From: Bacillus sp. FJAT-29790
GTDB lineage: Bacteria; Bacillota; Bacilli; Bacillales; Cytobacillaceae
Length of the DNA: 64,000 nucleotides
Reading direction: 5' to 3'
NCBI RefSeq assembly: GCF_019039215.1
Contig: NZ_JAHNZZ010000002.1
Span: 125,869 to 189,868, forward strand
Shown: in pieces, positions 1 through 64,000 of the stretch
Numbering within the stretch: the stretch's first letter is position 1
Layout of the letters: every line of letters starts with the position of its first letter
Program-made: the position numbers and the translations under genes
Notes under the pieces: model-generated
What the model was told of the DNA's origin: nothing
Database searches by the model: none
Seen by the model: the letters and a program-made list of their open reading frames with translations, nothing else

Positions 1-25
1 TTCTTTTTATAAAGGAGGAAGACGT

Positions 26-1228
26 TTGATTCAAAATACGAAGGAAACTTTGTGGACGAAGTCTTTTATTATGTTAATGGTTGGAAACTTGTTTTTGTTT
101 ATGTCGTTTCAGATGCTAATTCCGACTCTGCCGCCATATATTAAATCGATCGGAGCTTCTGGGCTTGAAATTGGGTTGGTGACGGCGCTATTTTCAATTG
201 GCGCGGTTCTTAGCCGTCCGTTTATTGGCTTTATGCTTGAATATAGGGCGCGGAAACCGCTCGTGCTAATCGGAGCAGCTGCGTTGTTAGCGATCACAAT
301 CATTTACCCGCTATCCCAATTAGTTATAATTTTTCTATTGTTCCGGTTTGTTCACGGGCTTGCGTGGGGATGGTCGACAACTGTAAATGGAACGGCTGCT
401 GTGGATGTCGTGCCGAATTCAAGGCTTGGTGAAGGAATGGGTTATTTTGGCCTTTCAGTTACAATCGGAATGATCATTGCTCCCAGTCTAGGTATCTATC
501 TATTTCAGATTACTTCATTCACGAATCTTATTTATATTTCTAGCATTTTAGGTGTGATCGCGCTTGTCCTGCTAGCCATTGTGCGATATCAAACACCTGA
601 AGCAGTAAAGAATATGAAAAAAGAGGATTTAACTTTCTCCTATTTCGGTTCGTTAGTAGAAAAATCAAGCTGGTTCCCTGCGTTCGTTACGATGATTATT
701 TGTTTTGGATATGGCTCGATTGTTACGTTTATTGTCATTTTTGGCGAGGAGCGCGGCATTGACCAGATTTTTCTTTTCTATTTAGTAAATGCCATTATGG
801 CTTCCGTAACGAGGCCAATTGCTGGAAAATGGTTTGATCAGCGAGGGCCAAAAGGACTCGTTCTCTTCTGCACATTTCTGACTTTTATTGGCATGTGGGC
901 GCTTTCTTTCGCACATTCCAATATGCTAATTATTGTTGCCGGTATTCTGTTCGGAGTTGGATTTGGTTCCTTAATTCCGACATTACAGTCGTGGACTTTA
1001 TCAATGACACCGGCAAACCGTCGGGGAGTCGCTACTGGAATGTTCTTTTCAGCGATCGACCTCGGGATCGGTTTGAGCGGGATCGTCTTCGGGGTTCTTG
1101 CCCAGTTTGTCGAAACGGCTGCACTTTTCCAAATTTCTAGTGCCTTTCTCATTATTGGCATCATTGTGACAGCTTTACACGGCCGGAAAAAAGCAGTTGC
1201 AAGACGGGAACAAACCTTACCATTATAA
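26..1228 (+). CDS. MFS transporter, probable drug/metabolite efflux
   Basis: Product of 400 residues with about 12 hydrophobic segments, the usual size of a 12-TM major facilitator. A motif-A-like loop (RPFIGFMLEYRARKP, about residues 64-78) follows TM2, as in drug:H+ antiporters. The start is TTG at 26, set by AAAGGAGG at 11-18. It stands alone and is closed by a strong terminator. The substrate cannot be told from sequence; the YfmO/YttB-like efflux branch is a guess from overall character. Upstream context is cut off by the window edge. Confidence 0.85.
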   Translation: MIQNTKETLWTKSFIMLMVGNLFLFMSFQMLIPTLPPYIKSIGASGLEIGLVTALFSIGAVLSRPFIGFMLEYRARKPLVLIGAAALLAITIIYPLSQLVIIFLLFRFVHGLAWGWSTTVNGTAAVDVVPNSRLGEGMGYFGLSVTIGMIIAPSLGIYLFQITSFTNLIYISSILGVIALVLLAIVRYQTPEAVKNMKKEDLTFSYFGSLVEKSSWFPAFVTMIICFGYGSIVTFIVIFGEERGIDQIFLFYLVNAIMASVTRPIAGKWFDQRGPKGLVLFCTFLTFIGMWALSFAHSNMLIIVAGILFGVGFGSLIPTLQSWTLSMTPANRRGVATGMFFSAIDLGIGLSGIVFGVLAQFVETAALFQISSAFLIIGIIVTALHGRKKAVARREQTLPL

Positions 1229-1236
1229 GAGCAACG

Positions 1237-1280
1237 AGCTGGCTTGCAGAGGAATAATCTTCTGCAAGCCAGCTTTTTTG
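1237..1280 (+). terminator. Rho-independent terminator of the MFS gene
   Basis: Perfect 14-bp stem (1237-1250 with 1261-1274), 10-nt loop and a run of T. The remaining DNA up to 1574 is AT-rich. A 39-codon frame at 1430-1549 has no well-placed ribosome site, and I see nothing else supported there. Confidence 0.9.
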
Positions 1281-1574
1281 TATTTATGCGTGTAAATTAA
1301 GTAGAATAAGAGTAGAGGATTATTTTCCCATTATTAAAATTGTTACAACGGAATACATTAATGTATCAAAAATGAAATTTTTCGTAAAAAATAATTTGTT
1401 AGAATACAAGGATAGAGATAAGTACGAAGATGAATGAATCTCTTTTGAAAAAGGACGGGGTAAGCAACACTGGTGCTGCGCTCCTTTCAACATTCGTAAA
1501 AAAGAGCTGGTTATTTTTCACGCAGCTATTTTTAAAATCAAAGCCTTGAAAAAAATACACAGCGGGGGAACGAT

Positions 1575-4313
1575 ATGACAATAGATAAGCAGCTAATAAA
1601 TAAAACATATTATGAAACGTTAATGGAGGAGAATGGAAATCTGCATCCGATTAAGGTTCTTGGGAATATGTATATAGATGAACATCAAGAAGAAGTGTCC
1701 GATTTATCCTTTATCCGGTTTGCGCAGGGGGAAGTATATTATCATAATCGGGACTTTGAAGCGGCTATTTTTAAATGGGAGAATATTAATAATGAATTAG
1801 AACCGTGGGCAAAAAAGAATATGGCCGATGCTTATTCCGAGCTGGATTTACATTCTATGGCAGAAGATATTTATCTTTCAATTAATACGGAGTCAGATGT
1901 GTTGAAAACGGAAGCGCTGCTGCAGTTGTTTTCCCTTTACATCCAAAGAGGCAAGCTTGAGTTGGCAGTTGACGCTATCAAGAAAGCCGTGTCCTTAAAT
2001 CCGGATTATCCGGATGTGACCGACATTGCAAGGTCATTCTTTGAGGAGCATCAGGACTGGCATCATGCGGTCGAACTTGCTGTGAACGAATCCGTTCGCA
2101 CAGAAGAACTTGCATGGTTTGAAATCATTCAAGCTTATGTGGAGGAAGGGCGGACGGCAAAGCATGAACCAAATTATTTTAATGAAGCACTAACCACGTT
2201 ATATAGAGTGAGCTTGGCTCGGTTTGAAAGCCTTGCTGTATCGTTATGGGAAAGCTATAAAAATGGTAATCTTTACTTTTCGTGGATTAAAGAGATTAAT
2301 CACATTTTTTTACATATGGAGGGCGGAAGTTCACATACATGGCATGAACTGTCAGCCTTCTATAACGAAACCTATTTTGAATTAATCAGTGGGAACCATT
2401 TAGTAAGGGATTTGTCGGATTTGATTCCAAATCATTTAACAAACTGGGTGAAAATCACCGATCCTTCCCATGCCTTGATTGCATCTGCCTCCATTTTAGC
2501 TTGGAGCGAGATATTCACAACGAGTATCGATCCGTCAGCAATCAATAAAGCTGAGAATCACGTTACCCGGTCAGCTCGGTATTTTGATGGATTAGAAGAT
2601 GGCTATCAGTTGTTTATGATGATTATTAACTGGGCGAAAAAGAACGGAGTCGAGCTTGGGCAGCGGTTTGAATGGATGGTCAGCGAGCTTCTTGATTTGA
2701 AGGCCCATCATCTTTTAATAGCTGGTGCAACCGGCAATGGGAAGTCGTCCTTTATCAATTCCGTACTTGGTGAAAACTTATTGGGTGATTCCACCTCCGC
2801 AACTGTTATGTTCAAAGATCATGAGGTGGAGGAAATCAAGGAAATTACTGATGAGGGAATACGTGGAATTTCGGATCTCGGTGAATTCCAAGCTAGTTCG
2901 GAACAGACGATAATCCGGTGTCAAATGCCAATTACATTTTTGAGTGATCATAAAATCGCTCTGATCGACACACCGGGATTAACAGGCCATAACAAATTCA
3001 GAAATGATGTTTTTCAATACTTGCAAATTGCCGACAGCCTGTTATTTGTCCTCAATGCTAATAAACCGTTTATGGATAAAGAGCTAGAAATGCTTATCAA
3101 AATTCGTGAGCAGGCACCGGAGCTTCCTATCCATTTTCTCTTAAATAAAATGGATACCATTTACAATGAGCAGGAAGCGATTGATTTAGTTGAAAAAACG
3201 ACTTCCAGGGTGAATACTTATTTTCCAAATGCGGAGATCTTTGCTTTTTCAGTCCATTATGAAAGAAAAGAGCAGTTAAGGGATTTCGCTGATTTTATAA
3301 AGGGAATGAAGGGCAATCGAAATCTGGAAGGAGAACGTACAACTAAAGTGTTGCATTCCATTCGAAAAACGATTAAATATCTTTTGGAAAAACGTGTTGA
3401 AATGGAAAATGGTTTCATTGATTCGATTAAATGGAATGAAGAAATGGTAACGAAACTGAATGGGGCCATCCATCAATTGAGTGATATCGAGGAAGAAAAG
3501 ACGCGTGTCATTAAAAGAGCGTACCGGAAGATTAAGGACGAATTAAAGCGAGGGCTCTCTGAGGATATTCCGGAATTACTGCGAAATTGCTCAGAGCTCA
3601 TTCTTGAAGATAGCGATTTCGGGAAAATTCATGTCAAGCTAAATGATGAAATGAATAAAAGGATTCAGAGCCATATCGAAGAAACTGTTTTGCCTGATTT
3701 TCATCTTGCTATTCAAGAGTGGATTACTGAAGCAAATGAGGAATTTGGTCAGAGCCAGTTATATTTAAATGAAATGAGCGAAGGCTTTAATGATCTTTTC
3801 GGGGAAGAAAAACTAAAGTTAGAATGCGATTTTAAGGTTCTAGATGATTGGCGCCGGGACGCTGACCGGATGACGAGAGGCAGCGTACAACTTGAAAAGA
3901 CGAATATTCTTCTGCGCTTCACACCATCGCAGTTTTTACTGAAAAGTGCCGGTAAGATTTTTGGTGCCTTGCCGCAAAATAAGAGCATGCTGCAAAATAA
4001 ATATAAGCAGTTTATTGAAAATGAAGACTATAGCGAAGCAGCGGCTAGGATAACTGACAATTTCGTACAGCAATTCGAATTATTCGAAAAAGCGTTAGAC
4101 AGAGACGTGAACATGTTTTTCCTGAAGCCGGTTGCTGTTTTAAAAGAAACGGTAGAAGAATCGCATACAGAAATCGAATCGAACAAGGATTCATTAAGTG
4201 ATATGAGGCAGAATCCTGAAACATACAGGGACCCTTTAACACTTTTTGAATTAAAACTCCGCCAGTACGAATGGATGACAAGTGCAGGCGTGGAGAATTA
4301 TCAATATCGTTAA
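1575..4313 (+). CDS. TPR-containing dynamin-family GTPase
   Basis: Large soluble protein of 912 residues. The first ~170 residues are helical with TPR-like spacing (repeated A-x-F-x-W and A-x-D-A-I-K-K-A-V-S-L-N-P-D-Y patterns), then a helical region to about 380. A GTPase domain follows: P-loop GATGNGKSS at about 384-392, switch/G3 DTPG near 465, G4 NKMD near 522. The C-terminal ~330 residues are long and helical, as in bacterial dynamin-like stalks. It fits the dynamin/YdjA-type GTPases implicated in membrane or stress functions, here fused to TPRs. ATG at 1575 follows GGGGGA. It is monocistronic with its own terminator. The GTPase class is clear; the cellular role is unknown. Confidence 0.85.
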   Translation: MTIDKQLINKTYYETLMEENGNLHPIKVLGNMYIDEHQEEVSDLSFIRFAQGEVYYHNRDFEAAIFKWENINNELEPWAKKNMADAYSELDLHSMAEDIYLSINTESDVLKTEALLQLFSLYIQRGKLELAVDAIKKAVSLNPDYPDVTDIARSFFEEHQDWHHAVELAVNESVRTEELAWFEIIQAYVEEGRTAKHEPNYFNEALTTLYRVSLARFESLAVSLWESYKNGNLYFSWIKEINHIFLHMEGGSSHTWHELSAFYNETYFELISGNHLVRDLSDLIPNHLTNWVKITDPSHALIASASILAWSEIFTTSIDPSAINKAENHVTRSARYFDGLEDGYQLFMMIINWAKKNGVELGQRFEWMVSELLDLKAHHLLIAGATGNGKSSFINSVLGENLLGDSTSATVMFKDHEVEEIKEITDEGIRGISDLGEFQASSEQTIIRCQMPITFLSDHKIALIDTPGLTGHNKFRNDVFQYLQIADSLLFVLNANKPFMDKELEMLIKIREQAPELPIHFLLNKMDTIYNEQEAIDLVEKTTSRVNTYFPNAEIFAFSVHYERKEQLRDFADFIKGMKGNRNLEGERTTKVLHSIRKTIKYLLEKRVEMENGFIDSIKWNEEMVTKLNGAIHQLSDIEEEKTRVIKRAYRKIKDELKRGLSEDIPELLRNCSELILEDSDFGKIHVKLNDEMNKRIQSHIEETVLPDFHLAIQEWITEANEEFGQSQLYLNEMSEGFNDLFGEEKLKLECDFKVLDDWRRDADRMTRGSVQLEKTNILLRFTPSQFLLKSAGKIFGALPQNKSMLQNKYKQFIENEDYSEAAARITDNFVQQFELFEKALDRDVNMFFLKPVAVLKETVEESHTEIESNKDSLSDMRQNPETYRDPLTLFELKLRQYEWMTSAGVENYQYR

Positions 4314-4361
4314 CAACTGCATAACATAATTTAGCCTAAAATCGGAAATAATATTTTAAGA

Positions 4362-4400
4362 ATACACCTTCATATTAACAGAAGGTGTATTTTTATTTTT
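4362..4400 (+). terminator. Terminator of the GTPase gene
   Basis: Ten-base stem ATACACCTTC (4362-4371) with GAAGGTGTAT (4381-4390), then T-rich tail. The tail overlaps the target duplication of the adjoining repeat element. Confidence 0.85.
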
Positions 4401-4626
4401 GCGTTTTCGTAAAGTTTGTTGCTTTTATAATGTGATTTTTATTTAATAATCTGAGTTGATTGGAGCGAAGGGCACTTGACTCCTGCGGGAATAGAGGGAA
4501 GCGGGAGACCCCGCAGGCGATAGCGCCGAGGAGGCTCCCGTCCCTCCCCGCGGAAAGCAAGTGTCCGCAGCGGAAATCAACGGGCAAAATTTGTAGGCTA
4601 AAACAACAATATATGCGAAAACAGCC
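4399..4626 (+). repeat. MITE-like element R1, copy a
   Basis: About 228 bp. Outer ends are of the GTTTTCGTAAA..TTGTTGC type (left) and its inverted form ending GAAAACAGCC (right). The GC-rich core at 4459-4580 is strongly self-complementary (CACTTGACTCCTGCGGGA ... CCGCGGAAAGCAAGTG). The 8 bp TTTTATTT occur just before (4391-4398) and just after (4627-4634), a target duplication. The left tip reads TTGC where other copies have GGCT. The identity with the right flank continues to 18 bp (4391-4408 = 4627-4644), so this site may have been hit twice. Confidence 0.8.
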
Positions 4627-4661
4627 TTTTATTTTTGCGTTTTCTCAAATCGTCATAATTG

Positions 4662-4704
4662 TAATGTTACTTATTTTTTGGTAAGTTATTATTATGTAAC
4701 ATTA
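4662..4704. promoter_or_regulatory. Inverted repeat upstream of the recombinase gene
   Basis: Perfect 9-bp arms TAATGTTAC (4662-4670) and GTAACATTA (4696-4704), 25 bp apart and ending 7 bp before the ribosome site of the recombinase gene. It could be an autoregulatory operator or a recombinase arm-binding site; the sequence alone does not decide. Confidence 0.4.
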
Positions 4705-4723
4705 GATTGTGGGAGGAAGTACG

Positions 4724-5287
4724 TTGGAGTGTGTCGATCCTATAAAAGACATCGAAAAGATTAATGCAATAAAAAGCAATTTACTGAAGCAATCAAAGAG
4801 AGATCTATTGCTGTTTGTATTGGGTATTAATACCGGAATTAGAGTACATGATTTACTTTCTCTAAAAATTGGTGATGTCTGGGACGGAAAAGGGATAAAG
4901 GAATTTCTATCTGTTAATGATGCTGATAGTAGAGATAAAAAAGTTCATTACATTAATAATCAAGTGAAAACGGTATTGCTAAGTTATTTAGCTGGCATGG
5001 AATTTGTGGAAAGTGATTATCTTTTTAAGTCAAAAAAAAATGATCTGCCCATTTCACGTCAGCAAGCTTATCGAATTATTAATCATGCGGCAAAAGAAGT
5101 TGGGATTACTGGAAAGATAGGTACTCAAACACTGAGAAAGACATTTGGATACCATGCTTATCGTAAAGGAATCGCGATTTCAATTTTAATGGCCATTTAT
5201 AATCATCATACACATGCAGAAACATTACGCTATATAGGAATCGAAAAAGATGAGGAACAATTTATAAAGGTAGACGTTAATTTATAA
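4724..5287 (+). CDS. Small tyrosine recombinase (catalytic domain only)
   Basis: About 187 residues when started at TTG 4724, which lies 7 bp after GGGAGG; an upstream in-frame GTG at 4709 would put the ribosome site inside the gene. It matches only the catalytic domain of phage-integrase-type recombinases: Arg40 (GIRVHDLL), a beta-hairpin Lys, Arg138 (TLRKT), His161 and Tyr170 (LRYIG). There is no SAM-like core-binding domain, so its size resembles FimB/FimE. The first box reads QTLR where the family has HxxR, so the box-II His is Gln, which may lower activity. It lies between R1 copies a and b, and its stop codon sits inside the target duplication of copy b. Confidence 0.8.
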   Translation: MECVDPIKDIEKINAIKSNLLKQSKRDLLLFVLGINTGIRVHDLLSLKIGDVWDGKGIKEFLSVNDADSRDKKVHYINNQVKTVLLSYLAGMEFVESDYLFKSKKNDLPISRQQAYRIINHAAKEVGITGKIGTQTLRKTFGYHAYRKGIAISILMAIYNHHTHAETLRYIGIEKDEEQFIKVDVNL

Positions 5288-5291
5288 ACAA

Positions 5292-5498
5292 GGCTGTTTT
5301 CGTAAACTTTGTTGCAAAAAGAGGTGTAGTTGATTTCCGCTCCAGGATGCTCGCTTTCCGCGGGCGGTGATCCTCCTCGGTGCCTTGCGCCTGTGGGGTC
5401 TCACCTGTCCCGCTGCTCCCGCAGGAGTCTCGCACCTTCCGCTCCAATCAACGTCATACAAAACCTATTTAAAAACAACAATCATTTTAAAAACAGCC
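5292..5498 (-). repeat. MITE-like element R1, copy b (core inverted)
   Basis: Ends GGCTGTTTTCGTAAAC (left) and AAACAGCC (right). The GC-rich core lies in the opposite orientation to copies a, c and d. Flanked by ATAAACAA (5284-5291) and ATAAATAA (5499-5506), an 8-bp duplication with one change. It is inserted exactly at the 3' end of the recombinase gene. Confidence 0.8.
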
Positions 5499-5501
5499 AT
5501 A

Positions 5502-5540
5502 AATAAAAACCCCTCCACCTATCATAAAGGCGGAAGGGCT
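5502..5540 (-). terminator. Terminator of the universal-stress gene
   Basis: On the minus strand, CCCTTCCGCC pairs with GGTGGAGGGG (two G-T pairs) and is followed by TTTTTAT, just after the stop codon at 5547. Confidence 0.8.
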
Positions 5541-5546
5541 AAATAA

Positions 5547-6230
5547 TCATTGATCATCATCTAGCGGCGCTGTCATGCTGACATTTGTCAGCTTTTTAAC
5601 AACGTCATCTGTCACTTGAACCTGCAATGTTTCTTTGTTTTTCATAAACTTGAACACACCATTATTAAAATCGGTGCCATGCTCCTTAAAAAAGATTCCT
5701 TCGAACTCAACTTCTTTCGTATGGATGAAGCTTAACCGATAGTTTTCCTCTTCTTTAATTAGGTAGGCACGAACGCCTTTTTCAAACTGGCCTTCTTGGT
5801 CTCTAAGGGACCTAGCAACTGAAATAATGTGCAGATCGATGAAGGGAATTTCTCGTAACAGAGCGTTGATAATTGACCCTTTTGCGATCTGTTCCCACCG
5901 GCTCTGGGCTGTTTGGCCTAGAATGATTTGAGTTATATGTTTTTCTCGAGCAACTTCGGCAATTACTTTCGAGATCGGTCGTTTTTCATTATCTTTGAGA
6001 ATAAATTCCTCGATGCTATGATGTTCAGCAATTTGCTTCCATCTAGTAATGTAATCTGATTTTTCAGCATCCAGTTCGTCAAAAGGCAAGGGATCAATGG
6101 TCAGAATATAGAGCGGGCAATCGAGCATGCTTGCAAGTTTACAACCACGTTGAATCAGACGTTCTCCATTTGGTCCATAATACACACAGACAAGGATGCT
6201 TTCGTCCATACGTCCTTTTACTTTTTTCAT
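5547..6230 (-). CDS. Universal-stress (KdpD-USP-like) protein
   Basis: Product of 227 residues. Residues ~8-135 form a USP alpha/beta fold of the type found in KdpD. It opens ILVCVYYGPNGERLIQRG and carries the nucleotide-loop-like segment GQTAQSRWEQIAKGS followed by the terminal strand IPFIDLHIISV. The last ~85 residues are an extra domain I do not recognise. GAGGTGA lies before the ATG at 6230. It is divergent from the mrp operon with 138 bp between, so the two may share regulation; a role in ion or osmotic stress is inference from that context and from KdpD. Confidence 0.75.
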   Translation of the reverse strand: MKKVKGRMDESILVCVYYGPNGERLIQRGCKLASMLDCPLYILTIDPLPFDELDAEKSDYITRWKQIAEHHSIEEFILKDNEKRPISKVIAEVAREKHITQIILGQTAQSRWEQIAKGSIINALLREIPFIDLHIISVARSLRDQEGQFEKGVRAYLIKEEENYRLSFIHTKEVEFEGIFFKEHGTDFNNGVFKFMKNKETLQVQVTDDVVKKLTNVSMTAPLDDDQ

Positions 6231-6368
6231 TTAAAATTCACCTCGAGTTAGATGGCATTTAACAGAGTATGGATTCCATTAAACTATGATTGACTATAGC
6301 CCATGACTCTTCGTCAGTCAATCCATATCTGTCGTTACAAGGATTTTTCGTAGTAAGGAGGGAAATTG

Positions 6369-8774
6369 ATGTCTTTGTTTTACGTCGTAATTTTTTTGCC
6401 GTTTATATTTGCAATCTTTGTACCATTTATTTATAAGCTGTTCACACCGCGAATACATACGGGATGGTTTGTATTCCTCGTTCCGCTATCAGTATTTCTT
6501 TTTTTGCTGCAGTATATCCCCGCCATTTCAAAGGGGAATACGATCTTCTATGATCTCCCTTGGATGCCGTCATTAGGAATAAATTATACAACTTATATTG
6601 ATGGGTTAGCACTCATTTTTGGACTGCTAATTACTGGTGTGGGTGCACTCGTTGTCCTCTATTCAATTTCCTATATGTCGAAGCACCGCGAAGCGCTTCA
6701 TAATTTCTACGTTTATATGCTCTTATTTATGGGGGCGATGCTTGGACTTGTCTTCTCTGATCATATTCTAGTCTTATATGTGTTTTGGGAACTAACGAGT
6801 ATCTCTTCGTTTCTACTGATTGCGTACTGGTATCAACGTAAAAGTTCACGTTATGGTGCTCAAAAGTCGATGCTAATTACGATATTTGGCGGCCTGGCGA
6901 TGCTGGCAGGACTCATTATGCTCTCGATGCTGACGGATACTTACAGCATACGTGAAATGATTAGTAAGGCAAACGTAATTTCTTCGGATTCATTATTTCT
7001 TCCCGCAATGATCTTGCTTCTTTTAGGGGCTTTTACAAAATCTGCCCAATTCCCATTTAGCATTTGGCTGCCTGATGCGATGGAAGCACCAACTCCAATT
7101 AGTGCTTATTTGCATTCAGCTACAATGGTGAAAGCTGGTATTTATTTAGTTGCCCGATTTACGCCTGTTTTTGGGGGCAGCTCTGAATGGTTCTGGATTG
7201 TTTCAGGAATTGGAATGATTACGTTGATCTGTGGTTCCGTAACGGCAGTTAATCAAAAGGATTTAAAGGCATTATTGGCTTATTCGACAATTAGCCAATT
7301 AGGGTTGATTATGAGCCTTCTTGGTTTAGGGTCTGCAGCTATGTATTTTGGGGATGGCGATGCATCAACCATGTATGCCGTTGCGGTCTTAGCTGCCCTG
7401 TTTCATTTAATTAATCACTCGACATTTAAAGGGAGTCTGTTTATGGTTGTTGGAATTATTGACCATGAGACAGGGACGCGAGATATTCGAAGATTAGGCG
7501 GTTTAATGAGCTTAATGCCTGTGTCCTTTACTCTTACTATTATTGGTAGCTTTTCCATGGCAGGGCTGCCGCCATTTAACGGGTTTTTGAGTAAAGAAAT
7601 GTTTTTCACAGGTGTTTTAACAGTCATAAAGTATCCGGTTTTTGGAATGGAGGCTTTCGCACTGCTTGTCCCGCTAATTGCATGGGTAGCAAGTGTGTTC
7701 ACTTTTATTTATTGCATGATTCTTGTTTTGAAAACATTTTTAGGAAAGCATCGTCCGGAGAGGCTCGATAAAGTGGCACATGAAGCCACAATTGGAATGT
7801 TAATCCCGCCGATCATTTTAGCTTCTCTTGTCATCGTTATTTTCTTTTTCCCGAATGTGGTTTCACATAATTTATTGCAGCCCGCACTAGTTGGGATTTT
7901 GCCAGAGTTCGCTGAAACTGGTGGGATTGATGTGGAAATTAAACCTTGGCACGGTTGGAACACTGAATTATTTATGACGGTCGGAGTAGTCGTCTTTGGT
8001 GCTCTGATGTATCGCTACTTGAAAAAATGGTCTTTGTTCTATGGGCTAATCCCTCAATTTTTGATATTAAATAACATCTATAATCAGTCACTTAAATTGA
8101 TGGAGACGATTTCACTAAAAGTAACCAATCGTTATATGACGGGATTTATCCGTGATTATTTAGTATATATTTTCTCTTTTATGATTCTTGTTCTCGGCGT
8201 TGCACTATGGCTGTCAAATGACTTTTCCTTTGATCCTTCAAATGACGCATCAATTAGTTTGTATGAGGGGGGAATCATCTTCTTGATGGCTATTACCGCA
8301 TTGAGCGTTTTCTTTGCGAATTCAAGATTAACTGCCATTATTGCTGTTGGTGCACTCGGTTACCTTGTTTCCTTGCTCTTTGTTATTTTCCGGGCTCCTG
8401 ACTTAGCACTTACGCAGCTCGTTGTTGAAACGGTGACAACCGCCTTATTCCTGTTATGTTTCCGCTATTTGCCGGAACTGCGTAAGGAAATCAGCCGGAT
8501 TCGATTCAAGATGACGAATTTAGGCGTTTCAATCGGAGTGGGTGCCATTGTAACGCTAATGGCATTATCTGTAAATAATCACCGTCTCTTTGACTCAATT
8601 TCAGGCTATTTTGAAGGCGCGTATACACTTGCTGGTGCGAAAAACATTGTCAACGCCATTCTTGTTGATTTCCGTGGCTTAGATACAATGCTTGAAATTC
8701 TCGTTCTATGTATCGCGGGTCTTGGTGTTTACACAATAATAAAGCTTCAGTTAGCAGGGAGGGAGAAGGAATGA
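6369..8774 (+). CDS. mrpA: Na+/H+ antiporter Mrp subunit A
   Basis: About 801 residues, highly hydrophobic. The N-terminal ~480 residues resemble the NADH-quinone oxidoreductase NuoL family, with the proton-channel signature around SAQFPFSIWLPDAMEAPTPI. The C-terminal part carries the MbhD-like segment (FRAPDLALTQLVVETVTTALF). Start is ATG 6369, seven bases after AAGGAGGG; the preceding TTG at 6366 is in frame but less well placed. It is the first gene of a seven-gene operon encoding a hetero-oligomeric membrane antiporter that exports Na+ in exchange for H+ and supports alkali and salt tolerance. Confidence 0.95.
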   Translation: MSLFYVVIFLPFIFAIFVPFIYKLFTPRIHTGWFVFLVPLSVFLFLLQYIPAISKGNTIFYDLPWMPSLGINYTTYIDGLALIFGLLITGVGALVVLYSISYMSKHREALHNFYVYMLLFMGAMLGLVFSDHILVLYVFWELTSISSFLLIAYWYQRKSSRYGAQKSMLITIFGGLAMLAGLIMLSMLTDTYSIREMISKANVISSDSLFLPAMILLLLGAFTKSAQFPFSIWLPDAMEAPTPISAYLHSATMVKAGIYLVARFTPVFGGSSEWFWIVSGIGMITLICGSVTAVNQKDLKALLAYSTISQLGLIMSLLGLGSAAMYFGDGDASTMYAVAVLAALFHLINHSTFKGSLFMVVGIIDHETGTRDIRRLGGLMSLMPVSFTLTIIGSFSMAGLPPFNGFLSKEMFFTGVLTVIKYPVFGMEAFALLVPLIAWVASVFTFIYCMILVLKTFLGKHRPERLDKVAHEATIGMLIPPIILASLVIVIFFFPNVVSHNLLQPALVGILPEFAETGGIDVEIKPWHGWNTELFMTVGVVVFGALMYRYLKKWSLFYGLIPQFLILNNIYNQSLKLMETISLKVTNRYMTGFIRDYLVYIFSFMILVLGVALWLSNDFSFDPSNDASISLYEGGIIFLMAITALSVFFANSRLTAIIAVGALGYLVSLLFVIFRAPDLALTQLVVETVTTALFLLCFRYLPELRKEISRIRFKMTNLGVSIGVGAIVTLMALSVNNHRLFDSISGYFEGAYTLAGAKNIVNAILVDFRGLDTMLEILVLCIAGLGVYTIIKLQLAGREKE

Positions 8775-9193
8775 AGCCGAACGATGTGATATTGCATTCC
8801 GTGACAAAAGCCGCCGTTGTTATTATTCTTACCTTTTCCATTTATCTTTTCTTCGGGGGGCATCATAATCCTGGCGGAGGGTTTATCGGAGGACTTAGCA
8901 CGGCGTCCGGGTTGGTGCTTCTCTACCTTGCATTTGATATCGAAACAGTGCGTACAAATATTCCAATTGACTTTAAAAAAGTCGCGGGATTCGGTGTATT
9001 ACTTGCGATAATGACAGGGTTTGGCTCCATCTTTTTCGATGTGCCGTTTTTAAGTCAAACTTTCGGCCACTTTGATCTTCCGATTTTTGGAGAGACAGAG
9101 CTTGCTACTGCGGTTCTTTTTGATGTCGGTGTTGCCTTAGCTGTCATTGGAACTGCTATCACAATTATTCTAAGTATAAGTGAGGATGGATAG
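8771..9193 (+). CDS. mrpB: Na+/H+ antiporter Mrp subunit B
   Basis: 140 residues with four hydrophobic segments and the MnhB signature GGHHNPGGGFIGGL near residue 30. ATG 8771 overlaps the mrpA stop in an ATGA, with a purine-rich ribosome site inside mrpA, which implies translational coupling. Length is normal for the family. Confidence 0.95.
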   Translation: MKPNDVILHSVTKAAVVIILTFSIYLFFGGHHNPGGGFIGGLSTASGLVLLYLAFDIETVRTNIPIDFKKVAGFGVLLAIMTGFGSIFFDVPFLSQTFGHFDLPIFGETELATAVLFDVGVALAVIGTAITIILSISEDG

Positions 9194-9195
9194 AA

Positions 9196-9534
9196 ATGGA
9201 AACGTTAATGTCTATTCTTATCGGTCTATTTTTTACGATTGGAACTTATTTAATTTTGTCAAAAAGCTTGCTACGAATCATATTAGGGACATCGATTATA
9301 AGCCATGGTGTCAATCTTCTTATTTTAACAATGGGTCGGTTGAAAACAGGCGGCCCTCCATTATTAGGTGAGAAATTTATAGCTTTTACTGATTCACTGC
9401 CGCAAGCACTTATTTTGACAGCGATTGTGATCAATTTTGGGGTTACTGCGTTATTCTTAGTACTAAGTTATCGTACGTTTAAAACATTGGGGACTGATGA
9501 TATGGACCAATTAAGGGGTATTGAAGATGAATAA
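9196..9534 (+). CDS. mrpC: Na+/H+ antiporter Mrp subunit C
   Basis: 112 residues, three TM segments, homologous to NuoK. It has the typical LRIILGTSIISHGVNLLIL helix and the motif DSLPQALILTAIVI. It starts 3 bp after mrpB and overlaps mrpD by 8 bp. Confidence 0.95.
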   Translation: METLMSILIGLFFTIGTYLILSKSLLRIILGTSIISHGVNLLILTMGRLKTGGPPLLGEKFIAFTDSLPQALILTAIVINFGVTALFLVLSYRTFKTLGTDDMDQLRGIEDE

Positions 9535-11020
9535 TATTGTCATACTGCCGATTATCATTCCCGCCATTGCGGGGCTGATATTGGTCATCTTTCGGAAAAG
9601 CGTTGGTTTTCAACGCTTAGTTAGTATTCTTGCTATTTTAGTCATGGGTTTTGTATCTGTCATTCTAATGGGGCAGATTAGAAGAGAGGGTATACAGACA
9701 CTTCAGGCAGGAGGATGGGCGCCACCGTTTGGAATTAGCATTGTAGCAGATATGTTTTCCGCTTTACTTCTTCTGAGCACAGGTACTGTGGCCCTTTTCT
9801 GTTTATTATTCGCTTTTCAATCCGTTGGAAAAGAGAGAGAAGCTTATTATTTTTACCCGTTGTTTTTGTTTCTAATTACAGGTGTGAATGGATCGTTTTT
9901 GACGGGTGACTTATTTAATTTGTTTGTCTGTTTTGAAGTCATGTTAATTTCATCGTATGTGCTTATTTCATTAGGGGGAACGAAGTTGCAGCTTCGGGAA
10001 TCTATCAAGTATATCTTGATTAATGTTGTCTCCTCTTCCTTATTTCTTCTAGCAATCGCTTATTTGTATGCAATGATAGGGACCTTGAACTTAGCCCATT
10101 TATCCATACGTGTGGCTGAGGCAGGGCAAGATAGCCTCATGACAACGGTTGCGCTATTATTTTTAATTGTGTTTGGAATGAAAGCCGCTCTCTTCTTGTT
10201 TTTTTGGCTGCCAGGCTCATATAGCGCACCACCGACAGCCATCGCAGCTATTTTTGCTGCCCTTTTAACAAAAGTGGGGATTTACGCGATTTTTCGTATG
10301 TTTACACTCGTGTTTTATCATGAACCGCAAATCACGCACTTGTTGATAGGTATTCTAGGAGCAATAACAATGATACTTGGCGCAATCGGGGCAGTAGCTT
10401 ATTGGGATATTAAAAAAATCCTAACCTATAATGTCATTGTAGGTGTAGGGTTTATCATAGCCGGTCTAGCCTCGTTTACATCAACGGGCATGATGGGGTC
10501 GATTTACTATCTCATTCATGACATTTTTATTAAAGCACTGATTTTCCTTTTAGGAGGGACAATCATTCATCTTACTGGTACGAGTAAGCTGAATGAAATC
10601 AGTGGTCTCATTCGCAATCATCCCTATTTAGGATGGATATTCTTTATTGCAGCATTGTCCTTAGCAGGCATTCCGCCATTGAGTGGATTTTTGGGGAAAG
10701 TCTTTATTACACGCGGTACGTTTGAAACAGGGTACTACTGGTTAGGCGCAATTGGATTAATAACGAGTTTAATGGTTTTGTATTCAATTATGAAGGTTTT
10801 TATGAATGTCTTTTGGGGTGAAACTTATTTAAGCAAGGAGATGGAAAAAGGAAAAGCAAAGGGCCCTATAATGTTTCCGCTCGGTTTTCTTACCGCTATT
10901 ACGATCTCACTAGGATTAGGAGCAGAAGGAATCCATGAATATGTCCGTCTAGCCACTGAGGGCTTATTGAATCCGAATCTTTATATAGAAGCGGTTATGG
11001 GCGGGAATCAAATCCGATAA
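9527..11020 (+). CDS. mrpD: Na+/H+ antiporter Mrp subunit D
   Basis: 497 residues, about 14 TM segments, NuoM/N-type antiporter subunit. The conserved glutamate of TM5 appears in NLFVCFEVMLISSYVL, and lysine-bearing channel helices follow (FGMKAALFLFFWLPGSYSAPP). ATG 9527, seven bases after AAGGGGT, is preferred over the in-frame TTG at 9521. It overlaps the mrpC end. MrpA and MrpD are the likely ion-translocating subunits. Confidence 0.95.
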   Translation: MNNIVILPIIIPAIAGLILVIFRKSVGFQRLVSILAILVMGFVSVILMGQIRREGIQTLQAGGWAPPFGISIVADMFSALLLLSTGTVALFCLLFAFQSVGKEREAYYFYPLFLFLITGVNGSFLTGDLFNLFVCFEVMLISSYVLISLGGTKLQLRESIKYILINVVSSSLFLLAIAYLYAMIGTLNLAHLSIRVAEAGQDSLMTTVALLFLIVFGMKAALFLFFWLPGSYSAPPTAIAAIFAALLTKVGIYAIFRMFTLVFYHEPQITHLLIGILGAITMILGAIGAVAYWDIKKILTYNVIVGVGFIIAGLASFTSTGMMGSIYYLIHDIFIKALIFLLGGTIIHLTGTSKLNEISGLIRNHPYLGWIFFIAALSLAGIPPLSGFLGKVFITRGTFETGYYWLGAIGLITSLMVLYSIMKVFMNVFWGETYLSKEMEKGKAKGPIMFPLGFLTAITISLGLGAEGIHEYVRLATEGLLNPNLYIEAVMGGNQIR

Positions 11021-11062
11021 GTAGTACGGAAACTGTCTGAAAATTTGAAAGGAGGTAGAAAA

Positions 11063-11539
11063 TTGCCCATTCAAGTATTAATTAATCTTTTTATCGCCTT
11101 CTTATGGATGTTTCTTCAAGATGAATGGAGTGTCTTGTCCTTTTTTAGCGGCTATTTGGTCGGTTTACTCGTTTTATTTAGTTTGCGGCGTTTCTTTCCT
11201 ACATCCTTTTATCCGAAAAAACTTTTTGCGTTTTTGAATTTATTTTTATTGTTTATTCAGGAGTCGATCTCATCCAGTATCGATATTATTAGAGAAGTGA
11301 TAAGGCCGAAGATCAATGTAACGCCAGGAATATTTAGGATGGAAACAGATTTAGAAGGTGATTTGGAAATTACTTTGCTAGCATTGCTTTTGACTTTGAC
11401 TCCAGGATCGGTCGTGATGGAAGTTTCACCAGATAATAAGGTTTTTTACCTTCATGCATTGAACTTGCCGGAATCAAAAAATGCTGTATTCCAGTCACAA
11501 GTTAGATATGAGAAAGCCATTAAGGAGGTAACCCGATAA
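11063..11539 (+). CDS. mrpE: Na+/H+ antiporter Mrp subunit E
   Basis: 158 residues. Two N-terminal TM segments are followed by a soluble region with TLTPGSVVMEVSPD, the MnhE signature. TTG 11063 is chosen because AAAGGAGG lies at 11048-11055; an upstream TTG at 11045 would include the ribosome site. Its stop overlaps the mrpF start (TAATG). Confidence 0.93.
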   Translation: MPIQVLINLFIAFLWMFLQDEWSVLSFFSGYLVGLLVLFSLRRFFPTSFYPKKLFAFLNLFLLFIQESISSSIDIIREVIRPKINVTPGIFRMETDLEGDLEITLLALLLTLTPGSVVMEVSPDNKVFYLHALNLPESKNAVFQSQVRYEKAIKEVTR

Positions 11540-11823
11540 TGTTTAATCTATTTTTGATGGGCTGTTTATTTTTCTTGACACTTTCCATCATGGCTGCCCT
11601 CTATCGTGTCATTAAAGGCCCTTCTATGCCTGATCGGGTCATGGCATTGGATAACATAGGCGTTAACCTTATTGCCGGAGTTGCCATTCTCTCTATCCTT
11701 CTTCGTACCCATGCTTTTCTAGACATCATCCTTTTAATCGGAATCCTCTCCTTTGTTGGCACAATTGCCTTCGCAAGATTTATTGAAAGGGGTGTTGTCA
11801 TTGAGCGAAAACATATACAGTGA
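11539..11823 (+). CDS. mrpF: Na+/H+ antiporter Mrp subunit F
   Basis: 94 residues, three TM helices, with GPSMPDRVMALDNIGVN, the MnhF signature. It starts inside the mrpE stop and overlaps mrpG by 23 bp; AAGGAGGT lies at 11522-11529. Confidence 0.95.
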   Translation: MFNLFLMGCLFFLTLSIMAALYRVIKGPSMPDRVMALDNIGVNLIAGVAILSILLRTHAFLDIILLIGILSFVGTIAFARFIERGVVIERKHIQ

Positions 11824-12160
11824 AATTATCGTCGCTATTTTTTTGCTTATTGGAACGATTTTTAGTTTTCTGAGTGCGATCGGATTAATTCGTTTACCTG
11901 ATGTGTATACTCGTGCTCATGCCGTTTCGAAAAGTGCAAGTTTAGGCGTGCTTTGTACGTTATTTGGGGCTTTTCTTTTTTTCTTGATAGCAGATGGTTA
12001 TTTCAGTATCAGGTTAATCCTCGGAATCTTCTTCGTGTTTCTAACATCCCCGGTTGTGGCCCATTTATTAAACCGAGCTGCCTATCGTTCGAATGTAGAG
12101 CTTGCGAAAGAAAGTGTACAGGATGATTTGAAGGAATTTTTGGGAGGGAACGAGAAATAA
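11801..12160 (+). CDS. mrpG: Na+/H+ antiporter Mrp subunit G
   Basis: 119 residues with the MnhG/PhaG signature IGLIRLPDVYTRAHAVSKSA and three TM helices. TTG 11801 is chosen: AAAGGGGTG lies at 11786-11794 and the protein then begins at the family's usual point. It is the last mrp gene; a separate small gene follows after 60 bp without an obvious terminator between. Confidence 0.93.
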   Translation: MSENIYSEIIVAIFLLIGTIFSFLSAIGLIRLPDVYTRAHAVSKSASLGVLCTLFGAFLFFLIADGYFSIRLILGIFFVFLTSPVVAHLLNRAAYRSNVELAKESVQDDLKEFLGGNEK

Positions 12161-12220
12161 GGAAGGAATGCAATAAAACCTGCTGATAATGATCTAATAA
12201 ATAACGCAAGGAGGAGTGCT

Positions 12221-12445
12221 ATGACCGGAATAGTTGCAATCATTATGGTTTTTTCAATTCCGATAGTCGCAATCGTAACAAGCCACCTTCAGAAACAGTC
12301 TAAGATTAAACACAAAATGATTCAAGATGAATTGGAACTTGAGAAACTAAAACACGATAACTATGTAATAGAAACACAAAAACTAAGAATTGAACTTGAA
12401 CAAATGAAACTTGAAGAATCTAAAGATAAGCCTAAAATTATGTAA
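12221..12445 (+). CDS. Small membrane protein with coiled-coil tail
   Basis: 74 residues: one N-terminal TM segment (about 3-20), then a highly charged helix rich in E, K and Q with heptad spacing. The layout is like PspB but I see no clear relation to it. ATG 12221 follows AAGGAGGAG. It may be read with mrp or alone; the strong terminator at 12531 ends the transcript. Function unknown. Confidence 0.7.
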   Translation: MTGIVAIIMVFSIPIVAIVTSHLQKQSKIKHKMIQDELELEKLKHDNYVIETQKLRIELEQMKLEESKDKPKIM

Positions 12446-12530
12446 TAAACTTGTTGTTCTTATTTAAAGAGGAGCAAGATTAAATGATAAAGAGCTGATT
12501 AGCATGTTTGATTTAATAAAACATCAAAAA

Positions 12531-12574
12531 AACAGAGTGTAAAATCGATATTATTTTACGCTCTGTTTTTTTTG
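12531..12574 (+). terminator. Terminator after the mrp region
   Basis: Left arm 12531-12545 and right arm 12553-12567 pair over 15 bp with one G-T pair, 7-nt loop, then nine T. Confidence 0.92.
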
Positions 12575-12581
12575 TTTGAAA

Positions 12582-12677
12582 TTGGCTGATAAAACCAGTA
12601 TTTGGCTGACAAATCGGTGAAATTGGCTGACAAAACTAATATTTGGCTGATAAATCGTTGAAGTTGGCTGACAAATT
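12582..12677. repeat. Phased array 1 of TTGGCTGA(T/C)AAA units
   Basis: Five units begin at 12582, 12602, 12623, 12643 and 12664, spaced 20, 21, 20 and 21 bp. It starts immediately after the terminator at 12531-12574. The rest of the gap to 12864 is AT-rich, with no ORF or clear promoter pair that I can defend. Confidence 0.75.
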
Positions 12678-12864
12678 TAAAATGGAGTTTGATGGTGATA
12701 CATTTATGTATATGTTCCTAAAAAAAGGAAATAACGCTTGTGCCATTTACGCTATATGTCCTCTGTATACAAACAAATGTCTATATATGATAGAAAACCC
12801 TTGATTATTTTCTGAATAGGAGTAAAATTAGGATTATATTTTTAGAGATTAGGAGATGTAAGGG

Positions 12865-14226
12865 ATGAAAGTCGTTAAATTTGGAGGATCTTCTTTAGCA
12901 TCCGGAAAGCAACTCGAAAAGGTTTTTCAAATTGTTGTTTCTGATCCAGAGAGGAAAGTGGTCGTCGTATCAGCTCCAGGAAAACGTTCGGCTGAAGATC
13001 GTAAAGTAACTGATTTATTGATTGAGTGTGCAGAGCGATGTCTGCTGGATCAAGACGCAGATGAATTTGTAGAAGCTGTAATAGAGAGATATGCTGATAT
13101 TGCAGAAGAATTAAACTTGCCTTCTGGCATTGTCGAGGAAATTCATGCTGATTTATTAAAAAGGTTGAATGGAGATAGAAGTAAACCTGATCGTTTCATA
13201 GATGCAATGAAAGCGAGCGGAGAGGATAACAATGCGAAATTAGTAGCTGCTTACTTCCGTAAACAGGGAGTTGAAGCTCATTATGTTAACCCAGGAGAAG
13301 CTGGGCTCCTTGTCAGCGATGAACCAGGAAATGCGCAAGTGCTTCCTGAATCGTATGATCGCTTGTTTTCGTTGCGTGAACGGTCTGGGCTCTTAATTTT
13401 CCCAGGATTTTTCGGCTATAGTGAAGAGGGAGAAGTGTTTACATTTTCACGGAGTGGCTCAGATATTACAGGTTCCATTCTTGCAAACGGATTGAAAGCC
13501 GACTTATATGAAAACTTTACGGACGTGGATGCCGTTTATTCAGTCAATCCGTATATCGTTGACAGGCCAAAGGAAATTAAAGAATTAACTTATCGGGAGA
13601 TGCGCGAGTTATCTTATGCTGGCTTTAGCGTTTTACATGATGAGGCACTTGTTCCGGCATTCCGAGCGGGCATTCCCGTTCATATAAAGAACACAAACAA
13701 TCCTTCCGCACCAGGGACGAGAATTGTAAATGACCGGGACAACACGAATGGGCCTGTCATCGGCATTGCAAGTGATCAAGGCTTTTGCAGTATTTATGTC
13801 AGCAAATACTTAATGAACAGGGAAGTTGGATTTGGACGCAAGCTATTAGGGATTTTAGAAAGCTTCGGTCTTTCCTATGAACATACACCTTCTGGAATTG
13901 ACGATATTTCCATAATCTTAAGAGAAAACCAACTCAATTCCGCAATGGAAAACGAAATTAGAAAGCGTATTGATGCAGAACTCCATGCAGATGAAGTCAT
14001 AATCGAGCGAGGCCTAGCTCTCATTATGGTCGTAGGTGAAGGTATGCGTCATAATGTTGGCACAACAGCGAGAGCTTCAAAAGCCTTGGCAAATGCAAAG
14101 GTCAATATTGAAATGATCAACCAGGGCTCCTCTGAAGTCAGCATGATGTTCGGGGTTAAGGAAATTGATGAAAAAAGAGCAGTACAGGCGCTGTACGAAG
14201 AGTTTTTTGCAGCAGTGCTAGTTTAA
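12865..14226 (+). CDS. yclM: Aspartate kinase (class III, YclM/ThrD-like)
   Basis: 453 residues; phosphorylates L-aspartate in the first step to lysine, threonine and methionine. N-terminal kinase motif KFGGSSLASG at residues 4-13; later FSRSGSDITGS and FTDVDAVYSVNP bind aspartate/ATP. The C-terminal ~150 residues form two ACT domains (ASDQGFCSIYVSKYLMNR; VVGEGMRHNVGTTARA). Length and motifs fit the monomer-type AK III rather than the split alpha/beta LysC. Ribosome site AGGAGATG before ATG 12865. Monocistronic. No T-box or lysine riboswitch is recognisable upstream. Confidence 0.9.
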   Translation: MKVVKFGGSSLASGKQLEKVFQIVVSDPERKVVVVSAPGKRSAEDRKVTDLLIECAERCLLDQDADEFVEAVIERYADIAEELNLPSGIVEEIHADLLKRLNGDRSKPDRFIDAMKASGEDNNAKLVAAYFRKQGVEAHYVNPGEAGLLVSDEPGNAQVLPESYDRLFSLRERSGLLIFPGFFGYSEEGEVFTFSRSGSDITGSILANGLKADLYENFTDVDAVYSVNPYIVDRPKEIKELTYREMRELSYAGFSVLHDEALVPAFRAGIPVHIKNTNNPSAPGTRIVNDRDNTNGPVIGIASDQGFCSIYVSKYLMNREVGFGRKLLGILESFGLSYEHTPSGIDDISIILRENQLNSAMENEIRKRIDAELHADEVIIERGLALIMVVGEGMRHNVGTTARASKALANAKVNIEMINQGSSEVSMMFGVKEIDEKRAVQALYEEFFAAVLV

Positions 14227-14313
14227 TGGAATTGGCATCATCCGAAGATAGACGTAGTTGGGGTGCCTGATTTTATGTGGGGAGGATAAATGTATTTCCT
14301 CCATCTAGTAATA

Positions 14314-14349
14314 AAAAAAGAGTTGACGCAAAGCATCAACTCTTTTTTT
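14314..14349. terminator. Bidirectional terminator between aspartokinase and queT
   Basis: GAGTTGA (14320-14326) pairs with TCAACTC (14336-14342), flanked by A-run on the left and T-run on the right, so it can end both converging genes. Confidence 0.88.
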
Positions 14350-14350
14350 A

Positions 14351-14836
14351 TTAAACCAATTTCTCAAAATTCACGCGCTTATTCAGAGCATATATAATTG
14401 GCATTCCCACGGCCATGACGATAAATTCGCCGATTGCAGTTGTAAGCCACGTAAACATAAATGGCAAACCAAAAGCAAGATGAAGTTCAAGGGCGATAAG
14501 GAACATGGTAATCGTGAAGACAATCGTGTTCACTACCATCCGTGCCCAAATGTTTTTTACGAAGCGGCAGCAGGCAATTGTGATCAATAACGAAATCATC
14601 GTTTGTCCGACACCGAAAATTAAATCGTAAGCTTTCATTGGCGAAAACAATAGATTCGTTAAAAATACACCTAATACCATTCCATAAATATATTTTTTAT
14701 TGAAAACGACTAGGTGGTTAAACATTTCGGATACCCGAAACTGGATTTGGGTAAACCCAAAAGGCTGAATTAGCATGGAGACTGCGATATATAAAGCTGC
14801 TAGTACTCCATTTCCGACAAGCGTTCTTATATTCAT
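14351..14836 (-). CDS. queT: QueT family transporter (queuosine precursor, ECF S component)
   Basis: 161 residues with five to six TM segments; family QueT, the substrate-binding S unit of an energy-coupling-factor importer for preQ0/preQ1. N-terminal NGVLAALYIAVSMLIQPFGF and FRVSEMFNHLVVF are typical. The preQ1-I riboswitch directly upstream, whose tail contains the ribosome site, independently supports the substrate. It needs the shared EcfAA'T module from elsewhere in the genome. Confidence 0.92.
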   Translation of the reverse strand: MNIRTLVGNGVLAALYIAVSMLIQPFGFTQIQFRVSEMFNHLVVFNKKYIYGMVLGVFLTNLLFSPMKAYDLIFGVGQTMISLLITIACCRFVKNIWARMVVNTIVFTITMFLIALELHLAFGLPFMFTWLTTAIGEFIVMAVGMPIIYALNKRVNFEKLV

Positions 14837-14845
14837 TATTCCATT

Positions 14846-14886
14846 CTCTCCTTAGTTTTTTATCGTGGGAGGGTTACGAACCACGT
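14846..14886 (-). promoter_or_regulatory. preQ1-I riboswitch controlling queT
   Basis: On the minus strand, CGTGG pairs with CCACG around a 12-nt loop opening TTC, followed by ATAAAAAACTAAGGAG. The tail ATAAAAAACTAA and the loop length are the same as in the Bacillus que-operon aptamer as I recall it. The Shine-Dalgarno AAGGAGA is part of the tail, so ligand binding should block translation. Confidence 0.85.
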
Positions 14887-15026
14887 GAGTACGCTCAAAT
14901 ATAATATATTAATATAGGTGATGGAATTATTCAATGGAAAAGTGTGGGGAGGCGCAAGATTGAATGTAAGTCAATTTCTTTCATAAAATACTTCCGTTAT
15001 ATCCACTTTATCTCCTGTAATTTTAA

Positions 15027-15261
15027 GGCTGTTTTCGTAAAGTTTGTTGCTTCTATAATGTGATTTTTATTTAATAATCTGAGTTGATTGGAGCGGAGGG
15101 CACTTGACTCCTGCGGGAATAGAGGGAAGCGGGAGACCCCGCAGGCGGTAACGCCAGGAGGCTCCCGTCCCTCCCCGAGGAAAGCAAGTGGCCGCAGCGG
15201 AAATCAATGGGCAAACTTTTTAGGCTGAAAAACAACTATATATGCATATGCGATAATAGCT
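15027..15261 (+). repeat. MITE-like element R1, copy c
   Basis: Left end GGCTGTTTTCGTAAAG, right end degenerate (CGATAATAGCT). The core at 15083-15210 is nearly identical to that of copy a. Flanked by AATTTTAA on both sides (15019-15026 and 15262-15269), a perfect 8-bp target duplication. Confidence 0.82.
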
Positions 15262-15318
15262 AATTTTAATAATTAACGTGGAGCCCTAATCAGGGAAACC
15301 ATCGGATATATCGATGAA

Positions 15319-15362
15319 TAACAAAACCAACAGACCAAAACGCTGAGCGAATTGGTCTGTGT
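15319..15362 (-). terminator. Probable terminator of the small membrane-protein unit
   Basis: Stem of nine pairs (15330-15338 with 15352-15360), with a T-rich stretch following on the minus strand. It lies 53 bp past the stop of the 37-residue gene. Confidence 0.6.
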
Positions 15363-15414
15363 TATGAATATTATTCATTTTATTTTACTAACATTTAAAT
15401 CAACCGGATGAAGT

Positions 15415-15528
15415 TTATTTTTGCTTAAAGAAATCCATAAAAGCATGGTAAATTTCCAATCCCTGATAAAAGAACAGGCTTGAAGCAGTAACTGAAAATA
15501 AACCAATGATTAAGAATCGAATCCACAT
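15415..15528 (-). CDS. 37-residue single-TM membrane protein
   Basis: Begins MWIRFLIIGLFSVTAS and ends in FFKQK. One TM helix over about residues 4-22, then a short amphipathic tail. AAAGGAGG lies at good spacing before ATG 15528. It starts 19 bp after the 113-residue gene ends, so the two form one transcription unit. I do not recognise the family; a small partner subunit of the upstream membrane protein is a reasonable inference. Confidence 0.6.
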   Translation of the reverse strand: MWIRFLIIGLFSVTASSLFFYQGLEIYHAFMDFFKQK

Positions 15529-15547
15529 ATATTTTCCTCCTTTATTG

Positions 15548-15889
15548 TCATTTCGAGTTTTGACAACTAAGGAGTGTGGACACATAGTTCGCCTGGTAAA
15601 AGACTGGGGTTAGGATAATAGATCGTCTGTCGGTTTGGAAAAAAAGGGCACGAAACAAGAAAAGAATGAGAATCAAAAAAGCAATGGATTCTGTTACTGC
15701 GAACGGCATAAATGGGTGCTTTTTATTATCAACTTTTAAATGAAGGCTTTCAGCTGAATCATTTATCACAATAATTGCTTTGCTTTTTTGCATCGTCAGC
15801 GCTTTGACATTCCCACCAGGGTAATGGGAGATCAGAAAAGATAAAAAGGCAAACAACAGCATAATCGATAAGACTCGCTTCTTTTCCAT
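15548..15889 (-). CDS. Membrane protein of unknown function, 113 residues
   Basis: ATG 15889 follows AAAGGAGGTGG; in-frame codons further upstream lie over the promoter. An N-terminal hydrophobic segment (about 5-22) could be a signal anchor. A polar loop with SHYPGGN follows, and a second TM segment lies near residues 70-88. The tail is basic then neutral. It is co-transcribed with the 37-residue gene. No family recognised. Confidence 0.65.
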   Translation of the reverse strand: MEKKRVLSIMLLFAFLSFLISHYPGGNVKALTMQKSKAIIVINDSAESLHLKVDNKKHPFMPFAVTESIAFLILILFLFRALFFQTDRRSIILTPVFYQANYVSTLLSCQNSK

Positions 15890-15920
15890 CTGCCCACCTC
15901 CCTTTAAAATGATTGTTTTT

Positions 15921-15949
15921 ATCATAACGACTATTTTAATGTGTGTAAA
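15921..15949 (-). promoter_or_regulatory. SigA-type promoter for the small membrane-protein unit
   Basis: On the minus strand TTTACA (15949-15944), 17-bp spacer and TATGAT (15926-15921), about 30 bp before the ribosome site of the 113-residue gene. Confidence 0.7.
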
Positions 15950-16079
15950 TATAAATATTCTGACATTTTTCTCGAATTGCATATTATTCTATGAATCAAG
16001 TTTTGAAAAGGAAGGGCTAAAAGATAGGAAGATGAAAGTTTATCCACTAACTTGTAACAAAGCTGTCACTTATAAAAAC

Positions 16080-16108
16080 TTGACATTATTATTTTTATAT
16101 ATTATTCT
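16080..16108 (+). promoter_or_regulatory. Promoter of the glycine-riboswitch transcript
   Basis: TTGACA (16080-16085), 17-bp spacer, TATTCT (16103-16108); transcription would begin about 20 bp before the first aptamer. The 15983-16079 stretch shows nothing else. Confidence 0.72.
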
Positions 16109-16135
16109 AAATTTAGAGAAAATTTAATATTAGCG

Positions 16136-16332
16136 GATGACGGTTGTGGGAGAGTGCAATGCGACAGGCCACCGAAGGAGCAAGTTCCAAAAATACCCTT
16201 GGAACTAATCTCTCAGGTAGATAGAACCACAACAAGACGCATCTCTGGAGAGCGCGTTATAAAATAGTACGCCACCAAAGGGGAAACACTCAATTACTAA
16301 TCGAGTTAAACTTTCAGGTAAAAGGACAGAGA
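16136..16332 (+). promoter_or_regulatory. Tandem glycine riboswitch
   Basis: Two gcvT-type aptamers in series. The first has GGGAGAG ... GCCACCGAAGGAGCAA ... TCTCAGGTAGATAGAACCAC. The second has CTGGAGAGC ... CGCCACCAAAGGGG ... TTTCAGGTAAAAGGACAGAG. A terminator overlaps the end of the second aptamer, so glycine binding should permit read-through. It normally precedes glycine-cleavage genes; here the next gene is a dihydrolipoyl dehydrogenase. Confidence 0.93.
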
Positions 16333-16372
16333 AGGGGAGAAATACTACACTACCCTTCTCTGTTCTTTTTTG
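16326..16372 (+). terminator. Regulated terminator of the glycine riboswitch
   Basis: Perfect 11-bp stem (ACAGAGAAGGG 16326-16336 with 16353-16363), followed by TCTTTTTT. Its left arm overlaps the 3' end of the second aptamer, as needed for an on-switch. Confidence 0.88.
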
Positions 16373-16470
16373 TGTTCAAAAAAGAGCAGTAGGTTGAATC
16401 CTATTTAAAAAGAAGGGTCCGTAGTAAAAAAAGACCTTTAACTATAAGATTTTCGGGAGGAAAGCAACAG

Positions 16471-17871
16471 ATGAAAAAAGAATATGATGTGGTCGTTATT
16501 GGTGGAGGAACGGGCGGATATGTTGCAGCTATTCGCGCGTCACAATTAGGTTTAACAGCTGCGGTCGTAGAAAAAGGAAAACTTGGCGGAACATGCCTCC
16601 ATGCTGGCTGTATCCCGAGCAAGGCATTATTAAGAAGTGCTGAAGTCTATGCGACGACAAAAAACGCAGAAGCGTTTGGCGTTATTGCCCCGGAGGTTGG
16701 ACTTGACTTCTCTAAAGTACAGGCAAGGAAAGCAGAAATTACAGATCGTTTATTTAAAGGTGTACAACATTTAATGAAAAAAGGAAAAATTGATGTTTAC
16801 GAGGGAAAAGGTAGAATCTTAGAGTCAGAAGATATCGCAGTGGAAATGAACAATGGAGATGGGGAAGTTACCTTAGCACCCCGAAATATTTTGATTGCAA
16901 CAGGATCACGCCCAAGAACACTTCCGGGCTTAGAAGCGGATGCGAAGTATGTGATGACATCGGATGAAGCATTACAAATGGAAGCACTGCCAAATTCGAT
17001 TATTATTGTTGGTGGCGGGGTTATCGGAATGGAATGGGCATCAATGCTCGTTGACTTCGGTGTAGAAGTAACCGTAATTGAATATGCGGATCGAATTTTA
17101 CCAACGGAAGATAAAGATGTGTCAAAAGAAATCCAACGTTTAATGAAGAAAAAAGGTGTAAAAATAGTAACAGGGGCAAAAGTTCTTCCGGAATCATTGG
17201 AAAAAGGCGAGGGTGTTTCGATTAAGGCGGAGCATAAAGGGGAGGAAAAGTCATTTACTGCAGATAAGCTGCTAGTATCCGTCGGCCGATTGGCTAATGT
17301 AGAAGGCGTTGGCCTTGAGAATACGACAGTTGAAGTAGATCGCGGGATTATTAAAGTGAATGAAAACTATCAAACAAATGAACCAAATATATATGCAATC
17401 GGTGATGTCATTGGCGGTTTACAGCTTGCCCATGTTGCTTCACACGAAGGAATCATTGCAATTGAACACATTGCAGGGAATAGTCCAGCAACCCTTGATC
17501 CGACGCTTGTTTCAAAATGTATTTATTGCAGCCCGGAAGTAGCGAGTGTAGGACTAACAGAAGATGAAGCAAAGGAAAAAGGACATGACGTCAAAATAGG
17601 AAAATTCTCATTCCGAGCAATCGGAAAGGCTCTTGTGTTTGGTGAATCTGATGGTTTTGTCAAACTAGTTGTAGAAGAGGAATCTAATAAGCTATTAGGC
17701 GTGCATATGGTTGGACCGCATGTGACCGATATGATAACCGAAGCTGCGCTTGCCCGAGTACTAGATGCAACAGCCATGGATATTGCTAATACGATACATC
17801 CGCACCCAACGTTAGCTGAAGCAATTGGTGAAGCGGCGCTGGCGGTAGACGGGAAGGCAATTCACGCTTAG
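16471..17871 (+). CDS. Dihydrolipoyl dehydrogenase (E3/L protein, LpdV-like)
   Basis: 466 residues; flavoenzyme that reoxidises dihydrolipoyl groups with NAD+. FAD site GGGTGGYVAA at 11-20, redox disulfide Cys42/Cys47 (GGTCLHAGC), NAD site VGGGVIGMEWAS, and the C-terminal HPHPTLAEAIGEA catalytic His/Glu. From memory, the sequence (including GGTCLHxGCIPSKALLRSAEVY and the end DGKAIH) is closest to Bacillus LpdV/BfmBC, the E3 of the branched-chain keto acid complex. There are no bkd genes beside it. The glycine riboswitch upstream points instead to use as the L protein of glycine cleavage. GGGAGGAAAG precedes the ATG. Confidence 0.92.
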   Translation: MKKEYDVVVIGGGTGGYVAAIRASQLGLTAAVVEKGKLGGTCLHAGCIPSKALLRSAEVYATTKNAEAFGVIAPEVGLDFSKVQARKAEITDRLFKGVQHLMKKGKIDVYEGKGRILESEDIAVEMNNGDGEVTLAPRNILIATGSRPRTLPGLEADAKYVMTSDEALQMEALPNSIIIVGGGVIGMEWASMLVDFGVEVTVIEYADRILPTEDKDVSKEIQRLMKKKGVKIVTGAKVLPESLEKGEGVSIKAEHKGEEKSFTADKLLVSVGRLANVEGVGLENTTVEVDRGIIKVNENYQTNEPNIYAIGDVIGGLQLAHVASHEGIIAIEHIAGNSPATLDPTLVSKCIYCSPEVASVGLTEDEAKEKGHDVKIGKFSFRAIGKALVFGESDGFVKLVVEEESNKLLGVHMVGPHVTDMITEAALARVLDATAMDIANTIHPHPTLAEAIGEAALAVDGKAIHA

Positions 17872-17966
17872 ATACAGGTGTTACCCGATTTTTGGAGCAT
17901 TTTGTTGAAAAGAGCTAGCGGGGATGCGAGTTATTATAACAGCAAAATTGAAGGGAGCTGAAAAAA

Positions 17967-18092
17967 ATGAAAAGGAAAAAATTATCTTTTGCTGAGTTAA
18001 TTAGAAGAAACAAAGAAGAGCTTCTAAGAGATAGGGCTCAACTCGAAAAAATTGAAAAACGTCTTGATGAAAGATATGAGAAGGCTAAATAA
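17967..18092 (+). CDS. FbpB-like small basic protein
   Basis: 41 residues, beginning MKRKKLSFAELIRRNKEE and ending in a K/E/R-rich helix with IEKRLDERYEKAK. The pattern (basic start, LSFxELxxxNKEELLxD, IEKRLxE) fits the Fur-regulated basic protein FbpB family (PF13040), putative RNA chaperones for iron-sparing small RNAs. AGGGAG lies 8-9 bp before ATG 17967. I see no convincing Fur box upstream, so iron control is not shown here. Confidence 0.72.
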   Translation: MKRKKLSFAELIRRNKEELLRDRAQLEKIEKRLDERYEKAK

Positions 18093-18125
18093 GGATGCAC
18101 ATGAAATAGAAGAGCACATATGATT

Positions 18126-18157
18126 AGAGGTTAACCCCATTTGGTTGGCCTCTTTTG
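18126..18157 (+). terminator. Terminator after the FbpB-like gene
   Basis: Eleven-pair stem (18126-18136 with 18143-18153, two G-T pairs), 6-nt loop, short T-run. Confidence 0.65.
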
Positions 18158-18220
18158 TATGCCTGCCTAATTTGTAATTAGAACTTCAGCAAAATAATAG
18201 GATAAACTTGCGATAGAAAT

Positions 18221-18337
18221 GTGGTTCAATTAGATGAAGAGTATTGGTTAAACAAAACGGATCAATTTATCTTTGTTTTTTTGAATTTTATTTTTGTTCT
18301 TTCAACATTTTTATTGATATACTATCGTTTTGCGTAG
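18221..18337 (+). CDS. Possible 38-residue single-TM protein
   Basis: A GTG-initiated frame, read from nucleotides as MVQLDEEYWLNKTDQF followed by a ~20-residue hydrophobic helix and YYRFA. The acidic start, single helix and basic end look protein-like, and a strong terminator follows at 18382. The ribosome site is weak, so this stays tentative. Confidence 0.3.
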   Translation: MVQLDEEYWLNKTDQFIFVFLNFIFVLSTFLLIYYRFA

Positions 18338-18381
18338 GAATTTGGACTGGAAAGAAAGATTCCCGAAAGAAATACAAACAT

Positions 18382-18415
18382 AGCTTTCAATCAAACGCTT
18401 TGATTGAAAGCTTTT
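18382..18415 (+). terminator. Strong terminator hairpin
   Basis: Perfect 14-bp stem AGCTTTCAATCAAA (18382-18395) with 18399-18412 and a 3-nt loop, followed by TTTT (counting the stem end). It ends whatever is transcribed over 18160-18380. Confidence 0.75.
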
Positions 18416-18467
18416 GAGTGTTTAGGATTTTTTAGAAACCGTTTAAAGTCATGTTAAAGTAATACAT

Positions 18468-18484
18468 CGCCGTCACCGACGGCG
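18468..18484 (+). other. GC-rich hairpin before a small membrane gene
   Basis: CGCCGTC (18468-18474) pairs with GACGGCG (18478-18484) over a 3-nt loop, ending 8 bp before the purine-rich ribosome region of the gene at 18510. It stands out in AT-rich DNA and may affect mRNA stability or initiation. Confidence 0.5.
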
Positions 18485-18509
18485 GTCTAGCTGAAAGGAA
18501 ATTAAGGAA

Positions 18510-18692
18510 ATGAAAAAGTTAACATTTGTAATTCCAATTATGATCCTTGTAGCATTTATTGCAATGTGGATGCTTAAGAAGGATTACTCAGAAATTGACC
18601 TTGCAACAAGAATGATTATTGCAGCAGGTGCTTCTATTCTATCAGGGGTAATCTCGTTTTTTTTAATCGGTGCAGATAAAGGGAGAAATTAG
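18510..18692 (+). CDS. Small two-TM membrane protein
   Basis: 60 residues with helices at about 4-22 and 36-54, joined by a polar stretch KKDYSEIDLATR. AAGGAAATTAAGGAA precedes ATG 18510. No family recognised. It has its own leader hairpin and no co-transcribed neighbour. Confidence 0.65.
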   Translation: MKKLTFVIPIMILVAFIAMWMLKKDYSEIDLATRMIIAAGASILSGVISFFLIGADKGRN

Positions 18693-18788
18693 AGTAAAGG
18701 AACGCCTTACATTTTTGCGAACGTCTATACTCTAAAAATAAGATTGTTTATTCGTACAAGGTAATTTGCAAAGAGTAAGCGCAATTGT

Positions 18789-18817
18789 TTGACAATTCTT
18801 CGGACTTGTTCTAATGA
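18789..18817 (+). promoter_or_regulatory. Putative promoter for the structured leader and BenE-like permease
   Basis: TTGACA (18789-18794), 17-bp spacer, TAATGA (18812-18817); the -10 is one to two bases off consensus. Transcription would start just before the structured repeat copy A. Confidence 0.5.
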
Positions 18818-18832
18818 TTATAGTAATTAATT

Positions 18833-19025
18833 TAACTTTATTCAGCAGAAGTCTCTTAGCGATATAAGTGGCAAGATGAATGTAAACAGGTAACCAATTC
18901 ATTGGGGATTCAAACCCCGGCTGAATAAAGTTAAGCCTCCGGCGGAAGCCTCAGATTTTTAATGAAATTTATCGAGTAAGTAAGGTAAAAATCAGGGCGC
19001 AAATACGCCAAGGCGAATTTGATTA
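18833..19025 (+). repeat. Structured 190-bp repeat R2, copy A (possible RNA leader)
   Basis: Domain 1 is closed by 13-bp arms AACTTTATTCAGC (18834-18846) and GCTGAATAAAGTT (18920-18932). It contains GGGGATTCAAACCCC (18904-18918), which mimics a tRNA T arm. Domain 2 carries GCCTCCGGCGG, a long GATTTTTA/TAAAAATC pair, and CAAATACGCC/GGCGAATTTG. Copy B at 41790 keeps these pairings with changes. It ends ~10 bp before the ribosome site of the BenE-like gene. Confidence 0.7.
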
Positions 19026-19050
19026 GAGCAGAAGTTTAGAGGTGTGTTAT

Positions 19051-20277
19051 ATGGGATTGCCAGACAAATATGAACCAAGTGATTTTTCACAAGAAAAGAA
19101 ATTGAAACGGGCCGGCTTTTTTCGAGATATGACTAGTCAGAACGTCTCCTCTGGACTGATTTCTAGTACCTTGGTCATGACGGGTCCAGCCATTATTATT
19201 TTACAAGCAGCCTCTGCTGGTGGATTTACGGATCAGCAGACGATCAATTGGATGTTTGCTGTCTATTTCTTTGGCGGAATTTTTGGAATTCTGATGCCGT
19301 TGCTGTTTCGAATTCCGATTACCGGTGGGCATTCGATTACCGGTGTGGCCTTTTTAGCAACGGTTACTGCCCAATTTACATACCCGCAGCTGATTGGCGG
19401 ATATGTCATGTCAGGACTACTAATTTTGTTAGTCGGGATGTCCGGCCTTTTTACAAAAATTATTAAATGGGTGCCAAAAGAGGTTATTGCTGCGATGCTG
19501 GGCGGATTAGTTGCTGGCTATGTTGTTCAATTGGTGTCTGCTGTTAAAGTGCTGCCGATAGTTGGCGTTGCTGCCGTCGTCAGTTTCTTCATTTGCACGA
19601 AATATATGAAGCGGCTTCCCCCGGTCATGGTGGCTGTTGTCGTTGCTTTCATTGCCTTGTTTCTAACACAGGATTTGGTCCCAGCTAAGGGAATTCCATT
19701 TTTCTTACCAACTTTACAAATGCCTGAATTCACCTTGATGGGCCTGCTGACACTTGCTCTCCCACTTGCGATGCTAATATTAAGCAATGACGCGGCACCA
19801 GGAATAGGAGCATTAGAAAGCTCTAATTTTAAGCCGCCGATTCGGAAAATCATTTCCTGGAGTGGTGTTTTTTCCGTTATTGCTAGCTTTTTTGGCGGAC
19901 AAAGCGCCAATATTGCCGGTATGATGACAGCGATCTGTTCTGGTCCGGATTCCGGACCTAGATCTAAGCGGTATATGGCATCAGTAGTTTCTGGCATCGT
20001 GATCTTATTATTTGGTATTTTTGCTTGGAAGATTGTACCTTTCATTCAATCGCTGCCACAGGCATTTGTTTCCATGCTAGCAGGTTTTGCACTGATTGCG
20101 GTATTGCATTCCAGTTTGCAGATGGGCTTTTCCGGAAACCGCTATCGATTAAGCGCACTAACTGCTTTTATTGTTACCATGTCAAATGTGTCATTCCTGC
20201 ATATCAGCGCGCCGGTATGGGGGCTTGTCTTCGGTGCAGTCGTGGCACGGGTGATTGAGAATAAGGATGTTGGTTAA
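19051..20277 (+). CDS. BenE/YdcO-family benzoate-type transporter
   Basis: 408 residues, about 12 hydrophobic segments. Family BenE (PF03594): the helices around FAVYFFGGIFGILMPLLFRI and GGHSITGVAFLATVTAQF are characteristic, as is the NDAAPGIGALES segment near residue 250. Members import benzoate or related aromatic acids with protons, or purine-like compounds by distant relation to NCS2. ATG 19051 follows AGAGGTG; an in-frame GTG at 19042 overlaps the ribosome site. No aromatic catabolism genes lie nearby, so the substrate is open. Confidence 0.8.
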   Translation: MGLPDKYEPSDFSQEKKLKRAGFFRDMTSQNVSSGLISSTLVMTGPAIIILQAASAGGFTDQQTINWMFAVYFFGGIFGILMPLLFRIPITGGHSITGVAFLATVTAQFTYPQLIGGYVMSGLLILLVGMSGLFTKIIKWVPKEVIAAMLGGLVAGYVVQLVSAVKVLPIVGVAAVVSFFICTKYMKRLPPVMVAVVVAFIALFLTQDLVPAKGIPFFLPTLQMPEFTLMGLLTLALPLAMLILSNDAAPGIGALESSNFKPPIRKIISWSGVFSVIASFFGGQSANIAGMMTAICSGPDSGPRSKRYMASVVSGIVILLFGIFAWKIVPFIQSLPQAFVSMLAGFALIAVLHSSLQMGFSGNRYRLSALTAFIVTMSNVSFLHISAPVWGLVFGAVVARVIENKDVG

Positions 20278-20453
20278 GTTTTGAGTGCCAGTCAATGCAT
20301 ATGAGTTTTGTTGGTTGGCAAAGTGCACGGTCCAGTTTTGCGTCTTTTTACGGGGAAACGTGAAAAAAACACGACCATCTTTTTCATTAAAGAGAATATC
20401 TAGCCTCATTTCAAAATAAGATGAACTATCTTCTGTGGAATGAGGTGATAGAA

Positions 20454-20852
20454 TTGAACAAAGATGTAGGTTCCTTGGTTACAAAGGAGATGCTAGCACA
20501 TTACATTGAATTAAACCGTAAGAAAAAGGGAATTGAAACGCAATTGGATGAGTTGAAAAAGGTTATTAATCTTTATTTTGATATGTCAGTTGGTCATAAT
20601 GTTAGAGGGGAAATTACCCTTAGTGATTACAAATTACAAAGACAAGTTAGGAAAATAGAAAAGTATGAACAAGAAGAAACAGTTAAAAGGTTAGAAGAAT
20701 TAAATCTGATGGACCTTATTCAAAAAAGGCCTGATGAGAGAAAAATAAAATCAGCTTTAGATCTAGGATTATTAAAGGACGAAGATTTAGCAGGTTGTAG
20801 GATTATTAACACTTCACAGGCGATTTATGTAAAACATTTAGATTCTAAATAA
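20454..20852 (+). CDS. Hypothetical helical protein
   Basis: 132 residues from TTG 20454, placed 4 bp after GAGGTGATA. The first ~35 residues form a likely coiled coil (NRKKKGIETQLDELKKVIN). The middle is charged, and a C-terminal segment ends INTSQAIYVKHL. It has the look of a small phage or plasmid protein, but I recognise no family. It sits at the edge of a fossil-rich zone. Confidence 0.55.
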   Translation: MNKDVGSLVTKEMLAHYIELNRKKKGIETQLDELKKVINLYFDMSVGHNVRGEITLSDYKLQRQVRKIEKYEQEETVKRLEELNLMDLIQKRPDERKIKSALDLGLLKDEDLAGCRIINTSQAIYVKHLDSK

Positions 20853-20863
20853 GCTAATTAGGC

Positions 20864-20970
20864 GCCGGTCAAGTGAGGGAAATTGCAGTAAATACGGCTT
20901 CATCCGCTGAAGAGACGAGTGCAACTACCGAGATACAGCTTGAGGCATTCGAACAGATATCCGTTATCAT
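20864..20970 (+). pseudogene. Fragment of a methyl-accepting chemotaxis protein
   Basis: Translation VREIAVNTASSAEETSATTE, then IQLEAFEQIS, matches the methylation-helix pattern of MCP signalling domains (S-A-E-E-T-S-A-x-T-E-x-Q). Only ~35 codons remain before the frame drifts into unrelated sequence, with no upstream sensory part. A decayed remnant. Confidence 0.5.
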
Positions 20971-21027
20971 CCAATATCCCAGAGGAAACACACAGAAATA
21001 CCTAAAAGTTTCAACATGTAATTATAA

Positions 21028-21187
21028 GGCTCTTTACTTAAACTTTGTTGCTTATGAATCGAATAACCATGCTCTAAGACAAACTTTTTGTAAATTAATT
21101 TGAATGGTTTGAAGAAAGACGCCGGGAAGCCAATATGAATACGTTGGCTGAGCATGTACCAAAACAACAATCAATGCGAAAACGGCC
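21028..21187 (+). repeat. R1-related element with a different core
   Basis: Left end GGCTCTTTACTTAAAC..TTGTTGC, right end AACAACAATCAATGCG..ACGGCC, about 160 bp. Flanks AATTATAA (21020-21027) and AATTATTA (21188-21195) form an 8-bp duplication with one change. The interior lacks the GC-rich core of copies a-d but shares CATG(C/T)TCTAAGAC with the partial copy at 59892. Confidence 0.65.
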
Positions 21188-21208
21188 AATTATTATCATA
21201 ATGATTAG

Positions 21209-21252
21209 GTTCAGTCCTCACCACGCTAAAGTAGTGGGGACTGACCTTTTTT
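21209..21252. terminator. Terminator-like hairpin
   Basis: TTCAGTCCTCACCAC pairs with GTAGTGGGGACTGACC with G-T pairs, then six T. No intact gene precedes it, so it is probably left over from a lost gene. Confidence 0.5.
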
Positions 21253-21349
21253 AGTTAGCCTAATAAGGAAGCAGAGCTATAGAAGCAATCCGTATGATTT
21301 TCAGATAAAGCTCACCTTGTTTTAACATCCATTACTCGTTTCCTAGTAT

Positions 21350-21510
21350 TTAATGCTTCATTCCATCAGCAAATACCTCAAAATCAAGCTTTTCATAATA
21401 TGGAGTATTTTTCTCTTCGCTAAACAATTGAAGATGTAATTTCTCTTCACTGCTTTTCTTCAATAACCTTCAAACAATTTTGCTTCCTATTCCTTTATTT
21501 CATAAAAACT
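21350..21510 (-). pseudogene. C-terminal fragment of a GNAT acetyltransferase
   Basis: On the minus strand the frame reads GIGSKIV, stop, RLLKKSSEEKLHLQLFSEEK, then NTPYYEKLDFEVFADGMKH and stop. GIGSKIV plus LFSEEKNTPYYEKLGF is the acetyl-CoA-binding loop and terminal strand of GNAT enzymes. The internal stop and missing N-terminal part make it a pseudogene. Confidence 0.65.
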
Positions 21511-21574
21511 TAACGACAAAAATGGACACCCGCCGAACAAGGCTATGTCTTTTTCATATGTGCAAAATTATTGG

Positions 21575-21606
21575 TTTTGTCTTTCCTTGGTGCCTGAAAC
21601 CTTTTT
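21575..21606 (+). repeat. Repeat R3, divergent copy
   Basis: TTTTGTCTTTCCTTGGTGCC then TGAAACC, one base off the GGTGCCTGACACC core seen at 33851, 37908 and 50895. The rest of 21610-21730 shows nothing supported. Confidence 0.5.
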
Positions 21607-21733
21607 TAGAAACCAATGGGGGGACGCTCTTTCTAGTCTTTTCCCAATGTCAATAATTTAGCTCCTGTTTTCTCTTTATTAATTATTTGAAAAACGATAG
21701 ATGCGACAATAGTACTATTTACTAGGTAATTAG

Positions 21734-21761
21734 TTGACATTCCAACGCAATGGAATAAGAT
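21734..21761 (+). promoter_or_regulatory. Promoter with a dyad in its spacer
   Basis: TTGACA (21734-21739), 16-bp spacer, TAAGAT (21756-21761). ATTCCA (21739-21744) and TGGAAT (21751-21756) form a dyad between the two hexamers, a layout that suits a repressor or a MerR-like activator. It lies 265 bp before the next gene; 21770-22010 has no ORF. Confidence 0.45.
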
Positions 21762-22025
21762 TAAATTAATGTAGATTTTTGTCTCTTTTTATCTCTTTTT
21801 ATCGTAGATTAACAGTTAGTAAGCCTCAAATTCATGGGGACAAGGGATTAAAAAAGCCGAAGTAGGGGACGAAATTCTGTGAATTCCGAAATAAGGACTA
21901 AATTATTATTGATAATTTTTATGGAGACGTCTTCACTTCTACACTGATGGAAGTTTCACTTTCTCATTTTATACAAAATTTTAGTGCTTGAGGAATATTC
22001 ATAATTATTGAAAAGAGGTGGGTTT

Positions 22026-22799
22026 ATGATGAAGGATAAAAAAAATAGACCAACAAGCTGGTTTAAAGGTGTCTTATCTAATCGTAATGAATCAGAACAT
22101 TTACATAATCATAGGGAAGAACTAATCTTGGAAAACGATGATAATGAAGAAGTACATAGTAGTATTGATGAAGGATTAGAAAAAGATTCATTAAATGACT
22201 CTATGAAAAACAATTTGCTATTCTTCAAGGAAAATCAAGATAAAGTTTCCTTAGATATAGTTGTTGCTGTTGAAAATTTATTGAATGATCGACAATTAGT
22301 TCTTTATAAAACAAATGGGCTAGAAGAACAATTGCAAAATGCTAATGAAACGATTATGCGTTTAAAAAATGAACTAACCAAAAAAGAACAAATGATTCTC
22401 GAAAAGGATAAAGAAATGAGAGCTTTAGAGGGGCAACTTACGAGTAAACAAATGAATTACGATCAGGTCCTAGAGGATTATAAAGACTACCAAAATACTT
22501 CTAATAATAGTTTTGAAAACTTAAAATATCAACTAGAAAAAGAAGTGAGTAAATACAGCAAACTTGATGAAGAATTTACTAAGTTTAAATACCAAAACAT
22601 ACAAAAAATAAAAGAGCTTGAGGATCAAATAAGAAACTTAGAAGTTGAAAATCATAATATTTCTAAGCAATATGAAGATATTTTTGAAGAGAAATCACAA
22701 TTAGTGGAAACAATTAATGATTTCACAGATAGAATGTCTTTCTCATTTTCTCAAGTAGATAAATCTAAATCGAATGTTCCTCCTACTTCATCTAAATAA
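22026..22799 (+). CDS. Cytoplasmic coiled-coil protein
   Basis: 257 residues from ATG 22026, 5 bp after GAGGTGG. The acidic N-terminal ~70 residues are followed by long heptad-rich helices (about 70-230) and a Ser/Pro-rich tail. No signal peptide or TM segment. Composition is K/E/N-rich and lower in GC than the neighbours on either side, suggesting transfer. It sits 60 bp ahead of the deacetylase gene with no terminator between, so the two are probably co-expressed. Function not recognised; a scaffold or length-setting protein for the membrane enzyme is only a guess. Confidence 0.7.
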   Translation: MMKDKKNRPTSWFKGVLSNRNESEHLHNHREELILENDDNEEVHSSIDEGLEKDSLNDSMKNNLLFFKENQDKVSLDIVVAVENLLNDRQLVLYKTNGLEEQLQNANETIMRLKNELTKKEQMILEKDKEMRALEGQLTSKQMNYDQVLEDYKDYQNTSNNSFENLKYQLEKEVSKYSKLDEEFTKFKYQNIQKIKELEDQIRNLEVENHNISKQYEDIFEEKSQLVETINDFTDRMSFSFSQVDKSKSNVPPTSSK

Positions 22800-22859
22800 T
22801 TAATAGAGATTAAACCTCAATATTTAGAACTCAAAAGAGATAAGGAGGGAATTTAAGCG

Positions 22860-24110
22860 TTGTATTCTCAAAAACTACTAGAATTCTTATATATTGAAAA
22901 TACAATTGAGACAGCACATATCATCGTTAATCTAAAATTAGGGCAGGATGAAATTCAATTAAGGTGGGAAATAGATCAATATACAGCGAATCATCTTAAA
23001 ATGCTAGAAAAGCAAGATGAAAACTGCAAATATAGATTATCACTCCGAAGTTTTTGGGATTCCACATTAGATCAATATTATTGTTGCTTGACAAAAACTT
23101 ATCGAAACCAAAGTGAAAAATTACACTTTCATTGCTCCGAAACATTCATAGCGTGCTTAAAGTCTATTAAAAACATAGATAACTTAAGTGATTTAACGGC
23201 ATTGCAGCACCCATTCATTACAATACTTCCTAATGAATGTATCTTTACGAATGATGAAGAAGCAAAACCTACATATAAATCTCGAATAGTAGTTGCAATG
23301 ACAAGCATTGTAGCCATTCTCTTTTTGGGGTTTTCTGGCCATTCATATATTATTGAAACGGTATTTGCAGAGAAATCTCCGTTAACCTCTTTAGATTTAA
23401 AGGGCTCAGTCGTAGAGTTTGAAAGTGAGCAAACAAAGATGCAACTAAATCATGAAATCAACGAACTGTTGCCGGTATCTGGAAATATTGAGAATAGTGT
23501 TGAATCAATAATTGAGCCACCTATTCCTCATGTCAAAATGGATGAGCTACTTACATACAGCATTGAAAAAGGTTCAGTTGCTCTTACATTTGATGATGGG
23601 CCTTCTAAATATACAAAAGAAATTGTAGATATTTTAATCAAGTATAACGTGGGAGGAACATTTTTTTTCATTGGACATAATGTGAAAAAACATCCTAACA
23701 TTGTACAGTACGTAGACGCCAATAATTTCTCAATTGGAAATCACTCAATGTCCCATAAGGAGTTTACTAAACTATCTAATGAGAAAAAAAGACTTGAATT
23801 AATCGAAACCAATCAATTAATTGAACAGATAATTAATGCTCCTGTTGTCCTCTTTAGACCACCTTATGGGTCAAAAGACCAATCAACAATTGATTTGACT
23901 AGGAACAATAATATGAAAATGGTCTTGTGGAATAAGGATACAGAAGATTGGAGATCACAGAATTCAGACAAGATTATGAACTCTATCGCCAGTTCCAAAT
24001 CATCGGGAACGATTATCCTCTTACACGAATCACAAGCAGTTGTAGATACGTTACCGAAAATTATTGAATACTTACAGAATCAAGATTTACAACTAGTGAG
24101 TTTAAAATAA
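22860..24110 (+). CDS. Membrane-anchored NodB-family polysaccharide deacetylase with novel N-terminal domain
   Basis: 416 residues from TTG 22860 (AAGGAGGG upstream). Residues 1-140 are a Cys- and His-containing domain I do not recognise, on the cytoplasmic side. One TM segment lies at about 143-162, then a ~70-residue linker. A complete NodB domain follows: TFDDGP near 242 (catalytic base and metal Asp), NHSMSH near 294 (metal His pair), RPPYG, DTEDW, and LLHE with the catalytic His. Such enzymes remove acetyl groups from peptidoglycan or surface polysaccharide outside the cell. The cytoplasmic N-terminal domain sets it apart from PgdA/PdaA types. Confidence 0.85.
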   Translation: MYSQKLLEFLYIENTIETAHIIVNLKLGQDEIQLRWEIDQYTANHLKMLEKQDENCKYRLSLRSFWDSTLDQYYCCLTKTYRNQSEKLHFHCSETFIACLKSIKNIDNLSDLTALQHPFITILPNECIFTNDEEAKPTYKSRIVVAMTSIVAILFLGFSGHSYIIETVFAEKSPLTSLDLKGSVVEFESEQTKMQLNHEINELLPVSGNIENSVESIIEPPIPHVKMDELLTYSIEKGSVALTFDDGPSKYTKEIVDILIKYNVGGTFFFIGHNVKKHPNIVQYVDANNFSIGNHSMSHKEFTKLSNEKKRLELIETNQLIEQIINAPVVLFRPPYGSKDQSTIDLTRNNNMKMVLWNKDTEDWRSQNSDKIMNSIASSKSSGTIILLHESQAVVDTLPKIIEYLQNQDLQLVSLK

Positions 24111-24250
24111 TAAATTTCCAACAATAGGGTATACCCATTAATCTAAAAATGTGTGTCTCTCTTTACGTTACAACGATAATGTAGTTGGGGCATCATTTAT
24201 ACATCTACAGTGGAATTAAAAAAATAAGGTTTTCAATAGACTAGACAAGG

Positions 24251-24280
24251 GCGAATGGGTTAAAACCTATCGCTTTTTTC
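24251..24280 (+). terminator. Terminator after the deacetylase gene
   Basis: GCGA-TGGGTT pairs with AACCTA-TCGC (one bulged A), then TTTTTT. It lies 140 bp after the stop. The rest of 24111-24460 holds no convincing gene. Confidence 0.65.
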
Positions 24281-24460
24281 TATGCCTTCCCAGGGAGGTA
24301 CTATACACCTTCCTAGTTCTTGATATAAGTCAATGTTATTCACGTTGTTTCTGTTATATTTTACTCAATCTCCCAAAGTTAACGAGGTGAAGTAAATGAA
24401 ATGTGGTCATATTCACACTTTTTATCAATTATTTAGTATGAATTCCACTTACCAATTTAA

Positions 24461-25216
24461 TCATTTATGATCCTGCTTCTTAATATTCCAAAAAAGTGCG
24501 TCAATTCCTTTCGAGAAATGTGAAAGAGGTTTTACCTCAGAAAGGTCAAAATGAAAGGGAGAAAAAAGAGTATTCGTATAGATTTCAGCCTCAGCTTTTT
24601 GTAACGGCCAAGGACGATGGTGTAAGTCAACGCTGTAAATGTTCGATCCTTTATCTGAACTAAACATGCAATACCGTTCTGTGAGCCAATGGTCTAATGT
24701 TCCCTCTTGAGTAAAATAAACCTCAGAAGAGTGGGCATAGTTGCAACTAAATTTTATTGGTTCGTCTATTTTTCCTTTACGAGTACTTTGGAAATGAAAG
24801 GCTTGTCCTTTTTGTTGAAAAGAAATTTGTGCGTAATAATAAGGTAGGTGGAACCAGCTCTTTCCTATCATGGTGGAGGCCCAGTTTCTTGAGTCAAGTG
24901 ACAAAAAGTAGATTCCAGGTTTCCCATTATAAATTACATATGTCCTTAAATTTATTTCCGGAAATTTACAGGCAAGTGATACAGATGATAATCCACGTGG
25001 ATAAACCCCCTCTGTAACAAATAGAATAACCCCAAGCCAAGCGTACTCACCAAAGATATCAATCTGAATGGAGGGAGGAATATATGGTCGCAGAGATTCA
25101 GAAGAAATAGGCCAATGAAGAAATAGTAAATTACTCCAAGTTTGCCTCATAACCCATTTATTCGAAGGTACTGGCCAAGGGCGGTGGGCAACTTCATTTA
25201 TTAAATTCATAAACAT
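24461..25216 (-). CDS. YqjF family protein (DUF2071)
   Basis: 251 residues; matches the YqjF/DUF2071 pattern: HRPWPVPSNKWVMRQTWSNL at the start, LLFLHWPIS, AWLGVILFV, INLRTYVIYNGKPGIYFLSLD, and LTERYCMFSSDKGSNIYSVDLHHRPWPLQ in the C-terminal half. Family function is unknown. GGAGGG lies before ATG 25216. A 14-bp palindrome sits just upstream, so expression is probably repressor-controlled. Confidence 0.82.
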   Translation of the reverse strand: MFMNLINEVAHRPWPVPSNKWVMRQTWSNLLFLHWPISSESLRPYIPPSIQIDIFGEYAWLGVILFVTEGVYPRGLSSVSLACKFPEINLRTYVIYNGKPGIYFLSLDSRNWASTMIGKSWFHLPYYYAQISFQQKGQAFHFQSTRKGKIDEPIKFSCNYAHSSEVYFTQEGTLDHWLTERYCMFSSDKGSNIYSVDLHHRPWPLQKAEAEIYTNTLFSPFHFDLSEVKPLSHFSKGIDALFWNIKKQDHK

Positions 25217-25229
25217 AGCCCTCCTTTTT

Positions 25230-25243
25230 TAACGCTGGCGTTA
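25230..25243 (-). promoter_or_regulatory. Palindrome upstream of the yqjF-like gene
   Basis: TAACGC-TG-GCGTTA with 6-bp arms, 5-6 bp before the ribosome site. It fits a repressor operator; on the minus strand it is followed by AAAAAA, not T, so it is not a terminator for that strand. Confidence 0.5.
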
Positions 25244-25610
25244 CATTTGTATTTTTCCCACCAACAATAGTATAGAATTACTATTTGTCTTTATTCGAAT
25301 TTTAATATCTCCTACTAGTCTTTTTTTATGCTCTCTTTTTTGGCAGAACTCGCAGAATTTGTCCGTTATGAGATAAGGAATAACTAGGACAGTGCAAGAT
25401 GGTTGAACGGTACTAGGCTGGAATCAAATCCTATGAAAGCTTTTTGTTATAGTAAAAAACTATCATAAAAAATAATTTTAATACTAATATTTACCAATAC
25501 CAAATATAAATAAATTGTGAGATCTAATAGTTAATATTAAGATACCAACCTTGTTCGGATTTGTTTGAAATGTCAGGTTGTAATAAATTGTAATCTGTGT
25601 TTCTAGAATT

Positions 25611-25625
25611 ATTATTCTGAATAAT
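25611..25625. promoter_or_regulatory. 15-bp palindrome in the livJ upstream region
   Basis: ATTATTCTGAATAAT is a perfect palindrome about a central T, 156 bp before livJ. It matches the CodY box AATTTTCWGAAAATT at 11 of 15 positions, a weak fit but sensible for branched-chain amino acid transport. The other parts of the 560-bp gap are very AT-rich with no ORF. Confidence 0.35.
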
Positions 25626-25780
25626 ATTAATTAGGTGAAAAAATAGACTAGACGGAAAAGAAAGTTTGTTTTAAAATATTAATAGGCACAAAGCAGTAAA
25701 TAGAAATATCAAAATATATTCAGATATTTCTAAATATTAGCTATGTTCTAATAGTAGAGATAAAAAAAGGGGGAAACGTT

Positions 25781-26980
25781 ATGAAGAAGAAAAAGTTTGG
25801 CTATTTCTTAATGACGTCAGCATTAGTAGCCGGCATCTTAACAGGATGTGGAACTGGTGAAAAGTCGTCCACAGACTCGGGTTCGAGCACGAGCACGGAG
25901 AAAGGTGAAGTCATTAAAATTGGGGCAAACCTAGAACTTTCAGGACCGGTTGCTTCATACGGGTCTAGTATTGCTAAGGGAGTTGACCTTGCTGTTGAAG
26001 AAATTAATGCGAGCGGTGGAATCGATGGCAAAAAGATTGAAATTATTAAGGTAGATAATAAATCCGATGCAGCAGAGGCAACGAATGCTGCAATTAAATT
26101 AACGAGTCAAGATAAAGTGGCGGCGATTATCGGAGCTGCGACAAGCGGTAACACAGTAGCGCAGGTGCAAATTGCAAATGATACGAAAACAATCCTTCTT
26201 ACTCCATCTGGGACAAGCCCGACTGTTACGATTGGAACAGATGGGAAATTGAATGAATATGCTTTCCGTACTTCTTTTATTGACCCATTCCAAGGAACAG
26301 TTGCAGCTAACTTTGCTTTGAATGAAATAGGAGTAAAAACGGCAGCTATTTATGCGGATAATGCAAGTGATTACGCAAAAGGTCTTGCTGCTTCATTTAA
26401 AGAAACATTTGAAGCTGCAGGTGGAAAAATCGTTTCTGAAGAGGCATATGTTGCAAAGGATACAGACTTCCGTTCAATATTAACACGTATTAAATCAAAA
26501 GAACCAGAGTTCGTTTTCATTCCAGGTTATTATGAGGAAGTCGGCTTAATCGTAAACCAAGCACGTGAGATGGGGATTGACGTTCCTTTAATGGGTGCTG
26601 ATGGTTGGGATTCACCAAAATTAATTGAGCTAGCTGGAGCAGAAGCTCTTAATAACACATTCATTACGAACCCCTATTCGGCAGAAGATCCAGATGAAAC
26701 AATTCAGACATTCGTTGCAAAGTTTAAAGAGAAATATGATGGCAATTCACCAGACGGTTTCAACGCACTAGGTTATGATTCAGTATATCTATTAGCGGAT
26801 GCGATCAAACGTGGCGGAACGGATCCAGAGAAAATGAAGGATGCGCTTGCTTCCACAAAAGACTTTGTTCTTGTAACAGGTACCGTAACGGTTGATGACG
26901 TTCATAATCCGATTAAATCAGCCACTATTTTGGAATACAAAGATGGAAAGCAAATCTTTAATACAAAAGTTAATCCTTAA
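25781..26980 (+). CDS. livJ: Branched-chain amino acid ABC transporter, substrate-binding lipoprotein
   Basis: 399 residues. Lipoprotein signal with lipobox LTGC (Cys23), a Ser/Thr-rich linker, then a type I periplasmic-binding fold of the Leu/Ile/Val-binding family (IKIGANLELSGPVASYGSSI; GADGWDSPKL). It captures the amino acid outside the membrane for LivHMGF. GGGGGAAACG lies before ATG 25781. It is first in a five-gene operon, separated from livH by a stable hairpin. Confidence 0.92.
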   Translation: MKKKKFGYFLMTSALVAGILTGCGTGEKSSTDSGSSTSTEKGEVIKIGANLELSGPVASYGSSIAKGVDLAVEEINASGGIDGKKIEIIKVDNKSDAAEATNAAIKLTSQDKVAAIIGAATSGNTVAQVQIANDTKTILLTPSGTSPTVTIGTDGKLNEYAFRTSFIDPFQGTVAANFALNEIGVKTAAIYADNASDYAKGLAASFKETFEAAGGKIVSEEAYVAKDTDFRSILTRIKSKEPEFVFIPGYYEEVGLIVNQAREMGIDVPLMGADGWDSPKLIELAGAEALNNTFITNPYSAEDPDETIQTFVAKFKEKYDGNSPDGFNALGYDSVYLLADAIKRGGTDPEKMKDALASTKDFVLVTGTVTVDDVHNPIKSATILEYKDGKQIFNTKVNP

Positions 26981-26993
26981 GGCTTAATTTAGA

Positions 26994-27021
26994 GAAATGG
27001 GGGGATTAATCCTCCCATTTC
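26994..27021 (+). other. Intercistronic hairpin between livJ and livH
   Basis: A 28-bp near-perfect palindrome: GAAATGGGGGGATT (26994-27007) against 27008-27021, with one G-T pair, and no T-run after. Such a stem can protect upstream mRNA and raise binding-protein output over the permease genes. Confidence 0.7.
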
Positions 27022-27070
27022 CCATTTATCTTCATATCATTGAAGATTTCTAGAAGGAGTGAAGAGTGGC

Positions 27071-27949
27071 ATGGAGTGGATTCAACAACTTGTTAACGGT
27101 GTTTCACTTGGCAGCATCTATGCATTAATTGCACTGGGCTACACAATGGTATACGGAATTATTAAATTGATTAACTTCGCACATGGCGATGTCTTTATGG
27201 TCGGTGCATTTATTGGATTTTTTGCTATTACGGGCTGGGGATTAAGCTTCTTTCCTGCCCTATTACTTTCAATGGCTTTATGTGCAGCGTTTGGGGTTCT
27301 AATTGAGCGTATCGCTTATAAGCGATTGCGGAATGCGACAAGGATTGCAGCGTTAATTACGGCAATTGGGGTTTCCCTTCTTATCGAATATGGCATGATC
27401 TATTTCCGCGGTGCACAGCCGGAAGCCTATCCGAAAAATGTGATTCCAAATAAAACATTTGATCTCTTCGGTGCCCAAATTAGTAGCCAATCCCTTTTAA
27501 TTCTTTCTGTTTCTGTCGTTCTTATGATTATTTTACAATTTATCGTACACCGAACAAAGATTGGAAAAGCCATGCGTGCAGTTTCTCACGATATGGATGC
27601 AGCAAGGTTAATGGGAATTAATGTGGATCGGACGATTTCATCAACGTTTGCCATTGGTTCCGCTTTAGCTGGAGCTGCCGGTGTTATTTTTGGCGTTTAT
27701 TATACGAAGATTGATCCATTAATGGGTCTTATTCCTGGGTTGAAGGCTTTCGTAGCTGCAGTATTAGGTGGTATTGGAATTATTCCAGGGGCGATGGTCG
27801 GAGGACTTGTTCTTGGGGTTGTAGAGACAATCGTAAGTGCATTTGGATTTTCTCTCTGGAGAGATGCCGCAGCATTTATTATTCTTATTCTGATTCTTAT
27901 TTTTAAACCTTCTGGCATCTTTGGGAAAAATACAAGAGAGAAAGTGTAG
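27071..27949 (+). CDS. livH: Branched-chain amino acid ABC transporter permease
   Basis: 292 residues with about eight TM segments; LivH family (GVSLGSIYALIALGYTMVYG; INFAHGDVFMVGAF; GLKAFVAAVLGGIG). ATG 27071 is chosen because AAGGAG is at 27054-27059, overlapping the in-frame GTG at 27059. It ends 11 bp before livM. Confidence 0.93.
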   Translation: MEWIQQLVNGVSLGSIYALIALGYTMVYGIIKLINFAHGDVFMVGAFIGFFAITGWGLSFFPALLLSMALCAAFGVLIERIAYKRLRNATRIAALITAIGVSLLIEYGMIYFRGAQPEAYPKNVIPNKTFDLFGAQISSQSLLILSVSVVLMIILQFIVHRTKIGKAMRAVSHDMDAARLMGINVDRTISSTFAIGSALAGAAGVIFGVYYTKIDPLMGLIPGLKAFVAAVLGGIGIIPGAMVGGLVLGVVETIVSAFGFSLWRDAAAFIILILILIFKPSGIFGKNTREKV

Positions 27950-27960
27950 GTGATGCAACT

Positions 27961-28911
27961 ATGAAGAAATCGAATAAGTTCTGGTTGTTTATAATCCTAG
28001 CTGTCTTCGTATATGGAATTATCCAGTTTTTAATTACGACTGGGGTGTTAAATCCGTTCTATAGTAATATGTTAATTTTTATGGCGATCAATACGATGTT
28101 AGCTGTGAGTCTACATCTTATTATTGGGATTACGGGTCAGTTTTCAATTGGGCATGCAGGGTTTTTAGCTGTTGGTGCTTATATTTCCGCAATCTTTACG
28201 ATGAAATTGCATTTGCCGTTTCCAATTGCGATTTTAGCGGGGGGGATCGTTGCAGCAGCGGCGGGTTTAATAGTCGGGATTCCAACCTTGCGTTTACGTG
28301 GGGACTATTTAGCGATTGCAACTTTAGGATTTGCCGAAATTATCCGGATTGTGTTTTTGAATATTGAATATGTTGGTGGGGCTGCGGGAATGCAAGTTTC
28401 CCATTTGACCACTTGGACCTATACATTCATATGTTTATTCATTACGGTATTAGTTATTGTCAACTTTACGAACTCTAGACATGGTCGGGCTGCGATCTCA
28501 ATAAGGGAGAATGAAATTGCGGCGGATGCAATGGGAATTAATACGACATATTATAAAGTTGTTGCTTTTGCTCTCGGATCATTCTTTGCGGGTATTGCAG
28601 GATCATTGTATTCTCATAACTTCTATATCATTCAGCCGGCGAACTTTGGCTTTTTGAAATCGTTTGATATTCTCATTTATGTCGTGCTTGGCGGGCTAGG
28701 AAGTTTATCTGGATCTGTCATTGCAGGGATTCTTTTAACGATTATTTCTACTTTCCTACAAGATTATCCAGAAACGCGAATGATCATTTATAGCTTAGTG
28801 CTAATCATTGTCATGCTTTATCGTCCTCAAGGGTTAATGGGGACCCGCGAAATAACAGACTTCTTTGGTAAATGGAAAGGTACGAAAGGAGGCAGCTCTT
28901 ATGGAAAATAA
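27961..28911 (+). CDS. livM: Branched-chain amino acid ABC transporter permease
   Basis: 316 residues, eight to ten TM segments; LivM family with HLIIGITGQFSIGHAGFLAVG and the RENEIAADAMGI coupling loop. Forms the membrane channel with LivH. Its 3' end overlaps livG by 11 bp, and the livG ribosome site GAAAGGAGG lies inside livM. Confidence 0.93.
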   Translation: MKKSNKFWLFIILAVFVYGIIQFLITTGVLNPFYSNMLIFMAINTMLAVSLHLIIGITGQFSIGHAGFLAVGAYISAIFTMKLHLPFPIAILAGGIVAAAAGLIVGIPTLRLRGDYLAIATLGFAEIIRIVFLNIEYVGGAAGMQVSHLTTWTYTFICLFITVLVIVNFTNSRHGRAAISIRENEIAADAMGINTTYYKVVAFALGSFFAGIAGSLYSHNFYIIQPANFGFLKSFDILIYVVLGGLGSLSGSVIAGILLTIISTFLQDYPETRMIIYSLVLIIVMLYRPQGLMGTREITDFFGKWKGTKGGSSYGK

Positions 28912-29680
28912 GACTTTGCTTCAAGTAAAAGGTGCCGGTATTCAATTTGGCGGGTTAAAGGCTGTTTCTGGATTTAGTATGGAGATTAACCAAGGGGAAC
29001 TAATTGGTTTAATCGGACCAAATGGTGCTGGGAAAACGACAAGTTTCAACTTGCTAACCGGGGTTTACGTTCCGACTGAAGGGGAAATCCTTTTCGATGG
29101 CAAGCGGTTAAATGGGTTGGCTCCTTATCAAGTAACTCGTTTAGGAATAAGCCGTACGTTCCAAAACATTAGGCTATTTAATGAACTCTCTGTATTAGAT
29201 AATGTAAAAGTAGCGAATCATTCATTAGCGAAACATTCCATTTTAAGTTCGATCCTACGCCTCCCATCTCATTTTTCCGGAGAGAAGGAAATGGAGGAAA
29301 AGTCGATTGAATTTCTGAAGATTTTTGGACTCGATCGTTTTAAGGATGAAAAGGCAAAGAATTTACCGTATGGGCAACAACGGCGCTTAGAGATTGCCCG
29401 TGCGCTGGCAGCTGGTCCGAAACTTTTATTGCTTGACGAGCCTGCGGCAGGGATGAATCCACAGGAGACACAAGAACTAATGGAAATGGTTGCATTTATT
29501 CGCGAGAAATTTGACTTGACGATCCTTTTAATCGAACATGATATGCCTTTAGTCATGGGAATTTGTGAAAGGATTTATGTATTAGATCACGGGCAGCTCA
29601 TTGCAGAGGGAACGCCGGATCAAATCCGAAATCATCCGAAGGTCATTGAGGCTTACTTAGGTGAGGAGGTCAGCAACTAG
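28901..29680 (+). CDS. livG: Branched-chain amino acid ABC transporter ATPase
   Basis: 259 residues. Walker A GPNGAGKT, Q-loop, a signature degenerate to LPYGQQRRLEIARAL, and Walker B LLLLDEPAAGMNP; the YGQQR signature is usual for LivG. Start at ATG 28901 overlaps livM. ATG of livF follows the stop directly. Confidence 0.93.
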   Translation: MENKTLLQVKGAGIQFGGLKAVSGFSMEINQGELIGLIGPNGAGKTTSFNLLTGVYVPTEGEILFDGKRLNGLAPYQVTRLGISRTFQNIRLFNELSVLDNVKVANHSLAKHSILSSILRLPSHFSGEKEMEEKSIEFLKIFGLDRFKDEKAKNLPYGQQRRLEIARALAAGPKLLLLDEPAAGMNPQETQELMEMVAFIREKFDLTILLIEHDMPLVMGICERIYVLDHGQLIAEGTPDQIRNHPKVIEAYLGEEVSN

Positions 29681-30388
29681 ATGCTAAATGTCAATGAGAT
29701 AGATGTTTTTTACGGAAATATACATGCACTTAAAGGGGTTTCATTAAATGTACAAGAAGGCGAGATTGTTACCCTGATTGGTGCGAATGGGGCAGGGAAA
29801 AGCACACTTTTAAAAACATTGTCGGGACTCCTGAAGCCTAAAAATGGCAGTATTACGTATTTAGAAAAGAATATTTCAGGAAGGCCTGTTCAGGAAATTG
29901 TGAAAGCGGGAATTTCTCACGTACCTGAAGGTCGCCGGGTGTTTGCAAACATGTCAGTTGAGGAGAACCTAGAGCTAGGTGCTTTTCTAAGGAATGACGC
30001 GTCTGAGATTCGTAAAGATTTTGAAAAAGTTTACGAGCTTTTTCCGCGGCTCCATGAGCGAAGGAAACAATTATCGGGAACGCTTTCAGGTGGGGAGCAG
30101 CAAATGTTAGCGATGGGACGGGCAATTATGGCAAGACCAAAGCTTCTTTTCCTTGATGAACCCTCCATGGGATTAGCGCCAATTTTTGTTAAAACGATTT
30201 TTCAAATCATAGAAGAAATTAATCAAGACGGTACAACGATCTTGCTAGTTGAGCAAAACGCTCATATGGCTTTATCGATTGCAAACCGAGCGTACGTGAT
30301 TGAAACTGGAAAAGTAGTCATTTCCGGAACTGCAAAAGAACTGGCATCAAGTGAGGAAGTTAAATCCGCTTATCTTGGCGGACATTAA
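29681..30388 (+). CDS. livF: Branched-chain amino acid ABC transporter ATPase
   Basis: 235 residues. Walker A GANGAGKS, signature LSGGEQQMLAMGRAI, Walker B LLFLDEPSMGLAP. LivF family. ATG 29681 touches the livG stop (TAGATG), and the gene ends the operon at the terminator that overlaps its stop. Confidence 0.94.
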   Translation: MLNVNEIDVFYGNIHALKGVSLNVQEGEIVTLIGANGAGKSTLLKTLSGLLKPKNGSITYLEKNISGRPVQEIVKAGISHVPEGRRVFANMSVEENLELGAFLRNDASEIRKDFEKVYELFPRLHERRKQLSGTLSGGEQQMLAMGRAIMARPKLLFLDEPSMGLAPIFVKTIFQIIEEINQDGTTILLVEQNAHMALSIANRAYVIETGKVVISGTAKELASSEEVKSAYLGGH

Positions 30389-30426
30389 AAGTGGCTTGCC
30401 CTTTAAGGGCAGACCACTTTTTTTGT
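30387..30426 (+). terminator. Terminator of the liv operon
   Basis: AAAGTGG-TTGCCC pairs with GGGCAG-CCACTTT around TTTAA, then seven T. Confidence 0.9.
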
Positions 30427-30471
30427 GTCTTTTCCAAAGAATCAATAGAAGGAGACCGAAAGATCAAAAAA

Positions 30472-30516
30472 GGCTGTGGAGGATAATGAAAAGCAACAAA
30501 GTTTAAGAAAAGAGCC
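30472..30516 (-). repeat. Truncated R1-type end
   Basis: On the minus strand GGCTCTTTTCTTAAAC then TTTGTTGCTTTT, the outer end of the R1 family, and a short GGCT-type end 45 bp away; the interior is lost and no target duplication is visible. Confidence 0.5.
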
Positions 30517-30614
30517 TTTTAAATTGTTACAGCACCTTTGTAAGTATATAAAACTATCTGCTTCTTTATAAGATTGATAAAAATCACATATGTTGACAAT
30601 GGGGTGTTTGAGTG

Positions 30615-30643
30615 TTGACAAATTATCAATATATTTATATATT
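30615..30643 (+). promoter_or_regulatory. Near-consensus SigA promoter
   Basis: TTGACA (30615-30620), 17-bp spacer and TATATT (30638-30643). It precedes a ~165-nt stretch without a long ORF that ends in a terminator. Confidence 0.7.
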
Positions 30644-30649
30644 AATAGC

Positions 30650-30840
30650 ATTGAGCACTTCAAATGAAATTCTATTTAGACGATGCTATCGCTGCATAAC
30701 TTGTAAAAATTCACTTTATAAATAACATAGCGTAATAGCTCAACGATTGAAGGGCTGAATGATTTTGGAAACTGGTCTCCAGCTTTTGGCTTGCCTGGAT
30801 TAGAATAGTAAACACCTTTTTAAGTTAAAGGTGTTTTTTT
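30650..30840 (+). ncRNA. Candidate small transcript
   Basis: The unit runs from the expected start near 30650 to the terminator at 30811-30840. It contains no ORF above ~20 codons that starts after the promoter, and includes a possible hairpin around GGTCTCCAGC/GGCTTGCC (30774-30796). It matches no RNA family I know. It could also be a short leader lost from a gene. Confidence 0.35.
30811..30840 (+). terminator. Terminator of the candidate small transcript
   Basis: AACACCTTT (30811-30819) pairs with AAAGGTGTT (30827-30835), followed by TTTTT. Confidence 0.82.
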
Positions 30841-30885
30841 GAGCAGAGCCTTTAGTAAATAGAAATGGTCAGAGGCGATGATTAA

Positions 30886-32037
30886 TTGAAAAGAAAAGAA
30901 ATTCAGATTGATAATATGCTGTTATTTACGATATTTTGTTTTATTATTTTCAGTCTTGTAGTCGTGTATAGCGGGTCAGGCCAATATCAGACGCATGATC
31001 CCTTTTATTTTGTGAAAAGACAAGTGATTTGGTACATTATTGGAATTGGTGTAATGGCTGGGGTGGCTTATTTCGATTTTGAGTTACTAGAAAAGTTAGC
31101 AGCTCCATTATATGTTACTGGAGTGGTGTTATTAACTCTAGTACACTTTTTCGGTACGTTCAAAAATGGATCCCAAAGATGGATCAACTTGGGCTTCTTT
31201 GAACTGCAGCCATCGGAGTTTATGAAAGTATTTATCATTATTTATATAGCAGTATTAGTGAATAAATTTGGGCAAAAGCCACTTTCTTTCAAAGGCAGTA
31301 TTCCAATTACAATAAGGGTCGTTCTATTTACGATCATACCGTTTTACCTAATTCTAGTACAGCCTGATTTAGGGTCTGCTCTTGTAATCGCGGCTATAGC
31401 ATTCACAATCATTTTGGTTTCAGGTATCTCTTTTAAAATGATAGGCTTATTAGCTTCTGGTTTTACAGTCATCATTGCATTTCTTGTTTATCTGCACAAT
31501 CACTTCTTTGAAATTTTTATCAAGATCATAAAACCTCATCAGCTGGAAAGAATTTATGGTTGGTTAAGCCCTGATGACTTTGCTTCCACCTATGGATATC
31601 AATTAACACAGGCAATCCGGGGAATAGGTGCCGGGCAGATGAAGGGAAGCGGGTTTAACCTTGGGCCACAGGTGCAAAGCGGGAGGATTCCTGAAGCACA
31701 CACTGACTTTATATTTTCTGTTGTTGGTGAAGAATTTGGTTTTATTGGCGCTGCAGTGTTAATAAGTTTGTATTTTATTTTAATATATAGAATAATTATC
31801 ATTGCACTCAATTCCAATAATGTTTTTGGCTGCTATATTTGTGCTGGAGTAATTGGATTAATCTCATTCCAGGTTTTTCAAAATATTTCGATGACTATCG
31901 GGTTGATGCCAATAACTGGAATACCACTTCCGTTCGTGAGTTATGGTGGAAGCTCGCTTTTAACGAATATGATGGCCTTAGGATTAGTCATTAGTGTAAA
32001 TATAAGATCGAAAAAATACATGTTTAGTGACGATTAG
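30886..32037 (+). CDS. FtsW/RodA/SpoVE-family peptidoglycan polymerase
   Basis: 383 residues, about ten TM helices; SEDS glycosyltransferase that polymerises lipid II in the membrane with a class B PBP. Signatures: NGSQRWINLGFFELQPSEFMK near 90, AIRGIGAGQMKGSGFN, GRIPEAHTDFIFSVVGEEFG with the putative catalytic Asp, and LPFVSYGGSSLLTNM near the end. It resembles RodA/YwcF more than FtsW. TTG 30886 has only a modest AGAGG upstream. No PBP gene is nearby. A duplicate rodA is common in bacilli. Confidence 0.88.
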   Translation: MKRKEIQIDNMLLFTIFCFIIFSLVVVYSGSGQYQTHDPFYFVKRQVIWYIIGIGVMAGVAYFDFELLEKLAAPLYVTGVVLLTLVHFFGTFKNGSQRWINLGFFELQPSEFMKVFIIIYIAVLVNKFGQKPLSFKGSIPITIRVVLFTIIPFYLILVQPDLGSALVIAAIAFTIILVSGISFKMIGLLASGFTVIIAFLVYLHNHFFEIFIKIIKPHQLERIYGWLSPDDFASTYGYQLTQAIRGIGAGQMKGSGFNLGPQVQSGRIPEAHTDFIFSVVGEEFGFIGAAVLISLYFILIYRIIIIALNSNNVFGCYICAGVIGLISFQVFQNISMTIGLMPITGIPLPFVSYGGSSLLTNMMALGLVISVNIRSKKYMFSDD

Positions 32038-32077
32038 GAAATTCATTTGTTCTTATAGCGTTTTCTCGCAGGTAAAG

Positions 32078-32111
32078 GTGATCTCTCCATTGGGGCAGAT
32101 CACCCTTTTTG
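32078..32111 (+). terminator. Terminator after the RodA-like gene
   Basis: GGTGATCT pairs with AGATCACC, with an inner CTCC/GGGG, then TTTTT. Confidence 0.82.
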
Positions 32112-32158
32112 TTGTTGAACTTTTGTCTGTTGTCGAATGTTTCGTTCGTAATAAAAAG

Positions 32159-32172
32159 TTGTGCATGCACAA
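32159..32172. promoter_or_regulatory. Perfect 14-bp palindrome upstream of mntH
   Basis: TTGTGCATGCACAA, 43 bp before a TATAAT (32215-32220) that is the only good -10 for mntH; no matching -35 is present. It does not resemble the MntR box as I know it, so the binding factor is unknown. Confidence 0.45.
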
Positions 32173-32296
32173 AAAATATTTACGAAGACAAGAAACCCTG
32201 TTAATCTATTTACGTATAATCTAAATGAGCGAACTTCATTACTTTAAAAGTTGCACTAACGAAAATTATTTAGCTTATCGCAATGAGGAGGGATGA

Positions 32297-33658
32297 ATGA
32301 TGAATACTCAATCAAAACATGTGCCGGAAGAGCAGGGCTGGTTAAAACAAAGCACGAATATAAGTTTAGAAGAGGTAAATAACACCGTTCGCATCCCCAA
32401 TAAAGGTGGTTTTTGGCGTAAGTTTATGGCATTTGCCGGCCCTGGTTCCTTAGTGGCGGTTGGATATGTGGATCCCGGAAACTGGGCGACATCGATTGCA
32501 GGTGGCGCACGTTTTGGTTACACCCTTTTGATTGTCATTTTACTAGCTAATTTAGTCGCCATGCTCCTCCAAGCATTGTCAGCAAAACTAGGTATCGTAA
32601 CTGGAAGGGACCTTGCTCAAGCAACAAGGGATGCAACTGGAAAGAAAACGGCTTTTATTCTATGGGTTTTAACAGAGCTTGCCATTATTGCAACAGATTT
32701 AGCAGAGGTCATCGGTTCTGCGATTGCGTTAAATTTATTATTCGGGATTCCTTTATTACTGGGAATAGCGATAACTACATTAGATGTGTTACTTTTACTT
32801 TATTTACAAAAGAAAGGCTTTCGTATTATAGAAGCGATTATTATCGTATTAATGGTAACAATTTTTTCCGTATTTGCGTTTGAAGTTATCATATCGAAAC
32901 CAGAAATTTCGGCATTATTTGGCGGATTTGTCCCGAAGGTAGAGATTGTCACAAATCCAGAAATGCTCTTCATTTCTCTCGGGATATTAGGAGCAACGGT
33001 CATGCCGCATAATTTATATTTGCATTCTTCGATCGTTCAAACGAGACAATATAAAAGAACGATAGAAGGGAAAAGAGAGGCGCTAAAATTTTCACTAATT
33101 GATTCCACATTTTCTTTAACTATCGCCTTCTTCATCAATGCTGGTATTTTAATTCTTGGAGCAGCTGCCTTTTATGGGACTAATTTAGATGTTTCAGAAA
33201 TTGAAGCAGCTTATGAATTATTAAGCCCAACATTAGGAGTAGGTATTGCAAGTACATTATTTGCCGTCGCGTTACTTGCTTCTGGGCAGAATTCGACGAT
33301 TACTGGAACAATAAGTGGTCAAATTGTCATGGAAGGATTTCTTCAATTACGGATTTCACCGTGGCTTCGCCGTTTGATTACTCGTTTAATAGCAGTTGTT
33401 CCCGCCTTTATTGTGACATGGATCGCAGGGTCAAAAGGGACAGGTGAATTACTGCTGTGGAGTCAAGTAATTTTAAGTCTACAGCTCCCATTTGCGGTTA
33501 TTCCTTTAGTATTATTTACAAGTGATAGAAAGAAAATGGGCGAATTTGCAAACAAATTACCAGTGAAAATATTAGCATGGCTATGCACAATTTTGATTGT
33601 CATTTTAAATATATTCTTAATCGGTTATATCGTCGTTACTGGTCAAGATTTAGGGTAG
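32297..33658 (+). CDS. mntH: Nramp-family Mn2+/H+ symporter
   Basis: 453 residues, 11 TM helices. Nramp signatures: DPGNWATS in TM1 (metal-binding Asp/Asn) and ATVMPHNLYLHSS in TM6 (metal-binding Ala/Met and the His pair). Imports Mn2+ and other divalent metals with protons. A 50-residue cytoplasmic N-terminal tail is longer than in many homologues. GAGGAGG precedes ATG 32297. Confidence 0.92.
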   Translation: MMNTQSKHVPEEQGWLKQSTNISLEEVNNTVRIPNKGGFWRKFMAFAGPGSLVAVGYVDPGNWATSIAGGARFGYTLLIVILLANLVAMLLQALSAKLGIVTGRDLAQATRDATGKKTAFILWVLTELAIIATDLAEVIGSAIALNLLFGIPLLLGIAITTLDVLLLLYLQKKGFRIIEAIIIVLMVTIFSVFAFEVIISKPEISALFGGFVPKVEIVTNPEMLFISLGILGATVMPHNLYLHSSIVQTRQYKRTIEGKREALKFSLIDSTFSLTIAFFINAGILILGAAAFYGTNLDVSEIEAAYELLSPTLGVGIASTLFAVALLASGQNSTITGTISGQIVMEGFLQLRISPWLRRLITRLIAVVPAFIVTWIAGSKGTGELLLWSQVILSLQLPFAVIPLVLFTSDRKKMGEFANKLPVKILAWLCTILIVILNIFLIGYIVVTGQDLG

Positions 33659-33720
33659 TAGTGGAGAAAGGGTACTAAGCAGCCCTGAATTAATAAATTT
33701 TGTTTTGACAGATTAAATGA

Positions 33721-33775
33721 AAAGCATGTATTTTCAAAGACCCAAAATGGTTCTCGAAAATACATGCTTTTTTTA
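33721..33775 (+). terminator. Terminator of mntH
   Basis: Perfect 15-bp stem (33721-33735 with 33756-33770), then more T (33771-33774). Confidence 0.9.
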
Positions 33776-33817
33776 ATGTAGAGTGTATAAAAGTCAAAAT
33801 GTGACTTTGTATTTTTC

Positions 33818-33872
33818 ACGTGGACAAAATCACCCGATTTGTCTCTTGATGGTGCCTGACACCATCATGCTG
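33818..33872 (-). repeat. Repeat R3, copy in the 3' end of the M20 hydrolase gene
   Basis: On the minus strand ATGATGGTGTCAGGCACC then RTC-R-AGACAA and TGATTTTGTCCAC, shared almost base for base with 37866-37926. Here it runs through the last codons and stop of the hydrolase, so the C-terminal ~11 residues are repeat-encoded. Confidence 0.7.
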
Positions 33873-35461
33873 CGGACTAATGACTCCAACATGACCGGAA
33901 GCTGAACGAATGCACTTTCGATATGAAGTCGTTCCGTAAGTTTGTGGGCATCTTTTCCGAAAGGACCAACGTTCAATACTGGGGCTTGAAGTTGTTGCAT
34001 TTCCGCAAAAGGAATGCTGTATGTGTCTCCCCATACTGGTGTGTTCCGTTCGAACGTCGTCCAGCCTTCATCAGTATCCTCGTATGAAAGGTAGCTTAGG
34101 TCACAGATTCCGTTAAAGTAATGGATTTGATTTACTTCTAAATTAAACTGTTCGCTGCCGACTTTTTTCATTAAATCGATCGCTTCAATAACGAATGGAT
34201 CATTGGAAGTATTGACAGCTGGGTAGTATGGCGGTGCATATAACAGAACCATAGCGGGCCCGAGTTCTTGACACTGGATCATGAGTGAGTCAACGATACG
34301 GATAGACTTTTCACGGTCATCCCAATTTGTGTTGGCTAATACTTTCGTTTTGATACTTGTAATAGCATCAGATCCTAATTTTTTTTCAGCATGCTGGAGC
34401 AATTCTTCATAGCGCAGAACATTAACATTCCCAACTGGCTCAACGTTTTCGCGTTTACATATTTCTGAATACACTGCATTACAGGCTTTCGCTGCTTCTT
34501 TAGCCACATCTGTAAAAGTATTCATCACTTCAGCTGCGTTTCGATTCATAAGAAAGACGTTATAAAGAGCTGCTGCACGATAGGGCGTTTGGGTCGAATA
34601 TTCCATTTTCAGATCTTTTTGATGGAGCGTAACTGGCAAAGGCGTGCTTTCACCGAGGTCAGATTCCCGGAATAACGGATTCCATTCCATGTGCTGTGTC
34701 AGAAAAGAGGCCATAAAGTTAGCCGTCATGCCGCTCATGGGCTCACCGACATGTGTTTCTTTTCCGTAGAATAAAACAGCTGGCATGATTTTTCCGATGG
34801 TTCCGGAATAAATATAATAATTCGGATCTCCCGGTTCCTGAGAGAAAGACGGTTCGCAATTAAGGAATAATTTGTATGATAATTGGTGTTTTTCACGCAA
34901 ATGGACTAGCTCTGGCACTGCAGCCCGCATGCCATCAGAGTTTACTTCTTCATCTGGAACAGTTACGAGTAATAAATTGATTGGCCATTCTTCTATACTA
35001 GCTTTTTCAATCAAAGCCATTTGAAGGGCAAGACCCATTTTCATGTCCATTGTGCCGCGGCCGAATAAATAGTCGCCAGATTCGAGATCGATACGAGCAT
35101 CTTCCGGGAGCTCGTCCGAACGTTCTTTCAACATTTGTGTCAGTTCTTCTGGTTGGAACGCTAATGGTCCAACATCGCCGTATTCCTCCGTGTTGACGGT
35201 GTCGAAATGGCTTATAAGGACGATTGTTTCTGTCACTTCTGGATTTTTATATAAGGCTGTGACGACATTCCGTCCTGACCCCGCGTCATGAAGTGCCGTG
35301 TAGGACGGGTTCACTTTGAAGTAATCTAGTTCCATAAACTTTGCTTTTATATTATGAGCGAATTCACGCTCTCCTTCTGTGAACGTTCTACTCTGCCAGC
35401 TTACGAGCTCACAAAGTAATGCGCGCAATGAGTCTGGTGTGCCCCATTTTAAATTACCCAT
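33830..35461 (-). CDS. M20-family metallohydrolase (RocB-like)
   Basis: 543 residues, the long form typical of RocB-type peptidases rather than ArgE/DapE (~400). Metal-site motifs: SHFDTV (His/Asp), GRGTMDMKMG (bridging Asp), VPDEEVNSDG (catalytic Glu and metal Glu). Members are linked to arginine or peptide catabolism; the substrate is unknown. The last residues (MMVSGTIKRQIG) come from repeat R3. It lies downstream of and in the same direction as the GntR gene, with 129 bp between. Confidence 0.82.
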   Translation of the reverse strand: MGNLKWGTPDSLRALLCELVSWQSRTFTEGEREFAHNIKAKFMELDYFKVNPSYTALHDAGSGRNVVTALYKNPEVTETIVLISHFDTVNTEEYGDVGPLAFQPEELTQMLKERSDELPEDARIDLESGDYLFGRGTMDMKMGLALQMALIEKASIEEWPINLLLVTVPDEEVNSDGMRAAVPELVHLREKHQLSYKLFLNCEPSFSQEPGDPNYYIYSGTIGKIMPAVLFYGKETHVGEPMSGMTANFMASFLTQHMEWNPLFRESDLGESTPLPVTLHQKDLKMEYSTQTPYRAAALYNVFLMNRNAAEVMNTFTDVAKEAAKACNAVYSEICKRENVEPVGNVNVLRYEELLQHAEKKLGSDAITSIKTKVLANTNWDDREKSIRIVDSLMIQCQELGPAMVLLYAPPYYPAVNTSNDPFVIEAIDLMKKVGSEQFNLEVNQIHYFNGICDLSYLSYEDTDEGWTTFERNTPVWGDTYSIPFAEMQQLQAPVLNVGPFGKDAHKLTERLHIESAFVQLPVMLESLVRSMMVSGTIKRQIG

Positions 35462-35590
35462 GTCAATAACTCCTTTGTTCCAAAATAACTACTTAAATTG
35501 AGCAGGGGTTCTTGCCTAATATTAACGGTAGCGTATAAATTCGATATAATTTTGTGTTCATTGGGGATTATCCTAATATTTCCAAAATTT

Positions 35591-36259
35591 TTAGCTGTTT
35601 TCTTCTTTTGGGAAAAATCTTAAATATCGTTTTTCAATGTTTTGTATATGTTCAAGCATTTGTTCTTTTGCAAGTGAGACATTTTTAGTTTCAAGGGCTT
35701 CGATAAGTTTGACGTGTTCTTTATACGCTTCCGCTGCGCTTACTTGTAAAGTGCTCGACAAAATGAGGAAGGCACGGTTGATTCCAGTATTCATTTGTTG
35801 GATCATTTCCTGGAATTTCCTATTCCCGTTTCTTGATGCAAGGATCAAATGAAATTCGCGGTCAAATTGAATGAATTCATAATAGTTCTTGTTTGAAATC
35901 GCATCTAATTGTTTTGCTAAATTTCTTCTCAAATCGTTAATTAGTTCCTTGTCTACTGATGGCGTAATCTTTTCAATGTTGTAAATTTCCAGGACGCGCC
36001 GCAATTCCATGTATTCGAGGGAATCTTCTTTAGTGAAAGTAGCGACGGTGGCTGGACGCCCTTTTTGCAGTACAATAAGTCCCTCCATTGCTAGTCGTGT
36101 GAGTGCTTCACGGAGAGGAGTACGGCTAATGCCGAGGTCAGAGGCTAACTTTTCTTCCGGTAATTCTTCTTCGGGTGCAAGTTCAGCTGAGATAATTGCT
36201 TTCTTTAATAAGTTGTATGCTTGATCAGCCAATGAAACATTCTGAGTAATTTTTTTCAA
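35591..36259 (-). CDS. GntR-family (FCD/FadR-type) transcriptional regulator
   Basis: About 222 residues. N-terminal winged helix (EEKLASDLGISRTPLREALTRLAMEGLI) and C-terminal all-helical FCD domain with metal/effector residues (FDREFHLILA; EHVKLIEALE). TTG 36259, five to six bases after GAGGGGGGAG, is better spaced than the GTG at 36265. Divergent from the GlcD-like gene, with a GTATAC-type operator between. Likely represses that gene, itself and perhaps the M20 gene in answer to a hydroxy acid. Confidence 0.85.
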   Translation of the reverse strand: MKKITQNVSLADQAYNLLKKAIISAELAPEEELPEEKLASDLGISRTPLREALTRLAMEGLIVLQKGRPATVATFTKEDSLEYMELRRVLEIYNIEKITPSVDKELINDLRRNLAKQLDAISNKNYYEFIQFDREFHLILASRNGNRKFQEMIQQMNTGINRAFLILSSTLQVSAAEAYKEHVKLIEALETKNVSLAKEQMLEHIQNIEKRYLRFFPKEENS

Positions 36260-36284
36260 AAACACTCCCCCCTCACAAATGTCA

Positions 36285-36297
36285 GTATACTGTATAC
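36285..36297. promoter_or_regulatory. GntR operator
   Basis: GTATAC-T-GTATAC, an inverted repeat with 1-bp centre, between the divergent gntR and glcD-like genes. The form agrees with FadR-subfamily operators (TNGTNNNACNA). Confidence 0.6.
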
Positions 36298-36372
36298 ATC
36301 AATGATAAATTATGCTAATCTATTTGTAAATTCAAATATTAAAATAATTACAAAAACGAGAAGGTGTTTAAC

Positions 36373-37734
36373 ATGTTTATTCAAAAACTCATAGAGCGTC
36401 TTGGAAGTGATAAAGTCAGTCAAAACGAAACCGAATTGTTCCGTCATAGCCATGATGAATCGTTTCATAAGGCAGTAGAGCCGGATGTCGTCTGTTTCCC
36501 TGAGAGTCGGGAAGACGTTGAAACGATAATGGATATTGCAAGGGAGTTTAAAATTCCAGTAACAGCGTTTGGAGCGGGATCAGGATTAGAGGGACAAGTT
36601 ATTCCTATCCAAAAAGGTATTTCAATTAATTTTGAAAACATGAATAATGTAGTGAATTTTTCACCTGAAGATTTAATGATAACCGTACAGCCGGGTATTA
36701 CACGCTTACAATTAAATAAACTAGTGAACCGACACGGTTTGATGTTCCCGATCGATCCAGGGGCGGATGCGACAATTGGCGGTATGGTGGCAACGAATGC
36801 GAGTGGGACAACTGCAGTTCGTTATGGATCAACGCGGGATCAACTGCTTGATTTAGAAGTTGTTTTAGCTAATGGAACTGTGATTCACACAGGTTCACAC
36901 GCGAAAAAATCATCGTCTGGCTACCATTTGACAGGGCTGTTTGCTGGTTCAGAAGGTACGTTAGGTATCATCACAGAAATTACATTACGTCTTCATGGGA
37001 TTCCGGAACATACGGTGGCGGCGCGATGTACGTTTGAAACGCCAGAAGCGTGCGCAGAAGCAGCGAAGACGATTTTACTAAGCGGTATTCCGGTGATGCG
37101 CATGGAGTTAGTGGATGCAGAGAGTATCTCAACAGTGAATGCGTATGGTGGCTATTGTCTTCCAGTTAGTCATTCCCTGTTTTTCGAATTTGCAGGCACC
37201 CTTGCTGGCGTGGAAGAAGAGGTGAGACTTGCAGAACAATTAATGCGCGAGCTTGGCTGCGGCAACTGGGACGTTGCAAGCGGATCTAAAGAACGGGCGG
37301 AGCTCTGGAAAGCACGCCATGAAATGGCGTACGCTTACCAGCATATTAAAGGAATGGCCAATACAGGAGCGGATGTGTGTGTGCCTATTTCACGTCTGCC
37401 AGAACTTGTCGTCTATGCGCGGGAGTTAATTGATGCAAGTGGATTAACCGGTGGTGTATTAGGGCATGTCGGCGATGGGAACTTCCATACAATCGTGCTT
37501 TATGATCCGAATGTGGCAGGTGAACAAGAAAAGGCTGAGTATACGAATGAAGCACTTGCAATAAGAGCGATCGAAGTTGGCGGCACATGCACAGGTGAAC
37601 ATGGAGTAGGGCTTGGCAAGAGAAAATTTCAAGAGATGGAGCACGGGACAGCAGTAGGCATTATGAAGCAAATGAAGCAGTTGTTAGATCCGGAAGGGCT
37701 ATTAAATCCTGGGAAAATATTCTTTGCAGATTAA
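36373..37734 (+). CDS. FAD-linked oxidase, glycolate/D-lactate dehydrogenase (GlcD-like)
   Basis: 453 residues from ATG 36373 (six bases after AAGGTG; GTG 36364 overlaps the ribosome site). PCMH-type FAD domain with TAFGAGSGLEGQ, DPGADATIGGMVATNASGT, and C-terminal cap with GHVGDGNFHT and CTGEHGVGLGKRKF. Oxidises a 2-hydroxy acid (glycolate, D-lactate or 2-hydroxyglutarate) and passes electrons on. No GlcE/GlcF partners are next to it. Likely controlled by the divergent GntR protein. Confidence 0.88.
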   Translation: MFIQKLIERLGSDKVSQNETELFRHSHDESFHKAVEPDVVCFPESREDVETIMDIAREFKIPVTAFGAGSGLEGQVIPIQKGISINFENMNNVVNFSPEDLMITVQPGITRLQLNKLVNRHGLMFPIDPGADATIGGMVATNASGTTAVRYGSTRDQLLDLEVVLANGTVIHTGSHAKKSSSGYHLTGLFAGSEGTLGIITEITLRLHGIPEHTVAARCTFETPEACAEAAKTILLSGIPVMRMELVDAESISTVNAYGGYCLPVSHSLFFEFAGTLAGVEEEVRLAEQLMRELGCGNWDVASGSKERAELWKARHEMAYAYQHIKGMANTGADVCVPISRLPELVVYARELIDASGLTGGVLGHVGDGNFHTIVLYDPNVAGEQEKAEYTNEALAIRAIEVGGTCTGEHGVGLGKRKFQEMEHGTAVGIMKQMKQLLDPEGLLNPGKIFFAD

Positions 37735-37795
37735 TGGGGGGATTTTTCCTACGTGCTGAAGTTGTTAAAACATTAGCAAAAGCTAACAGTTTAAT

Positions 37796-37850
37796 AAAAA
37801 GCCGGCAGTCTCGACAACCTTGAAAGGTTAACGAACTGCCGGCTTTTTGT
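37796..37850. terminator. Bidirectional terminator after the glcD-like gene
   Basis: AAAAAGCCGGCAGT (37796-37809) pairs with 37835-37848 over 14 bp, with an inner AACCTT/AGGTT stem; A-run and T-run lie on either side. Confidence 0.9.
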
Positions 37851-37865
37851 ATATACTAATAATGT

Positions 37866-37926
37866 CTTTTCCATGTGGACAAAATCAGCTGAATTGTCTT
37901 TCGACAGTGCCTGACACCATCATACT
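37866..37926 (-). repeat. Repeat R3, copy after gltT
   Basis: Same ~60-bp sequence as at 33818-33872, here starting 3 bp after the gltT stop codon on the minus strand. Confidence 0.7.
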
Positions 37927-37928
37927 GA

Positions 37929-39200
37929 TTACGCTGCTTTTTCAATGGAAGAAATGTATTCATTTCCCTTTTTAGCATCGAATCGGCCTTCCCATTTAGA
38001 CATGACGACTGCTGCTAATGAGTTTCCGATGACGTTAACAACTGTGCGGGCCATATCGAGAATTCGGTCGATCCCAGCGATGAAGGCGAGACCTTCGAGT
38101 GGAATCCCTACAGATCCTAAAGTTGCTAAAAGAACAACAAAGGATACTCCCGGAACGCCAGCAATTCCTTTTGATGTAACCATCAATACAAGCATTAATG
38201 TAATTTGTTGGGTAATGCTTAAATCAATCCCGTACATTTGGGCAATAAAGATTGCTGCAAGTGCTTGATAAAGGGTGGATCCATCTAGGTTAAATGAATA
38301 GCCGGTTGGAATAACAAAGGAAACAACGTCTTTCGGGCAGCCGTATTTCTCCATTTTCTCCATTACTTTAGGCAATACTGTTTCTGAGCTTGCCGTAGAA
38401 TAGGCTAATACGATTTCGTCTTTTAAAATCTTAACAAGATGAAGGACGCTTGTACCGCACATTTTCGCAATAACGCCAAGTACAACAACAACAAAAAAGA
38501 TCATTGTTACATATACACAAATAAGTAACTTTCCAAGCGGAATTAATGACTCTACACCAAATTTTGAAACAGTTACACCAATTAGGGCAAAAACGCCAAA
38601 TGGAGCAAATTTCATAATTTGATTTGTTACCCAGAACATGGCATCTGCGGTTCCTTGGAAGAAAGCCAAAACCGGTTTTCCTCTTTCGCCAATAGCAGCA
38701 ATTCCTAATCCGAACATAACCGCAAAGAAAATGATTGCAAGCATGTCCCCATTAGCCAATGATTCAATGATGTTCTTAGGAACAATATTAACGAAAGTAT
38801 CGGCAAGACTATGACTCTGTACTTCAGTTGTCGTATCAACGTATTTTTGAATATCCCCTTTAGCTAGCTTGGACATATCGATACCTTCACCAGGCTTAAC
38901 GATATTAGCTGCAAGCAAGCCAACGATGATGGCAATCGTTGTAACAATTTCAAAGTAAAGAATTGTTTTTCCGCCGAGTTTACCTAATTTTTTCATATCC
39001 CCAGTTCCGGCCACACCGAGAATTAATGTAGAAATAACAATTGGTACAACAATCATTTTAATTAATCGAATAAAGATGTCTCCGATTGGCTGTAAATAGG
39101 TTGAAACTGCTGGGTTTCCGTAAAAAATCGCTCCAACAATTATCCCTAAAACCAATCCGACAAGAATTTGATAAGCTAAACCAAACTTAAACTTTTTCAT
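37929..39200 (-). CDS. gltT: Proton/sodium-glutamate (aspartate) symporter
   Basis: 423 residues of the DAACS family. Signatures: the serine-rich hairpin AYSTASSETVLPKVMEKME, and FVIPTGYSFNLDGSTLYQ followed by SKGIAGVPG and the terminal DRILDMARTVVNVIGN substrate-binding helix. Closest by memory to Bacillus GltT/GltP, importers of glutamate and aspartate. Control region contains a cre box and tandem GlnL-type repeats; the GlnK/GlnL pair is encoded just upstream in the same direction. Confidence 0.88.
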   Translation of the reverse strand: MKKFKFGLAYQILVGLVLGIIVGAIFYGNPAVSTYLQPIGDIFIRLIKMIVVPIVISTLILGVAGTGDMKKLGKLGGKTILYFEIVTTIAIIVGLLAANIVKPGEGIDMSKLAKGDIQKYVDTTTEVQSHSLADTFVNIVPKNIIESLANGDMLAIIFFAVMFGLGIAAIGERGKPVLAFFQGTADAMFWVTNQIMKFAPFGVFALIGVTVSKFGVESLIPLGKLLICVYVTMIFFVVVVLGVIAKMCGTSVLHLVKILKDEIVLAYSTASSETVLPKVMEKMEKYGCPKDVVSFVIPTGYSFNLDGSTLYQALAAIFIAQMYGIDLSITQQITLMLVLMVTSKGIAGVPGVSFVVLLATLGSVGIPLEGLAFIAGIDRILDMARTVVNVIGNSLAAVVMSKWEGRFDAKKGNEYISSIEKAA

Positions 39201-39221
39201 TCAGTCACCTCTCCTTATATA

Positions 39222-39236
39222 ATGAAAGCGTTTTCT
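39222..39236. promoter_or_regulatory. cre site (CcpA) in the gltT leader
   Basis: ATGAAAGCGTTTTCT fits the consensus WTGNAARCGNWWWCA except for the last base. It lies between the promoter and the ribosome site, a position for catabolite roadblock repression. Confidence 0.65.
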
Positions 39237-39262
39237 AAGTTGTAAAAACCAATGTTTCAATT

Positions 39263-39305
39263 ATTATATAGAAGAATTATCAAATCCGACAAAATCCGAC
39301 ATTAG
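39263..39305 (-). promoter_or_regulatory. gltT promoter with tandem GlnL-type boxes
   Basis: On the minus strand TAATGT-CGGA-TTTTGT-CGGA-TTTGAT covers the -35 region, and TATAAT (39268-39263) forms the -10; the -35 hexamer is poor (TGTCGG). AAATCCGACA occurs twice in exact tandem (39282-39301). This fits the reported GlnL site TTTTGTN4TTTTGT with activator-dependent transcription. Confidence 0.65.
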
Positions 39306-39362
39306 TTTCGGGTATTATTTTTTTAGTCTCTGTTAGTGATTAATTTGATAAATAAAGGCTAG

Positions 39363-39397
39363 CGTGGCGATTTTGCCTGGCTGACAAAATCGCCACG
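39363..39397. other. Perfect 13-bp hairpin between glnL and gltT
   Basis: CGTGGCGATTTTG (39363-39375) pairs exactly with 39385-39397 over a 9-nt loop; no T-run on either strand. It may be a processing or stabilising stem, or a factor-assisted terminator for glnL. The loop contains GGCTGACAAA as in phased array 1. Confidence 0.5.
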
Positions 39398-39503
39398 TCC
39401 TTGAAAAAGAAATTCACTTTTTCTTCGTGCGATAGCGAGGATCGCTTTTCGGAAGGTAAATCGATCCCGCGGTTAATCACAACACTATTTAACACAGCTT
39501 TTT

Positions 39504-40403
39504 TTAAGAAGATTCATCAAACCTTTCAACTGTTTCCAGATACAAGACTTGAAGGAACTTCTTTATATTAATTTTTACTTTCATTGTTTCTCTGCTGTCA
39601 TTTTCAATTTCTTTCATTCGGATCCTTATTTCCTGAAATTCAAAATAGCGGGGGGCATAATATTCAAATTTAGGATTCGTGTAATCAATTGTACCCAATG
39701 AAGCTAAATTATTGAGTGCAGCTAATATAGTTCTGCGGATTCGCTGTTCAATCGATTTACTCTCTTTTTTTATATCAGTCGTGTCAGCTTTATTTGAAAG
39801 TGCAGCAGCTTCGTATAAGTCTTTTAATGGGGGCAACAGAGTGAATGTACCTTTTTGGTTAATGAGAAATTCCATCATAAACACCATATCTCCGCTTCCT
39901 GCTTCACCAATAATACCCATATCATTCAATATCGATAAAACGATTTCTTTGATACTTCGCTGCTTTTTCATCATTTTAGCTGATTCGATGTGAGCTAAAG
40001 ATTCCCTGATAGCCATGAGTGAATGTTTGAGACGAAATTGTTCGGCTGTTTTTTTCAAAATGCTATTCACTTCAATCCGATTGATCGGTTTATGTATAAA
40101 GAACTCGATGCCCTTTTCATAGGCTTCACCTACCATTTCTTTATTTACGATTTGAGAAATCATAATGAATTGACCTTGAAATCCCTGGTTTCTCAAAGTT
40201 TCAATCGTTTCGATCCCATCCATTTTGGGCATTAAAAAATCAATCAAAACGAAATCGGGGCGAGTAGAAAGGATGAGCGGAATTGATTTCTCTCCGCTTT
40301 CAGCCTCACCGATTACTTCGCCAAGTTCCCCGTCTGAAATGATTTTCTCCAGCATCCTTCGGCTTGCTGTATCATCATCTACAATAAAATACCGCAGTTT
40401 CAT
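39504..40403 (-). CDS. glnL: Response regulator, GlnL/YcbB family
   Basis: 299 residues. Receiver domain 1-120 with acidic pocket VDDD, phospho-Asp in VLIDFLMPKMDG and Lys in HKPINR. The C-terminal ~150 residues match the YcbB DNA-binding domain (IEQRIRRTILAALNNLASLG) found in Bacillus GlnL. It overlaps glnK by 4 bp (ATGA). Likely target here is gltT rather than the glsA-glnT pair known from B. subtilis. Confidence 0.85.
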   Translation of the reverse strand: MKLRYFIVDDDTASRRMLEKIISDGELGEVIGEAESGEKSIPLILSTRPDFVLIDFLMPKMDGIETIETLRNQGFQGQFIMISQIVNKEMVGEAYEKGIEFFIHKPINRIEVNSILKKTAEQFRLKHSLMAIRESLAHIESAKMMKKQRSIKEIVLSILNDMGIIGEAGSGDMVFMMEFLINQKGTFTLLPPLKDLYEAAALSNKADTTDIKKESKSIEQRIRRTILAALNNLASLGTIDYTNPKFEYYAPRYFEFQEIRIRMKEIENDSRETMKVKINIKKFLQVLYLETVERFDESS

Positions 40404-41680
40404 TCAACTCTCTTTCTAATAGTTCTAGTTGGAATTTGGACGGTGAAAATCGTTCCTTTGGCTTTCGATTCTACATGAATTTGACCTTCTAGAGAATTGA
40501 CGATGTCTCGTACGTGCGAAAGGCCAATCCCAGTTGCAGCAACTCCATGATCGTTGAATTTTGTCGTATAACCTGGTTCAAAAATAATGGATAGATCCTC
40601 CTCAGAAATTCCTTTGCCAGAATCTTTTATAATGAAGCATATGTGCTCAAATTCCTCAATGATGTCTATATCGATTGTCCCGTTTTCTAAAGTTTCCTCG
40701 ACTGCATTAGCCGTGAGATTATTCAATAGAGCGAGAAGCGGGATTTGTTGATCCGTTTCAAAATCATTTGACATCGACTGATTAAAAATAATTTTTTTCC
40801 CTAGAAGCTCACTATATTTTTCATTCGCTGTGAGCACAAAACCAAGTACATCGGAAAGAAAGACAACATCATTTCTTTTTTGATGAGATATTTTTGAAAG
40901 TCCTGAAAGAATCCGCTGTGAATCCTTTTTCACTTCGTGGATTTCTTGTGCAATGAGCAGTGCTTGCACGCTCAGTTCCTGAAGATTGCTCTTTTTTAAT
41001 TTTCGGTATAAATCATGGCTAGAAGCTGTAATTTGTTCGATATGATCCATTGATTTTTGCAAATAGAGTGTCTCGGCATACAATTCCGAACCAACTTCGA
41101 GCATTTCTTGCATCCGTTTCTTTTGTTCCGAAACTGTAATACTACTATATAGTCCGACTACAAAGTAGCTGCGGAATAATGCAACCCCACTTAATAATGC
41201 CCATTCATGAAAGCCTAAATTTTCATGGTTTAACAGCCAATAGCGCATGAGGTGCTCCACGCCGTTTCCTATAAATTCTAATCCGGCAGCTAAGGCACCG
41301 AGCAGAAGTGGAGAGGTTTTGTATTTCTCTATTTTTATGATGCTAAAACCAAGAGCAAAGAGAAAATAAAACAGAAAAGCAGGGAAATGATTCTTCAAGC
41401 TTGTCCAAAAAGGAACAGGATCAATTAGCATATCTCCAAAGATACGAAAACAAACGACTGCCACGCCAGTTATGACCCCTGCTCGAATCAAAGAAGCCGG
41501 TGGGCGTATCAGTGTAAGAAGGAAAAAAGTGATACTTCCTAAACCGAAGCGAAAATCCTCTCCGTTAAAGGGAATCACTTTGATTTCACTGGCAATCGCG
41601 GTCAGCAGGGCGGTAAGAAACAATATACCCCAGTCGGATTGGTTAAAACTTTTAGTCGAAAACCTTTTTGCAGTATCCAT
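40400..41680 (-). CDS. glnK: Sensor histidine kinase, GlnK/YcbA family
   Basis: 426 residues. Five to six TM segments in residues ~18-190, a linker helix, and a C-terminal HATPase domain with N box (LALLNNLTANAVEE), G1 DSGKGI and G2 GVAATGIGLSHV. The phospho-acceptor His is within a SpoOB/CitA-like helix (around IAQEIHEVKKD). Layout fits Bacillus GlnK, a sensor of extracellular glutamine or a related amino acid. GGAG lies before ATG 41680. Confidence 0.85.
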   Translation of the reverse strand: MDTAKRFSTKSFNQSDWGILFLTALLTAIASEIKVIPFNGEDFRFGLGSITFFLLTLIRPPASLIRAGVITGVAVVCFRIFGDMLIDPVPFWTSLKNHFPAFLFYFLFALGFSIIKIEKYKTSPLLLGALAAGLEFIGNGVEHLMRYWLLNHENLGFHEWALLSGVALFRSYFVVGLYSSITVSEQKKRMQEMLEVGSELYAETLYLQKSMDHIEQITASSHDLYRKLKKSNLQELSVQALLIAQEIHEVKKDSQRILSGLSKISHQKRNDVVFLSDVLGFVLTANEKYSELLGKKIIFNQSMSNDFETDQQIPLLALLNNLTANAVEETLENGTIDIDIIEEFEHICFIIKDSGKGISEEDLSIIFEPGYTTKFNDHGVAATGIGLSHVRDIVNSLEGQIHVESKAKGTIFTVQIPTRTIRKRVE

Positions 41681-41789
41681 TTATTACTCCATTTTTTAGA
41701 CATATATGTGAATCTCCTTTATGTAGGAAACATCCTAATTATAATTCAATAGCAAAACAAAAGAAATTCACATTGGAAATATCCTTTTT

Positions 41790-41980
41790 AACTTTATCCA
41801 GCAGAAGTCTCTAAATGATAAGTGGCGAGATGAATGCGAATAGGTATTTAATTCGTGGGGGTTCAAACCTCGGCTGAATAAAGTTAAGCCTCTGGCGGAT
41901 GCCCCAGATTTTAAATGAATCTATCGAGCAAATTCGATGAAAATCTGGGCGCAAATAGGCCAAGGCGAATTTGATTATAG
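41790..41980 (+). repeat. Structured 190-bp repeat R2, copy B
   Basis: Same order as copy A: AACTTTATCCAGC (41791-41803) with GCTGAATAAAGTT (41874-41886), T-arm-like GGGGGTTCAAACCTC (41858-41872), then the CCAGATTTT/AAAATCTGG pair and the GGCGCAAATAGGCC end. It lies between divergent glnK and the 169-residue gene; 41980-42180 shows nothing else. Confidence 0.7.
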
Positions 41981-42192
41981 AATTTCACATCTTCATGCAA
42001 AGCAGTGGTATACAAAAAATAAATTTTCTATTTGTTTTTTAGAAAATCAGATGATTATTATTTTTACTTCGCCTAGAATAAATTTAATCAGCTAGGAATG
42101 ACAGGAGAATTAATATATTTGTTAAATGGGTTGTTGTATAGGGCGAGAAATGGATCGATTAATTTAGGGAAAACGAAGTTGGGAGGAATAGC

Positions 42193-42702
42193 GTGAAAAC
42201 ATGGACGAAACATGAAGATCCTAATAATAAGTATGGAGCCACTTTTACTTTGGGAGATAGAAATATCGAGCTGCCCGAAGGTGTGGTAATTTCAGTTACA
42301 AGAGGGGAATTATTTAATATTCCACGATTAATTTTAAACGGGATTTTGAACCAATTTATTATGAAAGCAATGACCAAAAACGAGGACTTACTATATGCTG
42401 AATTGACCGGTCAAATGCAGGGAGGAATTGGTCAAACAATGACCGTTTGGAAAAGTGGGAAGCAAATGAACCAATTCAGAACAACGGGTTCCCATAATTT
42501 TGCACGAAAATTTTTTAGCTGGGTGTTTTATAGTGGGAAAGTACAATCCTATTTTTTGACTTGGGGACACGAGGGAACTCTTCCCGCTTCAGAGGAAATA
42601 ACTGCATTTATAAAAACATACGGCCGACATTTTGACGGAGGAAAACTGATTAAGAAAGCTAATCCACCTAAAAGCAGTACCCCGAATGATTTTCCAATGT
42701 AA
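42193..42702 (+). CDS. Conserved-looking hypothetical protein, 169 residues
   Basis: Soluble, no signal peptide. GTG 42193 lies five bases after GGGAGGAA. The pattern LTGQMQGGIGQTMTVWKSGK, FRTTGSHNFARKFFSWVF, then FLTWGHEGTLPASEE suggests a dimeric alpha/beta barrel of the monooxygenase-like or DUF3291 type. I cannot name it firmly. The Pro/Lys-rich C-terminus is likely disordered. A structured repeat lies 200 bp upstream in the same direction. Confidence 0.6.
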   Translation: MKTWTKHEDPNNKYGATFTLGDRNIELPEGVVISVTRGELFNIPRLILNGILNQFIMKAMTKNEDLLYAELTGQMQGGIGQTMTVWKSGKQMNQFRTTGSHNFARKFFSWVFYSGKVQSYFLTWGHEGTLPASEEITAFIKTYGRHFDGGKLIKKANPPKSSTPNDFPM

Positions 42703-42811
42703 TTTTTATTTGCTTTTCAATACTGACCTGATTACTGCTTTCAAACTTCCTAGGGGGGTTGGAAAGTCTTGAATCAGTTCTTTTTTTTGCCTTCTTCATT
42801 CGTTACTTCTC

Positions 42812-42838
42812 TGTAACCATTTTTAACCACTATTTAAC
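42812..42838 (+). promoter_or_regulatory. PhoP-box-like triple repeat
   Basis: GTAACC, TTAACC and TTAACA recur every 10-11 bp upstream of a TATAGT (-10 candidate at about 42860) for the exported-protein gene. The pattern resembles PhoP boxes (TTNACA spaced by ~5), although other OmpR-type regulators use similar repeats. Confidence 0.4.
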
Positions 42839-42897
42839 ACCTTCCATTCAATTCAAATGTATAGTAAAGATATTCCAAAGAGAAAGAAGGAGTTAAG

Positions 42898-43824
42898 ATG
42901 AAGAAAAAAATTATGGCTTTTACAGGGACTGTGGCACTTGCATCAATGCTAATGGCTAGTGGGGCTCAGGCTGTTGAGTCGCCCAAGGAAACAACCGTTT
43001 CAGCTGTACAATCAGTGAATTATAATGGCACGGACCAAGCAACAGAACGATTGAAGCAGCAAATTAGTTTATTGGAACAGGCGGTTGCTCCGGTTTCGGC
43101 GAAAGACGCAGCTGCCAAGTGGGCGAAAGCTTTGTCCGATCGAAATGGAGCTTATCAATTTGCTTTATTTACAGAAGCCTATAAGAAAACAACACTCCCA
43201 TATTTTGAATATGAAGGCTGGGTAACAGGTGGCTCAAGTCCATGGGTCAACGATTTAAAAATAAAAGAGGAAAAAAAGGTAAACCAATCGACCTACACGT
43301 TTAAAATTGAGTTTAAACTTCAGTCATCAACTGGCTCTTATGGGAAGGAAAGCGCAACAATAACTGTCAAACAGGTAAATAAAAACTGGTACATCGATAA
43401 AGCTGATCTTAAAGCAGATTCTGCCTTAATTATCCGCACACCTTATGAAAATAATATGACGATATACAAAGCAGCTGAATATTCTTTCTCTATTCCCGCT
43501 TCGTGGACTAAGAAATATAATGTCACAGAAAAAAATGGAAACCTTGTGTTTAAGTACAAACCAAAAAATACCTCAATAAGTGAAAGAACCCTTTTTAGTA
43601 TCGATAAAATTAAAGAAACGGTTTGGGAAAAGGACGGATATTCTGAAGGTTTATATAAACAGCTAGGAGTGAAGGATGGGTATGTCTATGCGATGCTGCC
43701 AGCTAGCGAGAACCAATATGCTGATCGTCCAAATAGTGTCGAGTATAGAGAGTTCCATGATATGTCCCTTCAATTCAATATGATACCTGCAACGTTTAAG
43801 TTTGAAAATAATAAAACTAAATGA
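42898..43824 (+). CDS. Exported protein of unknown function
   Basis: 308 residues. Signal peptide MKKKIMAFTGTVALASMLMA with likely cleavage after SGAQA (about 25). Residues ~60-175 have an NTF2-like feel (DAAAKWAKALSDRNGAYQFALF, ending in VNKNWYIDKADL), then a second beta-rich domain to the end. AAGAAGGAG precedes ATG 42898. Monocistronic. A similar two-domain layout occurs in Bacillus cell-wall or sporulation accessory proteins, but no family can be named. Confidence 0.7.
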   Translation: MKKKIMAFTGTVALASMLMASGAQAVESPKETTVSAVQSVNYNGTDQATERLKQQISLLEQAVAPVSAKDAAAKWAKALSDRNGAYQFALFTEAYKKTTLPYFEYEGWVTGGSSPWVNDLKIKEEKKVNQSTYTFKIEFKLQSSTGSYGKESATITVKQVNKNWYIDKADLKADSALIIRTPYENNMTIYKAAEYSFSIPASWTKKYNVTEKNGNLVFKYKPKNTSISERTLFSIDKIKETVWEKDGYSEGLYKQLGVKDGYVYAMLPASENQYADRPNSVEYREFHDMSLQFNMIPATFKFENNKTK

Positions 43825-43870
43825 GAATGAAGAACCCTTTATTAAAATAAACATTTATAGAGGTGTTTTC

Positions 43871-44002
43871 GTGGAGATAACTAGATATTCGTGGGCAACA
43901 GTATTCATTGAATCAAGTAGAAGTTCAGTCTTAATTGACCCATTAGGCGATGAAATCCCTAATCAGGAAAAACTGTTGGCAGCGCGCCTTGAGTTGTTGT
44001 AA
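43871..44002 (+). pseudogene. Truncated metallo-beta-lactamase-fold protein (N-terminal 43 residues)
   Basis: GTG 43871 after AGAGGTG. The product opens MEITRYSWATVFIESSRSS, then VLIDPLGDE: the first two strands of an MBL-fold hydrolase (VFIESGxxSVLIDP). It stops after 43 codons, before the HxHxDH motif. A terminator overlaps its end, so it looks like a deletion that joined the gene start to a terminator. Confidence 0.6.
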
Positions 44003-44022
44003 AATGCAACTCAAGGTTTTTT
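43987..44022 (+). terminator. Terminator after the truncated MBL fragment
   Basis: CCTTGAGTTG (43987-43996) pairs perfectly with 44007-44016, followed by TTTTTT. Confidence 0.85.
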
Positions 44023-44153
44023 CATTGCAGAAAAATTCCAATACTCCCTTTGATTAAGAAGATAATCGAGGATGTCATTTCTTTTATATTGCTCCATGCT
44101 CCAACCAATGTAGAAATATAAATGCATTGCGCCATAAAGAAGGATGCAATAGT

Positions 44154-44273
44154 ATGGGAGCGGGAATGATTCAAATCTTTAATTTTGAGAACGAGCTTAT
44201 CTCAGATAGAATTAAAAAGGATGAAACTGAATTAGGATTAGTTCACTGGCCTGTAGAGTTTGACAATTGTTGA
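44154..44273 (+). CDS. Possible small ORF coupled to the kinase-like gene
   Basis: 39 residues, MGAGMIQIFNFENELISDRI at the start and HWPVEFDNC at the end. AAGGATG lies upstream at loose spacing. Its stop TGA overlaps the ribosome site of the next gene. It may be a remnant of a larger gene. Low certainty. Confidence 0.35.
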   Translation: MGAGMIQIFNFENELISDRIKKDETELGLVHWPVEFDNC

Positions 44274-44289
44274 AGGAGAGAAAGTAAAC

Positions 44290-44901
44290 ATGCCAATAAA
44301 TGAAATACAAAAGCTCATAAAAGCCGATTGTAAAAATCGCAGTTTTATATTAGGAATTGATGGTTTAGGAGGAGCAGGGAAAACAACCTATGTCCAGTCA
44401 GTTTTAGATATTTTTGAAAAAAAAGGCATTAACGCAGTCGTTTTACATATGGATGATTTTATCCAGCCTGAAAAGATACGCTATGATTCTGCTAAAGAGG
44501 AATGGTATTGTTACTATTACTTGCAATGGAGGTATGATTACTTCATATCAGAAATTTTGACGCCCATTCACTTGGGAAAGGAAATTCAAAAGGAAATAGA
44601 ATTATATGATAAAACGACAGATACATATAAAAAACACTATATAGAAATATCGAGGGATACAGTCGTCATAATAGAGGGGATATTTTTACAACGGCCTGAA
44701 TTAAGTCCTTATTTTGACTATGTTATTTTTATAGATCTCCCCAAGGAAGAACGATTAAATAGAGTGATAAAAAGGGATACATATATTGGCGGGAATCAAG
44801 CCATCCAAGAAAAATATGAGCAGCGTTATTTCCCTGCGGAAGAAAAGTATATGACAGACTGTTCTCCTGCAAAAAGAGCGAATTATATTATAAGGACCTA
44901 A
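44290..44901 (+). CDS. Uridine-kinase-like P-loop protein
   Basis: 203 residues. Walker A GLGGAGKTT near residues 22-30, HMDDF motif near 50 (substrate base) and the lid region PKEERLNRVIKRDTYIGG. This is the pattern of the uridine kinase/phosphoribulokinase group of small-molecule kinases. ATG 44290 is chosen because GAAGGAGA is at 44272-44279, inside any longer frame. True substrate unknown. Confidence 0.78.
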   Translation: MPINEIQKLIKADCKNRSFILGIDGLGGAGKTTYVQSVLDIFEKKGINAVVLHMDDFIQPEKIRYDSAKEEWYCYYYLQWRYDYFISEILTPIHLGKEIQKEIELYDKTTDTYKKHYIEISRDTVVIIEGIFLQRPELSPYFDYVIFIDLPKEERLNRVIKRDTYIGGNQAIQEKYEQRYFPAEEKYMTDCSPAKRANYIIRT

Positions 44902-45116
44902 AGGTTACAAAAACGAAATGGCGTATTTACGCCACCATGTACTATGAAGACTATATGACATACTTAAGCCAAACTAACACAATATGGTGGCGCGAGCAGA
45001 GCAAAACTTCACTTGCTTATTAAGCAAACCAGTCTATTTGCAGATGAGATTGGCTATAACTTATTAAGTTAAGCGGCGCTCCGTCCCCATTTCTTTCATC
45101 GAAAGGTTACAAAACG
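44899..45116. other. Segment bracketed by a 14-bp direct repeat
   Basis: AAAGGTTACAAAA plus CG occurs at 44900-44915 (with one extra A) and 45102-45116. Between them is a ~187-bp segment with CGCCACCAT (44930-44938) inverted as ATGGTGGCG (44994-45002). It looks like an inserted or duplicated piece directly upstream of the sigX control region. Confidence 0.4.
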
Positions 45117-45162
45117 TAACAGAAGATCATCTTAATCTGTTACCGAATTGTAACCCTTTTTG
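45105..45162 (+). promoter_or_regulatory. sigX control region: nested inverted repeats and autoregulatory promoter
   Basis: GGTTACAA (45105-45112) pairs with TTGTAACC (45148-45155), and GTAACAGA (45116-45123) with TCTGTTAC (45136-45143); a T-run follows, so it can act as a terminator or attenuator. TGTAAC (45149-45154) is the -35 motif of SigX promoters and has CCAC 16 bp further on, a near match to the CGAC -10, suggesting autoregulation. Confidence 0.55.
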
Positions 45163-45236
45163 TTTCCATCCCACTTATGATGAAAGCATATCAAATAATA
45201 TCAAGACGATTTTATGGGCTAGGTTGGGTGAAAGAT

Positions 45237-45779
45237 ATGCAAGAAGCAGATTTTAATCATTTTTATCAAAAGTATCATGGCCATCTATTTCAGTTTTTGT
45301 TTTATATGGTGAATGACCGTGCCTTAGCGGAAGATCTTGTTCAGGAAGTATATATTCGTGTATTGAAGTCATATGACCGCTTTGAGGGAAAGAGCAGTGA
45401 AAAGACTTGGCTATTCTCAATCGCTCGAAACGTTGCCATTGATTCTTTCCGAAAACAGAGAAGCTTGAAGCAACGTGTCTTAGGAAAATTCAATTTGAGC
45501 ATATATGAGCTGAGCGATCAAAAGCCATTACCTGAAGAAATAGCTTTAGCAAAAGAAGAGATAGGTTATTTGTATGACTGTTTGCAACTTTGTAGCATTG
45601 ACCAGAGGATGGTCATTATTCATCGCTACATCCATAAGAATTCAATTGCTGATACAGCTATAAGTTTAGGCTGGAGTGAAAGCAAAGTAAAAACAACACA
45701 GCACCGTGCGTTAAAAAGACTAAAGAAACATATTCAAGAACGAGGGATGGGATTGCCAGGTCATGCCAGTGGACAATAA
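45237..45779 (+). CDS. sigX: ECF sigma factor, SigX-like
   Basis: 180 residues from ATG 45237 (GGGTGA upstream), which matches the start of SigX as I recall it; an in-frame ATG at 45177 would add 20 residues but lies at the expected transcription start. Region 2: HLFQFLFYMVNDRALAEDLVQEVYIRVLKSYDRFEGKSSEKTWLF in two stretches with SIARNVAIDSFRKQ; region 4: SLGWSESKVKTTQHRALKRLKKH. These are near-identical to SigX. SigX directs cell-envelope and cationic-peptide-resistance genes. No RsiX anti-sigma gene follows. Confidence 0.88.
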   Translation: MQEADFNHFYQKYHGHLFQFLFYMVNDRALAEDLVQEVYIRVLKSYDRFEGKSSEKTWLFSIARNVAIDSFRKQRSLKQRVLGKFNLSIYELSDQKPLPEEIALAKEEIGYLYDCLQLCSIDQRMVIIHRYIHKNSIADTAISLGWSESKVKTTQHRALKRLKKHIQERGMGLPGHASGQ

Positions 45780-45856
45780 AATTTTTTCTATATCCCATCT
45801 ATTTCCTATATTGTAAAATATAATTAGATAAAGTAATTAAATGTGAGGTTTGATAT

Positions 45857-46564
45857 ATGAAGGATGGGAAGATTTTAGTTGTAGAAGACGAAGTGTCAAT
45901 ACGGAAACTAATTGTTTTTAATCTGCAGCGTTCTAATTTCGATGTCCTTGAAGCGGGAGAAGGGAAGACTGCGTTAATGCTCGTGAAAGCTGAGGAGCCA
46001 TCTCTTATTGTGTTGGATTTAATGCTGCCGGATATGGATGGCTTTGAAATCTGTACACAGCTTAAAGAAAATCATCCCGATCTTCCAGTTATCATCGTTT
46101 CGGCACGAGGGCAGGATATGGAAAAGATCATGGGCCTTGAACTCGGAGCGGATGATTACATTGTTAAGCCTTTTAACCCCCTTGAGCTGGTTGCAAGAAT
46201 CAGGTCCGTGCTAAGGAGAACGAGAATGGAGTCTGTTAAGGAACAGCGAAACAAAATCAAATCAGGTCCGTTCAATCTTGAAATTAAAACACAGCGTATT
46301 TATAAGAACGGGAAGTTGTTAAAACTAACCGCTCGCGAGTTTCAGTTAATGAAGCTTTTTCTTGGAAGAGTGAATGAACCTATTACAAGAGATGACCTTC
46401 TAGATGAAATTTGGGGATTGGATTATTTTGGCGATTCTAAAACAGTAGATGTCCATATTCGCAGATTAAGAGAGAAAATTGAAGAAGATCCGTCTAACCC
46501 CATTTTTCTAAAAACGATATGGGGTTTTGGCTATTCATTCCAAGAGAGTGTGATGGAGGAATGA
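45857..46564 (+). CDS. OmpR-family response regulator
   Basis: 235 residues. Receiver domain with EDE acidic pocket, phospho-Asp in LIVLDLMLPDMDGFE (about 53) and Lys in VKPFNP; winged-helix domain with LTAREFQLMKLF and DVHIRRLREKIEEDPSNP. PhoP/ResD/YclJ type. GTGAGGTTTGAT precedes ATG 45857. It overlaps its kinase by 4 bp. Target genes unknown; TTAACC-type repeats nearby are candidates. Confidence 0.9.
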   Translation: MKDGKILVVEDEVSIRKLIVFNLQRSNFDVLEAGEGKTALMLVKAEEPSLIVLDLMLPDMDGFEICTQLKENHPDLPVIIVSARGQDMEKIMGLELGADDYIVKPFNPLELVARIRSVLRRTRMESVKEQRNKIKSGPFNLEIKTQRIYKNGKLLKLTAREFQLMKLFLGRVNEPITRDDLLDEIWGLDYFGDSKTVDVHIRRLREKIEEDPSNPIFLKTIWGFGYSFQESVMEE

Positions 46565-47934
46565 AGAAAGGCATTAAGCGAAGGCTTGTCTGGAGTAATT
46601 TGTTATTAATTATTGTTACTGTTGCTCTATTTGAAACGATTATTTTATCGGGATTAATGTACTATTATCAAGGAAGCATTAAACAAACGTTAAAGGATCA
46701 AGGAGCGATGTTCTCCTCCTTTTATGAACAAGAGCTCATTAATGCTCCACTAGAGGATCAGGCCGAACAGTTATTGTACCAATATAAATTTTTAGTGAAT
46801 GTGCAAGTTCAGCTCATTAATCAGAACGGAAATGTAGTGGCAGAGACACAGAAAAGCCAGCAAAGAAATATTCTTCATTTAAACGATGTTAAAAGTGGAT
46901 TAAGCGGAACGACAGGGTATCTTACTAGTAAAATAGAAGGTGAAAAAGTGTTATCAGTTACCCACCCCTTAATAGCCGGGGGAAATAGCCTAGGGGCTAT
47001 CCGCCTAACGACCTCAATGGAGCAATTAAATGAAGTCTTTTTAAAAAACGCAGTCGTTCTGTTGTCTGTTGGGGGAATTGTTATCATCATTGCTGCCTCG
47101 CTGGGCTTTTTTTTGGCCAACACAATTACCAAGCCGGTCAGCCAAATAACAAGGGCTGCTAAGGAGATGGCTGCCGGCAAATTTTCAACAAGAGTAAAAA
47201 AGGAAAAAGATGACGAGATCGGAAAGCTGGCAGAAACACTCAATTTTATGGCGCAGCAGGTTCAACAGCATGAACAATTTAAAAATCAATTTATCGCCTC
47301 TGTCAGCCACGATTTGCGCACCCCTCTCACCTCTGTAAAAGGGTGGGCTGTCACCTTGCATTCGATGACTCAAGATCAATTTTTTAAGGAAGGTCTTGAA
47401 ATTATTACGGATGAAAGCGACCGCTTAAATCATCTTGTTTCGGATTTACTTGACCTTTCCAGCTTATCGAGCGGCAAGCTTTCTTTCGATTTTGAGGACA
47501 TAGACATAGCTGCTTTGATACATGAAGTCGTTCACCAGTTTGAACCGAGAGCGGCCGGAAAAGATATCTCTTTAGTAACCCAGCTCGGTGAAAATATTGG
47601 ATTGATTCGAGGTGACCGAAACAGATTGAAGCAAGTATTGCTTAACCTGCTTGATAATGCCCTTAAATTTACCTCACCCGGTGGATCGATTCGCATTCTT
47701 CTTGAGAAGAGGGTTGACACTGTCTTCATTCATATTATTGATACGGGCATCGGAATTTCCAAAGAAGATTTGATCGACGTGAAAGAAAAGTTTTTCAAAG
47801 GGAAAACGAAAGGGTCTGGAACTGGTTTAGGGCTGGCCATCTGTGAGGAAATTATGAAAGGTCATATGGGGGAATTTGTGTTGGATAGTGAAGAAGGTAA
47901 GGGGACGACGGCAATAATTAGCTTTCCTCTGTAA
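46561..47934 (+). CDS. Sensor histidine kinase (HisKA type)
   Basis: 457 residues. TM1 about 12-34, extracellular sensor ~35-160, TM2 about 162-185, HAMP (ANTITKPVSQITRAAKEMA), HisKA with SVSHDLRTPLTSVKG (phospho-His), and HATPase with N box LLNLLDNALKF, DTGIGI and GSGTGLGLAIC. ATG 46561 overlaps the regulator stop. It senses an envelope-side signal by architecture; ligand unknown. Confidence 0.9.
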   Translation: MKKGIKRRLVWSNLLLIIVTVALFETIILSGLMYYYQGSIKQTLKDQGAMFSSFYEQELINAPLEDQAEQLLYQYKFLVNVQVQLINQNGNVVAETQKSQQRNILHLNDVKSGLSGTTGYLTSKIEGEKVLSVTHPLIAGGNSLGAIRLTTSMEQLNEVFLKNAVVLLSVGGIVIIIAASLGFFLANTITKPVSQITRAAKEMAAGKFSTRVKKEKDDEIGKLAETLNFMAQQVQQHEQFKNQFIASVSHDLRTPLTSVKGWAVTLHSMTQDQFFKEGLEIITDESDRLNHLVSDLLDLSSLSSGKLSFDFEDIDIAALIHEVVHQFEPRAAGKDISLVTQLGENIGLIRGDRNRLKQVLLNLLDNALKFTSPGGSIRILLEKRVDTVFIHIIDTGIGISKEDLIDVKEKFFKGKTKGSGTGLGLAICEEIMKGHMGEFVLDSEEGKGTTAIISFPL

Positions 47935-47941
47935 CTAATTA

Positions 47942-47958
47942 TTAACCTTTTCTTAATC
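47942..47958 (+). promoter_or_regulatory. PhoP-box-like pair before the lipoprotein gene
   Basis: TTAACC (47942-47947) and TTAATC (47953-47958), 11 bp apart, start 7 bp after the kinase stop. Possible site for the adjacent response regulator. Confidence 0.3.
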
Positions 47959-48026
47959 GATTACTAGCGATTTCTCTTTCAATAACGACTAAAGTCAAGA
48001 TAGAAGGAGAAATGGAGGAATGAAAA

Positions 48027-49742
48027 ATGAAAAAGCAACGAGCCTCATTAATATCTCTAGTCGTAGCAGGCACCCTAGTTTTGGGTGGATGCAATTTTTT
48101 GCCTGAGCCGACAAGTCTTATACAAGCGCCTGCACATGCCAGTGCCGACTCTGAAATCAATCAAAGCCTGGACACACTTGCCAAACGGTATTTACCAAAG
48201 GGGACAGAGCTTTCTATTCCTAATGCACCAATTGGAGCGAGCGCCGTCTTATCAGCTGATTTTGAGGGAGATGGACAAAAGGAAGTAGTCGTCCTCTATC
48301 ATTCAAAAGACGCAGAGAATCAAGTTGGAGCATTTGTTTTAAAAAAGAAGAAGGGAAACTGGGAAAAAGTATTTGCGAAGAAAGGGTCTGGGTATGAGAT
48401 CAGTTGGGCGAGTGTGGCTGACGTAACAGGTGATGGAAAGAATGAGCTGTTGCTTGGCTGGAAAGTGGGGAGCCTGGCAGGAAACGTGCTTGAAATTTAC
48501 ACTTGGGAAAAAGAGGGCTTTAAAATCCTGCAAAAAATAAATTACCATCAATTGGAGGAAATCCGATTTAGTGATGAACCAATGACAAGGCTTGCCGTCT
48601 GGAAAAAGGATATTGGAGACGCGTATGATATCGAATTGCTGAAATGGGAAAAAGATCGTTTCGTAGCTGATGAAGCTCATTATCCTTCCTATTTTCCAAA
48701 GGCGGTTAAATATTATGAAGGGCGAACTGAGGCCGTTCCTAATGCCGCTTATTATTGGTATTATCTTGCTGATGCCCAATTAAAAGCTAACCACCCTGAG
48801 CTTGCGTATAGTGCTGTTACAAAAGGAATGGAGAATAAAATGGTCGTTCCTTCCTATGACAAATTTGCAGAGCTGAAAGAAACGATAGAAGCAAAACTTT
48901 CTGAACTAGGGAATGATATTCAATATGAAATTCGTGATGCTAGAATCCATCTTGCTATACCTAAAGAAATTGCACCATATGTAATGATCGAAGAAGAAAG
49001 TGGCCCTCATAACAACTATATTGTTTCCGCTTTCGTTTCACCGAAGCAAAGAGAGAAACAATTATTATTCGCAGTGGAAATTTATGCAAAAGACATGATT
49101 CAGGATCGTGATGAGATTGGGCTTGAAAGCTTAGCGGAAACCGAACAATTTTTATATTATGTAAAAAGAAACAATGAAGAATTTATTCATCACAAAGATT
49201 CTAGTACGTATGAAATTTACGAAAAGGCATTCGCTTTAAAGGACAAAATCATTCAGAGCATAAAGCCTGGGAGTGTTTATCCGATATACAGCAGCCGCGA
49301 GGAAGAAACGGTTATCCAAATGACAACTGAAGCAGTGAATAAATACTGGTATGTTGTCAGAGGAGGGGAAATGCCTGAGGGGCATATTGAATCATTTCCT
49401 ATTAATGGGTTAGATTATCGTTATATGGGATCCGATTTAGATACGAAATCCAAGCTAGTTAACTATCTGTCTGAATCATATGCTTATGATTCGATCCAGT
49501 CATATATAAAACGAGCTGGAATTGTCGAGCATAATGGAATCCTTGCTCAGCCTAATGCGGATGGAGGCTCCATTGCATCTTACGATAAAGCCACTGTTGT
49601 TCAGTCAACAGGAAATGGGATAATGGCAGAATTTGATCTCAAAGTACCACTTGGTGATAGCTTAATATATGAATTTATTCATATCGAATTTCAAAAGACA
49701 GAGGATGGGTGGAGAATTTCCTCTGATCCAGGCACATTCTAA
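48027..49742 (+). CDS. Large lipoprotein with FG-GAP/VCBS-like repeat region
   Basis: 571 residues. Lipobox LGGC with Cys22. Residues ~65-150 contain ADFEGDGQKEVVVLY and ADVTGDGKNELLLGW, the D-x-D-G-D-G Ca2+-binding pattern of beta-propeller FG-GAP repeats. The rest is mixed and unfamiliar, ending in IEFQKTEDGWRISSDPGTF. GGAGGA at 48014-48019 precedes ATG 48027. It lies 92 bp behind the two-component genes in the same direction and may be their target or an accessory sensor at the membrane surface. Confidence 0.78.
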   Translation: MKKQRASLISLVVAGTLVLGGCNFLPEPTSLIQAPAHASADSEINQSLDTLAKRYLPKGTELSIPNAPIGASAVLSADFEGDGQKEVVVLYHSKDAENQVGAFVLKKKKGNWEKVFAKKGSGYEISWASVADVTGDGKNELLLGWKVGSLAGNVLEIYTWEKEGFKILQKINYHQLEEIRFSDEPMTRLAVWKKDIGDAYDIELLKWEKDRFVADEAHYPSYFPKAVKYYEGRTEAVPNAAYYWYYLADAQLKANHPELAYSAVTKGMENKMVVPSYDKFAELKETIEAKLSELGNDIQYEIRDARIHLAIPKEIAPYVMIEEESGPHNNYIVSAFVSPKQREKQLLFAVEIYAKDMIQDRDEIGLESLAETEQFLYYVKRNNEEFIHHKDSSTYEIYEKAFALKDKIIQSIKPGSVYPIYSSREEETVIQMTTEAVNKYWYVVRGGEMPEGHIESFPINGLDYRYMGSDLDTKSKLVNYLSESYAYDSIQSYIKRAGIVEHNGILAQPNADGGSIASYDKATVVQSTGNGIMAEFDLKVPLGDSLIYEFIHIEFQKTEDGWRISSDPGTF

Positions 49743-49749
49743 AATAGGG

Positions 49750-49783
49750 ACAGCAGCTACGATAGTGGGCTGCTGTTTTTTTG
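49750..49783 (+). terminator. Terminator of the lipoprotein gene
   Basis: ACAGCAGC (49750-49757) pairs with GCTGCTGT (49769-49776), then seven T. Confidence 0.88.
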
Positions 49784-49801
49784 TACTTTCAATCTGAGTA
49801 A

Positions 49802-49928
49802 CTGATAAAAAAGGAATTCGCTGATATATTTGAAAGTACGCTGATAAAATACCAAAAGTCGCTGATATATTTGAAAAGTCGCCGATAAAATACCAAAATT
49901 CGACGATATATTTTAAAAATGAGCGATA
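49802..49928. repeat. Phased array 2 of (C)TGATA units
   Basis: Seven CTGATA-type motifs (some CCGATA, ACGATA, GCGATA) start at 49802, 49821, 49841, 49862, 49882, 49903 and 49923: steps of 19, 20, 21, 20, 21 and 20 bp. Alternate units are followed by TATTTGAAA or AAATACCAAA, giving a 41-bp double unit. It begins 18 bp after a terminator, as array 1 does. Confidence 0.75.
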
Positions 49929-50050
49929 TTGGCAGTCTAAGTACCAGTCAAGTCCGCTGTTTTATAGAAAGATGATCAATACGCTCTTTTTTACTTTATA
50001 CCGTAACATCTGGCTACTGATAAGTTTTCTTTATCTAGATAAGGAGTAAT

Positions 50051-50242
50051 ATGGCGACTAAACTTTTTAAAAGCTTTGTCAAAGAAAAAAACAAAGAGCC
50101 GGAAGGGCTCTTTGCTCAATATTTTACTAGAAAAAGGAATAGGAGGAAGATCAGCATCTGGCAAATGAGTATAATTAGGAACACTGCTATGATAAAAGAT
50201 AGGTATTTTCTAGATTTGAGTTTTTTCATCGTATTTGTCTAG
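50051..50242 (+). CDS. Possible 63-residue basic protein
   Basis: ATG 50051 is six bases after ATAAGGAG, a good site. The sequence is Lys/Arg-rich (RKRNRRK) with a hydrophobic C-terminus. A hairpin AAAGAGCC/GGCTCTTT lies within it. No family known; it may be fortuitous. Confidence 0.35.
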   Translation: MATKLFKSFVKEKNKEPEGLFAQYFTRKRNRRKISIWQMSIIRNTAMIKDRYFLDLSFFIVFV

Positions 50243-50251
50243 ATTATCCCC

Positions 50252-50725
50252 TTATTTGATAATTCTTTTTGCTCCTACATAACAATTCTTCCAATAAGCT
50301 GAATTCATTGACTGGACTTTGACGCCATTTGATGTTGCCCCGACAAATTGTTGATTCCCGATATAGACAGCTACAAATGAAACCGATTTTCCATTTGTTT
50401 GATAGAATACTAAATCGCCTGGCTGAAGCTGATTCACTTTTACGCTTGTGCCTAATTTATATTGATCTGCACTTGTTCGGTGCAGTTTCACTTTTAAGCT
50501 ATTAGCATAAACATACTGTGTGAATCCTGAAGCATCAAAACCATTTGGTTTGGTTCCGCCATATTTAAATGGGGAGCCAGTGAATTTCTGGGCATAGGAG
50601 GCAACCTGCTGACCCTTTGTTTGCGCTGCTTCTGCTTGCAGGCCGAACAATGATGAAAACATAACCGCTAAAGCCGTGACGAGAGCTAATACAAACGATG
50701 ATTTTTTTACTGATACACTTGCCAT
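50252..50725 (-). CDS. Secreted NlpC/P60-fold protein lacking catalytic residues
   Basis: 157 residues. Signal peptide with cleavage likely after QAEA (about 33). The NlpC/P60 fold is clear: SPFKYGGTKPNGFDASGFTQ, LQPGDLVFYQT, VAVYIGNQQFVGA. The catalytic Cys of FDCSG is Ala65 (codon GCT on the coding strand), and the His of HVGIYIG is Phe117 (TTT). Active family members cut peptidoglycan stem peptides; this one should bind but not cut. The frame is intact with a good signal, so it appears maintained as a pseudoenzyme. Confidence 0.88.
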   Translation of the reverse strand: MASVSVKKSSFVLALVTALAVMFSSLFGLQAEAAQTKGQQVASYAQKFTGSPFKYGGTKPNGFDASGFTQYVYANSLKVKLHRTSADQYKLGTSVKVNQLQPGDLVFYQTNGKSVSFVAVYIGNQQFVGATSNGVKVQSMNSAYWKNCYVGAKRIIK

Positions 50726-50871
50726 AACAAATCCCTACCTTTATTCTTTTATTTTTCCTACACAATTGATGATAAAGGATAAAGGAATTTAATGGGTTTC
50801 TAAATAGTTAAAAATGATTACATAAAGGTTAAAAACCAAGCCCTGAACTCACTGTCTCCCCAACATGAACA

Positions 50872-50912
50872 AAAACAATGGATTTGTCTTTCTTTGGTGC
50901 CTGACACTTTTT
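50872..50912 (+). repeat. Repeat R3, copy before the marR operon
   Basis: GATTTGTCTTTCTTTGGTGC then CTGACAC, matching the R3 core; located between the divergent NlpC-like and marR genes. Confidence 0.6.
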
Positions 50913-50963
50913 TCTTGACTGCGTTTGGGAATGGGAGTAGATTTAAATAAAACATTTGCGGAT

Positions 50964-50979
50964 TGTTCTAAAATGAACA
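50964..50979. promoter_or_regulatory. Probable MarR operator
   Basis: TGTTC-TAAAAT-GAACA, an inverted repeat 28 bp before the marR start, with TTCTAA repeated at 50966 and 50981. Location and size suit autorepression by the MarR protein. Confidence 0.5.
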
Positions 50980-51006
50980 GTTCTAATATGGATGAGGTGG
51001 AATAGT

Positions 51007-51489
51007 ATGGATTTTGAGCAACAATCCTTCGTGCGATCATCAAAGCTTTTAAAGTCGTTCTGGCATGTGCAAAGGAATTTAGCTCGATATGTGCAAAAAA
51101 CGGCAATGGCAAATGATCTATCCGTACCACAATTTTTTCTGTTAAAGACAATTGCACCGCTTGGGGCAGTGACACAAAAACAGCTAGGGGAGACAATACA
51201 GCTTCCAAAGAGCACATTAAGTCAAGCGGTTGATGGACTTGTACAAGCGGAATTGGTCATGCGTCAACCTGTAAAAGATAATCGCCGAGAAATGCAGCTG
51301 ACAATAAGCGAAAAAGGAAAAACGTTGTTTGAGACGATTCGTTTACAAAAAGGCAGTATTCAACAAACAATGGAAAAAGCGATTGATACACTTACTGAAG
51401 AGCAGTACGAAGAATTACTCGCTATACATCTCAAAATTGCGACGTTTTTAGAAAAAGAAGCCACAGAACAAGGGGAATGTTCGAAATGA
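51007..51489 (+). CDS. MarR-family transcriptional regulator
   Basis: 160 residues from ATG 51007 (GAGGTGG at 50994-51000). Winged helix: LPKSTLSQAVDGLVQAELV recognition segment and the wing RQPVKDNRREMQLTISEKG. Overlaps the following ABC gene by 4 bp, so it is the first gene of the exporter operon and probably its repressor, released by a drug-like ligand. Confidence 0.88.
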   Translation: MDFEQQSFVRSSKLLKSFWHVQRNLARYVQKTAMANDLSVPQFFLLKTIAPLGAVTQKQLGETIQLPKSTLSQAVDGLVQAELVMRQPVKDNRREMQLTISEKGKTLFETIRLQKGSIQQTMEKAIDTLTEEQYEELLAIHLKIATFLEKEATEQGECSK

Positions 51490-53210
51490 TTAAACTGCTT
51501 AAAAACCTATCAGTATATAAGTGGATCGTTCTATCCGTGGTTGGGCTTGTTTTCGTGCAGTCCATGGCAGATCTCTTTTTGCCAACACTAATGGCGGACA
51601 TTATCGATAAAGGAGTAGTGGTCGGTGATAAAGCTTATATCTGGAAAACTGGAGGATTGATGCTTTTAGTTGCTGCATTTGGAGCTTCCGCATCTGTTGT
51701 TGCGAGCTATTATTCATCTAAGGCGGCAATGGGACTCGGACGGGATATTCGTCGTAAAGTTTTTAATCATGTTGAGAAATTTTCATTGCAAGATTTTGAT
51801 AAGGTTGGAACAGCATCACTGATTACGAGAACTACGAATGATATTACACAAGTCCAACAAGTCGTGATTATGATGCTTCGCATGGTCGTAAGTGCACCGA
51901 TTATGTTTGTAGGGGGTGTCATTATGGCTGTTTCAAAGGATGCAAAATTATCACTTGTGATTGTTGCGACGATCCCAATATTAATTGGAGCAGTTCTCCT
52001 TATTGTGTATAAGGGGATCCCACTTTTCAAAACTGTTCAAATACGATTGGATCGTTTGAATTTAGTTTTGCGTGAAAATTTGACGGGTATTCGAGTTGTT
52101 CGTGCTTTCAATCGTGAAAAACAAGAGAATGCTCGTCTGCAAAAGGCTAATAAAGAATTAATGGATGTTTCAATTAAAGTTAATAAGATTATGGCGTTTA
52201 TCATGCCCGTTATGATGCTTGTGATGAACATAACGGTTGTTGCCATCATCTGGTTTGGTGGGATTCGAATTGATAATGGCGGAATGCTAATAGGGGACTT
52301 GATGGCCTTTATTCAATACGTCATGCAAATTATGTTCGCACTTATTATGGCATCGATGATGTTTGTGATGGTCCCGAGAGCTTCCGTGTCAGCAAAACGT
52401 ATCAACGAGGTACTAGATATGGAACCGACATTTCTCGACGAAGGGACAAAACCAGCAAATCGAGAACAGGGCTCACTTGAATTTGACCGTGTTGCATTTA
52501 GCTATCCGGGTGCAGAAGAGCCGGCATTATCAAATATTAGTTTTCGCGCACATGCAGGTGAAATGACTGCGATCATTGGCGGAACGGGTGCTGGGAAATC
52601 AACGCTTGTGAACTTGATTCCTCGTTTTTATGATGTCACAAGTGGGACCATTCGGTTAAATGGTGTCGATATTCGCGAGTCTTCTCAAGAGGAAGTTCGT
52701 TCGAAAATTGGTTTGGTTCCCCAAAAAGCACTGCTGTTTTCGGGTACAATTGCTGAAAATATTCGCTTTGGCAAACAAGATGCAACGCAGGATGAAATCG
52801 AGCATGCCTCACGGGTCGCACAAGCAGAAGATTTTATTAACCAAATGAAGGACGGCTATGATTCCGTTATCACACAAGGTGGTTCAAACGTATCGGGCGG
52901 TCAAAAACAACGTCTGTCGATTGCACGGGCCTTGGTCAGAAAACCGGATATTTATATTTTCGATGATAGTTTTTCAGCCCTTGACTATAAAACAGATGCA
53001 AAATTACGTGCTGCGTTGAAAAATGAAACAAAGGACTCTACGGTGATCCTTGTTGCTCAGCGGGTCAGCTCTGTAGTCGAAGCAGATCGAATCATCGTAT
53101 TAGATAAAGGGGAAATCGCTGGAATTGGTACGCACCAAGAATTGATAGAAAATAATGATGTGTATCGTGAAATCGTCGAATCACAGCTCTCAGAGGAGGA
53201 AATCGCATGA
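51486..53210 (+). CDS. ABC exporter half-transporter, subunit 1 (degenerate Walker B)
   Basis: 574 residues: six TM segments (~1-310), then an ATPase domain with Walker A GGTGAGKST, signature VSGGQKQRLSIARAL and Walker B IYIFDDSFSALD. Asp replaces the catalytic Glu, as in one half of heterodimeric type IV exporters (YfiBC, BmrCD, LmrCD). ATG 51486 is preferred over 51477 for spacing to AAGGGGAA. It overlaps subunit 2 by 4 bp. Confidence 0.9.
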   Translation: MIKLLKNLSVYKWIVLSVVGLVFVQSMADLFLPTLMADIIDKGVVVGDKAYIWKTGGLMLLVAAFGASASVVASYYSSKAAMGLGRDIRRKVFNHVEKFSLQDFDKVGTASLITRTTNDITQVQQVVIMMLRMVVSAPIMFVGGVIMAVSKDAKLSLVIVATIPILIGAVLLIVYKGIPLFKTVQIRLDRLNLVLRENLTGIRVVRAFNREKQENARLQKANKELMDVSIKVNKIMAFIMPVMMLVMNITVVAIIWFGGIRIDNGGMLIGDLMAFIQYVMQIMFALIMASMMFVMVPRASVSAKRINEVLDMEPTFLDEGTKPANREQGSLEFDRVAFSYPGAEEPALSNISFRAHAGEMTAIIGGTGAGKSTLVNLIPRFYDVTSGTIRLNGVDIRESSQEEVRSKIGLVPQKALLFSGTIAENIRFGKQDATQDEIEHASRVAQAEDFINQMKDGYDSVITQGGSNVSGGQKQRLSIARALVRKPDIYIFDDSFSALDYKTDAKLRAALKNETKDSTVILVAQRVSSVVEADRIIVLDKGEIAGIGTHQELIENNDVYREIVESQLSEEEIA

Positions 53211-55069
53211 GTGAGCAAAGGAAATCGCAATCTCAAGGCGGCGGTGGGGCAATGGGATTTGGCGGCGGAAACATGATGATGGCTGGACAGAAGGCAAAGA
53301 ATTTTAAAGGAACGTTCAGACGTCTGATTGCCTATCTAAAACCACAGCGTAACCAATTAATCGCCGTGTTTTTCGCCGCGATTATGAGTACAATCTTTAT
53401 GATTGCTGGACCGAAAATAATGGGGAATGCGATTACGGAGTTATTTGAAGGTGCTTATAGTAAGTTTAAAGGTGTACCTGGAGCTGAGATTAACTTTGAT
53501 AAAATTGGTCAAATACTACTTGTTTTAGCTGGACTATATATAATTAGCAGTCTCTTTAGCTATATTCAGCAGTACATCATGTCTAGTGTTGCACAAAAAA
53601 CGGTGTATCATTTGAGGGAAGATGTGAATGAAAAGCTGGCAAGGCTGCCGCTCAAATATTATGACAGCAGGCCAAATGGGGAAACGTTAAGCCGTGTGAC
53701 GAATGACATCGATACGATCGGGAGTACGCTCCAGCAAAGTGTTACGCAGTTCATCACTTCAATTGTAACGATTGTCGGAATTATCATTATGATGCTGACA
53801 ATCAGTCCGATCTTGACGCTGATTGCAATTATTAGCTTGCCACTATCGATTTTTGTCATCCGACCGATTTTGAAAAGATCACAAAAGCATTTTGCTAATC
53901 AACAGCGAACACTTGGGCAATTAAATGGGCACATTGAAGAAATGTATACAGGACACCAAGTCGTAAAAGCATTCGGCCATGAGAAAAAAGCCGTTGCTCA
54001 GTTTGATAAGGTAAATGAAGAATTATATGAAGCGGGACGTAAAGCTCAATTTATCTCAGGAATGATTATGCCGATGATGTTTTTCATTGGGAATTTGAGC
54101 TATGTCTTGATTAGTGTTGTTGGTGGGATTTTAGTAACCCAACGTTCGATTTCAATCGGTGATATTCAAGCATTTATTACGTATTCGCGTCAGTTTACAC
54201 AGCCAATTACGCAAACTGCAAACATTGCTAACATCATACAGTCAACGGTTGCAGCAGCTGAGCGTGTCTTTGAACTACTTGATGAGGAAGAAGAAATAAA
54301 AGAAGTGACGTCGGCAAGTTTAAAGCAGGCAAAAGGTGCAGTTACTTTCGAACACGTCGATTTTGGGTATGGGGAAAATTTATTGATAGAAGACATGAAC
54401 ATTGAAGTGCAGTCAGGGCAAACGGTTGCGATTGTTGGACCAACTGGAGCGGGGAAGACAACATTAATAAATCTATTAATGAGATTTTATGAACTGAATG
54501 GCGGTACGATTAAAATAGACGGTCTTGACACACGAAGCATGTCACGTGAAGATCTCCGTGCGACTTTTGGAATAGTGCTCCAAGACACATGGCTCTTTAA
54601 TGGAACGATAAAAGACAATCTGGCTTATGGAAAGGAAGGTGCGACAGACGAAGAAATATTCGCAGCTGCCAAAACAGCCCGTGCCCATCAATTTATCCGT
54701 ACGCTTCCAGAAGGCTATAACACAATCTTAAACGAGGAAGCATCGAATATCTCTCAAGGGCAAAAACAGCTTTTAACCATTGCTCGCGCCGTTTTAGCCG
54801 ATCCGCCAATTATGATTTTGGATGAAGCCACGTCAAGTGTTGATACAAGAACCGAAGTACTTATCCAGCAAGCGATGAAACGCTTAATGAAAGGGCGAAC
54901 AAGCTTCGTCATTGCGCATCGTCTCTCAACAATTAGAGATGCTGATTTGATCTTAGTGATGGATCAAGGAAAAGTCATTGAACAAGGAACACATCATGAA
55001 ATGTTAGCATCAAATGGTTTCTATGCTGAGCTCTACAATAGTCAGTTTTCGAAACAAACGGCGATATAA
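53207..55069 (+). CDS. ABC exporter half-transporter, subunit 2
   Basis: 620 residues. A Gly- and Met-rich N-terminal tail (~30 residues), six TM segments, then ATPase with Walker A GPTGAGKTT, degenerate signature ISQGQKQLLTIARAV and intact Walker B IMILDEATSSVD. The intact Glu here and Asp in subunit 1, with the weak signature here, place the inactive site on subunit 1 Walker motifs plus this signature. Likely multidrug or lipid-linked export. Confidence 0.9.
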   Translation: MSEQRKSQSQGGGGAMGFGGGNMMMAGQKAKNFKGTFRRLIAYLKPQRNQLIAVFFAAIMSTIFMIAGPKIMGNAITELFEGAYSKFKGVPGAEINFDKIGQILLVLAGLYIISSLFSYIQQYIMSSVAQKTVYHLREDVNEKLARLPLKYYDSRPNGETLSRVTNDIDTIGSTLQQSVTQFITSIVTIVGIIIMMLTISPILTLIAIISLPLSIFVIRPILKRSQKHFANQQRTLGQLNGHIEEMYTGHQVVKAFGHEKKAVAQFDKVNEELYEAGRKAQFISGMIMPMMFFIGNLSYVLISVVGGILVTQRSISIGDIQAFITYSRQFTQPITQTANIANIIQSTVAAAERVFELLDEEEEIKEVTSASLKQAKGAVTFEHVDFGYGENLLIEDMNIEVQSGQTVAIVGPTGAGKTTLINLLMRFYELNGGTIKIDGLDTRSMSREDLRATFGIVLQDTWLFNGTIKDNLAYGKEGATDEEIFAAAKTARAHQFIRTLPEGYNTILNEEASNISQGQKQLLTIARAVLADPPIMILDEATSSVDTRTEVLIQQAMKRLMKGRTSFVIAHRLSTIRDADLILVMDQGKVIEQGTHHEMLASNGFYAELYNSQFSKQTAI

Positions 55070-55075
55070 AGATGT

Positions 55076-55110
55076 GGCCCGATTCCGCAATGGAGTCGGG
55101 TCTTCTTTGA
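55076..55110 (+). terminator. Terminator after the ABC exporter
   Basis: GGCCCGATTCC pairs with GGAGTCGGGTC (G-T pairs included), followed by TTCTTT; moderate strength. 55110-55264 shows only a tiny 6-codon frame and no gene. Confidence 0.6.
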
Positions 55111-55266
55111 AATGTTAAAGCGGCCCATTCATTTCCTTTTAGTGAGTGTGACGGTGGAGTAGGATTTTTATTAGGCAACCGCTGTTTAAGAAATTGGAGG
55201 TAAAAAATGCTGCACATTCTTAAATAGTCTAATACTGCTATCATTTACTTAGATTACTTATATAAA

Positions 55267-55484
55267 GGCTGTTTTCTAAAAGATTGTTGCTTTTATCACC
55301 ATTGAAAACGGTGAGTGGATTGGAGCGGAAGGCACTTGACTCCTGCGGGAGATAGAGGAAAAGTCTAGACCCCATAGACGGAACGTCGAGGAGGCTCGAC
55401 TTCCTCCCCGCGGAAAGCAAGTGCCTGCAGCGGAAAGGAATGGGTATTGTTTATTCGATAACAACAAACTTAACGAAAACAGCC
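55267..55484 (+). repeat. MITE-like element R1, copy d
   Basis: Ends GGCTGTTTTC and GAAAACAGCC, 218 bp. The core is diverged from copies a and c but keeps GGAGCGGAAGGCACTTGACT and CCGCGGAAAGCAAGTG. Flanked by TATATAAA on both sides (55259-55266 and 55485-55492), a perfect 8-bp duplication. Confidence 0.85.
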
Positions 55485-55542
55485 TATATAAAAGTAAAGT
55501 CCATTCACAGAAAAAAAAGTTTATATCCGCCGAAAAAGAATA

Positions 55543-55571
55543 TTGACAATTCCTTAAATTTTTTTTATTCT
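55543..55571 (+). promoter_or_regulatory. Promoter of the ribose-type operon
   Basis: TTGACA (55543-55548), 17-bp spacer, TATTCT (55566-55571). The first operator begins 4 bp after the -10. Confidence 0.78.
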
Positions 55572-55574
55572 ATA

Positions 55575-55713
55575 TGTAACCGGTTACACATCATGAAAAA
55601 ATAAAAATAAATACATTTTTTGATATAATTTTACTTTTATTGATCAATATGTAACCGATTACAGATATTAAATACAGGATGGCTAAAATCTCCCAATTAT
55701 GTAACCGGTTACA
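55575..55713. promoter_or_regulatory. Three LacI-type operators
   Basis: TGTAACCGGTTACA at 55575-55588 and 55700-55713, and TGTAACCGATTACA at 55650-55663. The central CG and near-perfect dyad are typical of LacI-family sites. Spacing of 75 and 50 bp allows looping by a tetramer. They precede the LacI-type gene, so autoregulation of the operon is likely. Confidence 0.85.
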
Positions 55714-55733
55714 TGTAGGTAGGTGATTAAATT

Positions 55734-56747
55734 GTGAATGTCACAATAAAAGATGTAGCAAAGCTAGCTGGTGTTTCGGTTGCTACTGTTTCAAGAGTTA
55801 TTAATAACAAAGGATATGTAAGTGCAGAAACAGTCCATAAGGTAAAAGATGTAATGAAACGATTAAAATATGAACCAAATCAAGTGGCAAGGGGGTTAAC
55901 TGCAAAGAAAACCAAAACAATTGCCTTAATCGTTCCTGATATTTTAAATCCCTTCTTCCCAGTTTTAGCTAGGGGCGTAGAGGACGTTGCTACACTCCAT
56001 GGATTCACACTAATATTATGTAATTCTGATGAATCTGGCATTAAAGAGAAATCATATATCGATGTACTTAGGAAAAAATATGTAGATGGCATCATATTCG
56101 CTTCCAATAATCTTAGTTTAGAAGATATCGAAGGGCTGGAAAAAGCTAATATCCCTTTAGTTGTTTTAGATAGGGCGCCTAATATGGAGACAAATTGTGT
56201 CATACGTGTTGATAATTACAGCGGAGCCATTCAAGCTGTACAGCATTTAATAGATGTAGGGTGCAAAAAAATTGCCCACATATATGGCCCTCTAGAATAC
56301 AATACTGCGCGTGAAAGGTTAGCTGGATATGAAGATATTGTGAAAAATTCACCCTGGTTTACACCTACTTTGATGGTGCCTGGTGATTTTACAATAGATG
56401 GAGGAAAGAAAGCAACGGAAGAGCTTCTTCGGAATCATCCGGATATAGATGGGATTTTTTCAGGTAATGACATGATGGCAGTTGGTGTGTTGAAACAATT
56501 ACACAGTAAAAACATTCAAGTCCCTGACCAAATTGCAGTGTGTGGCTTTGATGGGATAAATCTTACCGAAATTACACAGCCGGAACTCACAACTGTCGTT
56601 CAACCCATCTACCAGGCAGGCAAGCTAGCCGCAGAAAAGTTAATTACCAGAATAAATAAACAATTAATAGAAAATGAGATTATTAATTTAGAAGTTTCCC
56701 TAGTTGTAAGAGATTCAACAAGAAGGAAGGTCGAAGGGGAAAAATGA
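55734..56747 (+). CDS. LacI-family repressor (RbsR-like)
   Basis: 337 residues from GTG 55734. Helix-turn-helix and hinge: TIKDVAKLAGVSVATVSRVI with NNKGYVSAETV, then YEPNQVARGL. The effector domain is ribose-binding-protein-like. It overlaps ribokinase by 4 bp, as rbsR does with rbsK. The likely signal is the operon's pentose or pentoside substrate. Confidence 0.88.
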   Translation: MNVTIKDVAKLAGVSVATVSRVINNKGYVSAETVHKVKDVMKRLKYEPNQVARGLTAKKTKTIALIVPDILNPFFPVLARGVEDVATLHGFTLILCNSDESGIKEKSYIDVLRKKYVDGIIFASNNLSLEDIEGLEKANIPLVVLDRAPNMETNCVIRVDNYSGAIQAVQHLIDVGCKKIAHIYGPLEYNTARERLAGYEDIVKNSPWFTPTLMVPGDFTIDGGKKATEELLRNHPDIDGIFSGNDMMAVGVLKQLHSKNIQVPDQIAVCGFDGINLTEITQPELTTVVQPIYQAGKLAAEKLITRINKQLIENEIINLEVSLVVRDSTRRKVEGEK

Positions 56748-57649
56748 TACCGAAAATTGCGATAATAGGAAGTCTGAATATGGACTTTGTTGTCCAAACA
56801 ACAAGGCATCCAGTTGAAGGTGAGACACTCCTAGGAGAAAAGATAAGCTATTTCCCAGGAGGTAAGGGTGCAAACCAAGCTGTAGGTGCTTCTCGGCTTG
56901 GTGCTGATGTCAAAATGATAGGGAGTGTAGGAAACGATCTCTATGGAAATGAGTTAATTTCATCCCTAAAGTCGGATGGGGTTGATGTATCTTCTATCAA
57001 GGAGGTTGATTCGACCTCCACTGGAACAGCCATTATATTGTTAGCTAAAGGAGAAAATAGCATTATCGTTATTCAAGGTGCTAATGCAGAATGCTCGCCT
57101 AAAGATATTGATCATAACATTGAGATCATCAAGGAATCGGATATTGTCCTTATACAAATGGAAATTCCATTAGAGACAGTTTGCTATGCGGTACAGGTTG
57201 CAAAGCGGTTAAACAAGACCATTATCCTAAACCCTGCACCAGCGCAGCATCTTCCAAGTGAAATACTGAATTGTATTGACTATATTACTCCTAATGAAAC
57301 GGAGCTAGCCATTCTTACAAAAGATAAAGCAGAAAGCGATGATCTAGAAAGCAAAATTGACACTTTGCTACTGGCGGGGGTCAAACATGTAATAACGACA
57401 CTCGGTTCAAACGGAGTTGCTTATAAAGGAAATGGACAAAGTTTACAGAAAATTCAAGGTTACAACGTACCTGTTGTAGATACAACTGGAGCAGGCGATG
57501 CATTCAATGCAGGGTTTGCTTACTCAATCGGTCAGGGAAAATCAATAATCGATTCTATAGTATTTGCCAATAAAACAGCTGCATTAGCGATCGGAAAATC
57601 TGGCGCACAGTCAGGTATGCCTCTTCTAAAGGAAGTCTTGGAATTTTAA
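56744..57649 (+). CDS. rbsK: Ribokinase (PfkB family)
   Basis: 301 residues. PfkB motifs: SLNMDFVVQTTRHPVEGETL, FPGGKGANQAVGASRLG, and the ATP/catalytic segment DTTGAGDAFNAGFAYSI. Phosphorylates ribose or a similar pentose to the 5-phosphate. Translationally coupled to the repressor gene (ATGA). A 102-bp AT-rich gap without terminator leads to the next gene. Confidence 0.88.
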   Translation: MIPKIAIIGSLNMDFVVQTTRHPVEGETLLGEKISYFPGGKGANQAVGASRLGADVKMIGSVGNDLYGNELISSLKSDGVDVSSIKEVDSTSTGTAIILLAKGENSIIVIQGANAECSPKDIDHNIEIIKESDIVLIQMEIPLETVCYAVQVAKRLNKTIILNPAPAQHLPSEILNCIDYITPNETELAILTKDKAESDDLESKIDTLLLAGVKHVITTLGSNGVAYKGNGQSLQKIQGYNVPVVDTTGAGDAFNAGFAYSIGQGKSIIDSIVFANKTAALAIGKSGAQSGMPLLKEVLEF

Positions 57650-57751
57650 TGGTAATAATATTCAGAATCAATAAACTATTAAAATATTAAACCTAAACTA
57701 GCTACAATTTTTTTAAAATATATATTAATAAATTTATAGGAGTGTTTATAA

Positions 57752-58486
57752 ATGAAGGTACTTTTTGTTGGAGAATCTTGGGTTGTTCATATGGTTCACG
57801 TGAAGGGGTATGACAGTTTTACTTCAACCAAATATGAAGAGGGCGCTACACATTTACTTACTTGTTTAAGAAACGCGGAGATCGAAGTAGATTATATGCC
57901 TGCTCATGAGGTTCAAGTTCGTTTCCCTAAAAAATTGGAAGAACTTCAGCAATACGATGCAATTGTTCTAAGTGATATCGGTGCCAATACGTTCTTATTA
58001 CAAAATTCGACGTTCTACCAAATGGAAATAATTCCAAACGCTTTAGAATTATTCAAGGAGTATGTTGAAAAGGGCGGCGGCTTATTAATGATTGGCGGCT
58101 ATCTATCCTTCATGGGTATTGAAGCAAAAGCTAATTATAAAAATACGGTACTTGCGGATGTTCTTCCTATTGAAATGTTAGACACAGATGACCGTGTAGA
58201 AATGCCACAAGGAATTAAACCAGAAACTGTAAAGAGTCATGCTATTACTGAAGGAATGGAAAACTGGCCAAACTTCCTCGGTTATAACAAATTTAAACCG
58301 AAGGATGGTTCAGAGGTTCTAGTTAACATACAAGAAGATCCGCTTCTTGTGATAGGCCAATATGGTGAAGGAAAAACAGCATGCTTTGCAAGTGATTGCG
58401 CGCCACATTGGGGACCAAAAGAGTTTATGGACTGGGAGCATTACCAGCCATTGTGGGTTCGGATTTTAGAACACATCAAAAAATAA
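57752..58486 (+). CDS. GATase1-like protein (PF07090-type)
   Basis: 244 residues, soluble. The class I glutamine-amidotransferase-like fold fits: MKVLFVGESW start, YDAIVLSDIGAN, GGGLLMIGGYLSFMG, GYNKFKPKDGSEVL and FASDCAPHWGP. The position of the nucleophilic Cys (elbow GGYLS) holds no Cys, so it is not a normal glutaminase. The family is often found with sugar or nucleoside catabolism genes; its reaction is unknown. TAGGAGTG precedes ATG 57752. Confidence 0.75.
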   Translation: MKVLFVGESWVVHMVHVKGYDSFTSTKYEEGATHLLTCLRNAEIEVDYMPAHEVQVRFPKKLEELQQYDAIVLSDIGANTFLLQNSTFYQMEIIPNALELFKEYVEKGGGLLMIGGYLSFMGIEAKANYKNTVLADVLPIEMLDTDDRVEMPQGIKPETVKSHAITEGMENWPNFLGYNKFKPKDGSEVLVNIQEDPLLVIGQYGEGKTACFASDCAPHWGPKEFMDWEHYQPLWVRILEHIKK

Positions 58487-58508
58487 TAGTAGCGGGTTGG
58501 TGATCAAA

Positions 58509-59795
58509 ATGCGAATAGATGAAATCGTTCAGGCAAATAAAGACGAATATATTGATTTCTTGTCGCGATTAGTCCAAACAGATACTCAAGTCATCGGGCA
58601 CGGAGTGCTAGGTGGAAAAGAGAAAGCTGGGCAAGAAATCATCAAGCATAAACTATTGAACCTTGGCTTTGAGATTGATGAATTTTTGGTGGATGATGAA
58701 AAAATCAAAAAATACCCCGGTGCCAATTTAGGTCATGAAAATCGCGACCGACCTAATATTGTAGGAACTTTAAAGGGAGCTGGCGGCGGAAAATCTTTAA
58801 TCCTAAATGGTCATATCGACACAATGCCATTTGGTGATCGGGAAAAGTGGTCAGAAGACCCTTTTCTTGGACAAGTTCAAGGAGATGTCCTTTACGGGCT
58901 TGGTTCTACCGATATGAAAGCTTCTTTAGCCGCAATGATTTTAGCAGCACAAGTCATCAAAACCTCAGGGTATAGATTAAAAGGTGATTTAATCATCCAA
59001 TCTGTCGTAGATGAAGAAGGTGGAGGAAATGGAACTCTTGCGTGTGTAGAACGTGGGTATACAGCTGATGCAGCTATTGTGGGAGAACCTACCCAATTAC
59101 ATTTACAGCCTGCACATATGGGGTTTTTATTTCATGAAATTATTGTTGATGGGCACAGCCTCCATTCTAGCCAGCTTTGGGAAGGTGTCAATGCCATTGA
59201 TAAAGCGATTAAAATCTATCAGTCTCTAAAGGATTTGGAGCATAGATGGCTGATGACAGAAAAACACCCGCTTTTACCTGGCCCTACTATAAATTTGGGA
59301 GTGATTGAAGGAGGGATTGCTGGTTCAGTTGTACCAGGATCGTGCACGTTAAAAACATGCCTTCATTACCAGCCTAAGCAAAATGAATCATATGAACAAA
59401 CGAGAGAGCGTGTGAACCAACAAGTTTTAGAGGCCATTGAAAGCGTTGTCAAGGGGGATGAATGGTTAAAGGAACATCCTCCTCTCGTAAATGTCTTTCA
59501 GGAAGGCTATCCTTTTGAGACACCAATTTCTCATCCGCTCGTCCAAGAGATGAAGACTATTATAGGGGACGTACTTCAGGAAGAGGCTGTAATTGAAGGA
59601 ATGCCGGCAGGATGTGATGCTCGTATCCTTTCAGGATTCGGCAACATACCTACAATTATTGTTGGATGCGGTGATCCAAGGCAGTGTCATTGCATTGATG
59701 AATCAGTTCCAGTTTCTCAGTTCTTAAAGTTGATTGAAATTTATGTGAACTTCATTATTTCTTGGTGTGAAGTGGAGTCTGTAGATAATAAATAA
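58509..59795 (+). CDS. M20-family metallohydrolase (ArgE/DapE-like)
   Basis: 428 residues from ATG 58509, after GGTGATC. Metal and catalytic motifs: NGHIDTMPFG, GLGSTDMKAS, VVDEEGGGNG and VGEPTQ, with a late His in GDPRQCHC. Likely removes an N-acyl or peptide-like group. Its place between the GATase-like gene and the importer suggests that the imported compound carries an amide to be cut. Confidence 0.85.
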   Translation: MRIDEIVQANKDEYIDFLSRLVQTDTQVIGHGVLGGKEKAGQEIIKHKLLNLGFEIDEFLVDDEKIKKYPGANLGHENRDRPNIVGTLKGAGGGKSLILNGHIDTMPFGDREKWSEDPFLGQVQGDVLYGLGSTDMKASLAAMILAAQVIKTSGYRLKGDLIIQSVVDEEGGGNGTLACVERGYTADAAIVGEPTQLHLQPAHMGFLFHEIIVDGHSLHSSQLWEGVNAIDKAIKIYQSLKDLEHRWLMTEKHPLLPGPTINLGVIEGGIAGSVVPGSCTLKTCLHYQPKQNESYEQTRERVNQQVLEAIESVVKGDEWLKEHPPLVNVFQEGYPFETPISHPLVQEMKTIIGDVLQEEAVIEGMPAGCDARILSGFGNIPTIIVGCGDPRQCHCIDESVPVSQFLKLIEIYVNFIISWCEVESVDNK

Positions 59796-59891
59796 TGGCT
59801 GTACTAAGTATCCCTACTCCTCTGTGGATATAGCATTGGATACGCTTCAGTGTATAGCCGGCGACTTAACATAACGCAAGCATTTTTTAAT

Positions 59892-59960
59892 AAAGGCGCT
59901 TTTCTTAAACTTTGTTGCTTTTGAATAAAAAAACTATGTTCTAAGACTATCTTTTTATTC
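59892..59960 (+). repeat. Partial R1-type element
   Basis: GGCGCTTTTCTTAAAC then TTTGTTGCTTTT, and CTATGTTCTAAGAC, aligned with the left 70 bp of the element at 21028; no right end and no target duplication. Confidence 0.5.
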
Positions 59961-60009
59961 ATTAAATAAAAAATTTAACAAACCCTAAAAAACATTGGAG
60001 GAGAAATTT

Positions 60010-60960
60010 ATGAAAAAAGTACTTTTACTGATCATTGCAGCAATGGTTGCCATATTGTCAGCTTGTGGATCGTCTGAAGGGAAAAATGCAGGATCTGACA
60101 AGAAGGACGATGGAAAGTTAACGATTGGGGTTACGACAGCTACGCTTCGTCACCAATTCTTTATTGATATTGACAATGGGATGAAAAAAGCAGCAGAAGA
60201 AGCAGGAGTAGAATTATTAGTAAATGACCCGAACCTAGATTTAGCGAAACAAGTGTCTTCGATTGAAGATTATATGCAAAAGGGAGTAGATGCTTTAGTC
60301 GTTCTAGCTGTAGATAATGCAGGTGTTGTTCCTGTAATTGAAGAGGCGAAGGATAAAGGGATTCCCATTATTACTGCAGACTCAGTTGTGGAAAGTGAAA
60401 GTGTAGACACTTTCATTGGAACAGAAAACTATGATGCTGGAAAGCAGTTAGGCGAGTATTTAAAGAAGGATATTGAAGCAAAAGGAAAAGACGTACAAGT
60501 CGCTGTTGTCACTCATGAACAATCTTTCGTACAAAAACAAAGATTAGAAGGATTGAAAGAAGTGCTCAAAGATATGAAAAACGTAAAGATATTGAACAGC
60601 CAGCCAGGTTATGACCGTCAAAAATCGATGGCTACAGTTGAAAATATTCTTCAAGCTAACCCGAATGTCGACTATATTTATGCTACTGCGGAGAACAGTG
60701 TATTAGGTGCATTAGCTGCTCTTGAATCAGCAAATAACAAGCATACAAAAATTGTTGGATTTGATGTGACAGAAGAGGCAGCTGAAGGAATCCGTGAAGA
60801 TTATATTCTTGCAATGATCCAACAACAACCTTCTAAAATCGGTGAAGAATCTATTAAAGCAGCTCTTGAAGCAATCAAAGGCACGAAATTAGATAAAAAC
60901 ATTACTGTTCCAGTTATTCTAGTTGATAAAGAAAATGTTGATGAACATTTCAAAAAATAA
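60010..60960 (+). CDS. rbsB: Ribose-type ABC transporter, substrate-binding lipoprotein
   Basis: 316 residues from ATG 60010 (GGAGGAG upstream). Lipobox LSAC with Cys19. Type I periplasmic-binding fold of the RbsB group (TTATLRHQFFIDIDNGMKKA; YMQKGVDALVVLAVD; GFDVTEEAAEGI). The true ligand may be ribose or a riboside. A hairpin after the stop separates it from the ATPase gene. Confidence 0.87.
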   Translation: MKKVLLLIIAAMVAILSACGSSEGKNAGSDKKDDGKLTIGVTTATLRHQFFIDIDNGMKKAAEEAGVELLVNDPNLDLAKQVSSIEDYMQKGVDALVVLAVDNAGVVPVIEEAKDKGIPIITADSVVESESVDTFIGTENYDAGKQLGEYLKKDIEAKGKDVQVAVVTHEQSFVQKQRLEGLKEVLKDMKNVKILNSQPGYDRQKSMATVENILQANPNVDYIYATAENSVLGALAALESANNKHTKIVGFDVTEEAAEGIREDYILAMIQQQPSKIGEESIKAALEAIKGTKLDKNITVPVILVDKENVDEHFKK

Positions 60961-60986
60961 TCAGGGAGATCTTTCTCCCTGATTTT
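60959..60986 (+). terminator. Intercistronic hairpin after the binding-protein gene
   Basis: AATCAGGGAGA (60959-60969) pairs perfectly with 60974-60984, then TT. Probably partial termination or 3' protection that keeps binding protein in excess, as with livJ. Confidence 0.75.
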
Positions 60987-61012
60987 AACTCCAAACGAGA
61001 GGGGAGTTATTA

Positions 61013-62515
61013 TTGAACTCACCAATAATTGAGTTGAAAAATATTACAAAAGAGTTTTCTGGTGTTAAAGCGCTGAAGGGTGTATCGCTAACCGTTCATC
61101 CAGGTAGTGTTCATGCACTTGTAGGTGAAAATGGCGCAGGAAAGTCTACCTTAATGAAAATATTAACAGGTGCTTACTCAAAAACGAGTGGAGAAATTTA
61201 TTATAATGGTGACATCATTGAGAATATGGATCCGAAAGCATCAAAGAAAATTGGGATTCATTGTATCTATCAAGAATTAAATGTTGCAAATTACCTAACA
61301 GTTGCAGAAAACGTTTTTCTCGGCAGTCAGCCTGTAAACAGCATGGGGCTAATTGATTGGAAAAAAATGAATGAAAAGGCAAGAGGAATTTTCACATCGT
61401 TGCAAATTAATCTTGATCCTAAACATTTGGCAAAAGATATTAGTATCGCCCAAAAACAAATGATAGAAATTGCCCGTGCTATTTCTCAAGAAGCAAAAAT
61501 ATTAATAATGGATGAACCAACTTCTTCCTTATCTGAAAGAGAAACAGAGATTTTACTTTCTTTAGTGACAGAACTAAAGAACAAGGGTGTCAGCATTCTA
61601 TATATATCTCATAGAATGGATGAGATTTTCAAGGTGTGTGATACTGTAACCGTTTTACGAGATGGCACGCATATTAAAACATTGTCAATGAGTGAAATCG
61701 AGAATGTTGATACACTTGTAGAATTAATGGTTAACCGTAAGATGGATGATTATTTTAATAAGGTTGAAGTTCCTATTGGTGCACCTATATTAAAAGTAGA
61801 AAACCTTTCTAAATCCGGGGTACTTAAAGATATTAATTTTGAGTTACGGCGTGGGGAAATTCTAGGGATTGCTGGACTGGTAGGATCAGGTAGGACAGAA
61901 ATTGCCCAGGCACTATTCGGATTGTTAAAAAAAGATTCGGGTGAAGTTCTGATAGACAATGAGTTAACAACTATTAAAAATCCTAGTGACGCTATTAAGC
62001 TAGGTATCGGTTTCGTTACAGAAAACCGCAAAGAAACAGGGCTTGTACTTAAGCAGACAGTAAGAGATAACATATCTCTCCCAAATCTTAAAAAGTATAC
62101 TAAAAGCCTTATTGTTAATAAAAAGGCAGAAAAAATAGAATCGGAAGACTATAAGAAGAAACTAAATATTAAGGCTAGATCAATAGAACAGACGATTTCT
62201 ACTTTAAGTGGCGGAAATCAACAAAAAGCAATTATTTCCCGCTGGATGATTCAAGAACCGCGTATCCTTATCTTGGATGAGCCATGCCGTGGGGTAGATG
62301 TAGGAGCAAAAGCCGAAATCTTTGCGCAAATTAGCAAACTTGCTGAGCAAGGAGTTGGGATTATTATGATATCTTCTGAACTATCAGAGATCGTTGGGAT
62401 GAGTGATCGTACAATAGTAATGAGAGAAGGCGCTATTGCGGGTGAGCTTAAAAAAGACATGATAACCTCTGATAATATTTTGAAATTAGCTTTTGGAGGT
62501 GGAATAGGTGCTTAA
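61013..62515 (+). CDS. rbsA: Ribose-type ABC transporter ATPase (two domains)
   Basis: 500 residues. Two ABC domains: Walker A GENGAGKST near 37 with Walker B ILIMDEPTSSL, and a second domain with altered P-loop GLVGSGRTE, signature LSGGNQQKAIISRWM and ILDEPCRGVDVGAKAE. The degenerate second P-loop is normal for RbsA/MglA. TTG 61013 follows GAGGGGAG. Overlaps rbsC by 8 bp. Confidence 0.92.
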   Translation: MNSPIIELKNITKEFSGVKALKGVSLTVHPGSVHALVGENGAGKSTLMKILTGAYSKTSGEIYYNGDIIENMDPKASKKIGIHCIYQELNVANYLTVAENVFLGSQPVNSMGLIDWKKMNEKARGIFTSLQINLDPKHLAKDISIAQKQMIEIARAISQEAKILIMDEPTSSLSERETEILLSLVTELKNKGVSILYISHRMDEIFKVCDTVTVLRDGTHIKTLSMSEIENVDTLVELMVNRKMDDYFNKVEVPIGAPILKVENLSKSGVLKDINFELRRGEILGIAGLVGSGRTEIAQALFGLLKKDSGEVLIDNELTTIKNPSDAIKLGIGFVTENRKETGLVLKQTVRDNISLPNLKKYTKSLIVNKKAEKIESEDYKKKLNIKARSIEQTISTLSGGNQQKAIISRWMIQEPRILILDEPCRGVDVGAKAEIFAQISKLAEQGVGIIMISSELSEIVGMSDRTIVMREGAIAGELKKDMITSDNILKLAFGGGIGA

Positions 62516-63506
62516 GAGTACTTCATCAAATGTGAACCTTAATGAAAATAACCAAATGACAAACTGGAAAAAAACACTTTTTGTCATTTTCGATAAAGGA
62601 AGTACAACAATAGGACTTGCTCTTCTCTTTATTATAATGTCCATTGTTACAACAGATTTTTTAACAGTTGACAACTTAATCAACGTTATGCGCCAATCTG
62701 CTGTGCTATGTATTATGGCTGTAGCCATGACCTTCATAATAATTACGGGAGGAATCGATTTAAGTGCAGGGTCCCAGCTGGCAGTCAGCGGTGTGGTAGT
62801 GAGCGGACTGATCGTTGCAGGTGTACCTATTCCCCTTGCAATTCTCATTACTGTAATGGTGGGTGCGATGATTGGCTTATTTATGGGAACGGTTATTTCT
62901 ACACAAAATATCCCTCCGTTTATTGTAACTTTAGCTATGACCACCATTCTAAGTGGTATCGCTTTCGTGTATACAGCAGGTACGCCAATTGTTATTACTG
63001 ATGCTGCTTTCCGTCAAATTGGCCGAGGGTATATCGGTCCGATTCCTACGGCAATTGTCATCATGGTTCTAGTTGCAATCATTGGCTATGTTTTATTATC
63101 GCACACCCGTTTTGGAAGATATGTTTATACAATAGGTGATAATGAAGAGGCTGCTAGATTATGCGGAATAAATGTAAAACGAGTTAAAACGGGCGTATAT
63201 GCATTTGGTGGTGCAATTATGGCGATTGCAGGAATTGTACTTGCCTCTCGTCTTTCTTCAGGCTCACCGAATGCAGGAACAGGTTCTGAATTAGATGCAA
63301 TTGCAGCTGTTGTTTTAGGAGGGACAAACCTTTTTGGCGGTGAAGGGAAAATTTCTGGAACGTTAATGGGTGTGGCGATTATCTCCATTCTGAATAACGG
63401 ATTAAATTTATTAGATGTTTCTTCTTATAATCAATTAATGATTAAAGGTGTCGTTATTCTTTTAGCGGTGTGGTTAAATTCAATGAAAGCAAGAAGAAAG
63501 GCTTAG
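62508..63506 (+). CDS. rbsC: Ribose-type ABC transporter permease
   Basis: 332 residues, eight to ten TM helices; RbsC signatures AMTFIIITGGIDLSAGSQLA, GDNEEAARLCGINVKRVK and SGSPNAGTGSELDAIAAVVLGGTNLFGG. GTG 62508 lies inside the rbsA end, after GGAGGTGG. Nine bases separate it from the BtpA-like gene. Confidence 0.92.
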   Translation: MLKSTSSNVNLNENNQMTNWKKTLFVIFDKGSTTIGLALLFIIMSIVTTDFLTVDNLINVMRQSAVLCIMAVAMTFIIITGGIDLSAGSQLAVSGVVVSGLIVAGVPIPLAILITVMVGAMIGLFMGTVISTQNIPPFIVTLAMTTILSGIAFVYTAGTPIVITDAAFRQIGRGYIGPIPTAIVIMVLVAIIGYVLLSHTRFGRYVYTIGDNEEAARLCGINVKRVKTGVYAFGGAIMAIAGIVLASRLSSGSPNAGTGSELDAIAAVVLGGTNLFGGEGKISGTLMGVAIISILNNGLNLLDVSSYNQLMIKGVVILLAVWLNSMKARRKA

Positions 63507-63515
63507 GTGAAAAAA

Positions 63516-64000
63516 ATGAGCGGTGGAATATTTCCAGAAAAGAAACTTGTATTAGAAAATATATTTAATGTAAGCAAACCAATCATTGGTATGGTTCATT
63601 TAAAACCACTTCCAGGAGCTCCACATTATAAAGGTGAAAGCATTGATGAGATGATTGAATTTGCCTTGGAGGATGTTCGTCGATTGGAAGAAGGAGGGGT
63701 AGATGGGCTGCAAATAGAAAATGCATGGGATATCCCCTTCCCGAAGCCTGAAAATTTTAGTTTTGAAACAGTAGCAGCCATGACAGCAGTAGGAGTTGAA
63801 ATTGCAAAAGCTTCAAAGCTGCCGCTTGGTGTAAATTGTTTGGCTAATGCCGTTATTCCAGCTATTGCGATTGCGAAAGCATGTAAAGCTAAGTGGGTAA
63901 GATCTAATCAATGGGTAAATGCGTATGTTGCGAATGAAGGGATCGTAGAGGGTGCCTCAGCAACGGCAATGAGATATAAGGCTAGTCTTTTCGGTGATGA
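63516..64000 (+). CDS. BtpA/SgcQ-family protein (partial, runs off the window)
   Basis: Start ATG 63516 after TAGGTGA; 161 codons are visible with no stop. The translation IIGMVHLKPLPGAPHYKG, VRRLEEGGVDGLQIENAWDI, and LGVNCLANAVIPAIAIAKA is the PF03437 (BtpA) TIM-barrel pattern, as in E. coli SgcQ. Family reaction is not settled. It is the last visible gene of the operon, and more genes may follow. Confidence 0.85.
   Translation, partial: MSGGIFPEKKLVLENIFNVSKPIIGMVHLKPLPGAPHYKGESIDEMIEFALEDVRRLEEGGVDGLQIENAWDIPFPKPENFSFETVAAMTAVGVEIAKASKLPLGVNCLANAVIPAIAIAKACKAKWVRSNQWVNAYVANEGIVEGASATAMRYKASLFGD

Follow-up and report, generated by a model that had tools for sequence, protein, structure and literature searches.

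What compound is taken up and degraded by an operon in which a ribose-type importer and a ribokinase are joined by peptidase-like hydrolases and by members of PF07090 and BtpA/SgcQ, two widespread families for which we found no enzymatic function in the open-access literature? The operon lies at the end of the window, the stretch of 64,000 nucleotides analysed here, where eight genes, all on the plus strand, run from position 55734 to the window's end (Table 1). The initial annotation had listed a LacI regulator, a ribokinase, a PF07090 protein, an M20 hydrolase, RbsB-, RbsA- and RbsC-type importer parts and a BtpA protein on a single strand, and gene by gene this list is correct. Its suggestion that the contig be read past 64 kb was productive: the BtpA gene is completed there, and genes for another PfkB kinase, another M20 hydrolase and an SDR come after it. 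We propose that, under the control of LacI, the cluster takes up and breaks down a compound in which ribose carries an amide, a ureide or another group of this C-N-linked kind, a reading to which we give a probability of about 0.45. The conserved cassette itself is well supported; the substrate and the chemistry are what we infer from it.

Table 1. Genes and operators of the operon, in window numbering
Feature	Position	Strand	Evidence or remark
LacI-type operator 1, TGTAACCGGTTACA	55575..55588	.	exact match
LacI-type operator 2, TGTAACCGATTACA	55650..55663	.	exact match
LacI-type operator 3, TGTAACCGGTTACA	55700..55713	.	exact match
LacI-family regulator	55734..56747	+	PF00356 and PF00532/PF13377
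Ribokinase (PfkB family), first kinase	56744..57649	+	TIGR02152 346.6 bits; DTTGAGDAF motif
PF07090 GATase1-like protein	57752..58486	+	PF07090 379.3 bits; relative of Salmonella STM3548 and STM1381 (3SOZ)
M20 hydrolase a (M20a; ArgE/DapE-type deacylase)	58497..59795	+	PF01546; TIGR01910 266.8 bits
RbsB-type substrate-binding lipoprotein, altered ribose pocket	59995..60960	+	PF13407
RbsA-type ATPase	61013..62515	+	PF00005 twice
RbsC-type permease	62508..63506	+	PF02653
BtpA/SgcQ-family TIM barrel	63507..64000 (5' part; gene end 64355)	+	TIGR00259 232.7 bits (full protein)
Second PfkB kinase	64373-65266 (beyond window)		read from host contig continuation
Second M20 hydrolase (M20b)	65278-66462 (beyond window)		read from host contig continuation
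SDR	66581-67285 (beyond window)		read from host contig continuation

Conservation and modular variation of the cassette

Three exact copies of the LacI operator TGTAACCGRTTACA precede the cluster, as the initial annotation had stated, and they are the only zero-mismatch copies in the window and in the whole 4.55 Mb genome; one-mismatch copies occur at five other places in the genome (L067-L071; L and G numbers are our labels for loci and genomes). The motif TGTAANCGNTTACA was sought upstream of the cassette LacI gene in 12 other loci. It is present without mismatch in five of them (L004, L007, L009, L101, L102), with one mismatch in L003 and L005 and with two in L030 and L045, and it is absent in three (L006, L103, L104).

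The PF07090 protein, used as a query against genome contigs, identified 45 loci. The order of ten genes is conserved in five other loci from Bacillus, Neobacillus and Brevibacillus (L003, L005, L006, L007, L045), followed in L003 and L045 by the SDR gene; it is visible in part in L004, where the contig ends after RbsC. In L045 the first kinase and LacI are distant homologues, the regulator being a different LacI with 32% identity to that of the window; for the PF07090 protein, M20a, the importer and BtpA the identity is 87-94%. Thus the genes are not scattered in related genomes, an outcome that would have counted against the original proposal; their order recurs.

Smaller or rearranged cassettes are found in Bacillota, Pseudomonadota and Actinomycetota, with a phosphotriesterase, M28 or nitrilase gene alongside M20 or replacing it. 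Annotated plasmid records and an order-wide genome sample contain the parts in new arrangements. For example, the order in Rhizobium indicum is LacI, binding protein, ATPase, permease, phosphotriesterase, PF07090, BtpA, TenA and ribokinase. This set of parts is also present in Pantoea and Paracoccus, and in Agrobacterium vitis an M20-type Zn hydrolase stands in the TenA position. G144 and G317 combine two kinases and BtpA with a phosphotriesterase. Two PfkB kinases accompany BtpA in the window, L003, L005-L007, L045, L101, L102 and L058, the last with no PF07090 gene annotated in view, and one kinase does so in each of L052, L056, L059 and L060. Thirty of the 45 loci are enterobacterial (L037, a MAG, under another label). 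In 25 of these PF07090 and a RikA-type kinase lie within 5 kb of genes for a phosphotriesterase and a DMT transporter, the arrangement of the Salmonella rikA locus; in four others (L011, L014, L017, L035) the kinase is accompanied by an APC permease and by a hydrolase of the proline-iminopeptidase type, and L031, with neither set, has an adjacent cytidine deaminase.

We counted neighbours within an 8 kb radius of 29 non-redundant PF07090 loci and in 20 regions of the host genome that served as controls; the reference proteins came partly from the same neighbourhoods, which favours the result, and the controls represent one genome. On this count a PfkB kinase is present at 18 of 29 loci and in none of the 20 controls (Fisher p 3.0e-6), and a ribose-type importer part at 16 of 29 and in none of 20. 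Any listed amide or ester hydrolase is found at 25 of 29 loci against 5 of 20 controls (p 2.0e-5), the four loci without one being L031, L051, L121 and L124. M20 itself occurs at 12/29 against 1/20 and phosphotriesterase at 10/29 against 0/20; one or the other is present at 19/29 against 1/20 (p 1.5e-5), and both are missing at 10/29. BtpA is a neighbour at 6/29 loci and in 0/20 controls. Of the co-occurrence for which the initial annotation had recommended a search, the linkage of PF07090 to hydrolases and to PfkB kinases therefore stands, and BtpA and M20 prove to be optional parts. The analysis supports a conserved catabolic unit over a chance neighbourhood, and PfkB kinase, importer and amide or ester hydrolases recur together across phyla.

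Could one regulator instead serve two separate jobs, the M20 proteins scavenging peptides or acyl-amino acids and the remaining genes using an unrelated sugar? The M20 proteins are generic deacylases, as this would require, and no PfkB kinase lies within 8 kb at 11 of the 29 loci (e.g., L016, L044, L103, L104). However, cassettes that are otherwise alike have other hydrolase folds where M20 would be, a sign of a common step, and we regard the division into two jobs as quite improbable.

Importer, kinases and hydrolases

How far is the operon simply a ribose operon? We compared it with a true rbs operon (L118), which contains a small protein read as RbsD. The two share LacI, ribokinase, RbsA and RbsC at 45-51% identity (RbsA and RbsC 51%, LacI and kinase 45%), whereas RbsB is only 31% identical, with altered contacts, and the window adds PF07090, two M20 proteins, BtpA and a second kinase. 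RbsD (PF05025) has no match in the whole genome; the control search was positive in 5 of 14 genomes. The RbsA- and RbsC-type models are the best matches of the ATPase and permease, both below the equivalog cut-offs (565.8 against 745 bits and 304.7 against 398 bits, respectively), and the regulator reaches no NCBIfam equivalog cut-off, its top match being RbsR-type (283.2 against 382 bits).

The residues that we take to be the ribose contacts of E. coli RbsB (N13, R90 and N190) are retained in the L118 RbsB and are all changed in the window's binding protein. Among 13 cassette binding proteins, which span Bacillota and Rhizobium, the positions of N13 and R90 are altered in all 13 and that of N190 in 12, as judged by eye. 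Because these positions are changed, the importer ligand is probably not free ribose. The label "ribose-type" given at the outset thus suits the family of the importer and not its pocket, and the accompanying suggestion of a conjugate in place of plain ribose gains from the changed contacts.

The first kinase passes the ribokinase equivalog model TIGR02152 (346.6 against a cut-off of 299.65 bits), and in a tree of 33 rows, the deep forks of which are mostly weakly supported and where long branches meet, it falls in a 24-row half together with the kinase of the true rbs operon (support 81/79). The second kinase stays below the same cut-off (132.9 bits). Both retain the D-x-TG-x-GDAF motif. The ribokinase match and the close RbsA and RbsC are what could be expected of an ordinary ribose operon that has acquired unrelated hydrolases and BtpA. 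Against this stand the lack of RbsD, the altered pocket and the linkage of hydrolases and PF07090 across phyla; the first two of these disfavour a plain rbs operon, and we hold the acquisition scenario to be highly unlikely.

M20a exceeds the cut-off of subfamily model TIGR01910 (266.8 against 217.6 bits), as does M20b (299.4 bits), which also passes PRK08588 (311.4 against 289 bits). M20a has all five M20 motif patterns and M20b four, the fifth reading GHFD by eye. Since both pass ArgE/DapE subfamily models, they are, judged by sequence, deacylases of the general ArgE/DapE type. A housekeeping DapE in the place of M20a, together with a binding protein for free ribose only, had been named as a finding that would undo the initial proposal; no equivalog cut-off, for ArgE/DapE or any other, is reached by M20a among the best 25 of its 48 matches. 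The same holds for M20b among the best 25 of 42. A housekeeping peptidase (DapE or ArgE) is thus disfavoured for both proteins by the cut-offs missed among the matches listed.

The PF07090 and BtpA families

The PF07090 protein scores 379 bits against a family cut-off of 27, and a PDB search finds two solved relatives, 3soz (STM1381; E 4e-110) and 2gk3 (E 2e-109), the latter presumably STM3548. In an alignment of 29 representatives, each less than 80% identical to the others, residues 115-117, which we take to be the nucleophile elbow of class I amidotransferases, read GGY in 29 of 29, so that the Cys nucleophile of class I glutamine amidotransferases is absent from this segment in every representative. 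Cysteines 38, 211 and 216 of the window's protein are conserved in just 13, 12 and 17 of the 29, respectively; the initial annotation was therefore right that the nucleophile is missing. Eleven residues are invariant in all 29 (G7, E8, K18, G19, D75, Y117, D147, E150, D215, H219 and W220). Because these are invariant and no Cys is conserved throughout, the sequences fit an enzyme or a binding protein and not an amidotransferase.

The full BtpA protein lies above the TIGR00259 (BtpA/SgcQ) cut-off (232.7 against 153.4 bits) and misses that of the photosystem I biogenesis equivalog NF045918 (186.9 against 400 bits). It falls into a distinct subfamily, one that accompanies PF07090. In the host order, 106 of 348 genomes have a BtpA match at E 0.001, and the 18 over the cut-off were retained. 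PF07090 has matches in 48 of 348 genomes at E 0.001, 31 of them over the family cut-off; we retained the six with more than 300 bits and left out the other 42, of which those listed are matches over a short part of the protein, almost always in frames some 920-960 codons long, and in one case in a frame with stops. On this basis three genomes (G000, G144, G317) hold both families (hypergeometric p 0.002), within 7 kb of each other in all three. Against a close linkage, BtpA is missing in three of the six PF07090 genomes and full-length PF07090 in 15 of the 18 BtpA genomes.

Comparison of BtpA with the PDB by sequence gives weak partial matches, the best being 5ey5 (LBCATS-a; E 3e-4). A predicted model, only fair in quality (pLDDT 68.7, built on five sequences), matches TIM barrels that are tied at the top, ThiE and TenI being close; therefore no single function is picked out. 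The closeness of the modelled fold to ThiE and TenI might point to salvage of a pyrimidine or thiamin moiety, with an M20 deformylase, TenA, a PfkB-type kinase and a ThiE-like barrel recycling an aminopyrimidine, and TenA-family genes do follow BtpA in L052, L056 and L059 (Pfam-tested in L052). However, a BLAST search with the L052 TenA finds none in the Bacillota cassettes, although a diverged TenA could escape it, and the first kinase and importer are of sugar type. We consider such salvage very improbable.

A proposed pathway and its relatives

For a ribose conjugate with a C-N-linked group, we propose the following sequence. LacI would repress the operon until the compound or a product of it binds the repressor. 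The RbsB/A/C-type importer would take in the conjugate rather than free ribose, and the two M20 enzymes would cut its amide or acyl part, a task that in sister cassettes would fall to phosphotriesterase-type or other hydrolases. Ribose would then be freed and converted by the first kinase to ribose 5-phosphate, a step that we place among the weakest of the scheme. PF07090, a frequent neighbour of the first kinase, would most likely act after hydrolysis and before phosphorylation, perhaps on the C1-N bond; this, too, is among the weakest steps. The second kinase and BtpA, a phosphate-binding barrel, may form an add-on module in which a second, sugar-amine intermediate is phosphorylated and then isomerised or split by BtpA, by analogy with phosphoribosyl-amine enzymes of the same fold; both steps are again among the weakest.

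Carbamoylase-family, AllA-like, HyuA, cytidine-deaminase and TenA genes are neighbours in sister cassettes and lean towards cyclic-amide or ureide ribosides as substrates. A more detailed reading makes the operon a pathway for ribosyl ureides or for ring-opened, modified or oxidised nucleosides, in which the amide bonds of the base remnant would be hydrolysed, with PF07090 as a new Cys-free enzyme acting at the ribosyl C1-N bond and BtpA as a TrpF-related phosphoribosyl-amine isomerase or lyase. We regard it as unlikely; if true, it would supply an enzymatic function for both the BtpA/SgcQ and the PF07090 families. Since a binding protein, a regulator, two kinases and two hydrolases are encoded in one operon, ligand screening could reveal the substrate, and its identification would test the function of both orphan families at once.

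A region of a Ti plasmid (L120) leans in another direction, towards Amadori conjugates. Like the window, it has PF07090 near a PfkB-type kinase and an ABC importer; its divergent PF07090 protein (38.8%) adjoins HyuA, HyuB, a SIS protein in place of BtpA and a gene with the annotation fructoselysine 6-kinase. In L117, SIS, PfkB and BtpA genes stand in a row. Deoxyfructosyl glutamine, an Amadori compound, is reported from tumours of chrysopine-type strains (PMC4231840), a type to which this Ti plasmid may or may not belong. The substrate could accordingly be of Amadori or opine type, a 1-deoxyketose conjugate of an amino acid or lactam, the sugar of which would be phosphorylated by PfkB and released by BtpA as a deglycase, the role of SIS proteins elsewhere. 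However, an opposed LysR gene splits the Ti-plasmid PF07090 gene from the operon, none of the eleven genes from LacI to SDR is a SIS-type deglycase, all being otherwise assigned, and the first kinase, which passes the ribokinase cut-off, scores 85 against 247 bits with the fructoselysine 6-kinase model. An Amadori substrate is unlikely in our view, although the sequences are compatible with it as well as with a cyclic-amide or ureide riboside.

The sgc-like loci, of which we take E. coli sgc to be one, resemble the window in having a BtpA-family protein. At L112 it occurs with a relative of M42 peptidases and, by eye, a PTS; unlike the window this locus has DeoR and M42, and in its BtpA the motifs that mark the window's subfamily are missing. 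More generally, BtpA genes often have other partners (L106-L119).

The window represents a large, operator-defined form of the cassette, of which Salmonella and E. coli have a small form; among 5426 complete E. coli genomes, 1940 have a PF07090 DNA match, roughly one in three. The Salmonella rikA locus (STM3547-STM3550) shares with the window a PfkB kinase adjoining PF07090, together with a hydrolase and a transporter. It differs in having a phosphotriesterase for M20 and a DMT for the ABC transporter, neither of which the operon has, and in lacking BtpA and the second kinase; the kinase of rikA relatives also has an additional N-terminal stretch, read as a DeoR-type domain. The one study of this cassette that we found in the open-access literature (PMC13432705), published in 2026, reports that RikA phosphorylates ribose, an activity that its authors caution may be off-target. 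They call the pathway unknown, suggest that the genes next to rikA could together serve the use of a carbon source still to be identified, and state that no studies of STM3548-STM3550 were found (PMC13432705). For the candidate pathway that the initial annotation had called undescribed, a reduced version has thus already been put forward in Salmonella.

Finally, we note that L035 encodes a PF07090 paralogue of 245 aa and a kinase of 408 aa, which from their lengths we take to be Salmonella orf245 and orf408, next to genes of what we read as the tetrathionate reductase operon. In a Salmonella Tn-seq study, orf245 and orf408 are among the genes required at pH 3 and, as part of the SPI-2 group, among those needed under starvation, in macrophages and during systemic infection (PMC8653844).

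A MITE-like element at the operon and a possibly mobile small cassette

A MITE-like element in the window, with inverted ends of 36 nt that are 83% complementary, is represented in the host genome by at least 40 longer copies at 75-100% identity, the window copy counted; 40 of the 383 candidates were scored. Among the compared loci, an E. coli plasmid (L048) carries a PfkB, PF07090, iminopeptidase and APC-permease set between two copies of IS26. Because this segment is bounded by the two insertion sequences, we suggest that the small PF07090 cassette can move between replicons.

Coordinates of the elements and loci described here
Feature	Coordinates	Length	Position
MITE-like element	window 55254-55497	~230 bp	immediately upstream of the LacI operators
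IS26-flanked set	L048:5899-12853
PF07090 region, Ti plasmid	L120:12004-24692
Overlapping BtpA and TrpF-family genes	L119:9231-10660
QueT-family and SIS-PfkB-BtpA genes	L117:4252-9593

A divergent PF07090 gene on a Ti plasmid

On a Ti plasmid, a divergent PF07090 gene lies next to genes for HyuA, HyuB, a SIS protein and an ABC importer, and to one annotated as fructoselysine 6-kinase.

BtpA genes in other company

In five genomes of the host order (L106-L110), a different BtpA is flanked by an SDR and a nucleoside hydrolase, accompanied by an amidohydrolase, a metallo-beta-lactamase-type protein, ABC ATPases and an Asp/Glu/hydantoin racemase-family protein, the last assignment being Pfam-tested in L109. 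At L117, a QueT-family protein is encoded a few genes upstream of the SIS, PfkB and BtpA genes. At L119, the genes for BtpA and for a second TrpF-family protein (PF00697) overlap, another TrpF being encoded at a separate place in that genome; nearby, on the opposite strand, lie genes for a Bmp-type binding protein, permeases, an isochorismatase-type hydrolase and a PfkB kinase.
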